This document shows, one piece after another, positions 1-64,000 of a stretch of 64,000 nucleotides of DNA (its first letter is position 1; each line of letters begins with the position of its first letter). The position numbers and the translations under genes are program-made. This stretch comes from Chromohalobacter marismortui (GTDB lineage Bacteria > Pseudomonadota > Gammaproteobacteria > Pseudomonadales > Halomonadaceae): the NCBI RefSeq assembly GCF_004364315.1, contig NZ_SOBR01000003.1:1-64000 (forward strand). Direction: 5' to 3'. The notes under the pieces were generated by a model. The model worked only from the letters and a program-made list of their open reading frames with translations, was not told the DNA's origin and did no database searches.

Positions 1-78
1 GCGGTGCCACGAAGGGCCGGGCGGTCTCACCCCCATGCGAGAGTAGCGGAACGCCGCCCGGGACATCGTCAGGCATTT
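1..78 (+). rRNA. rrf: 3' end of a 5S rRNA gene (partial, atypical)
   Basis: The stretch CATGCGAGAGTAG at 34-46 and CATCGTCAGGCATT at 64-77 match the universally conserved 3' part of gammaproteobacterial 5S rRNA, and a terminator follows at once, as at the end of an rRNA operon. The gene is cut by the left edge. Between the two conserved blocks sit about 17 extra bases, and CCGGGCGG at 17-24 can pair perfectly with CCGCCCGG at 54-61, so the helix differs from the usual 5S form. It may be a divergent copy or a decayed remnant. The 5S match is by eye only. Confidence 0.6.
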
Positions 79-84
79 CTTCCG

Positions 85-108
85 AACCCCGGCCACTTGG
101 TCGGGGTT
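85..108 (+). terminator. rRNA operon terminator 1
   Basis: AACCCCGG and a near-complementary TCGGGGTT arm form a short GC-rich hairpin seven bases after the 5S tail. The following TCACTCGTTT is only a weak U-tract. Confidence 0.55.
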
Positions 109-156
109 CACTCGTTTGGGGGCCTCCCACTGGCTCTCGTCAGGCATTTATCCCGG

Positions 157-196
157 AAACCCTCGTTGGCACAGGCCAGCGGGGGTTTTCTCGTTT
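157..196 (+). terminator. rRNA operon terminator 2
   Basis: An 11-bp stem (ACCCTCGTTGG at 159-169 with CCAGCGGGGGT at 176-186, including G-U pairs) is followed by TTTTCTCGTTT. This is a much better intrinsic terminator than the first. It separates the rRNA operon from prfC. Confidence 0.75.
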
Positions 197-228
197 ATGG
201 GGCTCTACCCTCATGCACGTCTAAGCAG

Positions 229-234
229 TACAAT
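229..234 (+). promoter_or_regulatory. Possible -10 element ahead of prfC
   Basis: TACAAT lies 75 bases before the prfC start and downstream of the second terminator, so prfC needs its own promoter here. No good -35 hexamer is visible, so this is a weak call. Confidence 0.25.
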
Positions 235-308
235 TTACGTTAAGAACTCATTTTTTTCAGTCACATGCTTGATTGCATCGGACTGCCGCCAATCAGCGAA
301 GTATATTG

Positions 309-1898
309 ATGTCAGACACCCAAGTGGCTAAAGAAGCGGATCTACGCCGGACATTCGCCATCATCTCCCACCCCGACGCCGGCAAGACCACCATTACCGA
401 GAAAATGCTGCTGTTTGGCAACGCGATTCAGCTCGCAGGTTCGGTCAAGAGCAAGCGTGATGAGCGTCATGCGACTTCTGACTGGATGAAGATGGAGCAG
501 GAGCGTGGTATCTCGGTAACGACCTCGGTGATGCAGTTCCCGTATAATGGGCGGATTGTCAATCTGCTCGATACGCCTGGCCACGAAGACTTCTCCGAGG
601 ACACTTATCGTACGCTGACGGCCGTGGACTCGGCGCTGATGGTGATCGATGGCGCCAAGGGCGTCGAGGACCGCACCATCAAGCTGATGGATGTCTGTCG
701 TTTGCGGACGACACCGATCCTGACCTTCATCAACAAGATGGATCGTGATATCCGTGATCCGGTCGAAGTCATGGATGAAGTCGAAACGGTACTCAACATT
801 CAATGTGCGCCGATGACGTGGCCGGTGGGGATGGGCCGCCATTTTCGTGGTGTCTATCATCTCTACGACGATGTCATCCATCTTTACAAGCAGGGCCAGG
901 GCAACCGGATCCCGGAAGATCTGCGTATCGAAGGGCTCGACAGCTCCGAGGTCGAGGAAACACTGGGGCAGGATGCTGCGGAGGAACTCCGTGCGGAAGT
1001 CGAACTGGTCCGTGGTGCGTCCCACACATTTGATCTTGACGCATATCGCCGTGGCGACCTCACTCCAGTGTACTTTGGCACGGCCATGGGGAATTTCGGG
1101 GTGCGCGAAATGCTCAATGGTTTCGTCGAATACGCGCCCTCGCCGTTAGCACGCGATACCGACAAGCGCACGGTGGAGGCAAGCGACGAACGTTTCACCG
1201 GTTTCGTCTTCAAGATACAGGCCAATATGGATCCCAAGCATCGTGACCGTGTTGCCTTCCTGCGAGTGTGCTCGGGCAAGTACGACAAGAATATGAAGAT
1301 GCGTCATGTCCGCATTGGTAAAGACGTCAAGATTGCCGATGCACTGACTTTCATGGCCTCCGATCGCTCGCATGTCGAAGAGGCCTGGCCCGGCGACATC
1401 ATTGGCTTGCACAACCATGGCACGATTCAAATCGGCGATACGTTCACCTTGAACGAGGATATGCGCTTCACGGGCATTCCGCACTTTGCCCCCGAATTGT
1501 TCAAACGCGTGCGGTTGCGTGATCCCCTCAAGATGAAGGCCCTGCAAAAGGGGCTGAAGCAGCTTTCGGAGGAAGGCGCGACGCAGGTATTCATGCCGAT
1601 GGACAACAACGACTTGATCGTTGGTGCCGTCGGGTCGCTGCAGTTCGATGTCGTCGCGCATCGGCTGAAGCAGGAATACAAGGTCGATTGTCTGTATGAG
1701 CCGGTCAACGTGCAAACGGCGCGCTGGGTGTATTGCAACGATGCCAAGATGCTCGACGAGTTCAAGCGCAAGGCCAGCACTAACCTTGCCTGGGACGGTG
1801 GCGACTATCTCACCTACCTGGCACCGACGCGCGTCAACCTGCAGATGACACAGGAGCGTTGGCCGGATATTGAGTTCCGTGCTACGCGTGAGCACTAA
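309..1898 (+). CDS. prfC: Peptide chain release factor 3 (RF3)
   Basis: This is the translational GTPase that recycles RF1/RF2 from the ribosome after peptide release. The P-loop SHPDAGKTT is at residues 20-28, the G3 motif reads DTPGHEDF and the G4 motif NKMD; the elongation-factor-like domain 2 and the RF3 C-terminal domain follow. The start MSDTQ at 309 gives 529 residues, the same as E. coli RF3; an in-frame ATG at 273 would add 12 residues not seen in the family. It stands alone between the rRNA terminators and the TatD-like gene. Confidence 0.96.
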
Positions 1899-1960
1899 GT
1901 CTCTTTAGCGTTTCGTCGTCGGCGCATTGCTACCGGATGCGTCGGCGAAAAAGGTACTCC

Positions 1961-2740
1961 ATGTCCTCGACTCTGATCGATGCCCATTGCCACCTCGACT
2001 TCGACGTCTTCGATGAAGATCGCGACGCTGTTCTGGCGCGTGCGGCCACGGCTGGAGTGGGGCATTGTATCGTCCCCGGGACGACGCGTGAGCGTTGGCC
2101 GCAGGTGGCCGATCTTGGGCGCCGTCGGCAGATCAGTGTCTGCTTTGGGCTGCATCCTTACTTTCTTCAGGCACATGCACTGGAAGATACCGCGGCGCTT
2201 GAAGTCCAGCTCGATGCTCATCCGGAAGCCGTCGCTCTCGGCGAATGTGGCATCGATGCACGTCTCGAGGATCTAAATCGCCAATGGCAACTCTTCGATG
2301 CCCAATTGCGTATCGCGAAGCAGCGTCACTTGCCGGTAGTGATTCACTGTGTCCAGGCCAACGACCAGGTAGCAAAGCGATTGCGTCAGCTCGCGTTGCC
2401 TGCCGGCGGTTTGATACACGCGTTCTCTGGAAGTCCTGAACAGGCTCGAGGGTTCTTGGACCTAGGCTTCGTCTTGGGTTTTGGCGGAGCAGCGACCTAT
2501 ACGCGCGCCAAGCGTCTTCATCGTGCCATACGTTCGCTACCCGACGATGGTTATGTCCTCGAGACCGATAGTCCGGATATGCCGCTATCCGGTGCGCAGG
2601 GACAACGCAACGAGCCATCACGGGTTCATGCTGTCTGTGAAACCGTGGCCGAGCTCCGAAAACAATCCTATGCTGCGGTGGCAACGCAGAGTACGGCCAC
2701 CGCGCGCCGCTTATTCGGATTGGCGTCACATCAATCCTGA
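1961..2740 (+). CDS. TatD-family metal-dependent hydrolase (YjjV-like)
   Basis: A predicted TIM-barrel metal-dependent DNase/hydrolase. It begins with the family HxH metal site (IDAHCHLDFD, residues 5-14) and carries the E (ALGECGID), H (VIHCVQA), H (IHAFSG) and D (LETDSPDMPL) ligands in the expected order. The 259-residue length is normal. Start chosen at 1961, because the upstream in-frame extension MRRRKRYS is not family-like. It overlaps the convergent ygfZ gene by 10 bases at the 3' ends. The ending LETDSPDMPLSG and the AFSG motif favour a YjjV-type rather than a TatD-proper assignment. Confidence 0.88.
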   Translation: MSSTLIDAHCHLDFDVFDEDRDAVLARAATAGVGHCIVPGTTRERWPQVADLGRRRQISVCFGLHPYFLQAHALEDTAALEVQLDAHPEAVALGECGIDARLEDLNRQWQLFDAQLRIAKQRHLPVVIHCVQANDQVAKRLRQLALPAGGLIHAFSGSPEQARGFLDLGFVLGFGGAATYTRAKRLHRAIRSLPDDGYVLETDSPDMPLSGAQGQRNEPSRVHAVCETVAELRKQSYAAVATQSTATARRLFGLASHQS

Positions 2741-3777
2741 AGAGACATGCTTTCGGGGTCGACGCGTTCGATCGCATAGGGAAGCGACAGGCGCTTGAGC
2801 GGAACGCCATCGATGTTGAGCTCGCGGGGTTCATCGCGCTGCGTGATGATGGCGAGTACTTCGGCTTTTCCATCAGCGTTCAGTGCAGCGCACACGACGT
2901 CGCCTTGAGACTTGCCGTTGGCGTCATGCACGGGTGTCCCCAGCGCTGGTAGCGTGTCGTTCTCCAACTGAGCACGCAGCAGACGTTTCTTGACCTGTCC
3001 ACGGAAATGCGCCCGCGCGACCACTTCTTGCCCGGTGTAACACCCCTTGCGGAAACTGATACCGCCCAAGGCTTCCCAATTGATCATCTGGGGAAGATAA
3101 CTGTCACGTTGCGCATCCCCCAGCCACGCGAGACCAGCCTGGATATCATGAAGACGCCATACTGCGTTGCCGACGGGCGTTGCGGTGCTTTCGCAAGCCT
3201 TCCAAGCAGACAGGGCTGCATCCTCCGGGGCAATGACCATGAACCTGGGGATCGGGCCTGGATGGTGCAGGATCACCGTTGCATGGCTCTGAGCCATCGC
3301 CCATGTGGCAGGGGCGGTCACATCGAGCTGAGCCTCGACCTGAGCAGCTGCGTCTTTGCCTAGTACACCGAATACTCGCACTTCCGGCCGCGTGATCTCG
3401 ACCTTGTAAAAGGGGGCGTATTTCGCGAGGTGTGCGTGCAATGGGTCGGCCACACCGACATCCAACACGAGCCAATAGCGTGTCTCATCCACGCGCATCA
3501 ATTGGCCGTTGGCCAGCACGCGCCCCTTGGGAGAACAAAACGCCGTCAAAGGCGCAAACTCACCGTCGGCAAGCGCCACCTGAGCGCTGGTTTGGCCTTG
3601 GAGAAAACGCTCGGCATCGGGACCGGCAATGTCCATGATCGAGTATTGCGGCAACGGCGCAATTGCCGTGGACGACAAGGGCACGCGAGCCTGGGACATC
3701 GCCTCGCCGAAGTGCCACTCATTCTCCGCTGCGTGCACTAGCCCTTGCGTTTCAAGATGCCTGGTCCAATCATTCAT
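2731..3777 (-). CDS. ygfZ: YgfZ/GcvT-like folate-binding Fe-S assembly protein
   Basis: A tetrahydrofolate-dependent protein of the YgfZ/IbaG57 type, which supports synthesis or repair of certain iron-sulfur enzymes in the cytosol. The diagnostic K-G-C-Y-T-G-Q-E motif is present (FRKGCYTGQEVVARAHF, about residue 245), with the catalytic-like cysteine intact. The start MNDWTRHLE at 3777 gives 348 residues; the longer reading frame to 3831 adds 18 unlikely residues. It is convergent with the TatD-like gene and divergent from the small HMA-fold gene. The sdhE gene that often neighbours ygfZ is not present here. Confidence 0.9.
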   Translation of the reverse strand: MNDWTRHLETQGLVHAAENEWHFGEAMSQARVPLSSTAIAPLPQYSIMDIAGPDAERFLQGQTSAQVALADGEFAPLTAFCSPKGRVLANGQLMRVDETRYWLVLDVGVADPLHAHLAKYAPFYKVEITRPEVRVFGVLGKDAAAQVEAQLDVTAPATWAMAQSHATVILHHPGPIPRFMVIAPEDAALSAWKACESTATPVGNAVWRLHDIQAGLAWLGDAQRDSYLPQMINWEALGGISFRKGCYTGQEVVARAHFRGQVKKRLLRAQLENDTLPALGTPVHDANGKSQGDVVCAALNADGKAEVLAIITQRDEPRELNIDGVPLKRLSLPYAIERVDPESMSLQD

Positions 3778-3935
3778 GGAATAACTCCGTATCGCGAACG
3801 CAACGGTCGCTCGACCGCATTCAAATGTCATACTCGAATATCAGGGCGGACAAGGGATTTTCCAACCATCGCAGCGTTGCCGTCGCGCCATGATAAACTC
3901 CCCACGGGAAATGAATGAACGGATGGAGAAGCCCC

Positions 3936-4127
3936 ATGTCGCGTATAGCACTGACCTTCGAGCAAGTCGACAGCGCCGAGGATGTCAATCGCATCACCAC
4001 GGCGCTGATGGAGACGGACGGCGTCGAGGAAGTTGAGGTCGGTCGCCATGGTGCCGAAGTGGAAGGGCGCGTGCGTCGCGAAGCATTGCTTCGAACCGTC
4101 CAAGCGCTAGGCTACAAGGCACACTGA
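3936..4127 (+). CDS. Small HMA-fold protein lacking the CxxC metal site
   Basis: A 64-residue protein with the ferredoxin-like pattern of heavy-metal-associated domains (ALTFEQV... GVEEVEV... VEGRV...LLRTVQALGYKA), but with no cysteine at all, so the classical MxCxxC copper/zinc site is missing. ATG 3936 is preceded by GGAGAA at 3925-3930 with good spacing. Twenty-one bases later comes the OsmC gene, and the two are probably co-transcribed. Function unknown: it may bind a partner protein or a small ligand rather than a metal. Confidence 0.75.
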   Translation: MSRIALTFEQVDSAEDVNRITTALMETDGVEEVEVGRHGAEVEGRVRREALLRTVQALGYKAH

Positions 4128-4148
4128 TTGCCACACGAGAGGGTAGCT

Positions 4149-4550
4149 ATGACGATCACGGTCATGACACGGCGCGACGGCTCGCTTCGCCAGCAGGCCA
4201 CGGTCAGCGACTTTGAGGCGCTCGCGGTGGATGCACCGCGAGAGGTGGGCGGAAGCGAAAGCGCCCCTGATCCGCACGACTATTTCGATCTGTCGCTCGG
4301 CGCATGCAAGGCCATGACGGCCCTGATGTACGCCCGGCGCAAGCAATGGCCCGTGGAGACCATTACTGCAACCGTTGAGCGCGACGCAAGCGATGAGGCG
4401 CGTGGCCATTATCGACTCATCGTGACGCTGGCGTTCCAGGGCATCGACGACCCTGAAACACTGAACCGACTGCTCGAGATTGCCGACCGCTGCCCAATAC
4501 AGCGCCTGATGACCGTCAGCGACGTGGACATCACCACGCGTCAGGCCTGA
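4149..4550 (+). CDS. OsmC/Ohr-family peroxidase-like protein
   Basis: A 133-residue protein of the OsmC superfamily, thiol-dependent hydroperoxide reductases of the cytosol. The two conserved cysteines are present: C53 in SLGACKAMT and C115 in IADRCPIQ. The domain has the OsmC alpha/beta order with [13 protein letters not shown] at the first active-site helix. Start at ATG 4149. It is probably co-transcribed with the preceding HMA-like gene. It is closer to the generic OsmC/YhfA group than to Ohr; the substrate cannot be told from sequence. Confidence 0.88.
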
Positions 4551-4606
4551 CCAGCGAGTGCGGTCAGAGGCTTGAACGGCGCTTACCTCGCCCTTATGTG
4601 AGATTC

Positions 4607-6637
4607 ATGAGCAAACCCTTTCGCATTCAGTCGCAATTTCAGCCCGCTGGCGATCAGCCAACAGCCATTGAAGGCTTGATACATGGCTACAACGCCGGGC
4701 TTGCGCATCAAACCCTGCTCGGTGTCACCGGGTCGGGAAAAACATTCACCATGGCCAACGTGGTGGAACGCCTGCAGCGTCCAACCATCGTCATGGCCCC
4801 GAACAAGACGCTGGCTGCCCAGCTTTACGGCGAGTTCAAGAGTTTTTTCCCCGATAACGCCGTCGAGTATTTCGTTTCGTATTACGACTACTATCAGCCG
4901 GAAGCCTATGTCCCTTCGTCGGACACCTTCATCGAGAAGGATGCTGCGGTCAACGATCATATCGAGCAGATGCGTCTTTCGGCCACCAAGGCGCTCCTGG
5001 AGCGTCGTGACTCGCTGATCGTGGTATCCGTCTCGGCTATCTATGGCTTGGGTGACCCCGATCAATATCTGAAGATGCGCTTGCACTTCAACCGTGGCGA
5101 GTTAATCGATCAGCGTACTTTCCTGCGGCGTCTCGCCGAGCTGCAATATACCCGCAATGACATGGACTTCCGCCGTGGTACCTATCGTGTGCGGGGCGAT
5201 GTCATCGATATCTTCCCGGCGGATGCCGAAGATGAAGCGGTGAGGGTGGAGCTGTTCGACGACGAAATCGAGACCATCAGCCTGTTCGATCCACTGACCG
5301 GCGAAGTGCGCGGCAAGGTGCCGCGGATGACGATCTATCCCAAAAGCCACTATGTGACACCGCGCGAGACGATTCTCGGTGCGGTGGACAACATCAAGGC
5401 CGAACTGGCCGAGCAGCTGGAGTGGTTGCGCAAGAACGACAAGCTCGTGGAAGCTCAGCGTCTTGAGCAGCGTACGCTTTATGATATTGAAATGATGCTC
5501 GAGCTGGGATACTGCAACGGCATCGAGAATTACTCGCGCTATCTCTCGGGCCGCGCGCCGGGTGAGCCGCCTCCGACTTTCTTCGATTACCTCCCGGATG
5601 ACGCGCTTTTGTTCATCGATGAATCTCACGTCAGCGTTCCGCAGGTAGGCGGTATGTACAAGGGAGACCGTTCCCGCAAAGAAACGCTGGTCGAATACGG
5701 TTTCCGACTACCGTCGGCGTTGGACAATCGACCTATGAAGTTCGAGGAATGGGAGCGTGTCTGTCCGCAGGCAACTTTCGTTTCGGCGACGCCGGGTAAG
5801 TATGAGGCAGAACATGCCGGCCAGGTCGTCGAACAGGTCGTGCGTCCTACCGGCCTGGTCGATCCCGAAATCGAAGTGCGTCCGGCGGGGACGCAGGTAG
5901 ACGATTTGCTCTCCGAGATTCGGTTGCGTACCGACGTGGGAGAGCGCGTGCTGGTCACGACGCTGACCAAGCGCATGGCCGAAGATCTCACCGAGTATTT
6001 CGACGAGCACGATATTCGGGTGCGCTATCTACATTCCGATATCGACACCGTTGAACGTATCGAAATCATTCGTGACTTGCGCCTGGGTAAATTCGATGTC
6101 CTCGTGGGCATCAACCTGCTGCGTGAGGGGCTCGATATCCCGGAAGTTTCGCTGGTAGCCATCCTCGATGCCGACAAGGAGGGCTTTCTGCGCGCTGAAC
6201 GTTCTTTGATTCAGACCATCGGGCGTGCGGCACGCAATGCTCATGGCAAGGCCATTCTCTATGGAGATCGCGTCACGGACTCGATGCGGCGGGCGATGGA
6301 TGAGACCGAACGCCGCCGTCACAAGCAGATAGCGTTCAACGAGGAACATGGCATCACCCCCAAGACGGTGACGAAGTCGGTCGCCGACATCATGGAAGGG
6401 GCACAAACGCCAGGTAAGAAAGTAGGCCATAAGCGTCCCGACAAGCGTGTTGCCGAGGCGCCTGGCGATTACAGCGCGGAGCAGCTCAATCAACTGGATG
6501 CATCTGGCCTCACACGGGAAATCAGCAAGCTGGAAGATGCCATGCACGAAGCCGCACAGAACCTCGACTTCGAGGAAGCGGCAAGGCGGCGTGATCAATT
6601 GCAATCCTTGAAGGCTCGACTACTGGAGTTAGGCTAA
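4607..6637 (+). CDS. uvrB: Excinuclease ABC subunit B
   Basis: The damage-verifying helicase-like subunit of nucleotide excision repair. Walker A is GVTGSGKT, the strand-clamping beta-hairpin [20 protein letters not shown] follows, then the DEAD-like SHVSVPQ block, the helicase C-terminal motifs (IGRAARN) and a UVR domain that would bind UvrC ([23 protein letters not shown]). From MSKPFRIQ at 4607 it is 676 residues, the family length; an ATG three codons earlier at 4598 is also possible. Monocistronic in appearance. Confidence 0.97.
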
Positions 6638-6745
6638 TAGCAGATACAAGGGTTATACCGTTATCATTTTTAATGAAAATTCGGGAAAAAATAAGAAACC
6701 ATGTGCGGTCATCTCCGGTGTCGGGAGTTGATCGCTCATTTTCGG

Positions 6746-6751
6746 TATAAT
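6746..6751 (+). promoter_or_regulatory. -10 element of the fumarase promoter
   Basis: A perfect TATAAT lies 75 bases before the fumarase start in an otherwise gene-free 188-base gap. No convincing -35 hexamer is at 16-18 bases, so it may be extended, activated or weak. Confidence 0.5.
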
Positions 6752-6825
6752 CCTGCGCTCGTGTCTCTCGCGTTGCTTTCCTGACCGCACTTCGCGAGAG
6801 GGGACCCATCATAAGGAGCCTTTTC

Positions 6826-8331
6826 ATGACCGTGATACGCCAAGGCGATGTGATCCAGAGCGTGGCCGATGCCTTGCAGTTCATTTCTTATTACCACCCT
6901 AAAGATTTCATCGATGCCATGCATGAGGCGTATCAGCGTGAGGAGAACCCCGCCGCTCGTGACGCTATCGCGCAGATCTTGATCAACTCACGCATGTGTG
7001 CGGAGGGGCATCGACCCATCTGTCAGGATACCGGCATCGTGACGGTCTTTGTCGACATCGGCATGAACGTTCAGTGGGAAGCCGACATGGGGTTGGACGA
7101 CATGATCAACGAAGGCGTCCGGCAGGCATATCAGCTTCCCGATAATGTCTTGCGCGCCTCAGTATTGGCCGACCCCGACGGCAAGCGCACCAACACCCGC
7201 GACAATACGCCCGCCGTCATTCATCACAAGCTCGTGCCTGGCGATAATCTCGAGATCCATGTCGCGGCAAAAGGTGGGGGCAGCGAGGCTAAATCCAAGT
7301 TCGCCATGCTCAACCCTTCCGATGATGTCGCCGAGTGGGTCCTGGAACAGTTGCCCAAGATGGGCGCAGGGTGGTGCCCACCGGGCATGTTGGGAATCGG
7401 CATCGGTGGCACCGCCGAGAAGGCCATGGCATTGGCCAAGGAGGCCTTGCTCGACCCTATCGACATTCAGGATCTCAAGCGTCGTGGAGCCACCACTCGT
7501 GCCGAGGAACTGCGCCTCGCGCTCTTCGAGCAAGTCAATCGCACTGGCATCGGCGCGCAAGGGTTGGGGGGATTGACCACCGTGCTCGATATAAAGGTCA
7601 AGGATTATCCCACTCACGCGGCCAACAAGCCGGTGGCCATCATTCCCAATTGCGCGGCCACGCGGCACGTCCATTTCACGCTGGACGGTAGTGGCGCGGC
7701 ATCGCTTCCCGTCCCCACGTTGGAGGACTGGCCAGAGATCACTCGCGAAACGGGCGATAACGTCAAGCGCATCAACCTGGATACGGTAACGGCCGAAGAA
7801 GCCGCCTCCTGGCAGCCGGGAGATACGCTACTTCTCAACGGAAAACTATTGACCGGTCGTGATGCTGCGCACAAGCGCATGGTCGATATGCTGTCGAAGG
7901 GCGAGTCCCTGCCGGTCGATCTGCGTGGGCGTTTCATTTATTACGTCGGGCCCGTCGATCCTGTCGGCGACGAAGTCGTGGGGCCGGCAGGCCCCACGAC
8001 GGCCACGCGCATGGATAAGTTTACGCGAACCATGCTCGAGGAAACCGGGCTTCAGGGAATGGTCGGCAAAGCCGAACGCGGGCCGATGGCCATCGAAGCG
8101 ATTCGTGACAACCGGGCCGTTTACCTGATGGCCGTGGGCGGTGCTGCGTATCTGGTGGCACAAGCGATCAAGAAATCCCGCGTCATCGCTTTCGAGGATC
8201 TCGGCATGGAAGCAATCTACGAATTCGATGTCGAGGACATGCCGGTGACCGTTGCCGTCGATAGTCGAGGCGAATCGGTTCATCAGATCGGACCGGCAAA
8301 ATGGAAAGAGATTATCGCCGCGAGTGCATGA
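6826..8331 (+). CDS. fumA: Class I (iron-sulfur) fumarate hydratase
   Basis: Interconverts fumarate and malate in the TCA cycle using an oxygen-labile 4Fe-4S cluster. The three cluster cysteines are visible: C66 (RPICQDTG), C184 (GAGWCPPGM) and C276 (IPNCAATRH). N-terminal tartrate-dehydratase-alpha-like and C-terminal beta-like domains are fused, giving 501 residues, normal for the single-chain type. The Shine-Dalgarno AAGGAG at 6812-6817 fits ATG 6826. It is followed by a strong terminator and so is probably monocistronic. FumA, FumB or a generic class I label cannot be separated by sequence. Confidence 0.94.
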   Translation: MTVIRQGDVIQSVADALQFISYYHPKDFIDAMHEAYQREENPAARDAIAQILINSRMCAEGHRPICQDTGIVTVFVDIGMNVQWEADMGLDDMINEGVRQAYQLPDNVLRASVLADPDGKRTNTRDNTPAVIHHKLVPGDNLEIHVAAKGGGSEAKSKFAMLNPSDDVAEWVLEQLPKMGAGWCPPGMLGIGIGGTAEKAMALAKEALLDPIDIQDLKRRGATTRAEELRLALFEQVNRTGIGAQGLGGLTTVLDIKVKDYPTHAANKPVAIIPNCAATRHVHFTLDGSGAASLPVPTLEDWPEITRETGDNVKRINLDTVTAEEAASWQPGDTLLLNGKLLTGRDAAHKRMVDMLSKGESLPVDLRGRFIYYVGPVDPVGDEVVGPAGPTTATRMDKFTRTMLEETGLQGMVGKAERGPMAIEAIRDNRAVYLMAVGGAAYLVAQAIKKSRVIAFEDLGMEAIYEFDVEDMPVTVAVDSRGESVHQIGPAKWKEIIAASA

Positions 8332-8351
8332 TCATGCGATGATCGTCACCT

Positions 8352-8382
8352 CAGGCCCCGTTCATGCGGGGCCTGCGTTTTA
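8352..8382 (+). terminator. Terminator after fumarase
   Basis: CAGGCCCCG and CGGGGCCTG form a perfect 9-bp stem (8352-8360 and 8368-8376) with loop TTCATG... followed by CGTTTT. An ATG inside the hairpin (8364) is in frame with the next gene but cannot be its start. Confidence 0.85.
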
Positions 8383-8420
8383 ACCAGCGAGTGTTTCGAA
8401 GGTTTCAGGGAGGAACCGAC

Positions 8421-9845
8421 ATGACATCCGGGCTGATCGGTATCCTGATCGTGACGATCCATGTGCTGGGCGCGTTGTCTTCCATCATGGCATTGATGTC
8501 GAGTCGTACTTCGCAAGGGGCCGTCGCCTGGATCGTGACCCTGCTGACCTTTCCCTATCTGGCGGTCCCTATCTACTGGATCTTCGGACGCCCGCGCTTC
8601 TACGGATATACCTCCGCTCGAGGCGAACGCGACACCGTACTACGCCAGGTGCTCTTGCGCTTCAGGCCTCGGCTCGAGCCGTTCTTCTCCCGTCCTTCGT
8701 TTGACACCACGCGCATTCAGGCCGTCGAGCGCCTGGCCATGATGCCCATGAGCACGGGCAATCGAGCCGAACTGCTTATCGATGGGGAAGACACCTTCCG
8801 GAGTCTGCTGGACGGCATCGATGCCGCCCGCGAATATATCCTCGTACAGTTCTTCATTTTCCGTGCCGATGAAATCGGCACCTTATTCAAGCAGCACTTG
8901 ATGCGTCGAGCGGAGCAGGGCGTGCGGGTTTGCCTTCTCTACGACGAAATCGGGAGCCGTAGTTTACCGAATGATTACTTGCACGAGTTATCGAGCGCAG
9001 GCATCGAGGTCACGGCCTTCAACTCGTCACGCGGCTGGCGGCATCGTTTCCAGATCAACTTCCGCAACCATCGCAAGGTGCTGGTCGTCGACGGTCGCGA
9101 GGGGTGGACGGGGGGCTTCAACGTGGCCGATGAATACCTGGGACGCGTCGCGCGATATGGTCCATGGCGCGACACCCATATCAAGCTCACCGGCCCCAGC
9201 GTCATGGGGTTGCAGGAAGCTTTCTGGGAAGATTGGTACTGGGCCACCGAAGAGATCCTGCCACTGAACTGGGAGCCCTCGGTTACCTGTGACGAATGCC
9301 AGCATGTGGTGATCGTACCCTCGGGACCGGCCGACCGCTGCGAGACGGCAAGTTTGCTGATTCAACATGCCATACACGGTGCCCGTGAGCGGCTATGGGT
9401 GACCAGCCCCTATTTCGTCCCCGACCAGGGCGTGCAGGACGCGCTGAAACTCGCGGCGTTGCGCGGCGTCGACGTAAGAGTGATGATCCCCGAGCGTCCC
9501 GACCATCTGCTGGTCTTTCTCTCCGCCTTTTCCTTCTTGCCCGAGATGATCCGCCACGGCGTGCGTATTTTTCGCTATCAGCCTGGGTTTTTGCACCAAA
9601 AGGTCGTCTTGGTCGACGATGAAACGGCGCTGGTCGGCTCGGTCAATCTCGATAACCGCTCGTTTCGTCTTAATTTCGAGATTACTGCCTATGTGCCCGA
9701 TACGGCGTTTGCCGGTCAGGTAGAGGGCATGTTGCGTCGGGATTTTGCGGCATGCCGTGAGGTGTCGCTGGATGAGCTCAACAATCGTCCCATCTGGCGC
9801 AAGCTCGTCTCCCGTGCTGCATATCTGCTAGCGCCGATACAATGA
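8421..9845 (+). CDS. cls: Cardiolipin synthase (phospholipase D superfamily)
   Basis: Condenses two phosphatidylglycerol molecules into cardiolipin at the inner membrane, a lipid whose share often rises in salt-adapted cells. Two N-terminal membrane helices (about residues 5-25 and 35-55) precede two PLD HKD motifs: H217/K219 in FRNHRKVLVVDG with GGFNVADEY, and H392/K394 in FLHQKVVLVDD with GSVNLDNRS. The start ATG 8421 has AGGGAGG at 8407-8413; an upstream in-frame ATG lies within the fumarase terminator. It is 474 residues, the ClsA size. Confidence 0.95.
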   Translation: MTSGLIGILIVTIHVLGALSSIMALMSSRTSQGAVAWIVTLLTFPYLAVPIYWIFGRPRFYGYTSARGERDTVLRQVLLRFRPRLEPFFSRPSFDTTRIQAVERLAMMPMSTGNRAELLIDGEDTFRSLLDGIDAAREYILVQFFIFRADEIGTLFKQHLMRRAEQGVRVCLLYDEIGSRSLPNDYLHELSSAGIEVTAFNSSRGWRHRFQINFRNHRKVLVVDGREGWTGGFNVADEYLGRVARYGPWRDTHIKLTGPSVMGLQEAFWEDWYWATEEILPLNWEPSVTCDECQHVVIVPSGPADRCETASLLIQHAIHGARERLWVTSPYFVPDQGVQDALKLAALRGVDVRVMIPERPDHLLVFLSAFSFLPEMIRHGVRIFRYQPGFLHQKVVLVDDETALVGSVNLDNRSFRLNFEITAYVPDTAFAGQVEGMLRRDFAACREVSLDELNNRPIWRKLVSRAAYLLAPIQ

Positions 9846-9920
9846 CGCCCATGGCATGTAGAACGACGCCCACATGCTGGCGGTTGTCGAATATGTACAG
9901 TGTGACCATCAGGAGTGCCG

Positions 9921-10838
9921 GTGAATCTTGAAACCAAGTGGCTCGAAGATTTCGTTGCCCTCGCGAATACACGCAGCTTCTCTGCATCGGCCAGGCAACG
10001 GCACGTCACGCAGCCTGCTTTCAGCCGACGCATTCGCTCCCTGGAGCAAGCCGTGGGCGCCACCTTGGTCGATCGTTCCACGACCCCTATCGGGCTGACG
10101 CCGGAAGGGCAGTTGTTTCTGGTCACGGCACGCAGCATGGTCGAGCAGTTGAGTGAATGTCTTGCCCATTTGCGTGGTCTGTCGATGGCCAACGAAGCGC
10201 TCGATATCGTCGCCGCACACTCATTGGCGCTGACGTTTTTCCCACACTGGATTTCGCGCTTGCAAAAGGGGGTGGGTGAACTTCCCACGCGGCTGGTGGC
10301 AATGAACGTTGGGGACGCCATTCATGTGTTGCGCGAAGGCAACTGCGACCTGATGCTGGCGTATTATGATCCCTATGCCAGCATGCAGCTCGATGCCGAG
10401 GCGTTCCCTTCGTTTTCCATCGGGCAAGTGAACATGCTGCCGGTGTGCGTCCCCAATGCCGATGGTTCTCCCCGCTTTGCACTGGACAACGACGCGGGAG
10501 TGCCGTTTCTCGCCTATACCCAAGGCGCTTTTCTAGGTCGCAGCGTACGTATGCTGCTCAAGAACGATCCGCTGCGCATGCGCCTCAAGACCGTCTATGA
10601 GACGGCCATGGCGGAAGGTCTCAAGGGCATGGCCCTGCAAGGCGTCGGCATGGCCTGGATTCCCGACTTCTGCATACGCGAAGAGCTCGCTGCGGGACGC
10701 TTGGTTCGCGCGGGAGATCCGCAATGGGACATTCCACTCGAGATACGTCTTTATCGGTGTTCGCTGGTACATAAGCCCGGCGTCGAGAAGCTCTGGCGAC
10801 AAATGATGAAACTGCCACGCGATTTCTTGCAGGCATGA
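9921..10838 (+). CDS. LysR-family regulator, HypT-like
   Basis: A 305-residue transcription factor with an N-terminal winged helix (NLETKWLEDFVALANTRSFS, then THVTQPAFSRRI-type recognition helix) and a LysR substrate-binding domain. The N terminus closely resembles HypT (YjiE), the hypochlorite-responsive regulator of E. coli, with the same ETKWL-DF and QPAFSRRIR-LEQA-G segments. GTG 9921 is preferred because CAGGAG at 9910-9914 is properly spaced; a GTG at 9915 is too close. It is convergent with the NadM/Nudix gene. A second related regulator lies at 41424-42341. Confidence 0.85.
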   Translation: MNLETKWLEDFVALANTRSFSASARQRHVTQPAFSRRIRSLEQAVGATLVDRSTTPIGLTPEGQLFLVTARSMVEQLSECLAHLRGLSMANEALDIVAAHSLALTFFPHWISRLQKGVGELPTRLVAMNVGDAIHVLREGNCDLMLAYYDPYASMQLDAEAFPSFSIGQVNMLPVCVPNADGSPRFALDNDAGVPFLAYTQGAFLGRSVRMLLKNDPLRMRLKTVYETAMAEGLKGMALQGVGMAWIPDFCIREELAAGRLVRAGDPQWDIPLEIRLYRCSLVHKPGVEKLWRQMMKLPRDFLQA

Positions 10839-10847
10839 CATCCCCGA

Positions 10848-11957
10848 TCATGCATCTGGGGTGGCCATCCCGGCCGGTAATCCGAGGAAATTCTGAATGA
10901 TGAAGAAGTGATCTTCGAACAGTGCCTCGGGGTTGAGGTCGGCCAGCGCCACCCAATGAGCCTGCTCACCACTACGCGAAGGCTTGAGTTGGGGGAGTTG
11001 CTGTTCGGGCCGCAGAGCGAAATAGAAGGCTTGTGCCAGGGTACGCCCGCGCCAGCTGCGATGAGGCTCATCGAACAAGCGCTGGCCACGTAACGAGCCT
11101 TTGAGCACGGCCTCGGGGATCTTCAGACGTACCCGCTCGCGCAGCTCGCGCAAGCAGGCGTCCAGCAAGCGCTCCTGAGGTTGAATGAAGCCTCCCGGCA
11201 AGGCGAGCAGGCCCTTGCCGGGCGCCGCGCGACGCTCGACCAGCAGTACATGCCCGGATTGCACCACGACGGCATCGACGGTCACGAACACCGGTGGATA
11301 GGGCGCCTGTGCCCAGGCCTCACGATACTGTTCGAGCAAGTGTTGCTCTTCCCATAATTGCGCGCATTCAGGGGTTGCAAGGAAGCGGCGTAGTGCATCA
11401 GAGACCGGCGCCGGCAGTCCGCTGCTTTCCTCGCGTGCCAAGTACTCGTCTGCCACGGCGGGCTCCCCGAACAGTGCCTCGCGAATTCGGCTGGCCGAGA
11501 CATCGCTGACCAATGACACACTGACCGATTCCCATTGGGGGAAAAGCGTTAGGTAGTAGCTCGATTGACCGCGACTGGCACCGATCAAGCCGATCCGAGG
11601 GAACCGGCCCTGCTGAGGAACGATGGCATCACGCACGTGACGCTGCACATCACGCACCCAGACATCATTGTTGTAGAGGGCATCCAGCAAGGGCGTGATA
11701 TCGAGTCGTGCATTGTCGTCGTCATCGAAGCATGCGCGTAGCATGTCTCGACGTTCCTCGAAACGCCAGGGATTACGCAGCGACCGGGCTTGCCAGGCGG
11801 ATCCCACCATGACGATCACTTGCCGTGCCTGCTGCAATGCCTCGTGTATGACCGCGAGATGCCCCGAATGCGGCGGCTGGAAACGCCCGATGAAGACCAG
11901 GCAGTCGAACTCATAGGGCTTGTCGAGAGACGAGGGAGGCGTAATGGCGTTGGACAT
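10848..11957 (-). CDS. nadM: Bifunctional NMN adenylyltransferase / Nudix protein
   Basis: Predicted to make NAD+ from NMN and ATP with its N-terminal nucleotidyltransferase domain (GRFQPPHSGH at 24-33; SASRIRE at 154-160) and to hydrolyse ADP-ribose-type nucleotides with a C-terminal Nudix domain (about 220-355). The Nudix box reads G-x5-E-x7-RELRERVRL (256-278): the third conserved glutamate of REUxEE is arginine (R275), so the hydrolase half may be weakened. It is 369 residues, convergent with the LysR gene and divergent from the YihY gene. Confidence 0.9.
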   Translation of the reverse strand: MSNAITPPSSLDKPYEFDCLVFIGRFQPPHSGHLAVIHEALQQARQVIVMVGSAWQARSLRNPWRFEERRDMLRACFDDDDNARLDITPLLDALYNNDVWVRDVQRHVRDAIVPQQGRFPRIGLIGASRGQSSYYLTLFPQWESVSVSLVSDVSASRIREALFGEPAVADEYLAREESSGLPAPVSDALRRFLATPECAQLWEEQHLLEQYREAWAQAPYPPVFVTVDAVVVQSGHVLLVERRAAPGKGLLALPGGFIQPQERLLDACLRELRERVRLKIPEAVLKGSLRGQRLFDEPHRSWRGRTLAQAFYFALRPEQQLPQLKPSRSGEQAHWVALADLNPEALFEDHFFIIQNFLGLPAGMATPDA

Positions 11958-12096
11958 GGAGGCTCCATCAGCAGGGCGGCGCCATTATGAGCAGCCGTAC
12001 GAGGCTCTGCAATATACGCATTGGGTGGGGGATCTACGCTATCCTGAACGCCATCGACATAAAGCCGGCCATCATCATGCCTGACAAGGAGCGTCC

Positions 12097-12999
12097 GTGA
12101 GCAATTTTTCACCCCGTTATTGGTATCGAATCGTCGTCAACGCCGCAACCCTGTGGCTCGAGCATAATGCGTTCAGCTTCGCGGGCTCCTTGGCGTTTTA
12201 CACACTGTTTTCATTGGCGCCGACGATCATCATCGCCGTTACCGTCATCGGCCTGGTGCTCGGGGAAGATGCCGCGCAGGGCCAGATCGTCGCACAATTG
12301 CAAGACACCATGGGGCAAGATGCCGCTATGGCCATCCAGCAAGCAGTGGCTCAGTCGCGCATAGAAAGTTCCGGCATCTTGCCGACCTTGCTCGGCGTCG
12401 GCGCGCTGGTGGTAGGGGCAACGACCGTCTTCGCACAGATGCAGTTCTCTCTCAATACCCTGTGGGGTGTGACGGCACGCCCCGATCGCAATAGCCTTTT
12501 ACTGTTCATTAAGAAACGCCTGCTGTCGCTGACGGTGGTGCTGGCGGTGGGCTTCATCCTGATGGTCTCGCTGGTGCTGAGTGTCATGCTCCAGGCTTTT
12601 TTCCGCTATGCCAGCGACTGGCTGCCGGGTATCAATGCACTTCTCGGCGGTGCCGAATTCCTCGTCTCGTTGGCCGTGATCGCGCTGTTTTTTGCCGCCA
12701 TCTTCAAGGTGTTACCGGATGTCGTGGTCAGTTGGCGAGATGTTATGGTCGGTGCGATCGTCACGGCGGTTCTATTTGCCATCGGGCGCTACGCCATCGC
12801 CGCTTATTTAGCCTATACCGCCACGGCGTCGACGTATGGCGCGGCAGGGTCGGTCGTGCTGGTGTTGCTGTGGGTGTACTACAGCTCACTGATTCTACTT
12901 TACGGCGCAGCCTTCACTCGAACCCATCTCGAGGCGCGTGGCAAGCGTATCGTGCCGCGTAATTCTGCGGTGTTGGTCAAGCGCGAATTCGTGGATTGA
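12097..12999 (+). CDS. YihY/BrkB-family inner-membrane protein
   Basis: A 300-residue polytopic membrane protein of the YihY (UPF0761, formerly called ribonuclease BN) family. About six hydrophobic segments are visible, and the family marker [26 protein letters not shown] occurs near residues 20-45. GTG 12097 has AAGGA at 12086-12090. The RNase BN label is a historical error (that enzyme is ElaC/Rbn), and the true role is unknown. It is followed 47 bases later by acylphosphatase and may share a transcript with it. Confidence 0.88.
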
Positions 13000-13046
13000 T
13001 CCGGATATGGCTACCCGTACGGCACCCGCAAGCAAAGGAGAAGAGC

Positions 13047-13319
13047 ATGCATGAACATTGCCTCAAGGCCTGGGTCACCGGCCGTGTGCAAGGCGTGGGA
13101 TTCCGCGCGGCCACCCGTGACCAAGCGTTGACCGCTGGCGTAACCGGCTACGCCCGAAATCTCCCCGATGGCCGTGTCGAAGTGCTCCTGTGTGGTGAGT
13201 CGTCGGCGGTGGATCGTGTCGTACGCTGGCTATGGCAAGGGCCGCCAGCCTCGCGCGTCACCCACGTCGAATGCGAAGAGGCCGACGAGCTGCCGCCGGC
13301 CACCTTCGACCTCGGCTGA
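13047..13319 (+). CDS. acyP: Acylphosphatase
   Basis: A 90-residue enzyme hydrolysing acyl phosphates. The phosphate-binding signature GRVQGVGFR (residues 12-20) with the catalytic arginine R20 and the later asparagine in [13 protein letters not shown] are intact. Start ATG 13047 has AAAGGAG at 13034-13040; another ATG at 13051 is out of frame. It is convergent with the nucleoside hydrolase gene. Confidence 0.93.
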
Positions 13320-13350
13320 GACGAGCCGGCGCAAGGAGAGGGCACGGCTC

Positions 13351-14295
13351 TCAACGTGTCAGCGTCTCGACGATCCAGTCCACAACGGCGTCGCCGTCGG
13401 CGTTCATGCACACCTCGACGAGCGGTGTGCGCGACCAGCGTGAATCGATGAAAGCACGCGCCTGAGGCGCGAACAGTGTCTGGCCTTCGGCGTCGCCATC
13501 GGTGACGACATTCAAATGTCCTGGCACGCTCGTGAAGAGTTCCGGACGCATTAACCACGCCAAGGCACAGCTGTCATGCGGGCAGCATCCGTCGATATCC
13601 AGCGCGTTGCGATAAAACGCACGATAGAATGCATAACTGCCCGCCAGTACCTCCCCGAGTCTGCCTTGCGCGGCGGCGATTTTGTCCATGTGCGCAGGCC
13701 CCAGCACGCAGCGGTGCGTGGCATCCAGACCCACCAGCGTCAGCGGCCAATTCGCGGTCAATACCCGTGCGGCGGCATGCGGATCGTTGAAGATATTGGC
13801 CTCGGCAACGGGGGTGACATTGCCGCCCTCGCGAATCGAGCCGCCCATGACCACGACCTGCTTGACGCGCTCGACGATGCTCGGATCGAGCTGCAGTGCG
13901 GCCGCGAGGTTGCCCAGAGGGCCGACGGCGACCAGCGTGATCTCGCCAGGGCGTGCATTGACCTGGTCGACGATGAACTGGGCGGCGCAGACCGCTTCGG
14001 CGCGGCCCTGCACGTCGGGCAGCACATGGTTACCGAGTCCGTTGTCGCCATGGATGTGCGTCGGCGCCGGATGCTTTGGCTTGACCAGCGGAGCCGCAGC
14101 CCCTTGCGCGACGGGAATACGCTGGTCGGCTAACTCGGCCAGCAGCAAGGCGTTGGCGGTGGCGGTATCGATATCGACATTGCCGTAGGTCGTGGTCATC
14201 CCGAGCAACTCGATGTCGGGATGCGCCAGGGCAATGGCAATGGCTTGGGCGTCGTCGACGCCGGGGTCGGTATCGAAAATCAGTGGAACGGTCAT
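13351..14295 (-). CDS. Inosine/uridine-preferring nucleoside hydrolase
   Basis: Cleaves ribonucleosides to a base and ribose. The calcium-binding N-terminal signature is DTDPGVDDAQA, with TTYGNV, HGDNGLG and an inner VVVMGG block, and a C-terminal aspartate/histidine region. Length is 314 residues from MTVPLIFD; a 10-residue upstream extension is unlikely. It is the last gene of a reverse cluster with ribokinase (77 bases upstream) and a 2-hydroxyacid dehydrogenase, so the released ribose would be phosphorylated by the neighbour. RihA/RihB/RihC specificity cannot be assigned. Confidence 0.9.
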   Translation of the reverse strand: MTVPLIFDTDPGVDDAQAIAIALAHPDIELLGMTTTYGNVDIDTATANALLLAELADQRIPVAQGAAAPLVKPKHPAPTHIHGDNGLGNHVLPDVQGRAEAVCAAQFIVDQVNARPGEITLVAVGPLGNLAAALQLDPSIVERVKQVVVMGGSIREGGNVTPVAEANIFNDPHAAARVLTANWPLTLVGLDATHRCVLGPAHMDKIAAAQGRLGEVLAGSYAFYRAFYRNALDIDGCCPHDSCALAWLMRPELFTSVPGHLNVVTDGDAEGQTLFAPQARAFIDSRWSRTPLVEVCMNADGDAVVDWIVETLTR

Positions 14296-14372
14296 GCGAA
14301 TCCTTTTTCTGTAGGTGCTGTACAAGGGGCGGCAAGGGCTGAGAGGGGATGACGCAATGTCTTGTCCATCAC

Positions 14373-15263
14373 TCAGGGAAAAAAGGCCGCGACGTCACTC
14401 GCCAGCGGAATACTGGGTGCGGCGCCGGCTCGTTGCACGCACAGCGCAGCAGCGGCGCTGGCTTCTTGCAGGCATGTCTCGATGCGCTCGTTGCGCTGGC
14501 GGGCCGCCATGAAGTAACCGATGAAGGTATCGCCGGCGGCGGTCGTGTCGACCGCGTCGACCGGCAGGGCGGGTAGTGCCAGACGTTGCTCGCCCCATTG
14601 ATAGCAGACGCCATCGCGTCCCAGGGTCAGCACCAGCTCGACATCGGGCAGCCGCCGAGACAACACATCCAGCAGTGCCTCGGCCTCGGCATTTTCCTCG
14701 AGCCCCGCCAACGCCGCCGCCTCGCCACGATTGAGAAACAGCACCTGGCACAGCTCCAGCGGCAACGCATGCACATTGGCGCCGAGGGGCGCGGGATTGA
14801 ACGCGATCTGCATGCCGTGGCGCGCGGCCAGCGTCATGACGGTCTCGAGCGCATTGCACTCGTTTTGCAACAGCAGCCAATCGTCAGGACTCACCGAGGT
14901 CATTAGCGCGTCGAGATGACGCTCGCTAAAGCCATGATTGGCCCCGGGGCTGAGAATGATGGCGTTCTCGGCATGATCGTCGACCTGAATGATGGCATGC
15001 CCACTGGCATCGGCAGTGAGTTCGATCAAGGACGTATTGACGCCCGCCTGAGCGAGGATTTCCAGAACCCAGCGGTCGTGCTGTGATACGCGTCCCCAAT
15101 GCGTGACGTCACCGCCGGCACGGGCCATCGCCAAGGACTGGTTGGCACCTTTGCCACCGAGTACCTGAGTAAAGCTCTGGCTGGACAATGTCTCGCCGGG
15201 GCGCACCAGATGAGTCACGCGGTAGACGTAATCGATATTGATGGAACCGTAGTTATAAAGCAT
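14373..15263 (-). CDS. rbsK: Ribokinase (PfkB family)
   Basis: Phosphorylates ribose to ribose 5-phosphate. PfkB signature 1 (GGKGANQSLAMARAGG, about residues 35-50) and signature 2 with the anion hole and catalytic base (DTTAAGDTFIGYF, about 240-252) are intact. 296 residues. It is the middle gene between a hydroxyacid dehydrogenase (28 bases upstream) and the nucleoside hydrolase, forming a nucleoside-ribose salvage cluster. No transporter or regulator gene is linked. Confidence 0.88.
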   Translation of the reverse strand: MLYNYGSINIDYVYRVTHLVRPGETLSSQSFTQVLGGKGANQSLAMARAGGDVTHWGRVSQHDRWVLEILAQAGVNTSLIELTADASGHAIIQVDDHAENAIILSPGANHGFSERHLDALMTSVSPDDWLLLQNECNALETVMTLAARHGMQIAFNPAPLGANVHALPLELCQVLFLNRGEAAALAGLEENAEAEALLDVLSRRLPDVELVLTLGRDGVCYQWGEQRLALPALPVDAVDTTAAGDTFIGYFMAARQRNERIETCLQEASAAAALCVQRAGAAPSIPLASDVAAFFP

Positions 15264-15291
15264 GCAAGCTCCCGGCTTTGAAACTCATATG

Positions 15292-16233
15292 TTAAGCGCG
15301 CGAGGCGAGCCATTGATGCAGGTTGTCACGCGTCAGGGCGACAACGTTGGCGCGGGCTTCCGGTGTGATCCATGCGCTGTGCGGTGTCACGATGAGGTTG
15401 AGTGACGCATTCATGGCCTCAATCAACGCGTGTCCCTGACGTGGCGGTTCCTCGGGCAGGCTATCGACACCGAGCCCACCGAGAGCACCGCCGCGAAGCG
15501 CGTCCAACGCTGCCTGTTCGTCGATGATACCGCCCCGCGCGCAATTGATCAGCAACGCACCGGGTTTGAAACGGCCCAGCATCTCGGCGTCGACGAGATG
15601 GCGCGTCTGGTCGGTTAGCGGGCAATGCAGACTCAGCACATCGAGCTCGCTTGCCAGGGACGCCAGGGACGGGCGCGAATCCTGCGCCTCGTTGCCGGGG
15701 CGCGCGGCAAAGGTGACGCGCATGCCGAAGGCCTCGGCCAAGCGAGACACCGCCTGGCCAAGCTCGCCATGCCCGACGATGACGAGATGCTTGCCAGCCA
15801 GTTGCAACGTGCGATGATCGAGCAGGCAGAATAATGCGCTATCGTTCCAGCGACCGGCGGCAACATCACGCATGTAAAGCGGCAAGCGATTGGCGAGGGA
15901 GAGCATCAACATCAGGGTATGCTGCGCCACACTCGCCGTGCCGTAGGCGGCCACGTTGCGCACCTCGATGCCTCGAGCTCGGGCCGTTTCCATATCGATA
16001 TTGTTGGTGCCTGTCGCCAGCACGCAGATCAACTTCAGATCAGGCAGGGACGCGAGCAGTTCGCCGTCAAGCACCACCTTATTAGTGATCGCAATATCCG
16101 CGCCGACGAGACGCTCCTGGCGTTTGTCGACGGCGGTATGCGCATGGACCTCGAGCTGATCGACCGCTGCGCGCAATGGCGAGAGATCAATATCGTCACC
16201 GAGGCTGGCGGCATCGAGAATCACGGCTTTCAT
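15292..16233 (-). CDS. NAD(P)-dependent D-2-hydroxyacid dehydrogenase (glycerate dehydrogenase-like)
   Basis: A 313-residue oxidoreductase of the D-2-hydroxyacid dehydrogenase family, likely reducing hydroxypyruvate, glyoxylate or a similar 2-oxoacid. The Rossmann motif is VIVGHGELGQ, the catalytic Arg lies in INCARGGIIDE, and the Glu/His pair in SLPEEPP and TPHSAW. The substrate domain has VLATGTNNID. First gene of the reverse cluster with ribokinase and nucleoside hydrolase. Why a hydroxyacid dehydrogenase is coupled to ribose salvage is not evident. Confidence 0.87.
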   Translation of the reverse strand: MKAVILDAASLGDDIDLSPLRAAVDQLEVHAHTAVDKRQERLVGADIAITNKVVLDGELLASLPDLKLICVLATGTNNIDMETARARGIEVRNVAAYGTASVAQHTLMLMLSLANRLPLYMRDVAAGRWNDSALFCLLDHRTLQLAGKHLVIVGHGELGQAVSRLAEAFGMRVTFAARPGNEAQDSRPSLASLASELDVLSLHCPLTDQTRHLVDAEMLGRFKPGALLINCARGGIIDEQAALDALRGGALGGLGVDSLPEEPPRQGHALIEAMNASLNLIVTPHSAWITPEARANVVALTRDNLHQWLASRA

Positions 16234-16315
16234 GTGACGTCCTTTATCTGTTGACGAAATGGGGCGGGACTGGCATCGCGACGACGAGGTACATGACTAT
16301 CAAGTCCCGATACGC

Positions 16316-16346
16316 TTGCCCGCCGGGTGGCGCAACGCGCTATAAT
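16316..16346 (+). promoter_or_regulatory. Promoter for the fmdB-aspS run
   Basis: TTGCCC at 16316-16321 and a perfect TATAAT at 16341-16346, spaced by 19 bases, lie about 107 bases before fmdB in the divergent gap from the hydroxyacid dehydrogenase gene. Confidence 0.55.
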
Positions 16347-16452
16347 GACCGGCTTTCGGAAAAGGCTTGGAAAGTGCGATCTCCGGCCCTATATCCCTGC
16401 CACCGTGCGCGAATCGCGCGGGCGCTTCTTGATGACATGAATGGTGAGAACC

Positions 16453-16713
16453 ATGCCCATCTACGAGTATGAGTGCAAGGCCTGCGGCCATCGCCTGGAA
16501 AAGCTGCAAAAAGTCAGTGCGGCAGCGTTGACCGATTGTCCACGCTGCGAGCGCGCGGAGTTATCGCGTCTAGTCTCCGCGGCGGGCTTTCGCCTGGCGG
16601 GCGGCGGATGGTATGAAACCGACTTCAAATCGGGGCAAAAACGCAATCTCGCGGGAGAAGGGGGGGCGCCGCCCTCCACGTCTACCGAGACCGGCGGCAA
16701 GACGCCCGCCTGA
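16453..16713 (+). CDS. FmdB-family zinc-ribbon protein
   Basis: An 86-residue putative regulatory protein with a zinc ribbon: CKACGH near residue 8 and CPRCER near residue 31 supply four cysteines. The C-terminal third is a low-complexity Gly/Ser/Thr tail. Start MPIYEYECKACG at 16453 is the classical family N terminus. FmdB-type genes commonly sit just before aspS, as here. Exact function unknown. Confidence 0.88.
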   Translation: MPIYEYECKACGHRLEKLQKVSAAALTDCPRCERAELSRLVSAAGFRLAGGGWYETDFKSGQKRNLAGEGGAPPSTSTETGGKTPA

Positions 16714-16715
16714 CG

Positions 16716-16745
16716 TATGCGGCGCCGTTCGCGTGGCGCCGCATA
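16716..16745 (+). other. Perfect intercistronic hairpin, fmdB-aspS
   Basis: TATGCGGCGCC (16716-16726) and GGCGCCGCATA (16735-16745) form an 11-bp perfect stem with an 8-base loop, starting two bases after the fmdB stop. There is no U-tract, so it is more likely an mRNA-stability or processing element than a terminator. Confidence 0.7.
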
Positions 16746-16779
16746 GCCCCATGAAACACGCAACGAAACAGGATAAGAC

Positions 16780-18564
16780 ATGCGCAGTCACTATTGCGGT
16801 CAATTGAACGAAACCCAGGTGGATCAGGAAGTCGCACTCTGCGGCTGGGTACATCGGCGGCGCGACCACGGGGGAGTGATCTTCCTCGATTTGCGCGATC
16901 GCGATGGTATCGCCCAGGTCGTCGTCGACCCCGATACGCCCGAGGCGTTCGCCAATGCCGATCGGGCCCGCAACGAGTTTGTACTGCGCATTCGCGGACG
17001 CATTCGTCTGCGCCCCGAAGGAACCCAGAACCCCAACATGCCCACCGGCATGATCGAGGTGCTGGCATCAAACGTCGAAGTGCTCAACACGGCGGCCACG
17101 CCACCATTCCAGCTCGATGAGCATGGCAAGGTCGGCGAGGAGATTCGTCTCAAGCATCGCTACATCGATCTGCGTCGTCCGGAGATGATCGACAAGCTAC
17201 GCTTGCGTTCGCGGATCACGCACAGCGTGCGCGCGCATCTCGAAGCCCAGGGTTTCCTGGATATCGAGACACCGATCCTGACACGCGCCACACCGGAAGG
17301 TGCCCGCGATTACCTGGTGCCGAGCCGTACGCATCCGGGCGAGTTCTTCGCCTTGCCGCAGTCACCGCAGCTATTCAAGCAGTTATTGATGGTGTCCGGG
17401 TTCGATCGTTATTACCAGATCGCCAAGTGCTTCCGTGACGAAGACCTGCGTGCCGATCGCCAGCCAGAATTCACCCAGATCGATCTGGAGGCCTCGTTCG
17501 TCGAGGAAAGCGACATCATGTCGTTGACCGAAGACATGATCCGTCAACTGTTCCAGGACGTGCTCGATGTCAATTTGCCGGCATTCCCCAAGATGCCGTA
17601 CAGCGAAGCGATGAACCGTTACGGATCGGACAAGCCCGATCTGCGCATTCCGCTCGAGCTGGTCGATGTCAATGACCTGATGCGTGATGTCGACTTCAAG
17701 GTGTTCTCCGGTCCGGCCAAGGCCGATGACGGGCGCGTTGCAGCGCTCAAGGTCACTGGTGGCGCCAAGCTGTCGCGCAAGGAAATCGATGCCTACACCG
17801 ATTTCGTCAACATCTACGGTGCCAAGGGATTGGCCTGGATCAAGGTCAACGAGCGTGCCAAAGGCATCGAGGGCCTGCAGTCGCCCATCGTCAAGTTCAT
17901 GGAAGGCATCGTCGACGAGCTGCTCGATCGCGTGGGCGCCGAGGACGGCGATATCATCTTCTTCGGTGCCGACAAGGCCCGCATCGTCAATGAGGCGTTA
18001 GGGGCACTGCGCGTCAAGCTGGGCGAAGATCTCGATCTCTATACGCAGGCGTGGGCGCCGTTGTGGGTCGTCGATTTCCCCATGTTCGAAACCGACGACA
18101 ACGGTCGCCTGGCCGCCTTGCACCATCCGTTCACCGCGCCGTCGTGCTCGCCGGAAGCCTTCAAGGCAGACCCCGCCAGTGCGCTGTCGCGGGCCTACGA
18201 TATGGTCTTGAACGGCACCGAGCTGGGGGGCGGCTCCATCCGTATCCACGATCAGGCCATGCAACGCGCGGTCTTCGAGGTGCTGGGCATCGGCGAGGCA
18301 GAAGCCGATGAGAAGTTCGGCTTCCTGCTCGACGCCCTCAAGTTCGGCGCACCGCCCCACGGCGGGCTGGCCTTCGGTCTCGACCGTCTGGTCATGCTGA
18401 TGAGCGGCGCCAAGACGATCCGCGAAGTGATCGCCTTCCCCAAGACGCAGAGTGCCGCTTGCCTGATGACCGACGCCCCGGGCGAGGTCAGCGCCGAACA
18501 GCTCAAGGAACTCAACATTCGCTTGCGTCAGAAGGCACAGCAAGGTGGCAACGGCGAGGCGTGA
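16780..18564 (+). CDS. aspS: Aspartyl-tRNA synthetase
   Basis: Class II aminoacyl-tRNA synthetase that charges tRNA-Asp (possibly also tRNA-Asn in the non-discriminating form). An N-terminal OB anticodon-binding domain ([20 protein letters not shown], residues 21-40) is followed by motif 2 ([20 protein letters not shown]), the bacterial GAD insertion domain and motif 3 ([14 protein letters not shown]). 594 residues, bacterial type. Nothing suggests truncation. Confidence 0.97.
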
Positions 18565-18597
18565 CGTGCGCCGCTTGTCCCACGTTCTTATCGCTTT

Positions 18598-18620
18598 CCC
18601 GGCGTCGCCTCGGCGCCGGG
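18598..18620 (+). other. Hairpin between aspS and yebC
   Basis: CCCGGCG and CGCCGGG form a 7-bp stem with a 9-base loop in the 102-base gap. No U-tract follows. It could act as an attenuator or processing site. Confidence 0.4.
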
Positions 18621-18666
18621 TGTCCTGCAAACGCGAACGCCTGTTTTTTCAAGGAGTGACGTCGAC

Positions 18667-19416
18667 ATGGCAGGCCATAGTAAATGGGCGAACATCAAGC
18701 ACCGCAAGGCCGCCCAGGATGCCAAACGCGGCAAGATTTTCAGCAAGCTCATTCGCGAGCTGACCGTTGCCTCCCGCCAGGGAGGTGGCGAAGTGGCGGA
18801 TAACCCACGCCTGCGTGCCGCCATCGACAAGGCACTGGCCAATAACATGACCAAGGACACCATCCAGCGTGCCATCGAGCGCGGCGCCGGCAATACCGAC
18901 GGCGACGAGATGGAGGAAACCGTCTACGAGGGGTACGGCCCCGAAGGCGTCGCCGTGATGGTCGAATGCATGACCGACAATCGCAATCGCACCGTGTCCG
19001 AAGTGCGTCACGCTTTCAACAAGAACGGCGGTAATTTGGGCACCTCCGGATCCGTCGCCTTCATGTTCCATAAGCAAGGGCGATTGACGCTGCCGGCGGG
19101 CACCTCGGAAGAAGCGGCCATGGAAGCGACGCTCGCTGCCGAGCCCGACGATATCGTTACCCTGGACGATGGCACGCTCGAGATCGTGACCTCCGTGGAA
19201 GGCTTTGGTGCGGTCAAGGACGCGCTAGTCGAGGCAGGCCTCGAGCCCACCGCGAGCGATGTCGGGTCCTATCCGGATACCTATTCCCCCATCGACGATG
19301 TCGAAACGGCGCGCAAGGTCCTCAAGTTGTTCGACATGCTCGAAGACCTCGACGACGTGCAGAACGTCTACTCCAACGCCGATTTTTCCGAGGCCGTCAT
19401 GGCGGAGCTCGGGTGA
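18667..19416 (+). CDS. yebC: YebC/PmpR-family DNA-binding transcriptional regulator
   Basis: 249 residues, beginning with the family hallmark [20 protein letters not shown]; the acidic three-domain architecture is intact. YebC-type proteins bind DNA (PmpR in Pseudomonas), and recent work on the family also implicates translation of proline stretches. GGAGTG lies just before ATG 18667. It directly precedes ruvC (25 bases), the usual order in gammaproteobacteria. Confidence 0.94.
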
Positions 19417-19441
19417 CGGACGGGGCAGGAGTGACGCGTCG

Positions 19442-19981
19442 ATGATCCTGCTGGGGATCGATCCCGGGTCGCGCATCACCGGTTACGGTGTCGTCGATGT
19501 CGCCTCGGCGACGCCGCGTTACGTTGCCAGCGGCTGCATCCGTATCAAGAGTGACCAGCTCGCCCAGAAGCTCGCCCAGGTATATGCCGGGATCGGCGAG
19601 TTGATTGGTGTGCATCGTCCGCATGAAATCGCCATCGAACAGGTTTTCATGTCCAAGAATGCCGACTCCGCGCTCAAGCTGGGGCAGGCACGCGGCACCG
19701 CCATCGTCTGCGCCGCCAATCATGGCCTGGAGGTGTTCGAGTACGCGCCTACCCAGATCAAGCAGGCGGTGACCGGTACCGGCGCGGCGACCAAGAGCCA
19801 GGTTCAGCATATGATCACATCGATTCTGGGGCTCGACGGCACGCCACAGGCCGATGCCGCCGACGCACTGGCGATCGCTCTGACACATGCCTATGCGCGC
19901 CAAGGGCGCTCGCTGTCAGCCGCGCGCGGGCGCCGGCGCGGTGGTTCCCGTCAGCGTTGGCGGGATTTCCGGCCCGACTGA
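19442..19981 (+). CDS. ruvC: Holliday junction resolvase RuvC
   Basis: The endonuclease that cuts Holliday junctions during recombination. The four catalytic acidic residues are at the same numbers as in E. coli: D7 (GIDPGSR), E66 (IAIEQVF), D138 and D141 ([12 protein letters not shown]). 179 residues with a basic C-terminal tail ([12 protein letters not shown]). Start MILLGIDPG at 19442; the longer reading frame overlaps yebC and is spurious. It forms a ruvC-ruvA-ruvB unit. Confidence 0.96.
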
Positions 19982-20061
19982 GGCGCGGCGTGTCGAGTGC
20001 TGGTCAGTCGCGAGGCGGATCAGTATAGTGTCAACCCAGTCAATCGAAGGACTCGATGTGC

Positions 20062-20676
20062 ATGATTGGACGCTTGCGTGGCACCCTGCTGGAAAAGCAA
20101 CCGCCGTGGATCGTCGTCGACGTCGGCGGCGTCGGCTATGAGCTGGAAACTTCCATGACCACCTTGCTGGCATTGCCGGCGGTGGGCGAAGAGGTTCAAC
20201 TCCACACGCATATGGCGGTGCGCGAGGACGCGCATTTGCTGTATGGCTTCGCTCGCGGCGAGGAACGTCAATTGTTTCGTGCCCTGATCAAAGTCAATGG
20301 GGTAGGGCCCAAGCTCGCCTTGGCGATTCTCTCGGGCATGGATCAGGAGGCCTTCATTCGCTGCATCATGGAAGACGACAGCAAAGCGCTGACACGCCTA
20401 CCCGGGGTCGGCAAGAAAACCGCCGATCGCCTGGTCGTGGAAATGCGTGACCGTTTCCCCCATTGGCAGCTCGAGCAGGAAAACGGACTCCATGCGCTCG
20501 AGCTGGGTGCCTCGCCCGCAGCCCCTGCGGCCGACCCCTTCGCCGATGCGGAATCGGCTCTCGTCGCCTTGGGCTACAAACCCACCGAAGCCGCGCGCAT
20601 GCTGTCCGGGCTGGACGATGGCCTCTCCACGGAAGGCCTGATCAAAGCCGCCCTGACACGCAAGATGGCAGGCTAG
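20062..20676 (+). CDS. ruvA: Holliday junction branch-migration protein RuvA
   Basis: The DNA-binding tetramer that targets RuvB to Holliday junctions. OB-fold N terminus, two helix-hairpin-helix motifs (VNGVGPKLALAIL and LPGVGKKTADRLV) and a C-terminal RuvB-binding domain (SALVALGYKPTEAARML). Family members start MIGRLRG, here 20062 (204 residues). An ATG two codons earlier (20056) has better spacing to GAAGG at 20046-20050, so the true start could be either. Confidence 0.95.
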   Translation: MIGRLRGTLLEKQPPWIVVDVGGVGYELETSMTTLLALPAVGEEVQLHTHMAVREDAHLLYGFARGEERQLFRALIKVNGVGPKLALAILSGMDQEAFIRCIMEDDSKALTRLPGVGKKTADRLVVEMRDRFPHWQLEQENGLHALELGASPAAPAADPFADAESALVALGYKPTEAARMLSGLDDGLSTEGLIKAALTRKMAG

Positions 20677-20685
20677 GGACCGCGA

Positions 20686-21737
<1,052 letters not shown>

Positions 21738-21741
<4 letters not shown>

Positions 21742-22133
21742 GCGGCTTCACGCATTCGGTCAAGGTCTACATCGAAGACACGGATGCCGGCGGCATCGTT
21801 TATTACGTCAATTATCTCAAATATATGGAGCGGGCACGCAGCGAATGGCTAAATCATTACGGCCTGACCCAACGCGACTTGCTCGCGCAGGGTATCCAAC
21901 TGGTCGTGCATCGGTTGGATTGCCGTTATGCCAAGCCCGCCCACCTCGACGACGAACTGCACATCACTGCCGACGTCGTCGAATCCACTGCCTGCCGTGC
22001 GACATTCGCCCAGACAGTGACACGTCGCGGGGAACGACTGTGCGAGGCCCGAGTAGACATCGTCTGCCTCGAGGCTGCTCGGCTTAAGCCCGTGCGTTGG
22101 CCGGATGCACTGCATCCTCTCATGCACGGATAA
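21738..22133 (+). CDS. ybgC: Tol-Pal-associated acyl-CoA thioesterase YbgC
   Basis: A hotdog-fold thioesterase of 131 residues. The catalytic aspartate segment [22 protein letters not shown] (about residues 12-33) is intact. ATGA overlap with ruvB. YbgC homologues act on short acyl-CoA or acyl-ACP and associate with phospholipid synthesis; the gene classically heads the tol-pal operon, as here. Confidence 0.93.
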
Positions 22134-22172
22134 CCCAAGCGAAACGAACTCTCAAGCGACACGAGGACTGCC

Positions 22173-22862
22173 GTGAACGACTCCATGTCCATTCCGCATC
22201 TGATCATGAACGCCAGCCTGATCGTTCAGTTGGTCATGCTCTTGCTCCTGGCGGCCTCCATAGCCTCCTGGATCATTATTTTTCAACGTGGCATCGCGCT
22301 GCGCCGCGCCGAAAAAGCGTATCGGGATTTCGAGGATCGCTTTTGGTCCGGCGTCGATCTCAATGAACTCTATCGTGACTTGCCCGCCGAACATGAATCG
22401 CTTGGTGCGGAGCATGTCTTCCGCTCCGGCTTTCGCGAATTCAATCGCCTGATGGCTAAAACCGGCAGCGTCGATGCCGTGCTCGAAGGCGTGCAGCGGG
22501 GCCAGCGCGTCGCGCTGTCGCGTGAGGAAGACCGCCTGCAGCTTCACCTTACCTTCCTGGCCACCGTCGCGTCGGCCAGCCCCTATATCGGCCTGTTCGG
22601 TACTGTATGGGGCATCATGGGGTCGTTCCAGAGCTTGTCGATGGCTCAGCAGGCGACGCTATCTACCGTCGCGCCCTGGATCGCGGAGGCACTGGTCGCC
22701 ACGGCCATGGGGCTGTTTGCCGCCATCCCCGCCGTGATCTTTTACAATCGACTATCCGCCCATGCGGGACGCTTGCTCGGCAAATACGAAAACTTCGCCG
22801 AGGAATTCCACGCCATCCTGCACCGTAACCTGCAGGGGCGTAGCGAACGCGCAGCATCCTGA
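22173..22862 (+). CDS. tolQ: Tol-Pal system proton-channel subunit TolQ
   Basis: Inner-membrane MotA/ExbB-type protein that, with TolR, uses the proton motive force to drive TolA during outer-membrane constriction. Three membrane helices are visible: near residues 10-33, and two after ASASPYIGLFGTVWGIM (about 130-195). 229 residues, almost the same as E. coli. GTG 22173 is taken as start; ATG 22185 (MSIPHLIM) is an alternative. Confidence 0.95.
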   Translation: MNDSMSIPHLIMNASLIVQLVMLLLLAASIASWIIIFQRGIALRRAEKAYRDFEDRFWSGVDLNELYRDLPAEHESLGAEHVFRSGFREFNRLMAKTGSVDAVLEGVQRGQRVALSREEDRLQLHLTFLATVASASPYIGLFGTVWGIMGSFQSLSMAQQATLSTVAPWIAEALVATAMGLFAAIPAVIFYNRLSAHAGRLLGKYENFAEEFHAILHRNLQGRSERAAS

Positions 22863-22874
22863 GGGAGAGAAATC

Positions 22875-23315
22875 ATGTACGGATCCTATCATCATCGCCA
22901 ACGGCGCAAGCCGATGGGCGAGATCAATGTCGTCCCGTTCATCGATGTGATGCTCGTGCTACTGGTGATCTTCATGATTACGGCGCCGATGCTCAATCAA
23001 GGGGTCAATGTCGAGTTGCCGCAGGTGTCGTCCGAGCCCATCGATACCGATGAGCAAGAGCCACTGATCGTGTCGGTGGATCGTGAAGGGCAATATTACA
23101 TCTCCCTGGGAGATGAGGAGACCCCCGTTGCCCTTGATGCGCTCGGCGCAAAGGTCCAGGCCATGTTGAGCCGCAACCCCAACACCCCGGTCATGGTGCG
23201 TGGTGATCGCAATGTTGCTTATGGTCAGGTCGTCACATTGATGAGCACCTTGCAAGGCTCGGGAGTGGGTAACGTCGGACTGATCTCCGAACCCCCTTCC
23301 GGCGGTGAAGAGTGA
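22875..23315 (+). CDS. tolR: Tol-Pal system protein TolR
   Basis: ExbD-like partner of TolQ with one N-terminal membrane helix (VVPFIDVMLVLLVIFMITAP). The conserved membrane aspartate of FIDVMLVLLVIFM, needed for proton use, is present. Periplasmic domain follows. 146 residues; RBS GAGGGAGAG before ATG 22875. Confidence 0.95.
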   Translation: MYGSYHHRQRRKPMGEINVVPFIDVMLVLLVIFMITAPMLNQGVNVELPQVSSEPIDTDEQEPLIVSVDREGQYYISLGDEETPVALDALGAKVQAMLSRNPNTPVMVRGDRNVAYGQVVTLMSTLQGSGVGNVGLISEPPSGGEE

Positions 23316-23324
23316 GGTCCCGAC

Positions 23325-24296
23325 ATGGCGAAACGTGAACGCCGCGTAGGCTATGGTTGGCCAGTACTGCTGGCCATTGGCGTGCATATCGCAGCGTTGA
23401 TGCTCACCGTCATCAAATGGCCTGAAAGCACTCCTGATCCAACCTCTTCATCGGTGGTTCAGGCGACGCTGGTGCGGGCGGAAACGGCAACGAATCAGCC
23501 TCAGCAGACAAAGGACGCTACTCCACCGGCGACATCACAGCCGAAAGATCAGGAAGATGCCTCGCAACCCGCGGCATCGCCGCCTCCTGAACCATCCGAT
23601 CAACCAACAGCCGAGAGCGACGTTCAGATACCGGATGAGGTAGTGGAAGAAGCCAAAGCCCAAGCGCAGCGTTTGCAGGAAGAAGCCCGGCGTGCAGCTC
23701 AGCAGCGGGCCGAGGCGGAACGGCAGCGTCAGAAAGAAGCAGCCCAACGCCAAGCCCAAGCCGAGGCCGAGCGAAAGCGCCAAGCCCAAGCCGAGGCGGA
23801 GCGGAAACGCCAGGCCCAAGCCGAGGCCGAGCGGAAGCGCCAGGCCCAAGCCGAGGCCGAGCAGAAACGCCAGGCCCAAGCCGAGGCCGAGCAGAAACGC
23901 CTGGCAGCACTCGCCGAACGGGCGGCGCAGGCCAATGCTTCGTCCCTCGATGAATTGATCAGCGAGGAGCAGCAATCCATTGCCAATGCCGAACAGGCCA
24001 GCGAAGCTGCCAATGGCTTCAAGAACCTGGTGCGGCGTTACGTCGAGCAAAGCTGGAATCTGCCTTCGAACATCTCGTCGGACTTACGCGCCATCGTGCA
24101 AATTCAATTACTGCCGACAGGCGAGCTGGTAAGCGCTACGATTCTACAAAGCAGTGGCAATTCCACGTTCGATCGTTCCGCTATCAATGCCATCGAAAAA
24201 GCGTCTCCCTTCCGCGAGATGAGCAAGCTTGACGCGTCGGTCAGAGACCAGTTCCGTGAATTCAATCTGGACTTCAACCCAGAGGACATCCGCTGA
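23325..24296 (+). CDS. tolA: Cell-envelope spanning protein TolA
   Basis: A periplasm-spanning rod linking the TolQR motor to Pal/TolB. One N-terminal membrane helix ([18 protein letters not shown]), a Pro/Ser/Glu-rich linker, a long alanine/glutamine/arginine helix with five near-identical ten-residue repeats, and the C-terminal TonB-like domain III ([24 protein letters not shown]). 323 residues, shorter than E. coli TolA (421). Overlaps tolB by one base (TGATG). Confidence 0.94.
23751..23900 (+). repeat. Five 30-bp tandem repeats inside tolA
   Basis: Five units of 30 bases (23751-23780 through 23871-23900) encode [10 protein letters not shown]-type repeats. The last two units are identical, and the others differ at one to four bases, so the array looks recently expanded or homogenised. 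The reading frame is preserved whatever the copy number. Confidence 0.9.
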
Positions 24297-25582
24297 TGAA
24301 ACGACTCAATCTTTGGGCAGCTGCATTGCTGCTGATGTTAGGCGCCAGCATGGCGCATGCCGAGCTGACCATCGAAATTACCAAGGGGAGCGATCAGGCC
24401 ATTCCCATTGCCATCGTGCCCATGGCAGGAGGAGAGGCGCTACCGGAAAAGGTGTCACGGATCATTGGCAATGACCTGGAGCGAAGCGGTCGTTTCGAGC
24501 CATTGCCGCGTGAATCGCTGATTTCGACTCCCAGCAGCAGCGAGGATGTCTACTATCAGGACTGGCAACAGTTGGGTAGCGATTACCTGGTCGTGGGCAG
24601 GGTCGAGAACCAGAATGGCCAGTATCGCATCCAGTACGAGCTTCTCAACGTCAATGGCGAAGACCGCATGCTCGGCGAAGTCGTGACATCCTCGCCCGAA
24701 GAATTGCGTGACAGTGCCCACTACATCAGCAACCAGATCTTCGAGTCCATCACCGGTATCCGCGGTGCTTTCTTGACGAACATCGCCTATGTCAGAGCCA
24801 ATGGCGTCGGTGACAACATCAAGTATACCTTGAATATTGCCGACGCCGATGGCCACAACAATCAGGTGATTCTGACCTCGGACGAGCCCATCTTGTCACC
24901 AGCCTGGTCGCCGGACGGCAAGAAGCTGGCCTATGTCTCATTCGAAACGGGCCGCTCCGCCATTTACGTCCAAAACATCGCCACCGGACAGCGTGTGCGC
25001 TTGACATCCTTTGAAGGTATCAATGGCGCGCCGGCTTGGTCGCCGGACGGGCGCAAGTTGGCGATGTCGCTCTCCAAGGAGGGTCAACCTGAAATCTACG
25101 TCATGGATCTCGCCTCGCGTGATATCACGCGTCTGACACACAGTGAGGCGATCGACACCGAGCCGGACTGGGCACCGAATGGGGATAGCCTGATTTTTAC
25201 CTCGGACCGCAGTGGCAACCCACAGATTTACCGTTATAACCTGAGTGCTGAACAGGCCCAGCGAATCACCTTCACCGGCAGCTACAATTCTCGTGGGCGC
25301 TTCAGCCCGTACGGCGACACGATCTTCATGGTGACACGCGATGAGCAGGGCTTTCACATTGCGCGCCAGAACCTGGAGACGGACCGTATGACGATTCTCA
25401 CCGAGTCCAATTGGGATGAATCACCCAGTGTCGCGCCGAATGGCACCATGGTAATCTTCGCCACGCAAGAAGGGAATCGAGGTGTACTGGGATTGGTATC
25501 GGCGGATGGTAGTGCCTCCTTCCGCTTGCCATCTCCGGAAGGTGATGTGCGCTCACCCGCATGGTCGCCTTTTCTGAACTAA
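24296..25582 (+). CDS. tolB: Tol-Pal system beta-propeller protein TolB
   Basis: Periplasmic protein bridging TolA and Pal. A signal peptide (residues 1-22, ending SMAHA before ELTIEI) precedes the N-terminal alpha/beta domain and a six-bladed propeller with repeated [15 protein letters not shown]-like blades. 428 residues, the normal size. Translation is coupled to tolA by the TGATG overlap. Confidence 0.96.
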
Positions 25583-25624
25583 CAACGCATTAGCGTCATG
25601 TGACTTCCAAGCAAGGAGAGAAAA

Positions 25625-26161
25625 ATGCAATTCAAACCATATGCCCAAGGGCTTGCCGTCGCCGTTTCACTCGCCGTTCTGGCGGGTTGCTCCACTACCG
25701 GGGGCACTCAGGATGGCAGCATGGACGGCACCTCTGGAATGGGGGCAGGGACGGGCAGTGGCGCAGCCTCCAGTCAAGGAATGGATAGCGGGCAAGGCGT
25801 TTCGGGTAGTGAAATGAGCGATCGTAATGCCATTCCCGAACAGCGCACCATCTATTTTGCGTTCGATCGCAATAACATCCGTCCCGAGTTTGAACCGATA
25901 CTCGAAGCGCATGCTCAATACCTCAAGCGCCATCCCAATACCCAGGTCGTCCTGGAAGGGCATGCCGACGAACGCGGCACCCGGGAATACAACCTCGGGC
26001 TGGGCGAGCGTCGTGCGCAAGCCGTCAAGCAATATCTCAGCGTGGAAGGCGTTCCGTCCGCACAGGTCGAAATCGTCAGCTATGGTGAAGAACGCCCAGC
26101 GGTACGTGGTCACAATGAAGCGTCATACGCCAAGAATCGTCGTGTCGTCTTTGACTACTAA
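25625..26161 (+). CDS. pal: Peptidoglycan-associated lipoprotein Pal
   Basis: Outer-membrane lipoprotein binding peptidoglycan. Lipobox LAGC with acylated C22, a Gly/Ser/Met-rich linker (about 25-60) and an OmpA C-terminal domain (VVLEGHADERGTREYNLGLGERRAQAVK). 178 residues. AAGGAG precedes ATG 25625. Forms the standard tolB-pal-cpoB order. Confidence 0.96.
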   Translation: MQFKPYAQGLAVAVSLAVLAGCSTTGGTQDGSMDGTSGMGAGTGSGAASSQGMDSGQGVSGSEMSDRNAIPEQRTIYFAFDRNNIRPEFEPILEAHAQYLKRHPNTQVVLEGHADERGTREYNLGLGERRAQAVKQYLSVEGVPSAQVEIVSYGEERPAVRGHNEASYAKNRRVVFDY

Positions 26162-26179
26162 ACGTCCCCGGAGTCAGAT

Positions 26180-26953
26180 ATGAAACACAGTCTGAAAAGA
26201 CTGTGCGGCACGGGAGCCTTGGTGCTCCCGTTGTCCGTGTGGGCTCAGCCCGCGGTCGAGGACTTGACCGCTCAGTCCAATAGTCTCTATAGCCAAACCG
26301 CCGTTCAGCAAGAACCGAGCGGCGGCGGCAATCTGGCCTTGTTCAATCAGTTGCAGGACAACCAACGCGACATCAAGCGGTTGCGAGGACAGATCGAAGA
26401 GTTGCGCTATCAACTCGAGCAACAGAAGAAACTGTCGCAAGAGCGCTACCTGAATCTCGAGAAGCGCCTTGAGGCCATGGCGTCACGCCCCCCCGAGGCA
26501 AGCGTCGATAGCGACGCCGCTCAATCGGTCACTGGCGCCTCTGCTGATAATGGCAGCTCCAGTAATCAAGCAGGTATTCAAGGTCGCGATGCTTATCAAG
26601 CTGCCTTCCAAAAAGTGCAGGCACGCGATTTCGATGCCGCCATACAAGCCTTCCAAGATTTCATCACTGCGTATCCGAATTCCGATCTGCGCCCCAATGC
26701 GCACTATTGGTTAGGCGAATTGTATTCGGCACAGTCACAGTTGGATGCGGCCGCCCAAGCCTTTCAGACAGTCATCGATGACTATCCCGACAGCAATAAG
26801 GTCGCCGATGCGCTCTACAAGCTGGGATTGCTCAAGGCACGCCAAGGGCACCCCGATGAAAGCAAGAACCTTCTGAATCGCGTCCGTAACGACTATCCTG
26901 ATAGCAACGCGGCTGACATGGCTCAAGATTTTCTCAATCAATCGGGCACTTGA
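26180..26953 (+). CDS. cpoB: Cell division coordinator CpoB (YbgF)
   Basis: Periplasmic TolA-associated protein that couples Tol function to PBP1B during division. Signal peptide (cleavage after about residue 22, SVWA|QPAVED), an N-terminal coiled coil (QDNQRDIKRLRGQIEELRYQ) that trimerises, a Ser/Ala linker and C-terminal TPR repeats (YQAAFQKVQARDFDAAIQAF, then two more). 257 residues. Confidence 0.94.
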   Translation: MKHSLKRLCGTGALVLPLSVWAQPAVEDLTAQSNSLYSQTAVQQEPSGGGNLALFNQLQDNQRDIKRLRGQIEELRYQLEQQKKLSQERYLNLEKRLEAMASRPPEASVDSDAAQSVTGASADNGSSSNQAGIQGRDAYQAAFQKVQARDFDAAIQAFQDFITAYPNSDLRPNAHYWLGELYSAQSQLDAAAQAFQTVIDDYPDSNKVADALYKLGLLKARQGHPDESKNLLNRVRNDYPDSNAADMAQDFLNQSGT

Positions 26954-26979
26954 TGCGACGACAAGAGGGAGGATGACTC

Positions 26980-27759
26980 ATGGAATGTCATATCGATTAT
27001 CATCCGCCCGCGAACCTGCTTGAAGGGCGTGTCATCCTCGTCACCGGTGCGGGAGCGGGCATCGGGCGCGCCGCCGCACGGTCCTTTGCCGAACACGGTG
27101 CCACGCTGATCCTGGTCGGACGCACGCTGACCAAGCTCGAAGCGGTTTATGATGAAATCGAAACCGCCGGTGGCCCCCAACCCGCGATTTTTCCGCTCAA
27201 CTTCGAAGGGGCGACACTCAAGGAATATCACGATCTGGCCGAGACGCTGGAACGTGAATTCGGCCGCCTCGATGGACTCCTTCACAACGCCGGTCTGCTC
27301 GGCGAGTTGACGCCCTTTGCGGAGTACGATCCGGAGCTCTGGGAGCGAGTAATGCACGTCAATCTCACCGGTCCCCTATGGATGACTCAGGCGTTATTGC
27401 CATTGCTCGAAAAATCACGCGACGCTTCGGTCGTGCTGACGTCCTCGAGCGTCGGACGCAAGGGGCGCGCATGCTGGGGGGCCTATTCGGTGTCGAAGTT
27501 CGCCACGGAAGGCTTCATGCAGGTGCTGGCCGATGAACTCGAGCCTTCGTCGTCGATACGCGTGAATACCCTCAACCCCGGAGCAACACGCACCGCCATG
27601 CGGCAGCGGGCGTATCCTGACGAGAACCCGGCAACGCTGCGCACGCCATTGGACATCATGCCGACTTACCTGTGGCTGATGGGCCCCGCCAGTCGTGGGC
27701 GTACGGGCCAGGCCTTCGATGCTCAGCCGCCCAGGGGAGGCGCGCCGACATCCGCGTAA
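26980..27759 (+). CDS. yciK: YciK-type short-chain dehydrogenase
   Basis: A 259-residue SDR oxidoreductase. Cofactor motif TGAGAGIG (near residue 22), the NNAG-equivalent HNAG, catalytic Ser (SSSVGRKGR) and YSVSK with Tyr and Lys. The C-terminal segment with MPTYLWLMG matches the YciK group, whose physiological substrate is unknown. It is convergent with mupP, eight bases away; mupP, ubiG and yciK neighbour each other in pseudomonads too. Confidence 0.88.
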   Translation: MECHIDYHPPANLLEGRVILVTGAGAGIGRAAARSFAEHGATLILVGRTLTKLEAVYDEIETAGGPQPAIFPLNFEGATLKEYHDLAETLEREFGRLDGLLHNAGLLGELTPFAEYDPELWERVMHVNLTGPLWMTQALLPLLEKSRDASVVLTSSSVGRKGRACWGAYSVSKFATEGFMQVLADELEPSSSIRVNTLNPGATRTAMRQRAYPDENPATLRTPLDIMPTYLWLMGPASRGRTGQAFDAQPPRGGAPTSA

Positions 27760-27767
27760 CCGGTTTC

Positions 27768-28457
27768 TCAACTCGACTGTAGCAGCGCGTCGTCTGTGCC
27801 GGGCCATAGTGCTTGCGTCAAGCTTTCCGGCGTCTCGAACCAGTGATCCACCGGCCAGCTATCGGGCGTTTCGTCGACGCCGATATAGCCATAGCGTACC
27901 GCGATGGCGGACATGCCCGCAGCGCGTGCCGCCTGCATGTCACGCAGATGGTCACCAATGTACCAGCAGTTGGCGGGGGCCACGCCAAGTCGCCGTGCCG
28001 CCTCGAGCAGCGGCGCCGGATCGGGCTTCTTGAGCGGTAGGTCATCTGCGGCAAGCAAGACGCCATGCGTCAGATTCAGTGCCTCGACCAGCGGCTCTGC
28101 ATAAAGACGGGGTTTATTGGTCACGATCCCCCAGGGGCGATGTGCGTGATCCCAGGCGTTCAGCAATGGCTCAAGCCCTGGAAATACCCGGCTGTGTCGG
28201 GCCACATCGCGCCCGTAAACCTCGAGCAGGAAGCGCCTTGCCTCGCCGTGCTCCGCATGCGTGGGAGGCCAGCCTAGCGCCAGTTCGACCAAGGCGCTCC
28301 CCCCGTTGGAGACTTGTGCCCGTATGCTGTCATAGGCCAGGGGCGCGAGCCCGTGATGCGCTCGCAAGGCATTGGTGGCATGTGCCAGATCGGGAGCCGT
28401 GTCGACGAGCGTGCCATCGAGATCGAAAAGCAACGCCGCCGGTCGGGCATGACTCAT
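27768..28457 (-). CDS. mupP: HAD phosphatase, probable N-acetylmuramate 6-phosphate phosphatase MupP
   Basis: A haloacid-dehalogenase phosphatase: motif [10 protein letters not shown] (D12, D14), motif II in GIVTNKP, motif III K in PLKKPDP, motif [12 protein letters not shown]. By sequence it is a Gph-like phosphatase, and its position beside ubiG and yciK is the context of MupP, which acts in peptidoglycan recycling in pseudomonads. Start MSHARPAAL at 28457 overlaps the end of ubiG by four bases (ATGA); a longer frame to 28493 is less likely. Phosphoglycolate phosphatase is the alternative. Confidence 0.82.
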
Positions 28458-29191
28458 AGTGTCTCTCCAGTGCCCGTCCATTCCGGCGTGCAATGCATCA
28501 TGTAATTCACCGAGACATCATTGGCCACGAGGCGATAGCGCTTGGTCATGGGATTGTAGGTCAGCCCGGTCTGACGGCTCACACGCAGCCCGGCGTCACG
28601 GCACCAAGCCGACAACTCCGCCGGGCGAATGAACTTGGCGTAGGTATGCGTACCGCGAGGCAATAGCTGCAAGAGGTACTCGGCGCCGAGAATGGCGAAC
28701 ATGTACGCCTTGGGATTGCGATTGATGGTCGAGAAGAACACATGGCCACCGGGTTTGACCAGGGTCGCGCACGCACGCACGACCGCTGCCGGATCGGGCA
28801 CATGCTCGAGCATTTCCAGGCAGGTGACGACATCGAACTCACCCGGGTGCTGGGCCGCCATTTCCTCGGCGCTGATCTGGCGGTAGTCGACCGACACGTC
28901 GCTTTCCTGCTGATGCAGGCGCGCCACGGCAAGCGGTGCTTCCCCCATATCGATGCCCGTGACCCGGGCGCCGCGATGGGCCATCGCCTCGCTAAGAAGT
29001 CCGCCGCCACATCCCACGTCGATGGCGGTCTTGCCCGCCAGGTTGGCCTGTTCATCAATGAAGTTCAGGCGCAGCGGATTGATCTGATGCAGCGGCTTGA
29101 ACTCACTTTCAGGGTCCCACCAGCGGCTGGCGAGCGCTTCGAATTTGGCGATTTCGGCATGATCCACGTTGTTACCGAACGTCTCGCTCAT
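28454..29191 (-). CDS. ubiG: Ubiquinone biosynthesis O-methyltransferase UbiG
   Basis: SAM-dependent methyltransferase performing both O-methylation steps of ubiquinone synthesis. SAM motif [17 protein letters not shown], plus the family N terminus ([22 protein letters not shown]) and motif III ([14 protein letters not shown]). 245 residues. Overlaps mupP by four bases. Confidence 0.95.
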
Positions 29192-29481
29192 GGGGTGTCC
29201 TCTTGGAGAGATGATCGAACCGATGCCGCGGCACGCGTCTCGACATCTGGATGTCTATATGTGACGTCGCGTCTCGGCACGTCCATGATGCGTATTCTAC
29301 AAGGTTATGCCCGGATGTTGAGAGTGTTGCGCGACGCGTTCCATTGGACCCGACAGGCAAGGCGACTCGAACCTCTTTGCCTGAAGACCATCAAAGGAAT
29401 GCCGAATCGGTGGCGCCGTCGTGCTTTTCACTATGGCATACTGCCGACACTCGACCCTAGAACGCTAAGGAAGGATTCCGC
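29192..29481. other. ubiG-galU divergent spacer with GACATC/GATGTC dyad
   Basis: The 290-base gap has no credible gene. GACATC-TG-GATGTC at 29242-29255 is a perfect dyad, followed by GTGACGTCGCGTCTC at about 29260-29274, which resembles tandem 8-mers of the AGACGTCT (MetJ-box) type. No metJ gene lies in the window. Both divergent promoters must lie here. Confidence 0.4.
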
Positions 29482-30369
29482 ATGATCAAGAAGGCCGTAC
29501 TCCCCGTCGCTGGACTCGGCACGCGTTGCCTACCAGCCTCCAAGGCCATTCCCAAGGAAATGATCACTATCGTCGACAAGCCGGTCATTCAGTACGTCGT
29601 CGAAGAGGCGGTGGCCGCCGGCATCAAGGAAATCGTGCTGGTCACGCACTCCAGCAAGAGCGCCATCGAGAACCACTTCGACAAGAACTTCGAGTTGGAA
29701 GCGATGCTCGAAGCCAAAGGCAAGGACGAGTTGTTGGCGGAAGTACGCAGCATCGTTCCCGAGGACGTCAGCATCATTGCCGTACGCCAACCGGTCGCCC
29801 TGGGCCTAGGGCATGCTGTGCTGTGCGCTCGGTCGGTGATCGGCGACGACCCGTTTGCCGTCCTGCTGCCGGATGTGCTGGTGGATGCCGTCGACCTGCC
29901 GCAGAACGATCTTGCCGGCATGGTCGCCGCCTACGAGCGGAGCGGTCAGGCACAAATCATGGTCGAGAACGTGCCGCCAGACATGACCCACAAGTATGGC
30001 ATCGTCGCGCTCGAAGGCGAATCACCGGCGCCCGGCCATAGCGCCCCGCTGGCAGGCATGGTTGAAAAACCCAAGGTGGAGGAGGCGCCCTCCAGCCTCG
30101 CGGTGATCGGACGCTACCTGCTGCCCGCGGCGATTTTCCCGCTGCTCGCCGACACCAAGCCCGGCGCAGGCAATGAGATCCAGCTTACCGACGCCCTCGA
30201 ATCCTTGCGGCAACAGCAGGGCGCCGAGGCCTATCGCATGCGCGGCAATACCTATGATTGCGGTCATCAGTTAGGCTACCTGGAAGCCACGCTGGCCCTT
30301 GCCAAGCGCCACCCCCAGTATGGCGATGGGTTTCGCTCCCTGTTGAGCCGTTACGCAAACGAGGGCTGA
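29482..30369 (+). CDS. galU: UTP-glucose-1-phosphate uridylyltransferase
   Basis: Makes UDP-glucose for polysaccharide and glycolipid synthesis. The nucleotide-binding N terminus KKAVLPVAGLGTRCLPASKA, VDKPVIQYVVEEA and the GNEIQLTDAL segment are intact. 295 residues. AAGGA precedes ATG 29482. The next gene, four bases downstream, is a UDP-glucose-dehydrogenase homologue, so the two should share a transcript. Confidence 0.96.
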   Translation: MIKKAVLPVAGLGTRCLPASKAIPKEMITIVDKPVIQYVVEEAVAAGIKEIVLVTHSSKSAIENHFDKNFELEAMLEAKGKDELLAEVRSIVPEDVSIIAVRQPVALGLGHAVLCARSVIGDDPFAVLLPDVLVDAVDLPQNDLAGMVAAYERSGQAQIMVENVPPDMTHKYGIVALEGESPAPGHSAPLAGMVEKPKVEEAPSSLAVIGRYLLPAAIFPLLADTKPGAGNEIQLTDALESLRQQQGAEAYRMRGNTYDCGHQLGYLEATLALAKRHPQYGDGFRSLLSRYANEG

Positions 30370-30373
30370 GACC

Positions 30374-31666
30374 ATGCGCGTGAACGTGTATGGAAGCGAG
30401 CTATCGGCGGCCGTGGCGGCGGCAGCGCTCTCCTCGGTGGGACACCAGGTCGACTGGTGCCCGCATCCCGAGATGCCTTGGCAACGCCTGGAAAACGCCG
30501 AATGGCTGCTTCGCGAGCCGGGACTCAAGTCCCAGATCGATGCGGGATGTCGCTCGGGTCTGCTGCGCCTGGTCAGTACCCCCAAAGGAGAAGATGTCGA
30601 CATTCATTGGCTGGCGCTGGCCCCTGATCAACGCGATGCCGCCGAAGCCTATGTAGCCGATATTCCTGCCGCGCAAAGCACCCCGCTGGTCATCATCAAC
30701 AATTCCACGTTCCCGGTTGGCCATACCGAACGCCTCGAGGCGTTGCTCGGCCACGCCGCCCAGTCGGCCGTCGCCTTGCCCGACATGCTGGAAGAAGGCC
30801 GCGCCTGGGAGACCTTCACTCGACCGGCACGATGGTTGCTCGGCAGCGAAGATAGCCAGGCCACCGCGCAGGTACGCGAGCTGCTGCGCGCCTTCAATCG
30901 CCGCCGGGATGTGTTCCAGCTCATGCCGCGACGTGCCGCGGAACTCACCAAGTTGGCGATCATCGGCATGTTGGCGACACGCATCAGTTACATGAACGAG
31001 TTGGCGGGATTGGCCGATTCGCTGGATGTCGATGTCGAACATGTACGCCTGGGGATGGGGGCCGATAGCCGCATCGGTTTCGAATATCTGTACCCTGGTT
31101 GTGGATTTGGCGGGCCCAGCTTTTCGCGCGACCTCATGCGGCTGGCCGATGTCCAGCATGCCTCCGGTCGTGAGTCACTCCTGCTCGAGCATGTCCTCGA
31201 CATCAATGAGCAGAAAAAAGAGACGCTGTTCCGAAAATTCTGGCATCACTTCCATGGCCAGCTTTTCGAGCGCCGCGTGGCAATCTGGGGAGCGGCGTTC
31301 AAACCCGGTACGACCCGTATCGATCAGGCCCCCGTGCTGACCTTGCTCGATGCATTGCTGGCGCAAGGTGTCCATGTCAGCATTCACGACCCCGAGGCGT
31401 TGCCGGCGCTGCGTGAGCTCTACGAACAACATCCTCGTGTTCGCTTCTGCGACGATGATTTCTATGCCGCGTGCGAGGGGGCCGATGCCCTGATGCTGGT
31501 GACCGAATGGAAATGCTACTGGAACCCCAATTGGCGTCGCTTGAGCGAGCTGATGGCCACGCCGCTGATTCTTGATGGGCGCAATATCTTCGATCCCGAT
31601 TATGTCGCGGCGCGCGGTTTGATCTATCGCGGCATCGGCCGGCGGGCGGATCCCACGCATACCTGA
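30374..31666 (+). CDS. UDP-glucose 6-dehydrogenase-like protein, catalytic Cys position is Ser
   Basis: A 430-residue member of the UDP-glucose/GDP-mannose dehydrogenase family, with all three domains recognisable (KLAIIGMLATRISYMNEL central helix; FKPGTTRIDQAPVL; DGRNIFDPDYV). Two key features are degenerate: the N-terminal GxGxxG nucleotide motif reads YGSELSA, and the active-site GGSCFPKD block reads GGPSFSRD, putting S249 in place of the nucleophilic cysteine and R252 in place of lysine; K193 is kept. Its place behind galU fits UDP-glucose dehydrogenase, but oxidation of UDP-glucose is doubtful. Confidence 0.8.
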   Translation: MRVNVYGSELSAAVAAAALSSVGHQVDWCPHPEMPWQRLENAEWLLREPGLKSQIDAGCRSGLLRLVSTPKGEDVDIHWLALAPDQRDAAEAYVADIPAAQSTPLVIINNSTFPVGHTERLEALLGHAAQSAVALPDMLEEGRAWETFTRPARWLLGSEDSQATAQVRELLRAFNRRRDVFQLMPRRAAELTKLAIIGMLATRISYMNELAGLADSLDVDVEHVRLGMGADSRIGFEYLYPGCGFGGPSFSRDLMRLADVQHASGRESLLLEHVLDINEQKKETLFRKFWHHFHGQLFERRVAIWGAAFKPGTTRIDQAPVLTLLDALLAQGVHVSIHDPEALPALRELYEQHPRVRFCDDDFYAACEGADALMLVTEWKCYWNPNWRRLSELMATPLILDGRNIFDPDYVAARGLIYRGIGRRADPTHT

Positions 31667-31671
31667 GCGAC

Positions 31672-31697
31672 GCACGCCCCGTCATGGCGGGGCGTGC
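31672..31697 (+). terminator. Terminator between the ugd-like gene and sodB
   Basis: GCACGCCCCG and CGGGGCGTGC form a perfect 10-bp stem around a 6-base loop between two convergent genes. The U-tract is minimal (CTTG), so it may work as a bidirectional hairpin. Confidence 0.7.
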
Positions 31698-31738
31698 TTG
31701 CAAAGCGTCACGATCACCGTTTAGCTTGCGGCCCGCGC

Positions 31739-32320
31739 TCAGTCATCGAAGTTCTGAGCAATGAAGTCCCAGTTGATGACGTTCCACACGGCATCCAGAT
31801 AGCGCTGGCGAGCATTGCGATAGTCGATGTAGTAGGCGTGCTCCCAGACATCGATGGCCAATAGCGGGGTCTGGCCATGCGCGATAGGGCAGTCGGCATC
31901 GTCGGTGTTGCTGATGGCCACGCCACCCTCGGCGGTCTTGATCAGCCAGGTCCAGCCAGAGCCGAAATTACCCACGGCTTTGGCATTGAACGCTTCCTTG
32001 AACCGCTCGAAGGAACCGAACGCTGCCTTGATCGCATCACCCAACGCGCCCTTGGGCTCGCCGCCCCCTTGGGGGGAAAGGCAATGCCAATAGAATGTAT
32101 GGTTCCATACCTGGGCCGCCTGATTGAATATGACGCCGGAACTCGATTGAATGATCTCTTCGAGTGACGTGTTTTCGTGACAGCTGCCTTGGGTGAGTTC
32201 GTTGAGCTTGTCGATGTAGGCTCGGTGATGCTTGCCGTAATGATACGCCAGGGTTTCGGCGGAGATATGCGGTTCGAGCGCATTTTTTTCATACGGAAGG
32301 GCAGGCAGTTCAAATGCCAT
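31739..32320 (-). CDS. sodB: Superoxide dismutase [Fe]
   Basis: Dismutates superoxide in the cytosol. Metal ligands are visible: His in LAYHYGKHH, His in QVWNHTFYW, Asp and His in DVWEHAYYIDYRN. The residues QGGGEPKG and NVINWDF favour the iron form. 193 residues, identical to the usual size; start MAFELPALPYEKNALEP is canonical. It faces the ugd-like gene across the 31672 terminator. Confidence 0.95.
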   Translation of the reverse strand: MAFELPALPYEKNALEPHISAETLAYHYGKHHRAYIDKLNELTQGSCHENTSLEEIIQSSSGVIFNQAAQVWNHTFYWHCLSPQGGGEPKGALGDAIKAAFGSFERFKEAFNAKAVGNFGSGWTWLIKTAEGGVAISNTDDADCPIAHGQTPLLAIDVWEHAYYIDYRNARQRYLDAVWNVINWDFIAQNFDD

Positions 32321-32480
32321 GGTGTTCTCCTTGTAGCGTGGGAAACCTTACAATACCGAGTACCTGCGTCCTCAACGGCGCCCGATATCCTAGCACCGGC
32401 CCCGGTAAGCGCCAATTTCGCCACGCTCGTGTGATGCGCCTTGGGTTTTGACAAATAACGTAGTGAGACGAGAGCCGAGC

Positions 32481-33260
32481 ATGTCTGAACGATCCGAAGG
32501 AACACGCCAGGAACCGCGTATCGTGCCCGAACGCGATACCGATCCCATCGACGAGGGACGCCTCGACGATCGTCCACGCCGTCGCAGTAGCGGCACGCGT
32601 CGCCGCCGTTCGCGTGTTTGGCCGCTATGGTGTTTGACGCTACTTCTCATCATTGCCCTGGCCGGCGTCATCAGGATTTATTGGCAGGACCGCCAGGCCT
32701 GGCAGGCCCGACTTTCCAATCTCGAAGCACGTCAGAGCACATTCATGGACCGTCTCGAGGCCACCGGTAGCTCCTTGGATGCTTCCGGTGATAGCTTGCG
32801 TTCCGAACTGGACCGATTGAGGTCTGAACTTGACGCTTCTCGCGCCGTGATCGGCAACCTGGAAAACAAGGTGAACACACTGGAGGAGGGCGCGGGCACG
32901 CGCGATGCCTTGGCGTCGCTGCGTGACACCCAAGACATGCAGCAAACGCTCATCGGCGCCTTGCAAGCCTCGCTCAAGGCCCTGGAAAGTACCAGTGAGG
33001 ATTCGCGCGCTACCTTATCATCACGCCTGGAATCGCTTTCAACACGCCAGCAAGAATACGCTGCGCGGCTATCCAAGCAGCGTGAAACGCTTGACGCGCT
33101 GCAACAGAATCTCGACGATCTGAGCGCGCGTCTCGCCTCGCTATCCGGCAATCATGACACAGTGGCGAGCGAGATCGCTGACGTAAAGCGTAGCCTCAGG
33201 GAACTTCGTCAAGGACAAGTGGCTCTCAATGCCAGTGTTGAAGCGCTTTCTTCTCAATAA
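32481..33260 (+). CDS. Membrane-anchored coiled-coil protein of unknown function
   Basis: 259 residues with no recognised catalytic domain. An acidic then strongly basic cytoplasmic N terminus (RRRSSGTRRRRSRVW, about 35-49) is followed by one membrane helix (LWCLTLLLIIALAGVIRIYW, about 50-69) and a 180-residue coiled coil of heptad-like Leu/Ala-rich sequence running into the periplasm or cytoplasm. The positive-inside pattern puts the coiled coil outside the cytoplasm. It precedes tamA by 118 bases and could act in the envelope with it. ATG 32481 is preferred to an in-frame start at 32448. Confidence 0.8.
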   Translation: MSERSEGTRQEPRIVPERDTDPIDEGRLDDRPRRRSSGTRRRRSRVWPLWCLTLLLIIALAGVIRIYWQDRQAWQARLSNLEARQSTFMDRLEATGSSLDASGDSLRSELDRLRSELDASRAVIGNLENKVNTLEEGAGTRDALASLRDTQDMQQTLIGALQASLKALESTSEDSRATLSSRLESLSTRQQEYAARLSKQRETLDALQQNLDDLSARLASLSGNHDTVASEIADVKRSLRELRQGQVALNASVEALSSQ

Positions 33261-33378
33261 TCCCGCCACGCGATCTCACGACAAGGATTGAGTCAGTGAA
33301 AAGCAGCCGAGTGCAAATCCCGAGGTTCATTGCCCCGTCGCGACTAGACGTTGCCGATCTGCATCACCGGAAAGGTTG

Positions 33379-35211
33379 ATGTCGATGCGTCCCTCCATGA
33401 TACGACGCTTCCTGTGTGGGGCGACACTGAGCCTCGTCGCGTCCGGTGCCCATGCGCTGGATGCAACGGTGAAAGGGCTGGAAGGGCCTGCCGCCGAGAA
33501 TGTCGTTACCTTCCTGCGTCCGGTCGATAGCCAAGGGATCAGCAGGGAACGATTGGATAGCGAGGTGCGCCATCGCACTCAACGTGCGTTGCGTGCCTTC
33601 GGCTATTATTCACCCCAGATTGATACGGCATATCCCGATGGCACCTTCGCTGCCGGCGTCGTGGTCACCATCGACCCCGGTCCCCTGACGCATATCATTG
33701 AACTCGACGTGGGCATCGATGGCGATGCCGCTGATGATCCTGCCTTCGAGCGCGCACGCGACCACATGCCGCTCGAGGAAGGCGACGCATTACGCCATGC
33801 TCGTTATGAAAGCACCAAGAGTCGTTTCTCCACGCTGGCACTGGAACGCGGCTATTTCGATGCCAACTTTACGCAACAGCGCATGGAAGTGCGTCCCTGG
33901 GAAGCCAGTGCCCGTATTTTCCTGAGGATGAACAGCGGGCCACGTTATCATTTTGGCGCGATTCATTTCTCGGGAAGTCAGATCGAAGAAGCACGTCTAC
34001 GCCAAATGCTGCCGTTTGCAGAAGGTGATCCCTATCTGGCCGGGCAACTCGCCGAATACAACCAGCGTCTGGGCGAAACCGGCTGGTTTCGCGGCATCGC
34101 CGTACGACCGACCATCGACAGCGAAGGACGCGGCGCGAACACTGGGCAATGGTGGCAAGAAGCCACCGGGCGCGCGCCCGCGCTGATCAGTGGACCAGGC
34201 GTTGCCGCTGCACGACAGGTCCATGGCCAGCAGCGCACCGCCGTGCCGGTCGATGTCGACCTGATTCCCGCCGACCGTCACCAGTTCGAAACAGGCATTG
34301 GCTATGCCACCGACGTGGGGCCCCGCGTTCAATTCAGTTGGCAGATGCCGTGGCTCAACGACCGTGGCCACAGCCTGACCAACGCCTTGTATCTCTCGGG
34401 CCCCGAGCAACGCTTCAACGGTGAGTATCTGATCCCGTTGGAAGATCCGCTGCGCGATAGTTACCGCCTCAGCTATGGTCTGCGCAAACTCGACAACGAG
34501 GATACGCAGAGTCTGGAGAGTTCGGTCGAGTTGGCAAGACGCTGGGAGTTCGACAACGACTGGGCGCAAGAAGTCTATCTGCGTACCACATACGAGGATT
34601 TCACCCAGGCGGACCAGAACGATCAAGTCCTGCTGCTTTACCCGGGCATCAGTTGGAGCCGTACTCGCACACGGCAGCCTAGCTTCCCCATGTGGGGCGA
34701 TCGGCAGCGATTGACGCTAGAGATCTCCGATCCCAGCTGGGGGTCGGATGCACGCTTCGTGCGCTCGACGTTCGACTCGCAATGGATTCGCTCGCTGGGC
34801 CAGGATAACCGTTTCATCGGGCGCCTGAGCGGTGGCGCCATGGCCACCGACACCTTCGATAAGGTTCCACCGTCACTGCGCTTTTTCGCCGGGGGCGACC
34901 AAAGCGTGCGCGGTTACGGCTATGAGAGCCTGTCGCCGGAAAATCAAGACGGCGAGTTGCTGGGTGGTCAACATATGCTGACCGCCAGCGCCGAATATCA
35001 ACGACGGGTCACCGGCAACTGGTGGGGGGCGACCTTCATCGATACCGGCAATGCCTTCAATGAATGGTGGCCCCAGGAACTCAAGACCGGTGCCGGCATC
35101 GGCGTACGGTGGATTTCCCCCGTGGGTCCCGTGCGTTTCGATATCGCCCATCCGTTCGACAATCAGGAGGACGCGTGGCGTCTGCACTTCTCCATCGGGC
35201 CGGAATTCTGA
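33379..35211 (+). CDS. tamA: Translocation and assembly module outer-membrane protein TamA
   Basis: Omp85-family outer-membrane barrel that, with TamB, inserts outer-membrane proteins and helps move lipids. Signal peptide (MIRRFLCGATLSLVASGAHA) then three POTRA domains (about 25-265) and a 16-strand barrel. The conserved barrel motif RFFAGGDQSVRGYGYESL is present, and the protein ends in Phe (IGPEF). About 610 residues. Start ATG 33379 or 33385; the latter has better spacing to AAAGG at 33371. Confidence 0.93.
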   Translation: MSMRPSMIRRFLCGATLSLVASGAHALDATVKGLEGPAAENVVTFLRPVDSQGISRERLDSEVRHRTQRALRAFGYYSPQIDTAYPDGTFAAGVVVTIDPGPLTHIIELDVGIDGDAADDPAFERARDHMPLEEGDALRHARYESTKSRFSTLALERGYFDANFTQQRMEVRPWEASARIFLRMNSGPRYHFGAIHFSGSQIEEARLRQMLPFAEGDPYLAGQLAEYNQRLGETGWFRGIAVRPTIDSEGRGANTGQWWQEATGRAPALISGPGVAAARQVHGQQRTAVPVDVDLIPADRHQFETGIGYATDVGPRVQFSWQMPWLNDRGHSLTNALYLSGPEQRFNGEYLIPLEDPLRDSYRLSYGLRKLDNEDTQSLESSVELARRWEFDNDWAQEVYLRTTYEDFTQADQNDQVLLLYPGISWSRTRTRQPSFPMWGDRQRLTLEISDPSWGSDARFVRSTFDSQWIRSLGQDNRFIGRLSGGAMATDTFDKVPPSLRFFAGGDQSVRGYGYESLSPENQDGELLGGQHMLTASAEYQRRVTGNWWGATFIDTGNAFNEWWPQELKTGAGIGVRWISPVGPVRFDIAHPFDNQEDAWRLHFSIGPEF

Positions 35212-38200
35212 TCCGCGCACTGATTTATGTACCACTGTGGCTATTGGGGCTGGTGATGATGTTGCTCGGGGTGGCGTTGTCGCCCTGGGGAACTGAGTGG
35301 CTGGCGGATCAAGGCCAGGCACGCGGCTGGTATGAGGTCGACGAGGTCACTGGAGCACCGCTGGACACCTTGACATTGCGTGGCCTGCATCTCGATATTG
35401 GCACGCTCACCCTCGATATCGACCGGCTGCATCTGAGCTGGGCCGACGACTGCTTGCTCGACGGCAAGCTCTGCCTGCAGGGACTGCAAGTCAAGGGGGC
35501 ACACATTGCCCTGGCTTCCAGTGACGTCAGTGAGTCCCAAGCGGACGCCTCATCCGGCAGCGGAGGAATGCCCGCGCTCTGGTTTCCGTTTCCCATCGAA
35601 ATACGCGCCCTCGCGCTCGAGGATGTACGCGTCGATCTAGGCGATGGCACGCAACTGCAATGGAAGAAGTTCACCACTGGCGCGCGTATTGCCGGCAATG
35701 AGCTCACCTTGCTCCCGACGCACCTGGCGGGGGCGGCGTTATCTCTGCCGATGAGTGAAGGACAACGTCTGACCCAGGAGATGGCCTCGCCCGCCATCCC
35801 GGCAGGTACGATCGATGCGGCCTCACAAGCCTCAAGGAGTAGGCCTGGTGCCTCTGCAGAAGGGCTGGCGAACGATGGCTCCGCGGTGACCGGTGAGACG
35901 CCTGCGTCCCCTACAGAGACACCCGGTGCCAACAACCGCCTGACATTGCCCGAGATCGATGTGCCACTCGATATTCGTGCACCCAGTGTGGTGGTGACGG
36001 ATTTCGAACTTCAAGGCGCGACGCCGTATCACATCCAGCGCGCTTCGTTAGCATTGTCTGCTCACGACAGTCAGGTCGCCATCCACCGGCTACATGTGCG
36101 TAGCGATGACGGTGAGGCGGAGCTGGCCTTGAAGGCCACGCTGAGTGGCGATTATCCGCTCCGCGGCAGCCTGCAAACACATATCGCGCGCACGCCGTTG
36201 GCCGGTCAGCGGTTATCGTTGACGCTGGCGGGTTCCTTGGCCGACCTGGCGCTCGAACTCGACGCCAGCGGTCCGGTTACTGCAGACCTGGAGGCGACGC
36301 TCGACGCGCTAGCCCCCGAGCGGCCATTTTCCCTCTCGCTCACCGCACGCGATATCGTCTGGCCCTTGTCCGGGATGGGCGAGCTGTCTTCATTGGCAAG
36401 TTTCAAGCCGGGCGTACTGGCAGCGTCGCAACGTTTGACGCGCCCGCCCGCCATGTATCGCCTCGATACGTTGGATCTCGACGCCGAGGGCTCACTGGAT
36501 AGCTATCGCGTCGCCCTTGACCTCGCCGTCAGGGGCCAGGGACTACCTGCCAGCCATCTGACACTCGAGGGACACGGCGACAGGACGCGATTTGCCTGGT
36601 CACCACTGACATTGAACGCCGAAGGAGGCACGCTCACCGGACGCGGGCACGTGGATTGGTCGTCGGCGCTGGCGGTGGAGAGCGATCTTCAGCTCGACAA
36701 ACTGCCTGTCGGCGCGTTCACCGATGTCGTCGACGGAACGCTCAACGGCAAGGCACGCATCGGCTTCAACATGACCCCCCAGGGATGGCAGCTGCGTATC
36801 CCTCAATTGGCTATCGACGGCACTCTGCAGGACAGGGCCTTGCGCTTGAATGCCAAGCTCCAGGGCAACAGCCAGATGCAGTGGATGATCGATCAGCTAG
36901 ACCTGCGCCAGGGCGATAACCGCATCACCGCCGAGGGCCAAATCGGAAAACGCCTGTCCTTGCAGGCGCGTATCGAGGCACCGCAACTCGCCACTCTATG
37001 GCCCGGTCTCGGTGGCGCCTTGCAGGGCGAACTCGATGCCCAGGGCGCTCTCGCATCGCCACGTATCGATCTCACGCTGAGCGGCGATGCCTTGCACTAT
37101 CGGACACAGCAACTCCAGTCGCTGTCACTCACGGCCCATAGCGAAGGACTCGAAGATCCACGCGTGGACGCCCAAGTGAGTCTCGCTGGACTCGAGGCTG
37201 GCGGACAACGTGTCGATACCCTGGCTGCCACGCTCGAAGGGCGCTTATCTCAGCACATGCTGGATATCCAAGCCGAGCTGGGAGCCGGGATGCCAGTGTC
37301 TCGCGCGGCCCTCACTCTCGAGGGTGGGTACCAGCGGACGACGCAACACTACCAAGGCGTGTTGGCCCCGCTTGAGCTGGCCACCGAGTACGGTGACTTT
37401 TCCCTCGATGATCGCTTGAGCATTAACGCCGATCTGGCCGCCAGCCAAGTGATATTATCGCCGTTTTGCCTGGTCCGCGAGCAAGGCGGTCGAGTATGCC
37501 TCACCGAGCGTGCACGCCTTTCCGCCGCGAAGGGTGAGATCGCCCTGGCATTGCGTGACATGCCCATGGCGTTGTTCGCCGACCGGTTGCCCCCGGGGTG
37601 GCGTCTGGGGGGAGACACCCAAGGTGATGCTGTGCTGAGATGGCGTCATGCGGGTCAGTTCTGGAGCGCCAAAGGACAACTCAACAGCCAGTTGACGGTC
37701 ACCGGCGAGGATGCCAACGGCAACCCATGGCATCTTCCCGATAGCCGCCTGTCACTACGTTTCGATGCCACGCCGACGCGTGCCGATATGCAACTCACAC
37801 TCGATCAAGGAGATGCGGGCCAGCTGGACCTCACCCTGGGGATCGATGAGCCGCTTGGCGAAGGCGCTCTGGAAGGGCGTCTACGAGTCGACGATATCGC
37901 CTTTTCGCCCTACCGTCCGCTCGTCGAGGGACTTACCGAACTACATGGCGTTCTCAATGGCGATGTGACGCTGGGCGGCACCATACGCACCCCTGACGTG
38001 CAAGGTCGGTTGGTCGTCGATGAGGTCTCCATCCGCGGTGCGGCGACGCCGGTGGCGATAACCGATGCCCGCTTGGCGCTCGATCTCACAGGGCAGGGCG
38101 GACGGGTCGACGGGTTTGTGGCCGGTGAACAAGGGCGGCTGAATCTGGGCGGTGAGGTAGACTGGCAAGACCCCACGGCATGGCGTGCCCATCTGGAAAT

Positions 38201-39209
38201 CGAGGGACAGACGGATCCTCTCCGAGTGGACTTGCCACAGTTCGGACGCCTGCGCGTTGCGCCGGATCTCAGCCTCGACGCCAGCCCGGATCTCCTGCGC
38301 GTACGTGGCGACGTGAGGATACCCTGGGGACGTCTGGAAGTGGGCCAGATTCCGCCGTCCGCCGTCGCGCCCAGTAGCGACGAGGTCATCATCACCCGCG
38401 AAGAGGATGCTGCCCGGCAACAAGCCGAGGCATCGGGCAAACAGGGAGAGGCAACCGCCCAGGCGCTCTCCGAGGCCGGCATGGCACTGGATGTCAGAAT
38501 CACGCTCGACCTGGGACCGGACATTACCTTGGAGGCGTATGGCCTGGAAACACAACTGGAAGGCGAACTCGAAGTCCGTCAGGAAAGCGGACCGGTACAG
38601 CTGTTCGGCAATGTGCGACTCATCGATGGATCCTACACTGCATTTGGACAGGATTTGCTGATTCGTCAGGGGCAAATCCTGTTCAGCGGGCCGGCATCGC
38701 AGCCACGCCTGCAGTTCGAGGCGATTCGCAATCCCGATACCATCGAGGATGATGTCACGGCGGGATTGCGCGTCACCGGGCCCGCGCAGAATCCTCAGTT
38801 GAGCATCTTTTCGGAACCCGCGATGCCGGAAAGCCGAGCGCTTTCCTATCTGCTTAGAGGTAGGGCGCCTGGAGAAGGCGGCGGCGATGGCGCGCTGACC
38901 TCGGCGCTGATCGGACTCTCGCTGTCGCAGAGCGGCCGTGCCGTGGGCCAGCTTGGCCAGGCATTTGGGGTCGACGATTTAAGCCTCGACACCGCGGGCG
39001 CAGGCGAGGATAGTCAGGTCGTGGTCAGCGGCTATGTCTTCGATGACTTGAAAGTTAGCTATGGTGTTGGCATTTTCTCACCCATCGCCGAGTTGACACT
39101 TCGCTACCGCCTGATTCAAAACCTGTATTTGGAGGCTGTATCCGGCGCGGCTCAGGCGCTCGACGTGATCTATACCTTCAGCCTCGGGCGCAGCAGCGCT
39201 TCACCTTGA
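35175..39209 (+). CDS. tamB: Translocation and assembly module inner-membrane protein TamB
   Basis: AsmA-like giant spanning the periplasm, partner of TamA. One N-terminal membrane anchor (LIYVPLWLLGLVMMLLGVAL), then over 1200 residues of repetitive beta-strand and the C-terminal DUF490 domain (GQDLLIRQGQILFSGPASQP; GVGIFSPIAELTLRYRL). 1344 residues. The start is GTG 35175, inside tamA, with CAGGAGG at 35164-35170; no ATG suits. It overlaps tamA by 37 bases and ychJ by 32 bases. Confidence 0.93.
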   Translation: MASALLHRAGILIRALIYVPLWLLGLVMMLLGVALSPWGTEWLADQGQARGWYEVDEVTGAPLDTLTLRGLHLDIGTLTLDIDRLHLSWADDCLLDGKLCLQGLQVKGAHIALASSDVSESQADASSGSGGMPALWFPFPIEIRALALEDVRVDLGDGTQLQWKKFTTGARIAGNELTLLPTHLAGAALSLPMSEGQRLTQEMASPAIPAGTIDAASQASRSRPGASAEGLANDGSAVTGETPASPTETPGANNRLTLPEIDVPLDIRAPSVVVTDFELQGATPYHIQRASLALSAHDSQVAIHRLHVRSDDGEAELALKATLSGDYPLRGSLQTHIARTPLAGQRLSLTLAGSLADLALELDASGPVTADLEATLDALAPERPFSLSLTARDIVWPLSGMGELSSLASFKPGVLAASQRLTRPPAMYRLDTLDLDAEGSLDSYRVALDLAVRGQGLPASHLTLEGHGDRTRFAWSPLTLNAEGGTLTGRGHVDWSSALAVESDLQLDKLPVGAFTDVVDGTLNGKARIGFNMTPQGWQLRIPQLAIDGTLQDRALRLNAKLQGNSQMQWMIDQLDLRQGDNRITAEGQIGKRLSLQARIEAPQLATLWPGLGGALQGELDAQGALASPRIDLTLSGDALHYRTQQLQSLSLTAHSEGLEDPRVDAQVSLAGLEAGGQRVDTLAATLEGRLSQHMLDIQAELGAGMPVSRAALTLEGGYQRTTQHYQGVLAPLELATEYGDFSLDDRLSINADLAASQVILSPFCLVREQGGRVCLTERARLSAAKGEIALALRDMPMALFADRLPPGWRLGGDTQGDAVLRWRHAGQFWSAKGQLNSQLTVTGEDANGNPWHLPDSRLSLRFDATPTRADMQLTLDQGDAGQLDLTLGIDEPLGEGALEGRLRVDDIAFSPYRPLVEGLTELHGVLNGDVTLGGTIRTPDVQGRLVVDEVSIRGAATPVAITDARLALDLTGQGGRVDGFVAGEQGRLNLGGEVDWQDPTAWRAHLEIEGQTDPLRVDLPQFGRLRVAPDLSLDASPDLLRVRGDVRIPWGRLEVGQIPPSAVAPSSDEVIITREEDAARQQAEASGKQGEATAQALSEAGMALDVRITLDLGPDITLEAYGLETQLEGELEVRQESGPVQLFGNVRLIDGSYTAFGQDLLIRQGQILFSGPASQPRLQFEAIRNPDTIEDDVTAGLRVTGPAQNPQLSIFSEPAMPESRALSYLLRGRAPGEGGGDGALTSALIGLSLSQSGRAVGQLGQAFGVDDLSLDTAGAGEDSQVVVSGYVFDDLKVSYGVGIFSPIAELTLRYRLIQNLYLEAVSGAAQALDVIYTFSLGRSSASP

Positions 39210-39657
39210 GGCCACTGCCGCAGGGACACGCGGCATTGCGACCGATATCGAGGCGATGCCACTGGGCATCGCCGTCGACATAGAGCCATTGGCCAGCCTG
39301 GGGCGAAAACCGAAAGCGACTGGTTTCGGTAAGACGCTGAAAGCCATGGGTATCGATGAAGTCGGCGCTGAACGTCACCGTGCCGTTTTCGCCTCGTTGT
39401 GTGCTGTCATGGACCGTCAGCTTCAGCCAGCGAGCTCCGCTCGTGGCCAATGCCTCGCGCGGCGGGCATGTCACGGGATCCCAGGTAGCGATCAATACAC
39501 CGTATGCCTCGCGCGCGAAAGCACTGTAGCGTGCTCGCATCAGCGCTTCGGGTGTCTTGGCGCGGCGCGGATCCCCATGGATCGGCGCACAGCATTTTTC
39601 GAAACGCTCTGGCTGCCCACAAGGGCAGGTATCAAGCGCTTTTTTATTCATCGTCAT
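39178..39657 (-). CDS. ychJ: YchJ family SEC-C metal-binding protein
   Basis: A 159-residue UPF0225 protein with SEC-C zinc motifs at both ends: [13 protein letters not shown] near residues 10-23 and [13 protein letters not shown] near the C terminus. A NTF2-like domain lies between (RARYSAFA... ). Convergent and overlapping with tamB; its start lies 14 bases from the divergent msrA start. The function of YchJ is unknown. Confidence 0.92.
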
Positions 39658-39671
39658 GCGAGATTGTTCCT

Positions 39672-40307
39672 ATGTTGTCACAAGAATCGCTGGAGCTACC
39701 CACGCCGGCAACGGCCCTCGAAGGACGTGATACGCCTATACGTATCAGCGGCTTGCATTATGTCAACGGTCGCTCGATGTTGCCGCCCTTTCCGGAAGGG
39801 CACGAGGAGATCGTGCTGGGGCTGGGATGTTTCTGGGGTGCCGAGCGTTTGTTCTGGGAGATGCCCGGGGTCTATGTAACGGCGGTGGGTTATGCCGGTG
39901 GCCATACGCCCCATCCCACTTACGAGGAAACCTGCACCGGGCGTACCGGACACGCCGAAGTGGTCCACGTCGTGTTCGACCCCATCGAAATCGGGTTGCC
40001 TGAATTGCTGCGCGCCTTCTGGGAGGCACACGATCCGACCCAAGGCATGCGCCAGGGCAACGATATCGGCAGCCAATATCGGAGCGTCATCTACACCACC
40101 GATGAGCTACAGCGTCCGCTGGTCGACAAGAGCTTGCAGGAATACGACCAAGCCCTGCGCCAGCAGGAACTAGGACATGTCACCACGGAAGTGGCACCGC
40201 TCGAGGCTTTTTATTATGCCGAAGAGTACCACCAGCAGTACCTTGCCAAGAACCCGGCAGGGTACTGCGGCCTCAAGGGGACAGGCGTGGCCTGCCCGGT
40301 GACGTAA
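39672..40307 (+). CDS. msrA: Peptide methionine sulfoxide reductase MsrA
   Basis: Reduces methionine-S-sulfoxide. The active site is GCFWG with nucleophile C53, preceded by a 40-residue N-terminal extension; family blocks YAGG and TGHAEVV, YRSVIY, and resolving cysteines near the C terminus ([14 protein letters not shown]) are present. 211 residues, like E. coli MsrA. ATG 39672 has no clear Shine-Dalgarno. It is divergent from ychJ with only 14 bases between start codons. Confidence 0.94.
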
Positions 40308-40333
40308 AGCGCCAGACCCGCGTGCCTACGCCA

Positions 40334-41362
40334 TCAACCATTGGGCCCCGCCGCCAGCGAGCGATGGGGCGCCAAATGTTCGGCCCAGCCTTCCAGCTGC
40401 AAGGCGACGCGCCGCGCCAACCAGGAGTTCAGTCGCCCGTGGCGTGACTCGATAAAGCCGACATGACCGCCTTGTCGGGCAATTTCCAGATGAACGGCAT
40501 CGGCCGGCGGCGGTAGCCGAGAGAACAAGTCGGCCGGCATGAAAGGGTCGTCCTCGGCATGCAGAATCAGGGTCGGCAGTTCGATATCGCCGAGCAGACG
40601 GCCGGCGGACGCGCGACAATAGTAGTCGCTGGCCGATTGAAAGCCGTGCAGTGGCGCCGTCACGGCGTTGTCGTATGCCCAGAACGTTTCCAGGCCCGCC
40701 AGCTGGCGCACATTGAGTGCAATCGGCAAAGGGCCGGCTGCCAGTTTGGTGGCGATTTTGCGCTTGAGAGCGTCGAGCAGATAGCGTTGATAGACGCGCG
40801 CAAACCCCCGATTGAGCGCATCGGCGCTGGCCGCCAGGTCGAGAGGCGCGCTGATAGCGATGGCCCCGGCCAGATCGAGCCCGTCACCGCCTTGTTCGGC
40901 CACCAGCTTGAGAAGCATGTTACCGCCCAGCGACACGCCTGCCGCCACCTTGATGGCATGCGGATACCGCCGTGCCAACTGCCCGATGACCCAGTAGGCA
41001 TCCGCCGTATCGCCCGAGTGATAGGCTCGAGCAAGCCGATTGGGCGCCTGCCCACAGCCGCGAAAATGCATCAGCACCGCCCGCCACCCCAATGCGCTGG
41101 CTGCACGCATCAACTCGCGTGCATAAGGAGAGTCGACCGACCCTTCCAAGCCATGAAACAGCACGAATACCGGCGCATCGGCCCGTGCGGGCGCCGGCTG
41201 AGACCAGGCCAGCTCGACGAAGTCGCCATCGGGCAGATTGAGGATTTCCGTTTCACGCGCTAGCGGAGGCAAGCGGCGAAAACGGGGTAACAGGGTTTGC
41301 ACATGGCGATTACCCAATCCCCGTGGCGCGCGGAAATCGGCAGGAAAAAGCGTGCGTGACAT
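40334..41362 (-). CDS. YheT-family alpha/beta hydrolase
   Basis: A 342-residue predicted carboxylesterase-type hydrolase of the YheT group. The oxyanion hole segment LFHGLEGS and the nucleophile motif GVSLGGN (serine in the elbow) are present, with acid and histidine in ILHAEDDPF and GGHVGFIE. E. coli YheT has no assigned substrate. Start MSRTLFPADFRAPRG. Convergent with msrA. Confidence 0.86.
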   Translation of the reverse strand: MSRTLFPADFRAPRGLGNRHVQTLLPRFRRLPPLARETEILNLPDGDFVELAWSQPAPARADAPVFVLFHGLEGSVDSPYARELMRAASALGWRAVLMHFRGCGQAPNRLARAYHSGDTADAYWVIGQLARRYPHAIKVAAGVSLGGNMLLKLVAEQGGDGLDLAGAIAISAPLDLAASADALNRGFARVYQRYLLDALKRKIATKLAAGPLPIALNVRQLAGLETFWAYDNAVTAPLHGFQSASDYYCRASAGRLLGDIELPTLILHAEDDPFMPADLFSRLPPPADAVHLEIARQGGHVGFIESRHGRLNSWLARRVALQLEGWAEHLAPHRSLAAGPNG

Positions 41363-41423
41363 TAGTGTAGCTCTTGCGAATCTGTCTTTAGCTTAACGCG
41401 TTGCGCTTGCTCGGCAAGTGCCA

Positions 41424-42341
41424 TCAAACGATGCCGTGTGCTGCCTCGAGACGTTGCCATACGTCGGGCAAACCGGGATGGCGTGAATCCTTGCGCGCAT
41501 ACAGACGCAGGTCGAAGGGCACATCCCATTGCTCATCGCCGGCGCGTACCAGCTCGCCGTTGGCCATGGGCGTGATCACGCTACGCCAGGGCAGCCACCC
41601 AAGACCATAACCTTGGACGACCAGCTCACGAATATTGGTGGCCTGTATGCTTTCGTTGAGTGAGGTGAGGTAGGTGGGAGCGGGCATACGGCCAAGGTGC
41701 GCTTCGAGCGCCGCCGCCATCAAGCCTCGCGGATGAAAGGCGATCAACGGTTGGGGCTGGCGGCGCGTTCCCGGCAACGAGAAACGCGGACGCCCCTGGG
41801 CATCGGGCGCGCTCACTGGCACCAGCCGCTCTTCCCCCAAGGTCAGAAAGGTCAGCTCATTCATCTCGAGATCGAGTGCGATCCGCCCACGCGGCCAATA
41901 CAACAAGGCCAGATCGCATTCACCTCGCTCCAACCCATGCAGATAATCGCCGATCAACCAGCTCGTGGCCCGCAAGTAGGGCGCTACCAGTGGCGTCAGG
42001 GCATGCTGGTCGAGCCAGCCGGGCAAGAAGTTCGAGACCAGGCTCTGCGGCGCAGCCAACAGGATGCGCCTGGCCTCATCGGCGGCGATCGATTGCAAGC
42101 GATCACGTGTCAAACGCACACGCTCGGTGATCTGTTCGCAGAGCGCCAGAAACTCCTCTCCGGCAGGCGTCAAGCTCAACGGCAGTGTTTGACGGTTGAT
42201 CAACGTGGTCCCCATTTCTTCCTCGAGCAGCTTGATGCGCCGCGAGAAGGTGGGTTGCGTCACGTTCTGGGCATCGGCGGCCCGGGAAAAATGGCGTTCC
42301 CTGGCCAGCACGATAAAGTCTTCGAGCCAGCGAATTTCCAT
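41424..42341 (-). CDS. LysR-family regulator, HypT-like (second copy)
   Basis: 305 residues. Winged-helix N terminus (EIRWLEDFIVLARERHFSRAA; NVTQPTFSRRIKLLEEEMG) and a LysR effector domain. Related to the regulator at 9921-10838 across the whole length: both have WLEDF near the start and an RAG-QWD-P--LRLY-type ending. It lies downstream of a peptide ABC operon, separated by a hairpin, so it is not obviously its regulator. HypT-like by sequence only. Confidence 0.85.
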   Translation of the reverse strand: MEIRWLEDFIVLARERHFSRAADAQNVTQPTFSRRIKLLEEEMGTTLINRQTLPLSLTPAGEEFLALCEQITERVRLTRDRLQSIAADEARRILLAAPQSLVSNFLPGWLDQHALTPLVAPYLRATSWLIGDYLHGLERGECDLALLYWPRGRIALDLEMNELTFLTLGEERLVPVSAPDAQGRPRFSLPGTRRQPQPLIAFHPRGLMAAALEAHLGRMPAPTYLTSLNESIQATNIRELVVQGYGLGWLPWRSVITPMANGELVRAGDEQWDVPFDLRLYARKDSRHPGLPDVWQRLEAAHGIV

Positions 42342-42365
42342 CCTCAGACGCCATCCATCATCATT

Positions 42366-42387
42366 GACGCCGCCCGCAGGCGGCGTC
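42366..42387 (-). terminator. Hairpin after the ABC operon
   Basis: GACGCCGCC and GGCGGCGTC form a perfect 9-bp stem with loop CGCA between dppF-like and the LysR gene, both reverse. There is no clear U-tract on the reverse strand, so termination may be partial. Confidence 0.5.
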
Positions 42388-42455
42388 GCATGTCATCGTT
42401 CCATCACGACGCAGGTGAGCCCCAGGCGAGGCCATTTCATGTTTCCACGAGGCTC

Positions 42456-43517
42456 TCAGAGACGGCCTTCCTCGATCGCATGACACGCCACCTGACTGCC
42501 CTGGGTCTCGATCAACTGCGGTATCTCATGCCGGCATCGGTCATTGGCATGTGGGCAGCGTCCATGAAAGACACACCCCGAGGGCAGGTTGACCGGCGTG
42601 GGCACTTCGCCGGGCAGTTTGATATGCGCGGGGCCATCATCGTCGAGACGCGGTATCGCCGACATCAGCGCTTGAGTATAGGGGTGGCGCGGACGATCGA
42701 ACAGAGTACGCGTCTCGGCTACCTCGCAGACCCGCCCCAGGTACATCACCACCACCCGGGTACCGAAGTGCTCGACGACGGCCAAGTCATGGGTGATGAA
42801 CAGGTAGGTCAGATGGTGTCTCTCCTGGGCATCCATCAGCAGATTGAGTACCTGCGCCTGAATCGACACGTCGAGCGCCGAGATCGGCTCGTCGGCGACG
42901 ATGAACTCAGGCTCCACTGCCAGCGCCCTGGCGATGGCAATGCGTTGGCGCTGACCGCCCGAGAACTCATGGCCGAAACGCTTGCCCCATTCCGGATCGA
43001 TGCCCACCGACACCATCACCTCGCCAATCTTGTCGAGGATCTGTTGGCGACTCCAATCCGGATGATGGAAACGCAGCGGCTCCTCGAGTGTCTGCTGAAT
43101 GCTCATGCGTGGATTCAGCGACGCATAGGGGTTCTGGAAGATCATCTGCATGCGCCGCCGATAGGGCAGCAACTGGCGTGCGCTGAGATGATCGATGCGC
43201 CGGTCGTCATAGCGGATCTCCCCGGCAGTGGGGTGCAGAAGGCCCATCACCATCCGCGCCACCGTGGACTTGCCGCAGCCGGACTCGCCGACGACACACA
43301 ACGTTTCGCCGCGCTTGACATCGATGTCGACACCGTTGATGGCGTGGACGAACGCCTGACGGCGCTTCAGCTTGCCGCCCTCGAAACGGAGCTGTTCGAG
43401 AAAGTCGCCGGAAAGCGGGAAGCGCTTCTCGAGCCCACGAACCTGGAGTAGCGTGTCGCCGGCCTGCGCCGACTCACTCTCTTGAGGATACTGGGGTTGT
43501 TGTCGCACCTTGCTCAT
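42456..43517 (-). CDS. dppF: Peptide/opine-type ABC importer ATPase (DppF-like)
   Basis: One of two nucleotide-binding subunits of a five-gene importer. Walker A GESGCGKST, signature EFSGGQRQR, Walker B FIVADEP, and a C-terminal oligopeptide-ABC domain with cysteines (GCVFHGRCPHANDRCR). 353 residues. Start overlaps the upstream ATPase gene by four bases. Substrate is unknown: di/oligopeptide, nickel and opine importers share this family. Confidence 0.9.
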   Translation of the reverse strand: MSKVRQQPQYPQESESAQAGDTLLQVRGLEKRFPLSGDFLEQLRFEGGKLKRRQAFVHAINGVDIDVKRGETLCVVGESGCGKSTVARMVMGLLHPTAGEIRYDDRRIDHLSARQLLPYRRRMQMIFQNPYASLNPRMSIQQTLEEPLRFHHPDWSRQQILDKIGEVMVSVGIDPEWGKRFGHEFSGGQRQRIAIARALAVEPEFIVADEPISALDVSIQAQVLNLLMDAQERHHLTYLFITHDLAVVEHFGTRVVVMYLGRVCEVAETRTLFDRPRHPYTQALMSAIPRLDDDGPAHIKLPGEVPTPVNLPSGCVFHGRCPHANDRCRHEIPQLIETQGSQVACHAIEEGRL

Positions 43518-44563
43518 AAAGCCTCCCGTTTTTCGCTCGGGCCGTTGTCGCTCGCATCATGCTCGGGCGAGTGACGCTCGACGAGCTCACGCACCATGTG
43601 GCAGGCCACATCACAGTTCCCCGAGCGCACGAATGTCGGGATCACCTCGCGACAGTCACGCCGACGTTCGCCGTTGGCGTCGACCGAGAAACTGCAGCGT
43701 GGATGAAAGGCGCAACCCGGCGGGGTATTGGCAAGACTGGGCATCGAGCCGGGAATCTGGTTGAGACGCTGCCCGGGGGTCGCCATCTGCGGCAGAGCGT
43801 TGATCAACCCCTGAGTGTAGGGGTGCTCCGCGTCGTTGATGATTTCCCGGGTCGGCCCCTGTTCAATGACGCGACCGGCATACATCACCAGCATGCGCTG
43901 AGTGACCTGGCTGACCACGCCCAGGTCGTGAGTGATCAGGATCAGCGCCACGTTGTGCTTCTCGCACAACTCCAGCAACAGTTCCATGATTTCCGCCTGG
44001 ATGGTCACATCGAGCGCCGTGGTCGGCTCGTCGGCGACGATCACGTCGGGATCGAGCAACAGGGCGATGGCGATGATGATGCGTTGACGCATTCCCCCGG
44101 AAAGCTCATGCGGGTACTGATCCAGACGCCGCTCGGGGGAGGGAATATAGACCTGGTGCAGCTTGTTGAGCGCGATCTCGCGCGCATCGCGACGGCGGAT
44201 GCGGCGATGCGCCTTGAGGCATTCGATCATCTGCTCGCCGATGGTCAACACCGGATTGAGCGTCATCATCGGGTCCTGGAAGATCATCGATACCTTGTTG
44301 CCGCGTATCTGCTGCAGCTGGCGCGGCTTCATGGTGGTCAATTCACGCCCATCGAAGCGGATGCTGCCGTCAGCGATGTAGCCCGGTTTGGCAATCAGGT
44401 TGAGGATAGTGAACGCCGCCACCGACTTGCCGGCCCCGGACTCGCCGACAATGCCGAGACGCTCGCCACGGTCCAGCGTGAAGCTGACATCGCGCAGCGC
44501 CTTGACGTCGCCCTGACGCAGGGCAAAACGCACGTCGAGATTGGAAACTTCGAGTAAAGCCAT
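43514..44563 (-). CDS. dppD: Peptide/opine-type ABC importer ATPase (DppD-like)
   Basis: Second nucleotide-binding subunit. Walker A GESGAGKSV, signature ELSGGMRQR, Walker B VIVADEPTTALD. The C-terminal region carries the oligopeptide-ABC cysteine pattern (GCAFHPRC... CREV). 349 residues. It overlaps dppF by four bases and begins four bases after dppC. Confidence 0.9.
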   Translation of the reverse strand: MALLEVSNLDVRFALRQGDVKALRDVSFTLDRGERLGIVGESGAGKSVAAFTILNLIAKPGYIADGSIRFDGRELTTMKPRQLQQIRGNKVSMIFQDPMMTLNPVLTIGEQMIECLKAHRRIRRRDAREIALNKLHQVYIPSPERRLDQYPHELSGGMRQRIIIAIALLLDPDVIVADEPTTALDVTIQAEIMELLLELCEKHNVALILITHDLGVVSQVTQRMLVMYAGRVIEQGPTREIINDAEHPYTQGLINALPQMATPGQRLNQIPGSMPSLANTPPGCAFHPRCSFSVDANGERRRDCREVIPTFVRSGNCDVACHMVRELVERHSPEHDASDNGPSEKREAL

Positions 44564-44567
44564 GCGA

Positions 44568-45524
44568 TCAGCCCTTGTAGAGTCGCGGGTTCATGACGTC
44601 GCGCAGCCAGTCACCGAGCAAATTGATGACCAGCACCAGCACGATCAGCACGGCGCCGGGAATCAGAGTGATCCACCAGGAACCCGACTGCAGATAATCG
44701 AAGCCCGACTTGATCAGCGAGCCCAGTGACGGCTGGGTTTCAGGCATCCCCAGACCGAGAAACGATAGCGCCGCTTCCGAGATGATGGCGTTGGCGATCT
44801 GCACGGTGGAGATGACGAAGATCGGCGACAGCGTATTGGGCAGAATGTGCCGGAACATGATGCGCTTGGCGCGAAACCCCATCACCCGCGCGGCATCGAC
44901 ATACTCCTTGCTGCGCTCGGCGAGCACCGAGGCGCGCACGGTACGCGCATACTGCGGCCACTCGGCGAGACCGATGATCAGCACCAGGATGAACACCGCA
45001 TACTCGCTGTAGACGGCGCCACCGAAGGTGGCCTTGATCACTGCACCGACGATGATCGCCACCATCAGCGTGGAGAACGACAGCTGAATGTCGGCCATGC
45101 GCATCAGAAAGGCATCGACGCGGCCGCCGAGATAGCCGGCGAGCAGGCCGAAGGTCACCCCGAGGAGGGCCTGCAGCATCACCGCTCCGAAGCCAATGAT
45201 CAATGACACTCGGGCGCCATAGAGAATCGTCGATAGCAGGTCACGCCCCTGCGCATCGGTACCCAGCAGATATTGCGGGTCGCTGCCATCGATCCAGAAC
45301 GGCGGCAGTTCCGAGTCCAGGATACGGATCTGGGCCAGGTCATAGGGATTCATCGACGCCAGCCAGGGCGCCAGAATGGCCGCTGCCACCAGCAGGACAA
45401 AGACGGCGAAACAGACCTGGGCGATCCAGTCACGCTTGAAGCTGTACAACAGGTAAGAGCTTCGAAAGCGCGCCCAGCGCGAGGACGGCGAGGTAGTGGA
45501 AGACGACGTCGGAGCGATAGTCAT
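44568..45524 (-). CDS. dppC: Peptide/opine-type ABC importer permease (DppC-like)
   Basis: Inner-membrane channel subunit with about six membrane helices and the EAA-type loop (EAALSFLGLGMPETQPSLG near the C terminus). Start MTIAPTSSS at 45524, 318 residues, overlapping dppB by four bases; the much longer reading frame upstream (to 45692) is inside dppB and spurious. N terminus is a Ser/Thr-rich cytosolic segment. Confidence 0.88.
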   Translation of the reverse strand: MTIAPTSSSTTSPSSRWARFRSSYLLYSFKRDWIAQVCFAVFVLLVAAAILAPWLASMNPYDLAQIRILDSELPPFWIDGSDPQYLLGTDAQGRDLLSTILYGARVSLIIGFGAVMLQALLGVTFGLLAGYLGGRVDAFLMRMADIQLSFSTLMVAIIVGAVIKATFGGAVYSEYAVFILVLIIGLAEWPQYARTVRASVLAERSKEYVDAARVMGFRAKRIMFRHILPNTLSPIFVISTVQIANAIISEAALSFLGLGMPETQPSLGSLIKSGFDYLQSGSWWITLIPGAVLIVLVLVINLLGDWLRDVMNPRLYKG

Positions 45525-46567
45525 GCGGGCTTCCCTGTGAGTTTCACGGTGGGGTTGACCAGACCGTAGATCAGATCGACCAGCGTATTGGTGATCACGA
45601 AGATCAAGCCGACGATCATCAAATAGGTGACGATCAGCGGGATGTCGGAGCGTTCGATGGCATCGAGGAACATCAGTCCCACGCCCGGCCACTGGAAGAC
45701 CGTCTCAGTGAGAATGGTATAGGCGACCAGCGTACCGATCTGCACACCGCCTACGGTGATCACCGGCAGCATGGTGTTCTTCAACGCGTGCACGAAGTAA
45801 ATGCGACGCATGCTGATCCCCTTGGCCTTGGCAAACTTGACGTAGTCGGACTGCAAGACCTCGAGCATTTCGGCGCGGATCAAGCGTATGAAGAGCGGTA
45901 GCATGATCGAGGCCAGTGATATCGACGGCAACACCAGGTAACTCAAGCCTTCAAGCGAGGCGAAGTTAGTGCTCCAGGTACCCACCACGTGTACCACGTC
46001 ACCGCGCCCGTAGGCCGGCATACCGCCGTCGGTGGACAGCAAGCCGTTGAGCCAACTGCCCCAACCGGTATCGACTGGGAATGGGGTGAACTGTACGCCG
46101 ATGGCGAATATCTGGATCAGCACGATGGCGGTGAGGAACACCGGTATCGAAATGCCCACGATCGAGACGCCCATGAACAATCGCGACAACGGCGAACGCG
46201 GCTTGATGGCGCTATAGACGCCGATCGGCACCGAGAACAGCATGATCAATACTGTCGTGGCGAACACCAGCTCCAGGGTCGCCGGCAAATGGCGTAACAC
46301 GACCTCGATGGTCGGTTCGCCATAAAAGTAGGAATAGCCAAAGTCAAAATGCATGGCATTCTTGGCGAAGCGCAGATACTGCACCATGAACGGATCATTC
46401 AGCCCCAGTTCCTCACGCAGTTCGGCGCGTTCACTATCCGGTACCGACTGACCGACCATCTGCTGGATGGGGTCGCCGAGGTTGTCCTGGATGGCGAAGC
46501 TGATCACGCTGATGATGAACATCACCAGGAAAGCGTGAAACAGGCGCTTGATCAGAAAAGCAATCAT
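45521..46567 (-). CDS. dppB: Peptide/opine-type ABC importer permease (DppB-like)
   Basis: First channel subunit, 348 residues, five to six membrane helices. The DppB-type EAA loop (LRAEMLEVLQSDYVKFAKAKG) is clear. Separated from the binding-protein gene by 134 bases with a strong hairpin, so the permease and ATPase genes may be less expressed than dppA. Confidence 0.9.
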   Translation of the reverse strand: MIAFLIKRLFHAFLVMFIISVISFAIQDNLGDPIQQMVGQSVPDSERAELREELGLNDPFMVQYLRFAKNAMHFDFGYSYFYGEPTIEVVLRHLPATLELVFATTVLIMLFSVPIGVYSAIKPRSPLSRLFMGVSIVGISIPVFLTAIVLIQIFAIGVQFTPFPVDTGWGSWLNGLLSTDGGMPAYGRGDVVHVVGTWSTNFASLEGLSYLVLPSISLASIMLPLFIRLIRAEMLEVLQSDYVKFAKAKGISMRRIYFVHALKNTMLPVITVGGVQIGTLVAYTILTETVFQWPGVGLMFLDAIERSDIPLIVTYLMIVGLIFVITNTLVDLIYGLVNPTVKLTGKPA

Positions 46568-46658
46568 GGATTGCGGCCCCCGTTGGCAAACGAAGGCGCC
46601 TGAGCGACCACCGACCGCCAGGACGCGCTTGCTTGGTTTGAAATTCGAAACGACGGAT

Positions 46659-46687
46659 CCCTCCGCCGGCTTGGCACCGGCGGGGGG
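46659..46687 (-). other. Hairpin between dppA-like and dppB-like genes
   Basis: A G-C-rich stem of 11 pairs (46659-46669 with 46677-46687, loop about 7 bases) just downstream of the binding-protein stop. No U-tract on the reverse strand. This is the position where stem-loops protect the binding-protein segment of ABC operon mRNAs. Confidence 0.6.
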
Positions 46688-46701
46688 AGGGTAGGTACGA
46701 C

Positions 46702-48291
46702 TTATTCCGGCTTGACGACCACGTCCCCCAGGTAGGGGAAGTTCATGACGTTGAGCACCGGCTCGATCTGAACGTTGTCATCGGCGGCCCAGGCCAGGTC
46801 CTGCCAGTGCAGCGGAATGAATGCGGCATCGTCATAGAGAGCCTTTTCCACTGCCTGGAGCATCTTCGCGCGCTTCTCGCGGTCGGTCTCGAGGTTGGCC
46901 GCCGCGACCTTCTCATCGAGCGCCGGATTGCAGTAGTTGCCTGCGTTGTACTGGCCGGCGCCGGTGTCGGGGTTGGGGCACTCGGTGAGGTACTGGAAGA
47001 AGTTGGCCGAATCCTCGGTGTCGGCGTGCCAGCCAATCATCATCACATCGGCGGCCCGATTGTCGAATTCGGTCCAGTACTGAGCCTTGGGCAGCGTCTT
47101 GAGATCCACCGTGACGTTGATTCGCGCCAGCATCGCCGCGACCGCCTGAGCGATCTGTGCATCGTTCACGTAGCGGTTGTTGGGCGCCATCATGGTGATG
47201 CTGAAACCATCCCCATAACCGGCTTCCTTCATCAGTTGCTTGGCTTTCTCCAGGTTATACCGTGGTTCCAGGGTCGGGTTGTGTCCGGCATAACCTTTCG
47301 GCGAGAGCTGGGCGGCCGGCGTCGCGAAGCCTTTCATCAGCCGATCGGCAATGGCTTCCTGGTTGATGGCATAGGCAAACGCCTGACGAACCTTGGGATT
47401 CTTGAAGGCGTCGACACGCTTCTGGTTCATCTGCAGCATGATGATGCGCGTGCCTGACATGGTGACGAGCTTGACGTCTTTGGCCGCGCGGACCCGCTGC
47501 AGATCGTTGGGGGGCACCGGCGCGATGAAATCGACGTCACCGGAGAGCAGGGCGGCCACGCGGGTGGCATTCTCGCTGATCGGGGTCAGCACGATGCGAT
47601 CGACGTTGCCCGGCGACTGCTCATCCCAATAGTTGTCGAAACGCTCGAACTCGACTCTGACACCCTGTTGCCGCTCGGTGACGCGATAGGGGCCGGTGCC
47701 GGAGACGTGACGCGACGCGAAGGAGTTGCCGTTCTTGACGATTGCACTCTTGTTCTTGCCATCCGCCGTCTCGCCGGAATAGAACTCGCTATCCATGGGA
47801 AAGATGTAAGTCGACAGGTTGAGCAGCAGCGGGTAAGGCTTCTTGGTATGGAACTTGACGGTGTGTTCATCGACCACTTCGACGCGATCGATCGGCTCGA
47901 AAATCGCCTTGAAGTCGGCGCTGCGCTTGAGACGCTCGACGGTCCAGGCAACATCCTTGGCGGTAAATGCGTTGCCACTATGGAACTCGACGCCTTTGCG
48001 CAGCTTCATCTGCAGCGTGGTATCGTCGATCTGCTCCCAGCTAGTGGCCAGCCGCGGCTCGAATTCGAAGTCTTGGGTCCAGCGCACCAACGGGTCGAAA
48101 ACCAGGTGCGAGAGTTGCAGTATTCCGCCGGAAAGTTGTTCATGGATATCCAACGACACCGGGTCGGCGTCGTAAGCTACACGCAATGTCACGGGGTCGT
48201 TATCGCTGGACGAGTCTTGCGCCAGCACAGGCAGGGGAAGCGCGACACAAGCGCCGAGCAACGCCGCCAGGAGAGTCTTCTTGTTAATCAT
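46702..48291 (-). CDS. dppA: Peptide/opine-type ABC importer substrate-binding protein (DppA-like)
   Basis: Periplasmic SBP_bac_5-family solute receptor. Signal peptide MINKKTLLAALLGACVALPL... ending VLA|QDSS around residue 24. The SBP5 signature region (LRKGVEFHSGNAFTAKDVAW) is present. 529 residues. First gene of the operon; upstream 148 bases contain its promoter, not identified. Substrate cannot be deduced. Confidence 0.9.
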   Translation of the reverse strand: MINKKTLLAALLGACVALPLPVLAQDSSSDNDPVTLRVAYDADPVSLDIHEQLSGGILQLSHLVFDPLVRWTQDFEFEPRLATSWEQIDDTTLQMKLRKGVEFHSGNAFTAKDVAWTVERLKRSADFKAIFEPIDRVEVVDEHTVKFHTKKPYPLLLNLSTYIFPMDSEFYSGETADGKNKSAIVKNGNSFASRHVSGTGPYRVTERQQGVRVEFERFDNYWDEQSPGNVDRIVLTPISENATRVAALLSGDVDFIAPVPPNDLQRVRAAKDVKLVTMSGTRIIMLQMNQKRVDAFKNPKVRQAFAYAINQEAIADRLMKGFATPAAQLSPKGYAGHNPTLEPRYNLEKAKQLMKEAGYGDGFSITMMAPNNRYVNDAQIAQAVAAMLARINVTVDLKTLPKAQYWTEFDNRAADVMMIGWHADTEDSANFFQYLTECPNPDTGAGQYNAGNYCNPALDEKVAAANLETDREKRAKMLQAVEKALYDDAAFIPLHWQDLAWAADDNVQIEPVLNVMNFPYLGDVVVKPE

Positions 48292-48439
48292 GTTGAAGCC
48301 CTATTGTGTATTGTTATGCGAATAGAATCGCCGGCCTCAACATAAAGAGCTTTGGACGAAGACGACAATCGAAATCTTGATGGCCGCCATTCGTTAGATG
48401 AATAATGCCGTCTGGTGGGCTTGCGCTAGACGGTGGACA

Positions 48440-49078
48440 TCAACCCGCCACAGGGTCGAAACGATGGATGTGCGAGGCCTCGTCGAGTTGCGATACCGTG
48501 CATTCAAGATCGGTCACGCAGCCGTCGGCCAAGCCATAGACCCAGCCATGCACCGATAGCTTCTGCCCGCGCTGCCAAGCGCGCTGCACGACCTTGGTAC
48601 GACACAGGTTGGCCACTTGCGCACGCACATTGAGCTCGCACATCCGGTCGACTTTCTCATCGAACGATAACGGCGCGAGTGCCTCACGGTTGACGCTGTA
48701 CAATTCGCGGACGCTGTGCAGCCAGTAATCGATCATGCCGTTGTCACCGTCGGCGATCGCGGCCCGTACCCCACCGCAGCCATAATGACCGACCACCATG
48801 ATGTGCTCGACCTGAAGTACATCAACGGCGAACTGCACCACCGACAAGGCGTTCATGTCATTGTGGTACAGCAGGTTCGCCACGTTGCGATGCACGAACA
48901 CCTCTCCCGGCGGCAAATCGACGATCTGGTTGGCCGGTACTCGACTATCCGAACACCCGATCCACAGATAATCGGGGTTCTGCTGATGCGACAAGCGTTC
49001 GAAGAATTCTGGGTCACGTTCACGAACAGCTGCGGCCCATTCACGATTTTGTTCCAGCAGCTTCTTGATATCGCTCAT
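48440..49078 (-). CDS. can: Beta-class carbonic anhydrase
   Basis: Interconverts CO2 and bicarbonate. The zinc ligands and catalytic dyad are visible: C42, D44, R46 (IGCSDSRVPA), H98 and C101 (VGHYGCGG). 212 residues from MSDIKKLLEQ, matching the Can/CynT size; the frame to 49096 adds six unlikely residues. Divergent from glutathione reductase. Confidence 0.95.
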   Translation of the reverse strand: MSDIKKLLEQNREWAAAVRERDPEFFERLSHQQNPDYLWIGCSDSRVPANQIVDLPPGEVFVHRNVANLLYHNDMNALSVVQFAVDVLQVEHIMVVGHYGCGGVRAAIADGDNGMIDYWLHSVRELYSVNREALAPLSFDEKVDRMCELNVRAQVANLCRTKVVQRAWQRGQKLSVHGWVYGLADGCVTDLECTVSQLDEASHIHRFDPVAG

Positions 49079-49209
49079 GTAAATCTCTTCATGCAAGCAG
49101 GGGATCCGAACAACTTTTACCTTCTCTGTCTCGAAGCGTCAATCAGGCCCCTCCCTGAGCGTTCCCTAGGCTGTTATCATTTGCAACATCGAAAAGTCAG
49201 GAGATTGAC

Positions 49210-50574
49210 GTGGTTCAGTACGATTACGACCTATTTGTCATCGGCGCGGGCTCCGGTGGGGTACGCGCTGCACGCACAGCAGCGGCCACGGGCGCGCGCG
49301 TCGCCATTGCCGAGGATCGCTATTTGGGCGGTACCTGCGTCAATGTCGGTTGCGTGCCCAAGAAGCTCTATTCCTATGCAGCGCATTTTCACGATGCTTT
49401 CGAAGATAGCGCTGGCTTCGGCTGGACGTTGCCCGAAGCACCGCGCTTCGACTGGGCGACGCTGCGCGATAACAAGATCGAGGAGATCAAGCGTCTCAAT
49501 GGCATCTACGGGCGGTTACTCGAAGGTGCCGATGTCAAGCTCATCAATGGTCGCGCCACCATTACCGGCGCGCATAGCGTCGAAATCAACGGCGAGACGC
49601 TATCCGCCGAAAAGATTCTGGTCGCGACCGGCGGCTGGCCCTGGGTTCCCGATATAGAAGGCGCGGAACACGCCGTGGATTCCAACCGCGTCTTCGACCT
49701 GGACACCTTTCCCGAGCGCTTTTTGGTGCTGGGCGGTGGCTATATCGCGGTCGAGTTCGCCAGCATCTTCAATGGGCTCGGCAGTGACGCGCACTTGGTC
49801 TATCGTGGCGAACTGTTCTTGCGCGGCTTCGACCGTGAAGTGCGTGAATTCACCCGCGACGAGATGCAGAAGAAGGGCGTCAATCTGCATTTCGAAACCA
49901 CCATCGAGCGTATCGAACCTGTCGGTGATGCGTACCGCGTCAGCCTGACCAATGGCGAAACGCTGGAGGTGGATGTCGTGCTGGCCGCTACCGGTCGCCG
50001 TCCCAATCTCACCGGCCTGGGACTCGACGCGCTGGACATCGAGCTCAATCCCAATGGCACGATCAAGGTTGACGAGCGTTATCAAACCTCGGAGCCCTCG
50101 ATCCTGGCGCTGGGCGACGTGACCGGTGGCCCCGAGCTCACCCCCGTGGCGCTTGCCGAGGCCATGCACCTCGTGCAGCACCATTATGGGGATGCCACGC
50201 CGGGCCCCTTGGATTACCAGGACATTGCCACGGCCGTGTTCTGTCATCCCAATATCGGCACTGTCGGCCTCAGCGAAGAGGAAGCCCGCGAGCAGTGCGA
50301 GTCGGGCGTACGCATCTATCGCGCCGATTTCCGTCCCATGAAGCACACGCTTTCGGGAAGTCAAGAACGTTGCCTGATGAAGCTGGTCGTGGACGACGCC
50401 AGCGATCGGGTGGTGGGTGCTCACATGGTGGGCGACGATGCCGGCGAGCTCATTCAGGGCATCGCCATCGCCGTACGCGCGCGCCTGACCAAGACCGACT
50501 TCGACGCCACGGTAGGCATTCACCCCACCAGCGCCGAAGAGTTCGTCACCATGCGCTCCTTGTCACGTCGCTAG
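49210..50574 (+). CDS. gor: Glutathione reductase
   Basis: FAD-dependent flavoprotein that regenerates reduced glutathione from GSSG using NADPH. FAD motif [11 protein letters not shown], redox-active disulfide [16 protein letters not shown](P) motif LGGGYIAVE, and the C-terminal GIHPTSAEE with the catalytic His/Glu. 454 residues, GTG start at 49210 with CAGGAG at 49197-49202. The gor assignment rests on the GCVPKK[14 protein letters not shown] pattern; other dihydrolipoyl-type reductases are less likely. Confidence 0.92.
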
Positions 50575-50595
50575 TGATGTGGTGCCGTTTCGGTT

Positions 50596-50625
50596 GCAAA
50601 CGGGCCACGTGAGTGGCCCGTTTGC
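50596..50625 (+). terminator. Terminator after gor
   Basis: GCAAACGGGCCAC and GTGGCCCGTTTGC form a perfect 13-bp stem with loop GTGA, 22 bases after the gor stop. The A/T pairs at the stem base stand in for a U-tract. Confidence 0.85.
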
Positions 50626-50759
50626 ATTGGTACCCGACGAGAAGGAATCGCTCCCTAGATGACATGACCCATGCACGCGGCTCATCATTGACTAGACTGA
50701 GAGCAGTCGCATTGCATGAGCACAGCTTGGTAACGCGCGGCTATATACGCATATCAAGT

Positions 50760-50833
50760 TATAATGTGTGTTTATGTGATGGCGGCTTGACGATAATGAA
50801 TCATTTGATCAATTCATAAGCCGCTGTTATTAT
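50760..50833 (+). promoter_or_regulatory. ectABC promoter region
   Basis: A perfect TATAAT is at 50760-50765. Nearer the gene, TTGATC (50805-50810), 17 bases, and TATTAT (50828-50833) make a sigma70-like promoter with a leader of about 28 bases. GATAATGAATCATT at 50792-50805 resembles a Fur box with a two-base deletion. GCGGCTT (50782-50788) and AAGCCGC (50818-50824), with TGAAT/ATTCA inside, form a dyad. Multiple promoters, and Fur boxes, are reported for C. salexigens ectA. Confidence 0.6.
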
Positions 50834-50866
50834 TGCAAACACATTCGCCATTAGCGAAACATGGAT

Positions 50867-52737
<1,871 letters not shown>

Positions 52738-52798
52738 CGGCGCTCTTTTTAGCGCGTTAACTCATAAGCGTCCATGCGCTACAGTGGACACGGGATGT

Positions 52799-52818
52799 GG
52801 CCCGCGAGCTCGCGGGCC
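52799..52818 (+). other. Perfect 20-base palindrome between ectB and ectC
   Basis: A perfectly self-complementary 20-base run (GGCCCGCGAG and its mirror) sits 61 bases after ectB and 30 before ectC, followed by TTGTATT. It would fold as a hairpin with little loop in mRNA. Possibly a partial terminator or stability element adjusting EctC supply. Confidence 0.7.
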
Positions 52819-52848
52819 TTGTATTGAGCCTATAGAGGATGTCGCCTC

Positions 52849-53244
52849 ATGATCGTTCGTAACCTGGAAGAGTGCCGCAAGACGGAGCGCTTCGTCGAAG
52901 CCGAAAACGGCAATTGGGATAGCACGCGCCTGGTGCTGGCCGACGACAACGTCGGTTTCTCGTTCAACATCACCCGTATTCATCCGGGTACCGAGACGCA
53001 CATCCACTACAAGCATCACTTCGAGGCGGTTTTCTGCTACGAAGGTGAAGGTGAAGTCGAAACGCTGGCTGACGGCAAGATTCATCCCATCAAGGCTGGC
53101 GACATGTATCTTCTCGACCAGCATGATGAACATTTGCTGCGTGGCAAGGAGAAAGGCATGACCGTCGCGTGCGTATTCAATCCCGCCTTGACCGGGCGCG
53201 AAGTGCACCGTGAAGATGGTTCCTACGCGCCGGTCGATGAGTGA
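52849..53244 (+). CDS. ectC: L-ectoine synthase EctC
   Basis: Cyclises N-gamma-acetyl-diaminobutyrate to ectoine, using a metal-dependent cupin fold. Conserved cupin residues lie in [20 protein letters not shown] and [21 protein letters not shown]. 131 residues, start ATG 52849 (GAGGATG leader). A terminator follows. Confidence 0.95.
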
Positions 53245-53268
53245 TCGACCAAGTCTGATATGACCCGT

Positions 53269-53301
53269 GAAAACGCTGCCTAGTAATGGCAGCGTTTTCT
53301 T
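53269..53301 (+). terminator. ectABC terminator
   Basis: GAAAACGCTGCC and GGCAGCGTTTTC form a perfect 12-bp stem with loop TAGTAAT, followed by TTTTAT. Confidence 0.9.
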
Positions 53302-53346
53302 TTATATGGGGAATGATCGAGCAGATGATAGATAGCACGCATATCT

Positions 53347-53406
53347 CTAGAATGAGAATGATGCCCTGACCATGACGACCCGGAAGTTCGCATAATATAT
53401 ATTATG
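53347..53406. promoter_or_regulatory. Metalloregulator-like operator elements upstream of zur
   Basis: AGAATGAGAATGATG at 53350-53364 resembles partial Fur/Zur half-sites. CATAATATATATTATG at 53391-53406 is a perfect 16-base AT palindrome 93 bases before the regulator start, resembling the centre of a Zur box (TAATATATATTA). Neither site is proven; autoregulation is an inference. Confidence 0.45.
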
Positions 53407-53498
53407 TTAAATACACACCCTGTGATGCGGTGCGCATCTGGCTCCATCCCGGGCAACGGCGTAGAATGTCCCGCACTACCGAGAACGATGGTGTTGCG

Positions 53499-53951
53499 AT
53501 GCTCGATTCCCATACGCTACTGACGCAGGCGGAACGCCAGTGCCACAAGCACGGTGCGCGCTTCACGCCGATACGGCGGCGTGTCCTGGAAATGATCGCC
53601 ACCTCACCTGGCGGCCTCAAGGCCTATGACCTACTCGATCGTCTCGCCACGGAGCATGCTTCGGCGCGCCCACCGACCATCTATCGCGCGCTGGAGTTCC
53701 TCATCGAGCACGGCCTGGTGCATCGTATCGAGTCGCTCAATGCCTATGTGGCCTGTCCCTGTCCCGAACACGCGCATGGCTTCCAGCTACTGATATGCCG
53801 TTCCTGTGGGCGCGTCGAAGAATTGCACCTCGACGACGTCAACGAACAACTGACTCAGGTAGCCCGTCAACAAGGCTACCGTATCGAGCGACAAACCATC
53901 GAGCTGCTGGGCCTATGTGCGTCTTGCACGGCGAAGCAGGCATCCGCTTAA
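53499..53951 (+). CDS. zur: Fur-family metal-responsive regulator, Zur-like
   Basis: 150-residue winged-helix repressor with metal sites. The N terminus (LLTQAERQC... RFTPIRRRVLEMI, AYDLLDRL, ARPPTIYRALEFLIE) follows E. coli Zur block for block. Cysteines: C15, C86, C88, C100, C103 (ICRSCG), C140, C143 (LCASC), and H91/H93/H110. This favours a zinc rather than iron regulator; the orthologue of this gene in C. salexigens has been described as fur. Start MLDSHTLL at 53499; 53466 is possible. Confidence 0.85.
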   Translation: MLDSHTLLTQAERQCHKHGARFTPIRRRVLEMIATSPGGLKAYDLLDRLATEHASARPPTIYRALEFLIEHGLVHRIESLNAYVACPCPEHAHGFQLLICRSCGRVEELHLDDVNEQLTQVARQQGYRIERQTIELLGLCASCTAKQASA

Positions 53952-53977
53952 TTCATCCGCCAAGGCGACGTCACACG

Positions 53978-54418
53978 ATGACCGAACTCTTCAAGCAACT
54001 CGAGCCGGCCACACAGGGTACGCGCAAAGCGATAAGCACGCTGCTCGATGCCGCGCGCTGGAACGATGACGGGCTGCTGCCCGCCATTGCACAGCAACAT
54101 GACAGCGGCGAGGTGCTGATGATGGCGTGGATGAACCGCGCCACGCTGGAGGAAACCCTCGCCACGGGGCGCGTCTGCTACTGGTCACGCTCGCGCGGCA
54201 AACCTTGGCGCAAGGGTGAGTCGTCCGGGCAGGTACAACGGTTGATGGCGGCGCATGTCGACTGCGACGGCGATACCCTGCTGCTGAGCGTCGACCAGCA
54301 AGGCCCCGCTTGCCACACCGGGCGGCGTAGTTGCTTCTACGTGGCACTGGGCGAGGAAATGGCGGAAATCGTCAGCGCCCCACTGATGGATCCTGCCGAA
54401 CTGTACGGCCAGCGCTAA
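53978..54418 (+). CDS. hisI: Phosphoribosyl-AMP cyclohydrolase
   Basis: Opens the adenine ring in histidine synthesis. Zinc and metal residues: VDCDGD and the C-x6-C pair in [13 protein letters not shown]. 146 residues, single-domain type (no HisE fusion). Starts 26 bases after the regulator and ends three bases before yidD. In C. salexigens, hisI is reported in an operon with fur and an unnamed orf6. Confidence 0.93.
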
Positions 54419-54420
54419 TC

Positions 54421-54705
54421 ATGCGACTTCTCGGCAAGTGCTTTTCAGGTCTCATGATCGGCCTGTTGCGCGGCTACCAGTACGTGATCAGCCCCCTGCT
54501 CGGCCCTCGCTGTCGCTTCTGGCCCAGTTGTTCGCAATACGCCGTAGAAGCCATCCAGATTCATGGCCCCCTGAAAGGCGGCTGGCTGGCGCTCAAACGA
54601 ATTCTAAAATGCCACCCCGGCCACCCCGGCGGCGTCGATCCTGTGCCGCCCGGACCAGGCGATGGCGACGCCTGCACCGATCACGAACACTCCCACACGC
54701 GCTGA
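54421..54705 (+). CDS. yidD: YidD-family membrane protein insertion factor
   Basis: 94-residue small protein with the YidD hallmarks [27 protein letters not shown] and [21 protein letters not shown]. An N-terminal membrane-associated helix; the C terminus is a His/Asp/Gly tail. YidD assists YidC-dependent insertion. Usually near rnpA/yidC; here it is relocated behind hisI, where it may correspond to the orf6 of the C. salexigens operon. Confidence 0.9.
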
Positions 54706-54770
54706 AGGTCCTCTCTCTGGCCCTGCGTGGCGTGTGGAGAACAGGCGCTTAGGGGACCATTCAGGACACG

Positions 54771-55181
54771 CTAGGCCGCTTGTTTTGCCACCGCATAGAT
54801 GCGATCAAGCATGGCATGCAAGCCATTGCTGCGCGTCGGTGACAGATGCTTGTCGAGCCCCAGCTCGGCCAGGAAATCCGGCGGCGTCGCGTGAATCTCG
54901 CTGGGCGGCCGGTCGTTGTAGATCCGCAACAGGACGGCGATCAATCCCGAGACGATGGCGGCATCGGACGTCGCCTCGAAGTGCAGTCGGCCATCCTCCA
55001 GGCGGTCGTGAATCCAGACATTGGACTGACAGCCCTGAATCTTGGTGTCATCGTTCTTCAACGACTCAGGGAATGTGGGCAACTGTTTGCCCATGTCGAT
55101 GATGTACTGATAACGATCCATCCAGTTGTCGAACATGGCGAACTCATCGGCCAGTTCGGCTTGTGCTTCGCGTGCTGTCAT
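54771..55181 (-). CDS. sufE: Cysteine desulfuration protein SufE
   Basis: Accepts sulfur from a cysteine desulfurase for Fe-S assembly. The sulfur-accepting cysteine C51 is at the same number as in E. coli SufE (KIQGCQSNVWI). 136 residues, start MTAREAQAEL at 55181 with GGAGGG just before. Downstream of the recombinase gene by 27 bases on the same strand, so it may be read from it. Confidence 0.93.
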   Translation of the reverse strand: MTAREAQAELADEFAMFDNWMDRYQYIIDMGKQLPTFPESLKNDDTKIQGCQSNVWIHDRLEDGRLHFEATSDAAIVSGLIAVLLRIYNDRPPSEIHATPPDFLAELGLDKHLSPTRSNGLHAMLDRIYAVAKQAA

Positions 55182-55208
55182 GCGCCCTCCTCGCAAATCG
55201 ATGCCTCA

Positions 55209-56414
55209 TTATAACGTGCCATCACTATGCGTGTCGGCGTCCGTGAGCCGGTGATGCGTCAATTGACGATACCACTCTTCGGCCTCCGCATGCAGATAGC
55301 GGGCCGTGGTATCCAGGCGCGCGTGGCGCGCGGTTCGCGCCAGGTAGCGTAACTCCACGCCGGCCTGTGCCTGATGCGTCAACGCAGTGTGACGCAACCA
55401 ATGAGGCGTGGCCTGTTGCAGCGGCGCACGCTTGGCTTCCGACAGGTCGTCAAGGGCATGATAGCCCGCACGAAATGTCTCGCGAATCATCCGATAAAGC
55501 TGGTTGTCACCTAGCCCGCGCCGGCCATCCAACGCCCGTAGCAGCGGCGCGGTATCGTCGGGGTCAGGCTGCGGCGACATGCCCAGCGTCATCCGCCAAT
55601 CCGCGAGCAGCGTCATCATATCCGGCGGCACCGGCACCTCGGACAGCTTGTCGCCCTTCCCCACGACCCGCCACCACCAGCGCCCTTCACGCTGTATGAA
55701 GTCACCCATCCGCGCAGTGGCCATCTCGCTGATCCGGGGCGCCAGCAGATAGGCAAAGCCGAACAAGAAGCGACGCCGCGCCCAACGATAATAGGCGCCG
55801 CTGCCTGACTGTGGAGACGGCGGGACTTGCAGCCATGCCCAGAAGTGCTGCCACAGCGTCTTTTCGATATAACGCTCGATACGTTCGTTGCGATTGTCCA
55901 TGCGTCGACGCTTGTCGCGGATCAAGCGAAACGGGTTATGCTCGACCCACCCTGCCTCGACCAGCCAGGCGAACATACCTTGCAGAATGACCAATGCCTG
56001 GCGCCGGCTGGACGCCGAAAGCGGCTGGCGGAACGGCCTCCACTCTAACGCATGCCGGGGCCGTGACGGCCCCTGCCACAACGCCGCCGGCTGCGGATCG
56101 GCCAGGAAGCGCTCATAGGCATCCAGCGTGTCACGCCGGACGTCACTTAATGCTTCACTGCGCCGCTGAAGCCACAGCAACAGACGCTCGGCTTCCTTGC
56201 GATAGGCGCGCCATGTCTGAGGACTCGACTGAAACTCGCTCAGCCAGGATGCAACGGCTTCCACATCGGTGCGCGCCGAGATATGCACTGCACGCCTCGC
56301 GCCGGGTTTCTCCAACTCCCCTGACGTTTGTGACGTTCTCGAGGCGGCCCCGGTTTCGAGCGCGACGATCGCTGCGATTTCTTCTTCACGCACCTGCCCC
56401 CTGTCGTCCTGCAT
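55209..56414 (-). CDS. Tyrosine recombinase, complete catalytic set
   Basis: A 401-residue site-specific recombinase of the integrase/XerCD superfamily. All catalytic residues are present: R227 (LLAPRISEM), K256 (GKGDKLSEV), H338 and R341 (HWLRHTALTH), H364 (ARHARLDTT) and Y373 (ARYLHA). An N-terminal core-binding SAM-like domain spans about 50-160, after an acidic 45-residue tail. No prophage, attachment site or cargo genes surround it. It is divergent from the KfrA-like gene across a repeat-rich spacer. Activity looks intact; target site unknown. Confidence 0.9.
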   Translation of the reverse strand: MQDDRGQVREEEIAAIVALETGAASRTSQTSGELEKPGARRAVHISARTDVEAVASWLSEFQSSPQTWRAYRKEAERLLLWLQRRSEALSDVRRDTLDAYERFLADPQPAALWQGPSRPRHALEWRPFRQPLSASSRRQALVILQGMFAWLVEAGWVEHNPFRLIRDKRRRMDNRNERIERYIEKTLWQHFWAWLQVPPSPQSGSGAYYRWARRRFLFGFAYLLAPRISEMATARMGDFIQREGRWWWRVVGKGDKLSEVPVPPDMMTLLADWRMTLGMSPQPDPDDTAPLLRALDGRRGLGDNQLYRMIRETFRAGYHALDDLSEAKRAPLQQATPHWLRHTALTHQAQAGVELRYLARTARHARLDTTARYLHAEAEEWYRQLTHHRLTDADTHSDGTL

Positions 56415-56423
56415 GACACCCCT

Positions 56424-56589
56424 GTGACGTCTCTGGTTCCGATTCCACGCAGTCTCGAATATTACGCCTATAAATTCAAGATAATGCGCGTAATCTTGAA
56501 TTTTTACCGCCTTTGATAATGTATTTTACGTAATATGTTTAATGTAATATTGCCATTCACCAGTAACGAGGTATGCTGTAAGACGTCAC
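56424..56589. promoter_or_regulatory. AT-rich spacer with nested inverted repeats
   Basis: Outer arms GTGACGTCT (56424-56432) and AGACGTCAC (56581-56589) are perfect inverted copies. Inside, AAATTCAAGAT (56472-56482) and ATCTTGAATTT (56493-56503) flank 10 bases. GTAAT or TTAC motifs recur at 56461, 56490, 56504, 56526 and 56544. The spacer is far more AT-rich than its surroundings. This may hold recombinase sites, the KfrA-like operator and both promoters. Confidence 0.65.
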
Positions 56590-56625
56590 CCACGCCCCCG
56601 TGGCGCCCAGCACAAAGGACTCGAC

Positions 56626-57591
56626 ATGGCCCGCAACGGCATTCAATACGAAGATGTACAGCGCGCGATCGACACGCTGCTGCGTCACGATGAGGCCCCG
56701 ACCGTTCAGAAAATTCGCGACATCCTGGGCACGGGAAGCTTCACGACCATCAGCGATCACTTGCGGGAATGGCGGCTAAGACGGGAACAGAACCGCGACG
56801 TCACCCCGAGCGAGGCACCGCCGGAAGCGTTACAGGCATGGATGACGGATCTCTGGGCAAAGGCCCAAGCGCTGGCGGCGGAGTCCCTGGCGCATTACCG
56901 TCAAGAAGCCGATCAACGTATTGAAGAAGCGCAAGCCGACGCCCAAGCCGCCGCGCGCAAGGCGGCGGACGCCGAGGAACGCCTCGCGGCGCTGAACACG
57001 CACTTTGAACAGGCCCAGGCGCGCCTGGAAGAAAAGACAATGCAACTGGCCAATGCGCAAAGCGAACTGCAAGCGGCCCATCAGCAGGAAACTCAGCAGG
57101 CACGGCGCGTGCAGCAACTCGATGAGGAATGCCAGAAACATCAGCGCCAGCTAGAAACCGCGCGCAGCGAGCATCGTGAGGCCATGGCAAAGCTCGGGCG
57201 TGAGCATCAAACCCAATTGAAGCAGGAAGAGCAACGCCACGAGGCAGCGGAAGCACGCTTGATGGGGCTTCTCGATGACGCGCGTCAAGAGCGCCAGAAT
57301 GTCGAAAAGCAGGCCCAAAAACGTACTGCGTCCCTGGAGCAGAAACTCGAGCGCATGCAATCCGAGCTCGCCGAGCAGCGCCGTCAGTACACGACGCTGG
57401 AAGAAAAGGCTCGCAGTGAAACCTCGCAGCGCCAGGCATTGGAAAGCAAGTTACGGGAGAGCCAAGGTCAACTAGAGCAAACGCAAAGCGACAACCGGCG
57501 CGCAGAGCGTGAGCTCGAGCAACAGCACGCCATCAATCGCGAGTTGCGCGAAAAGCTGGCGCGTCTGCCGCTACCCCCCTTCGTCGTCTAA
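56626..57591 (+). CDS. KfrA-like DNA-binding coiled-coil protein
   Basis: 321 residues. The N-terminal ~115 residues (IQYEDVQRAIDTLLRHDEAPTVQKIRDILGTGSFTTISDHL) match the KfrA_N DNA-binding domain of plasmid segregation-associated proteins; the remaining 200 are a long Gln/Glu/Arg-rich coiled coil. AAAGGA lies before ATG 56626. KfrA proteins bind their own promoter and form long rods. Paired with a divergent recombinase, it may organise DNA for recombination. Chromosomal; no replication gene nearby. Confidence 0.85.
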   Translation: MARNGIQYEDVQRAIDTLLRHDEAPTVQKIRDILGTGSFTTISDHLREWRLRREQNRDVTPSEAPPEALQAWMTDLWAKAQALAAESLAHYRQEADQRIEEAQADAQAAARKAADAEERLAALNTHFEQAQARLEEKTMQLANAQSELQAAHQQETQQARRVQQLDEECQKHQRQLETARSEHREAMAKLGREHQTQLKQEEQRHEAAEARLMGLLDDARQERQNVEKQAQKRTASLEQKLERMQSELAEQRRQYTTLEEKARSETSQRQALESKLRESQGQLEQTQSDNRRAERELEQQHAINRELREKLARLPLPPFVV

Positions 57592-57613
57592 GACGACACT
57601 CGGGGGCCAGACC

Positions 57614-57647
57614 TCGAAAAAAGAAAGCCCGCTCGTGGCGGGCTTTC
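57614..57647 (-). terminator. Convergent terminator between the KfrA-like gene and nfuA
   Basis: GAAAGCCCGC (57623-57632) and GCGGGCTTTC (57638-57647) form a 10-bp perfect stem. An A-rich tract (GAAAAAAGAAAG, about 57616-57626) gives a U-tract on the reverse strand, so the best match is to nfuA termination, with use in both directions. Confidence 0.8.
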
Positions 57648-57698
57648 GATACTGACCATGAATTGTCGCGGCCCGATAGCGGTCGCGATCAATGACGG

Positions 57699-58289
57699 TC
57701 AACGATAATAGGCATTGGTATCGTCGGTATGATCGGTCACGTCGCGGATACCTGCCAGTTCGGGCACACGCTCGACCAGCGTCTTCTCGACCCCGTCCTT
57801 GAGCGTTATATCGACCGCGGCACAGCCCTGGCAACCACCGCCGAACTGCAGCACGGCGACATTTTCTTCGGTCAATTGCATGAGGCGGATTTCGCCGCCG
57901 TGAGCCGCCAAGCCGGGGTTGATTTCGCTATAGAGCACGTAGTTGACGCGATCTTCGAGTGGGCTATCGGCATTGACCTTGGGCATCTTGGCATTGGGGG
58001 CCTTGATGGTCAGTTGGCCGCCCATGCGATCCGGGTTGAAGTCGACCACCGCTTCTTCGAGGAATGCAATGCTGTTTTTCTCGAGATAGACCGTGATCTT
58101 GTCCAGGTCGAGGCGCTCGTCGCTGGGCTCTTCCTCACCCGGCCGGCAGTAAGCCAGGCAGGTTTCGGCATACGGCGTGCCCGGCTGTGTGATGAAGATG
58201 CGCACCGCAATGCCTTCGACGTTCTGCTTGGCCAACAGCTCGGCAAGATACTCCTGAGCGTTGTCGGTAATCTGGATGGGCTGGCTCAT
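57699..58289 (-). CDS. nfuA: Fe-S biogenesis protein NfuA
   Basis: Fe-S cluster carrier with an N-terminal degenerate A-type domain and C-terminal Nfu domain. The cluster-binding CxxC is C153/C156 ([10 protein letters not shown]). 196 residues, normal. With sufE on the other side, two Fe-S genes bracket the recombinase/KfrA pair. Divergent from metH across 215 bases. Confidence 0.95.
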
Positions 58290-58504
58290 AAAACGTTACT
58301 CTCTACCTGAGATGTTGCCTTCATGGTATGAAAAAGCATCGCCGGACACAATCCCGAGTATTTTGCTGGGTCTTGACGACTGCCCACCTAGCGGAGCTTC
58401 TGGTAACATCCACGCCTCGTGTATCGCCTGAGCGACATCGGTCTCGTACCGGTCTCGCCGACGCTCGTCCTACCGCTCGGATCCCGCTGGAGTAATACGC
58501 CGAC

Positions 58505-62242
<3,738 letters not shown>

Positions 62243-62356
62243 GAGATTATAACCAAAAAACAATAAAGTATTATTATTTATTCTTTCAAAGAATATAGAA
62301 GGCAGGGTAAGGTGCCCTGCTACGGCAATCCATGTGACTAGCAGGACACCGCCTGT
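62243..62356 (+). promoter_or_regulatory. AT-rich gap before the sulfite reductase gene
   Basis: A 114-base gap with a 45-base AT run (62244-62300), a TATTAT (62269-62274) -10 candidate and a TTCTTTCAAAGAA dyad. GGCAGGG and GCCCTGC form a short hairpin (about 62301-62321). CysB-type regulators prefer such AT-rich sites, but no consensus can be asserted. Confidence 0.4.
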
Positions 62357-64000
62357 ATGTACCGGTACGACACGTACGACCAAACACTCGTCGACGAACG
62401 CGTCGCCCAATTCCGCGACCAGATGCGCCGCTACCTCGAGGGCAAGATAAGCGACGAGGAATTTCTGCCGCTGCGCGTGCAGAATGGCCTCTATGTGCAG
62501 CGTTATGCGCCGATGCTTCGCATCGCCATCCCTTATGGCATGCTGGCGTCCTACCAGTTGCGCAAGCTGGGCGAGATCGCCGCACGCTACGATCGCGGCT
62601 ATGGCCATTTCACCACGCGCACCAACCTGCAGCTGAACTGGCCCAAGCTCGAGGACGTACCTGACATCCTGGCGGATCTGGCCAGCGTGCAGATGCATGC
62701 CATTCAGACCAGCGGCAACGATATTCGCAACACCACGACCGATCAGTTCTCGGGCATCGCCGCCGACGAGGATGTCGATCCGCGTCCCTGGTGCGAGCTG
62801 ATTCGTCAATGGTCGACCTTCCACCCGGAGTTCGCCTATCTGCCGCGCAAGTTCAAGATCGCCGTGACCGGTGCCGAGGAAGACCGCGCCGCCATTCAGG
62901 TGCACGACGTGGGCCTGCGTTTTTGGCGCAACAGCGATGGCGATGTCCGCGTCAAGGTACTCGCCGGCGGCGGCCTGGGCCGTACACCAATGATCGGCGC
63001 CGTGATGTGCGAGGACCTGCCGTGGCAGCACCTGCTGACTTACCTCGAAGCCATCCTGCGCGTCTATAACCAATACGGTCGCCGTGACAACAAGTTCAAG
63101 GCGCGCATCAAGATCCTGGTCAAGGCGCTGGGCATCGACGAGTTCCGGCGCCGCACGGAGATCGAATGGGCCCATCTCAAGGATGGCCCGCAGACGCTGA
63201 CCGAGGAAGCGATCTCCGCCGTGGCCGACCACTTCGTCGAGCCGCCGCGTCGCGACGTTGCCGAAGATGCCATCCAGGCCTACGAGCGCTTGCGCGGAGA
63301 GAACCGTGCCTTTGCGCGCTTCGTCACCAACAACGTCACCGATCATAAGGTCCCCGGTTACAAGGCCGTGACGCTATCACTCAAGCGTCACGACCATTCG
63401 CCCGGTGACGTGACCTCCGACGACATGGCCGCCGTGGCGGATCTCGCCGATGAGTTCGGCTATGGCGAAGTGCGTGTCACTCACGAGCAGAATCTGGTGC
63501 TCACCGATGTGCCCGTGGACCGTATGGAAGATCTCTGGCAACGGCTCGAGACACTCGGCATGGCCAACCCCACCGTGGGTACCCTGGCCGATTTGATCTG
63601 CTGCCCGGGAGGTGATTACTGCTCGCTGGCCAATGCCAAGTCGATCCCGGTCGCTCAGGAAATTCAGCAGCGCTTCGAAGATCTGGACTTCCTCTATGAT
63701 CTGGGGCCGCTGGAGCTCAACATCTCGGGTTGCATGAATGCCTGCGGTCACCACCACGTGGGTCATATCGGCATTCTCGGCGTCGACAAGAAGGGCGAAG
63801 AGTATTACCAGATTTCACTGGGCGGGAGTCAGGGCAACGAGTCGTCACTCGGCAAGATTCTGGGGCCGTCTTTCTACCGGGAAGACGTAACCAACGTGAT
63901 CGACAAACTATTGAAAGTCTATGTCGGCGAGCGTACGCCTGATGAGACCTTTCTCGACACGTATCGCCGCATCGGCCTGAAACCCTTCAAGGAGCATGTC
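62357..64000 (+). CDS. cysI: Sulfite/nitrite reductase hemoprotein (partial, 3' end outside the window)
   Basis: At least 548 residues, open at the right edge. Siroheme/4Fe-4S cysteines are visible: C-x5-C in ICCPGGDYCSLA and C-x3-C in SGCMNACGHH, with the RTNLQLNWP and VTHEQNLVL substrate blocks. Start MYRYDTYDQTL at 62357. Six-electron reduction of sulfite to sulfide would supply sulfur for the metH pathway. Ferredoxin nitrite reductase is the main alternative; the length matches Pseudomonas-type CysI. Confidence 0.88.
   Translation, partial: MYRYDTYDQTLVDERVAQFRDQMRRYLEGKISDEEFLPLRVQNGLYVQRYAPMLRIAIPYGMLASYQLRKLGEIAARYDRGYGHFTTRTNLQLNWPKLEDVPDILADLASVQMHAIQTSGNDIRNTTTDQFSGIAADEDVDPRPWCELIRQWSTFHPEFAYLPRKFKIAVTGAEEDRAAIQVHDVGLRFWRNSDGDVRVKVLAGGGLGRTPMIGAVMCEDLPWQHLLTYLEAILRVYNQYGRRDNKFKARIKILVKALGIDEFRRRTEIEWAHLKDGPQTLTEEAISAVADHFVEPPRRDVAEDAIQAYERLRGENRAFARFVTNNVTDHKVPGYKAVTLSLKRHDHSPGDVTSDDMAAVADLADEFGYGEVRVTHEQNLVLTDVPVDRMEDLWQRLETLGMANPTVGTLADLICCPGGDYCSLANAKSIPVAQEIQQRFEDLDFLYDLGPLELNISGCMNACGHHHVGHIGILGVDKKGEEYYQISLGGSQGNESSLGKILGPSFYREDVTNVIDKLLKVYVGERTPDETFLDTYRRIGLKPFKEHV

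What the first reader, a model, noticed from the sequence alone, without database searches (positions are those of the whole stretch)
55209..57591. Divergent tyrosine recombinase and KfrA-like coiled-coil protein form a stand-alone module
The recombinase has all six catalytic residues (R227, K256, H338, R341, H364, Y373). The KfrA-like protein joins a plasmid-type DNA-binding domain to a 200-residue coiled coil. They share one spacer, sit between sufE and nfuA, and carry no phage, toxin, replication or partition genes. This composition suggests a two-gene system that rearranges or bridges DNA, possibly a minimal mobile or chromosome-organising element.
Basis: partly seen in the sequence, partly recalled or inferred. 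Interest (0 to 1): 0.75.

Follow-up and report, generated by a model that had tools for sequence, protein, structure and literature searches.

The report
Second dif-like recombination system at terminus
Beside the usual dif site where bacteria unlink joined chromosomes, this salt-loving bacterium and most of its family keep a second, separate DNA-recombining enzyme with its own 28-base target site and a DNA-binding partner, which looks like a spare or alternative chromosome- and plasmid-unlinking system.

Summary
In detail: a tyrosine recombinase (INT, 55209-56414 -) and a KfrA protein (56626-57591 +) share one spacer. It does not look like a mobile element. In 61 family genomes INT is in 52, KfrA in 59; 47 of 52 pairs are adjacent and divergent. 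The spacer holds a 28-bp site (56474-56501) built like dif (11-6-11), found in 48 of 52 INT-bearing genomes and at none of 7 KfrA loci lacking INT. A KfrA-type repeat starts exactly 25 nt after the site in 28 of 36 loci. The canonical dif lies 3.1 kb away, and 5-37 kb away in 13 of 14 relatives searched. XerD and a XerC-type protein are also encoded. Some Halomonas plasmids carry the site without the recombinase. Related recombinases occur in 44 of 48 Pseudomonadales genomes lacking XerD but 29 of 146 with it. I read this as a single-recombinase Xer-type resolution system beside XerCD/dif, KfrA probably an accessory protein. Recombination itself is untested. Closest known kind: XerL/dif of Legionellales.

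The parts
55209..56414 (-). INT: 401-aa Xer-type tyrosine recombinase
   Evidence: PF00589; catalytic residues conserved; 52 of 61 family genomes
56474..56501 (+). 28-bp dif-like core site ATTCAAGATAA-TGCGCG-TAATCTTGAAT, presumed recombination site of INT
   Evidence: 10 of 11 arm pairs complementary, 0 of 100 spacer shuffles as good; at the locus in 48 of 52 INT+ and 0 of 9 INT- family genomes
56526..56551 (+). TACGTA-type repeats, presumed KfrA operator / accessory sequence
   Evidence: first unit 25 nt from the core in 28 of 36 loci; kept upstream of kfrA in the 5 of 7 KfrA-only loci read; the only TTACGTA/TACGTAA in the 64-kb window
56626..57591 (+). KfrA: 321-aa protein, KfrA_N DNA-binding domain plus long coiled coil
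   Evidence: PF11740, 82.8 bits; 59 of 61 family genomes; dN/dS 0.04-0.08
53385..53412 (+). canonical XerCD dif site (AGTTCGCATAATATATATTATGTTAAAT), upstream of a fur-type gene and downstream of ectC (gene names recalled)
   Evidence: 1 mismatch to the dif pattern; single hit in the own genome at up to 3 mismatches; letters
54771..55196 (-). sufE, flank on the INT side (context)
   Evidence: PF02657; near INT or KfrA in relatives
57699..58289 (-). nfuA, flank on the KfrA side (context)
   Evidence: PF01106/PF01521

Best explanation
The locus is a complete single-recombinase Xer-type system. INT binds both arms of the 28-bp site next to its gene as a like pair and recombines two copies of that site. 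When a chromosome (or a plasmid carrying the site) becomes a dimer, recombination between the two copies returns monomers. On the chromosome this happens at the terminus, beside the XerCD dif, so Halomonadaceae keep two independent resolution systems side by side. KfrA represses its own promoter by binding the TACGTA repeats and, bound at a fixed distance from the core site, probably acts as the accessory protein that restrains or directs recombination, as ArgR/PepA do at cer (recalled). Shown: architecture, conservation, co-loss of INT and site, terminus position, plasmid copies of the site, fixed core-operator spacing. Inferred: catalysis at this site, dimer resolution, KfrA's binding and accessory role, any dependence on FtsK.
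For: (1) 11-6-11 site at the locus in 48 of 52 INT+ genomes; the 4 misses are one genus, and the one of them read (G004) has a diverged 11-6-11 repeat; 0 of 9 INT- genomes have it at the locus. The reversed-pattern control gave 0 hits in 61 genomes. (2) The site is missing from all 7 KfrA-only genomes while the KfrA repeats stay in the 5 of 7 read. (3) dif was sought in 15 of the 52 INT+ family genomes and found in 14 (not G022), always 3.1-36.5 kb from the site. In 11 of 12 family genomes computed the site lies 0.44-0.497 of the chromosome from dnaA. (4) Outside the family dif was sought in 65 chosen genomes with an INT-like gene and found in 14; in 10 of the 14 it lies within 100 kb on the same contig, in 3 within 65 bp of the matched part of the gene. 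In 8 of 9 genomes with DnaA at the contig start the gene lies at 0.47-0.50. (5) 44 of 48 XerD-less order genomes carry an INT/XerL-like gene against 29 of 146 with XerD. (6) INT-free contigs and plasmids carry the site: G033:C47, G036:C7, G050:C29, pH149-1, pHAL40; two have their chromosome's central 6 bp. (7) 25-nt spacing to the KfrA repeats in 28 of 36 loci with a linker only 52% identical.
Against: XerD, a XerC-type protein and dif are all present in the own genome, so a second chromosomal system looks redundant; INT is missing in 9 of 61 family genomes. Nearness to dif inside the family is largely one shared inheritance, not 14 independent events. Plasmid copies of the site lack the run of KfrA repeats (7 of 7 looked at, at most one lone unit), so KfrA is not needed for every use of the site; 7 family genomes keep KfrA without INT. 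In two f35 genomes a distant relative lies about 0.94-0.97 Mb from dif, in G185 at 0.358 from dnaA against 0.488 for dif. G190 has it 93 kb away. G023's site and dif are both at 0.20 from dnaA. No recombination was observed.
Confidence: 0.67

Rival explanations
1. A domesticated plasmid stability module: an old plasmid carrying INT-site-KfrA entered the chromosome near dif, and the module now serves plasmids only (multimer resolution in trans). Its terminus position is inherited synteny and it does nothing for the chromosome.
For: The pair is on plasmids of other hosts. The Halioglobus plasmid module and that of the G190 chromosome are sisters with short branches and share the central 6 bp. 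Some Halomonas plasmids carry the site. XerCD/dif is intact.
Against: Other lineages also place relatives at the terminus. INT/XerL-like genes go with loss of XerD. The site stays beside kfrA even where 3-19 kb separate it from INT.
Confidence: 0.2
2. The 28-bp repeat is only an operator: INT (or another protein) binds it to control the two divergent promoters, and no recombination takes place.
For: It lies in the shared promoter region at a mostly fixed distance from the KfrA repeats.
Against: Same 11-6-11 build as dif; copies on plasmids with no INT-family gene found; catalytic residues kept in the 12 family proteins aligned.
Confidence: 0.07
3. A minimal mobile or cargo-capturing element.
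For: Genes are found between INT and the site in 5 family genomes (G051, G018, G037, G016, and one gene in G013); relatives lie on plasmids.
Against: The inserted genes look, from the starts of their translations, like ordinary metabolic or transport genes (not family-searched) and are not flanked by two sites; one site at the locus; one family clade.
Confidence: 0.05

Closest known systems
XerL/dif of Legionellales (Nicholson et al. 2022, PMC9765430; abstract, text parts 1-2 of 7 and sections 10, 11, 13, 21 read)
   Same: Single recombinase (catalytic Y387 or Y389 there, Y373 here); site with long inverted arms near the terminus; in Coxiella the recombinase sits on a plasmid next to its own site copy; a mobile element carries a site mimic.
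   Different: Legionellales have no known XerCD or canonical dif, here both are present; L. pneumophila xerL is >400 kb from dif, here the site is 59 bp from INT; KfrA partner here; the INT clade lies outside the XerL-like group of Pseudomonadales. The Legionella sequence itself was not compared, so calling that group XerL-like rests on length, dif habits and the Xer-less hosts.
XerS/difSL and XerH/difH (PMC9765430; PMC2731167, abstract start and passages)
   Same: One recombinase with its site near the gene.
   Different: They are described as the system of their hosts; no KfrA mentioned in what I read; not compared by sequence here.
XerCD/dif and cer-type plasmid sites (cer recalled, and in PMC9765430)
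   Same: 28-bp 11-6-11 site; chromosome and plasmid use of one recombinase set.
   Different: Two recombinases and unlike arms there; INT is outside the XerC/XerD branch (100/99).
KfrA of IncP/IncU plasmids (PMC7414963, passages)
   Same: KfrA there is an alpha-helical DNA-binding protein that autoregulates its promoter.
   Different: Here chromosomal and tied to a recombinase and its site.
TnpR subgroup of tyrosine recombinases, Tn4401 (PMC8138268, passages and section 7)
   Same: May account for the 585 Klebsiella records among 1710 plasmid records with a low-identity match; inference only, none was opened.
   Different: Transposon-borne with DUF3701; no DUF3701 match in INT up to E 1.

Membership tests
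Xer-type tyrosine recombinase | R-K-H-R-H-Y catalytic set | tested here: met
   all six in the window; all six in 29 of 31 aligned proteins
Xer-type tyrosine recombinase | 28-bp site with two recombinase arms around 6 bp | tested here: met
Xer-type tyrosine recombinase | site at the replication terminus | tested here: met
   dif 3.1 kb away; 0.44-0.497 from dnaA in 11 of 12 family genomes computed
Xer-type tyrosine recombinase | site-specific recombination / dimer resolution shown | not testable with these tools
   needs a bench assay
XerC or XerD | scores over the family cut-off | tested here: not met
   68.9 bits against 335 (XerC), 45.4 against 329.6 (XerD)
XerL of Legionellales | falls in the XerL clade | tested here: inconclusive
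   INT clade lies outside the XerL-like group of Pseudomonadales; Legionella XerL is not in the tree
XerL of Legionellales | sole system, no XerCD | tested here: not met
   XerD at 357 bits and a second Xer at 256 bits in G000
KfrA | KfrA_N domain over cut-off plus long coiled coil | tested here: met
   82.8 bits against 26.1; coiled-coil-type matches below cut-off
KfrA | autoregulation by an upstream operator | tested here: inconclusive
   conserved TACGTA repeats upstream, also in 5 KfrA-only loci; binding not tested
Mobile element / integron | flanking site copies, cassettes or sporadic distribution | tested here: not met
   one site at the locus, 52 of 61 genomes, one family clade

The most novel reading that the evidence does not exclude
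Halomonadaceae chromosomes run two independent dimer-resolution systems a few kilobases apart at one terminus: XerCD/dif and a KfrA-regulated single recombinase with a composite (core plus accessory) site. The second belongs to a plasmid-derived recombinase lineage whose XerL-like branch has repeatedly taken over from XerCD across Pseudomonadales and Legionellales, which would account for the genomes long reported to lack Xer/dif.
Probability: 0.45. Interest if true: 0.85.

Novelty: new variant of a known kind. Interest (0 to 1): 0.74.

Why it matters
A chromosome with two resolution systems at one terminus was not described in anything my searches listed, and it may be a living intermediate of the switch from XerCD to a single recombinase. 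Carnoy and Roten (PMC2731167, passages read) left open how large-chromosome bacteria without dif/Xer, such as Saccharophagus and Colwellia, resolve dimers; the strong tie between XerD loss and INT/XerL-like genes gives a testable answer. It also offers a chromosomal role for KfrA, and a cer-like device on some Halomonas plasmids, which matters for vectors in these industrial salt-tolerant hosts.

Tried and rejected
Mobile element or cargo platform: genes between INT and the site in five family genomes looked metabolic and the site stays on the KfrA side, so set aside. Terminus-wide KfrA (MatP-like) organiser: one TTACGTA/TACGTAA place in 64 kb, so not supported inside the window; the rest of the chromosome was not searched. 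Phage origin: 2 of 50,697 phage records matched INT, both below 60% identity. Rep or partition genes next to the module outside the family: 10 neighbours in G190, G272 and G302 gave none, 4 of them without any Pfam match. GC skew of the window is weak (cumulative maximum at 48.5 kb, then falling), so dif and dnaA were used. dif was not found in 51 of 65 non-family genomes: XerCD is absent or dif too different. In the 2x2 table the four XerD-less genomes without an INT/XerL-like match at 1e-15 are G071 and G214 (weak, broken matches) and G117 and G149 (no match; 89% and 79% complete); genomes are related, so the Fisher value overstates the evidence; the 44 fall in 15 families. The eight non-family genomes at 0.47-0.50 were first picked because they looked central. 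The others checked: G185 has DnaA at the contig start and its gene at 0.358; G133, G182, G200 and G311, G420, G488, G094, G779 have no DnaA in their first 4 kb and were not placed. Not every INT-like genome of the order was given to the dif search. Plasmids were chosen by Rep or KfrA similarity; other Halomonas plasmids were not looked at. No structure prediction was run. Odds: the best explanation went from 0.68 to 0.67 because of G185 and the choice of genomes.

Full report
What is there. The two genes are as described. The 211-bp spacer holds two further elements. One is a 28-bp inverted repeat, 11-6-11, at 56474-56501, with 10 of 11 arm positions complementary; none of 100 shuffles of the spacer did as well. 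The other is a run of TACGTA-type repeats from 56526. A canonical dif lies at 53385-53412, 3.1 kb from the new site. The own genome also encodes XerD (357 bits, over its cut-off) and a second Xer (256 bits) that groups with XerD in the tree and that I take for XerC.

How widespread and how tied. In 61 family genomes (own genome plus 60), INT at E below 1e-80 is in 52, KfrA in 59. Of the 52, 47 are adjacent and divergent, 4 divergent with 3.1-18.8 kb between, 1 on two contigs. The core-site pattern, allowing 2 mismatches, hits 49 of 61 genomes. In 48 of these a hit lies 109-308 bp from the kfrA start of an INT+ genome; the hit of the 49th (G040) is elsewhere; the reversed pattern hits none. Six genomes have further hits: on small contigs (G033, G036, G050, below) or single weaker chromosomal-contig matches (G030, G042, G054), which may be chance. 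The four INT+ genomes missed are all of genus g4; the one read (G004) has an 11-6-11 repeat of different letters. Seven genomes keep KfrA without INT and none has a site hit. Five of their loci were read: sufE and kfrA are now neighbours and the TACGTA repeats remain. So the core goes with INT and the repeats with KfrA. Where INT is 3-19 kb from kfrA, the core stays with kfrA. Outside the family, of 17 genomes with an INT match below 1e-34, KfrA_N is adjacent and divergent in 6 (G302, G438, G341, G272, G469, G190), same-strand in 2 (G498, G476), 8 kb away in 1 (G314) and not near in 8.

Composite site. In 36 spacers or kfrA upstream regions (five of them from one genus), the first TACRT unit begins exactly 25 nt after the core in 28 and 24 nt in 1. 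Of the other seven, two are spacers cut short by a long INT reading, one is a diverged g4 site, and four have 31-32 nt. The linker is only 52% identical on average. A constant length with changing letters suggests that the two DNA-protein complexes touch or share a promoter.

Terminus. dif was sought in 15 of the 52 INT+ family genomes: found in 14, at 3.1-36.5 kb from the core site; G022 gave no hit. It was also found in 3 of 4 KfrA-only genomes searched, 3-8 kb from kfrA, and not in G024. In 12 family genomes placed, the site is 0.44-0.497 of the chromosome from dnaA in 11; in G023 both site and dif are at 0.20. This is largely one inheritance. Support from other lineages: of 65 chosen non-family genomes with an INT-like gene, 14 have a pattern-recognisable dif. 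In 10 it lies within 100 kb on the same contig (46, 43 and 63 bp from the matched part of the gene in G221, G114 and G156; 0.8-28 kb in six; 93 kb in G190). In two (G185, G094) it is 0.97 and about 0.94 Mb away, and in two it is on another contig. Nine genomes have DnaA at the contig start: eight have the gene at 0.47-0.50 and G185 at 0.358. Eight others had no DnaA in the first 4 kb and were not placed. The eight central ones had first been noticed for being central.

Relation to XerCD. XerD is over its cut-off in 18 of 19 family genomes tested, not in G024. In 194 genomes of the order (7 of the own family), XerD at E up to 1e-45 is missing in 48. Of these, 44 have an INT/XerL-like match at 1e-15 or better, against 29 of the 146 with XerD (odds ratio 44, Fisher 2e-19, not corrected for kinship). 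Outside the order, G272 and G341, which carry INT plus KfrA, show no XerD match better than 1.8e-20 and 2.8e-21. The XerL-like loci L032-L051, L053 and L054 show no KfrA within the roughly 1.5 kb held on each side, some cut shorter by contig ends. Named members among the 80 best of 516 loci include Marinomonas, Microbulbifer, Oleispira and Thalassolituus. Of these 80, 20 have an 11-6-11 repeat with 10 or 11 paired positions upstream of the gene, 17 of the 20 with a CCGATA core, and 1 has a canonical dif within the stretch held (no shuffle control).

Phylogeny and selection. In a 70-protein tree the 12 family INT proteins form one clade (99/94). XerC/XerD are one distant branch (100/99). KfrA-linked recombinases of other hosts are scattered, and the XerL-like proteins form one group (93/71, weaker). 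Long branches make the deep order uncertain, so 'plasmid-derived' is a reading, not a result. Within the genus, dN/dS is 0.125-0.198 for INT and 0.04-0.08 for KfrA over 10 pairs each: both are constrained, KfrA more.

Plasmid users. Extra copies of the site turned up on small contigs in which no INT was found: G033:C47 (7.6 kb, same central 6 bp as its chromosome), G036:C7 (6.6 kb, Rep3 protein, same central 6 bp), G036:C6 (20 of 36.5 kb read, terminase and an integrase of another kind) and G050:C29 (a 3.75-kb unit present twice head to tail, central 6 bp differing by one). Of five named Halomonas plasmids fetched, pH149-1 and pHAL40 carry it with 2 and 3 mismatches, pHA020_1 and the Bachu 37 plasmid do not, and the Y3 plasmid has only a 4-mismatch trace. 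Six Pseudomonas/Azotobacter plasmids with the same Rep type have nothing better than 5 mismatches, which shuffles also reach. Six viral contigs match the degenerate pattern exactly, in a collection of 2.9 million, so some may be chance; one (L164) has a Rep3 protein, one (L160) is P22-like. The seven plasmid-type copies (L155-L158, L164, L265, L267) lack the run of KfrA repeats.

Mechanism. The simplest reading is a like pair of INT on each site, two sites per synapse, and resolution of dimers, as in XerS, XerH and XerL systems. That KfrA helps is inferred from the fixed spacing and from its staying with the core; that it also has another job is suggested by the seven INT-less genomes that keep it. 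Catalysis was not tested.

Literature. XerL: PMC9765430 (abstract, text parts 1-2 of 7, sections 10, 11, 13, 21). Open question on Xer-less large chromosomes: PMC2731167 (abstract start, passages). Classification: PMC8138268 (passages, section 7). KfrA: PMC7414963 and PMC10561277 (passages). Searches for KfrA with integrase, tyrosine recombinase or multimer resolution, for Halomonas dif, for XerL, for Marinomonas XerC and for a third recombinase at dif listed no title or abstract start that describes this pair or a second dif in Halomonadaceae; most listed papers were not opened, and only open-licence PMC papers are held. The name Halomonadaceae rests on gene content (ectoine genes, recalled) and on the Rep and site links to named Halomonas plasmids, not on a named record of the window.

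Noticed in passing
L185-L264 (named XerL-like loci): 17 of 80 XerL-like loci (Microbulbifer, Thalassomonas, Oleiphilaceae and others) have their own upstream 11-6-11 repeat with a CCGATA core, i.e. a different site specificity.
   Followed up: partly
L130 / L083 (G190 chromosome and Halioglobus plasmid pRR3-57): Sister INT-site-KfrA modules with the same central 6 bp on a chromosome and on a plasmid of another host.
   Followed up: partly
L085 (Rhodanobacter plasmid NZ_CP088926.1, 1-1131/1241-2179 and 4793-5779/5947-7110): Two divergent integrase/DNA-binding-protein pairs about 3-4 kb apart on one plasmid.
   Followed up: no
L160 4683-4710 and L161 12680-12707 (IMG/VR contigs): Phage-like contigs carry the core site followed by TACGTA-type repeats but no INT in the part read: possible phages exploiting this recombinase.
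   Followed up: partly
G302:C1:158083 and 187405: Two canonical-dif-like sites in opposite orientation flank the INT-KfrA pair by about 14 kb each.
   Followed up: no
G024 (family genome, L126): KfrA only; no INT, no dif by pattern, and the best XerD match only 2e-35.
   Followed up: no
L158 (G050:C29): A 3.75-kb plasmid-like unit with the site is present twice head to tail; assembly artefact or real dimer.
   Followed up: no
G498 contigs C44, C78, C110: KfrA_N genes lie upstream of related recombinases on the same strand instead of divergently.
   Followed up: no
L115-L119 (G016, G037, G018, G051): 3-19 kb of ordinary-looking transport and metabolic genes lie between INT and the core site.
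   Followed up: partly
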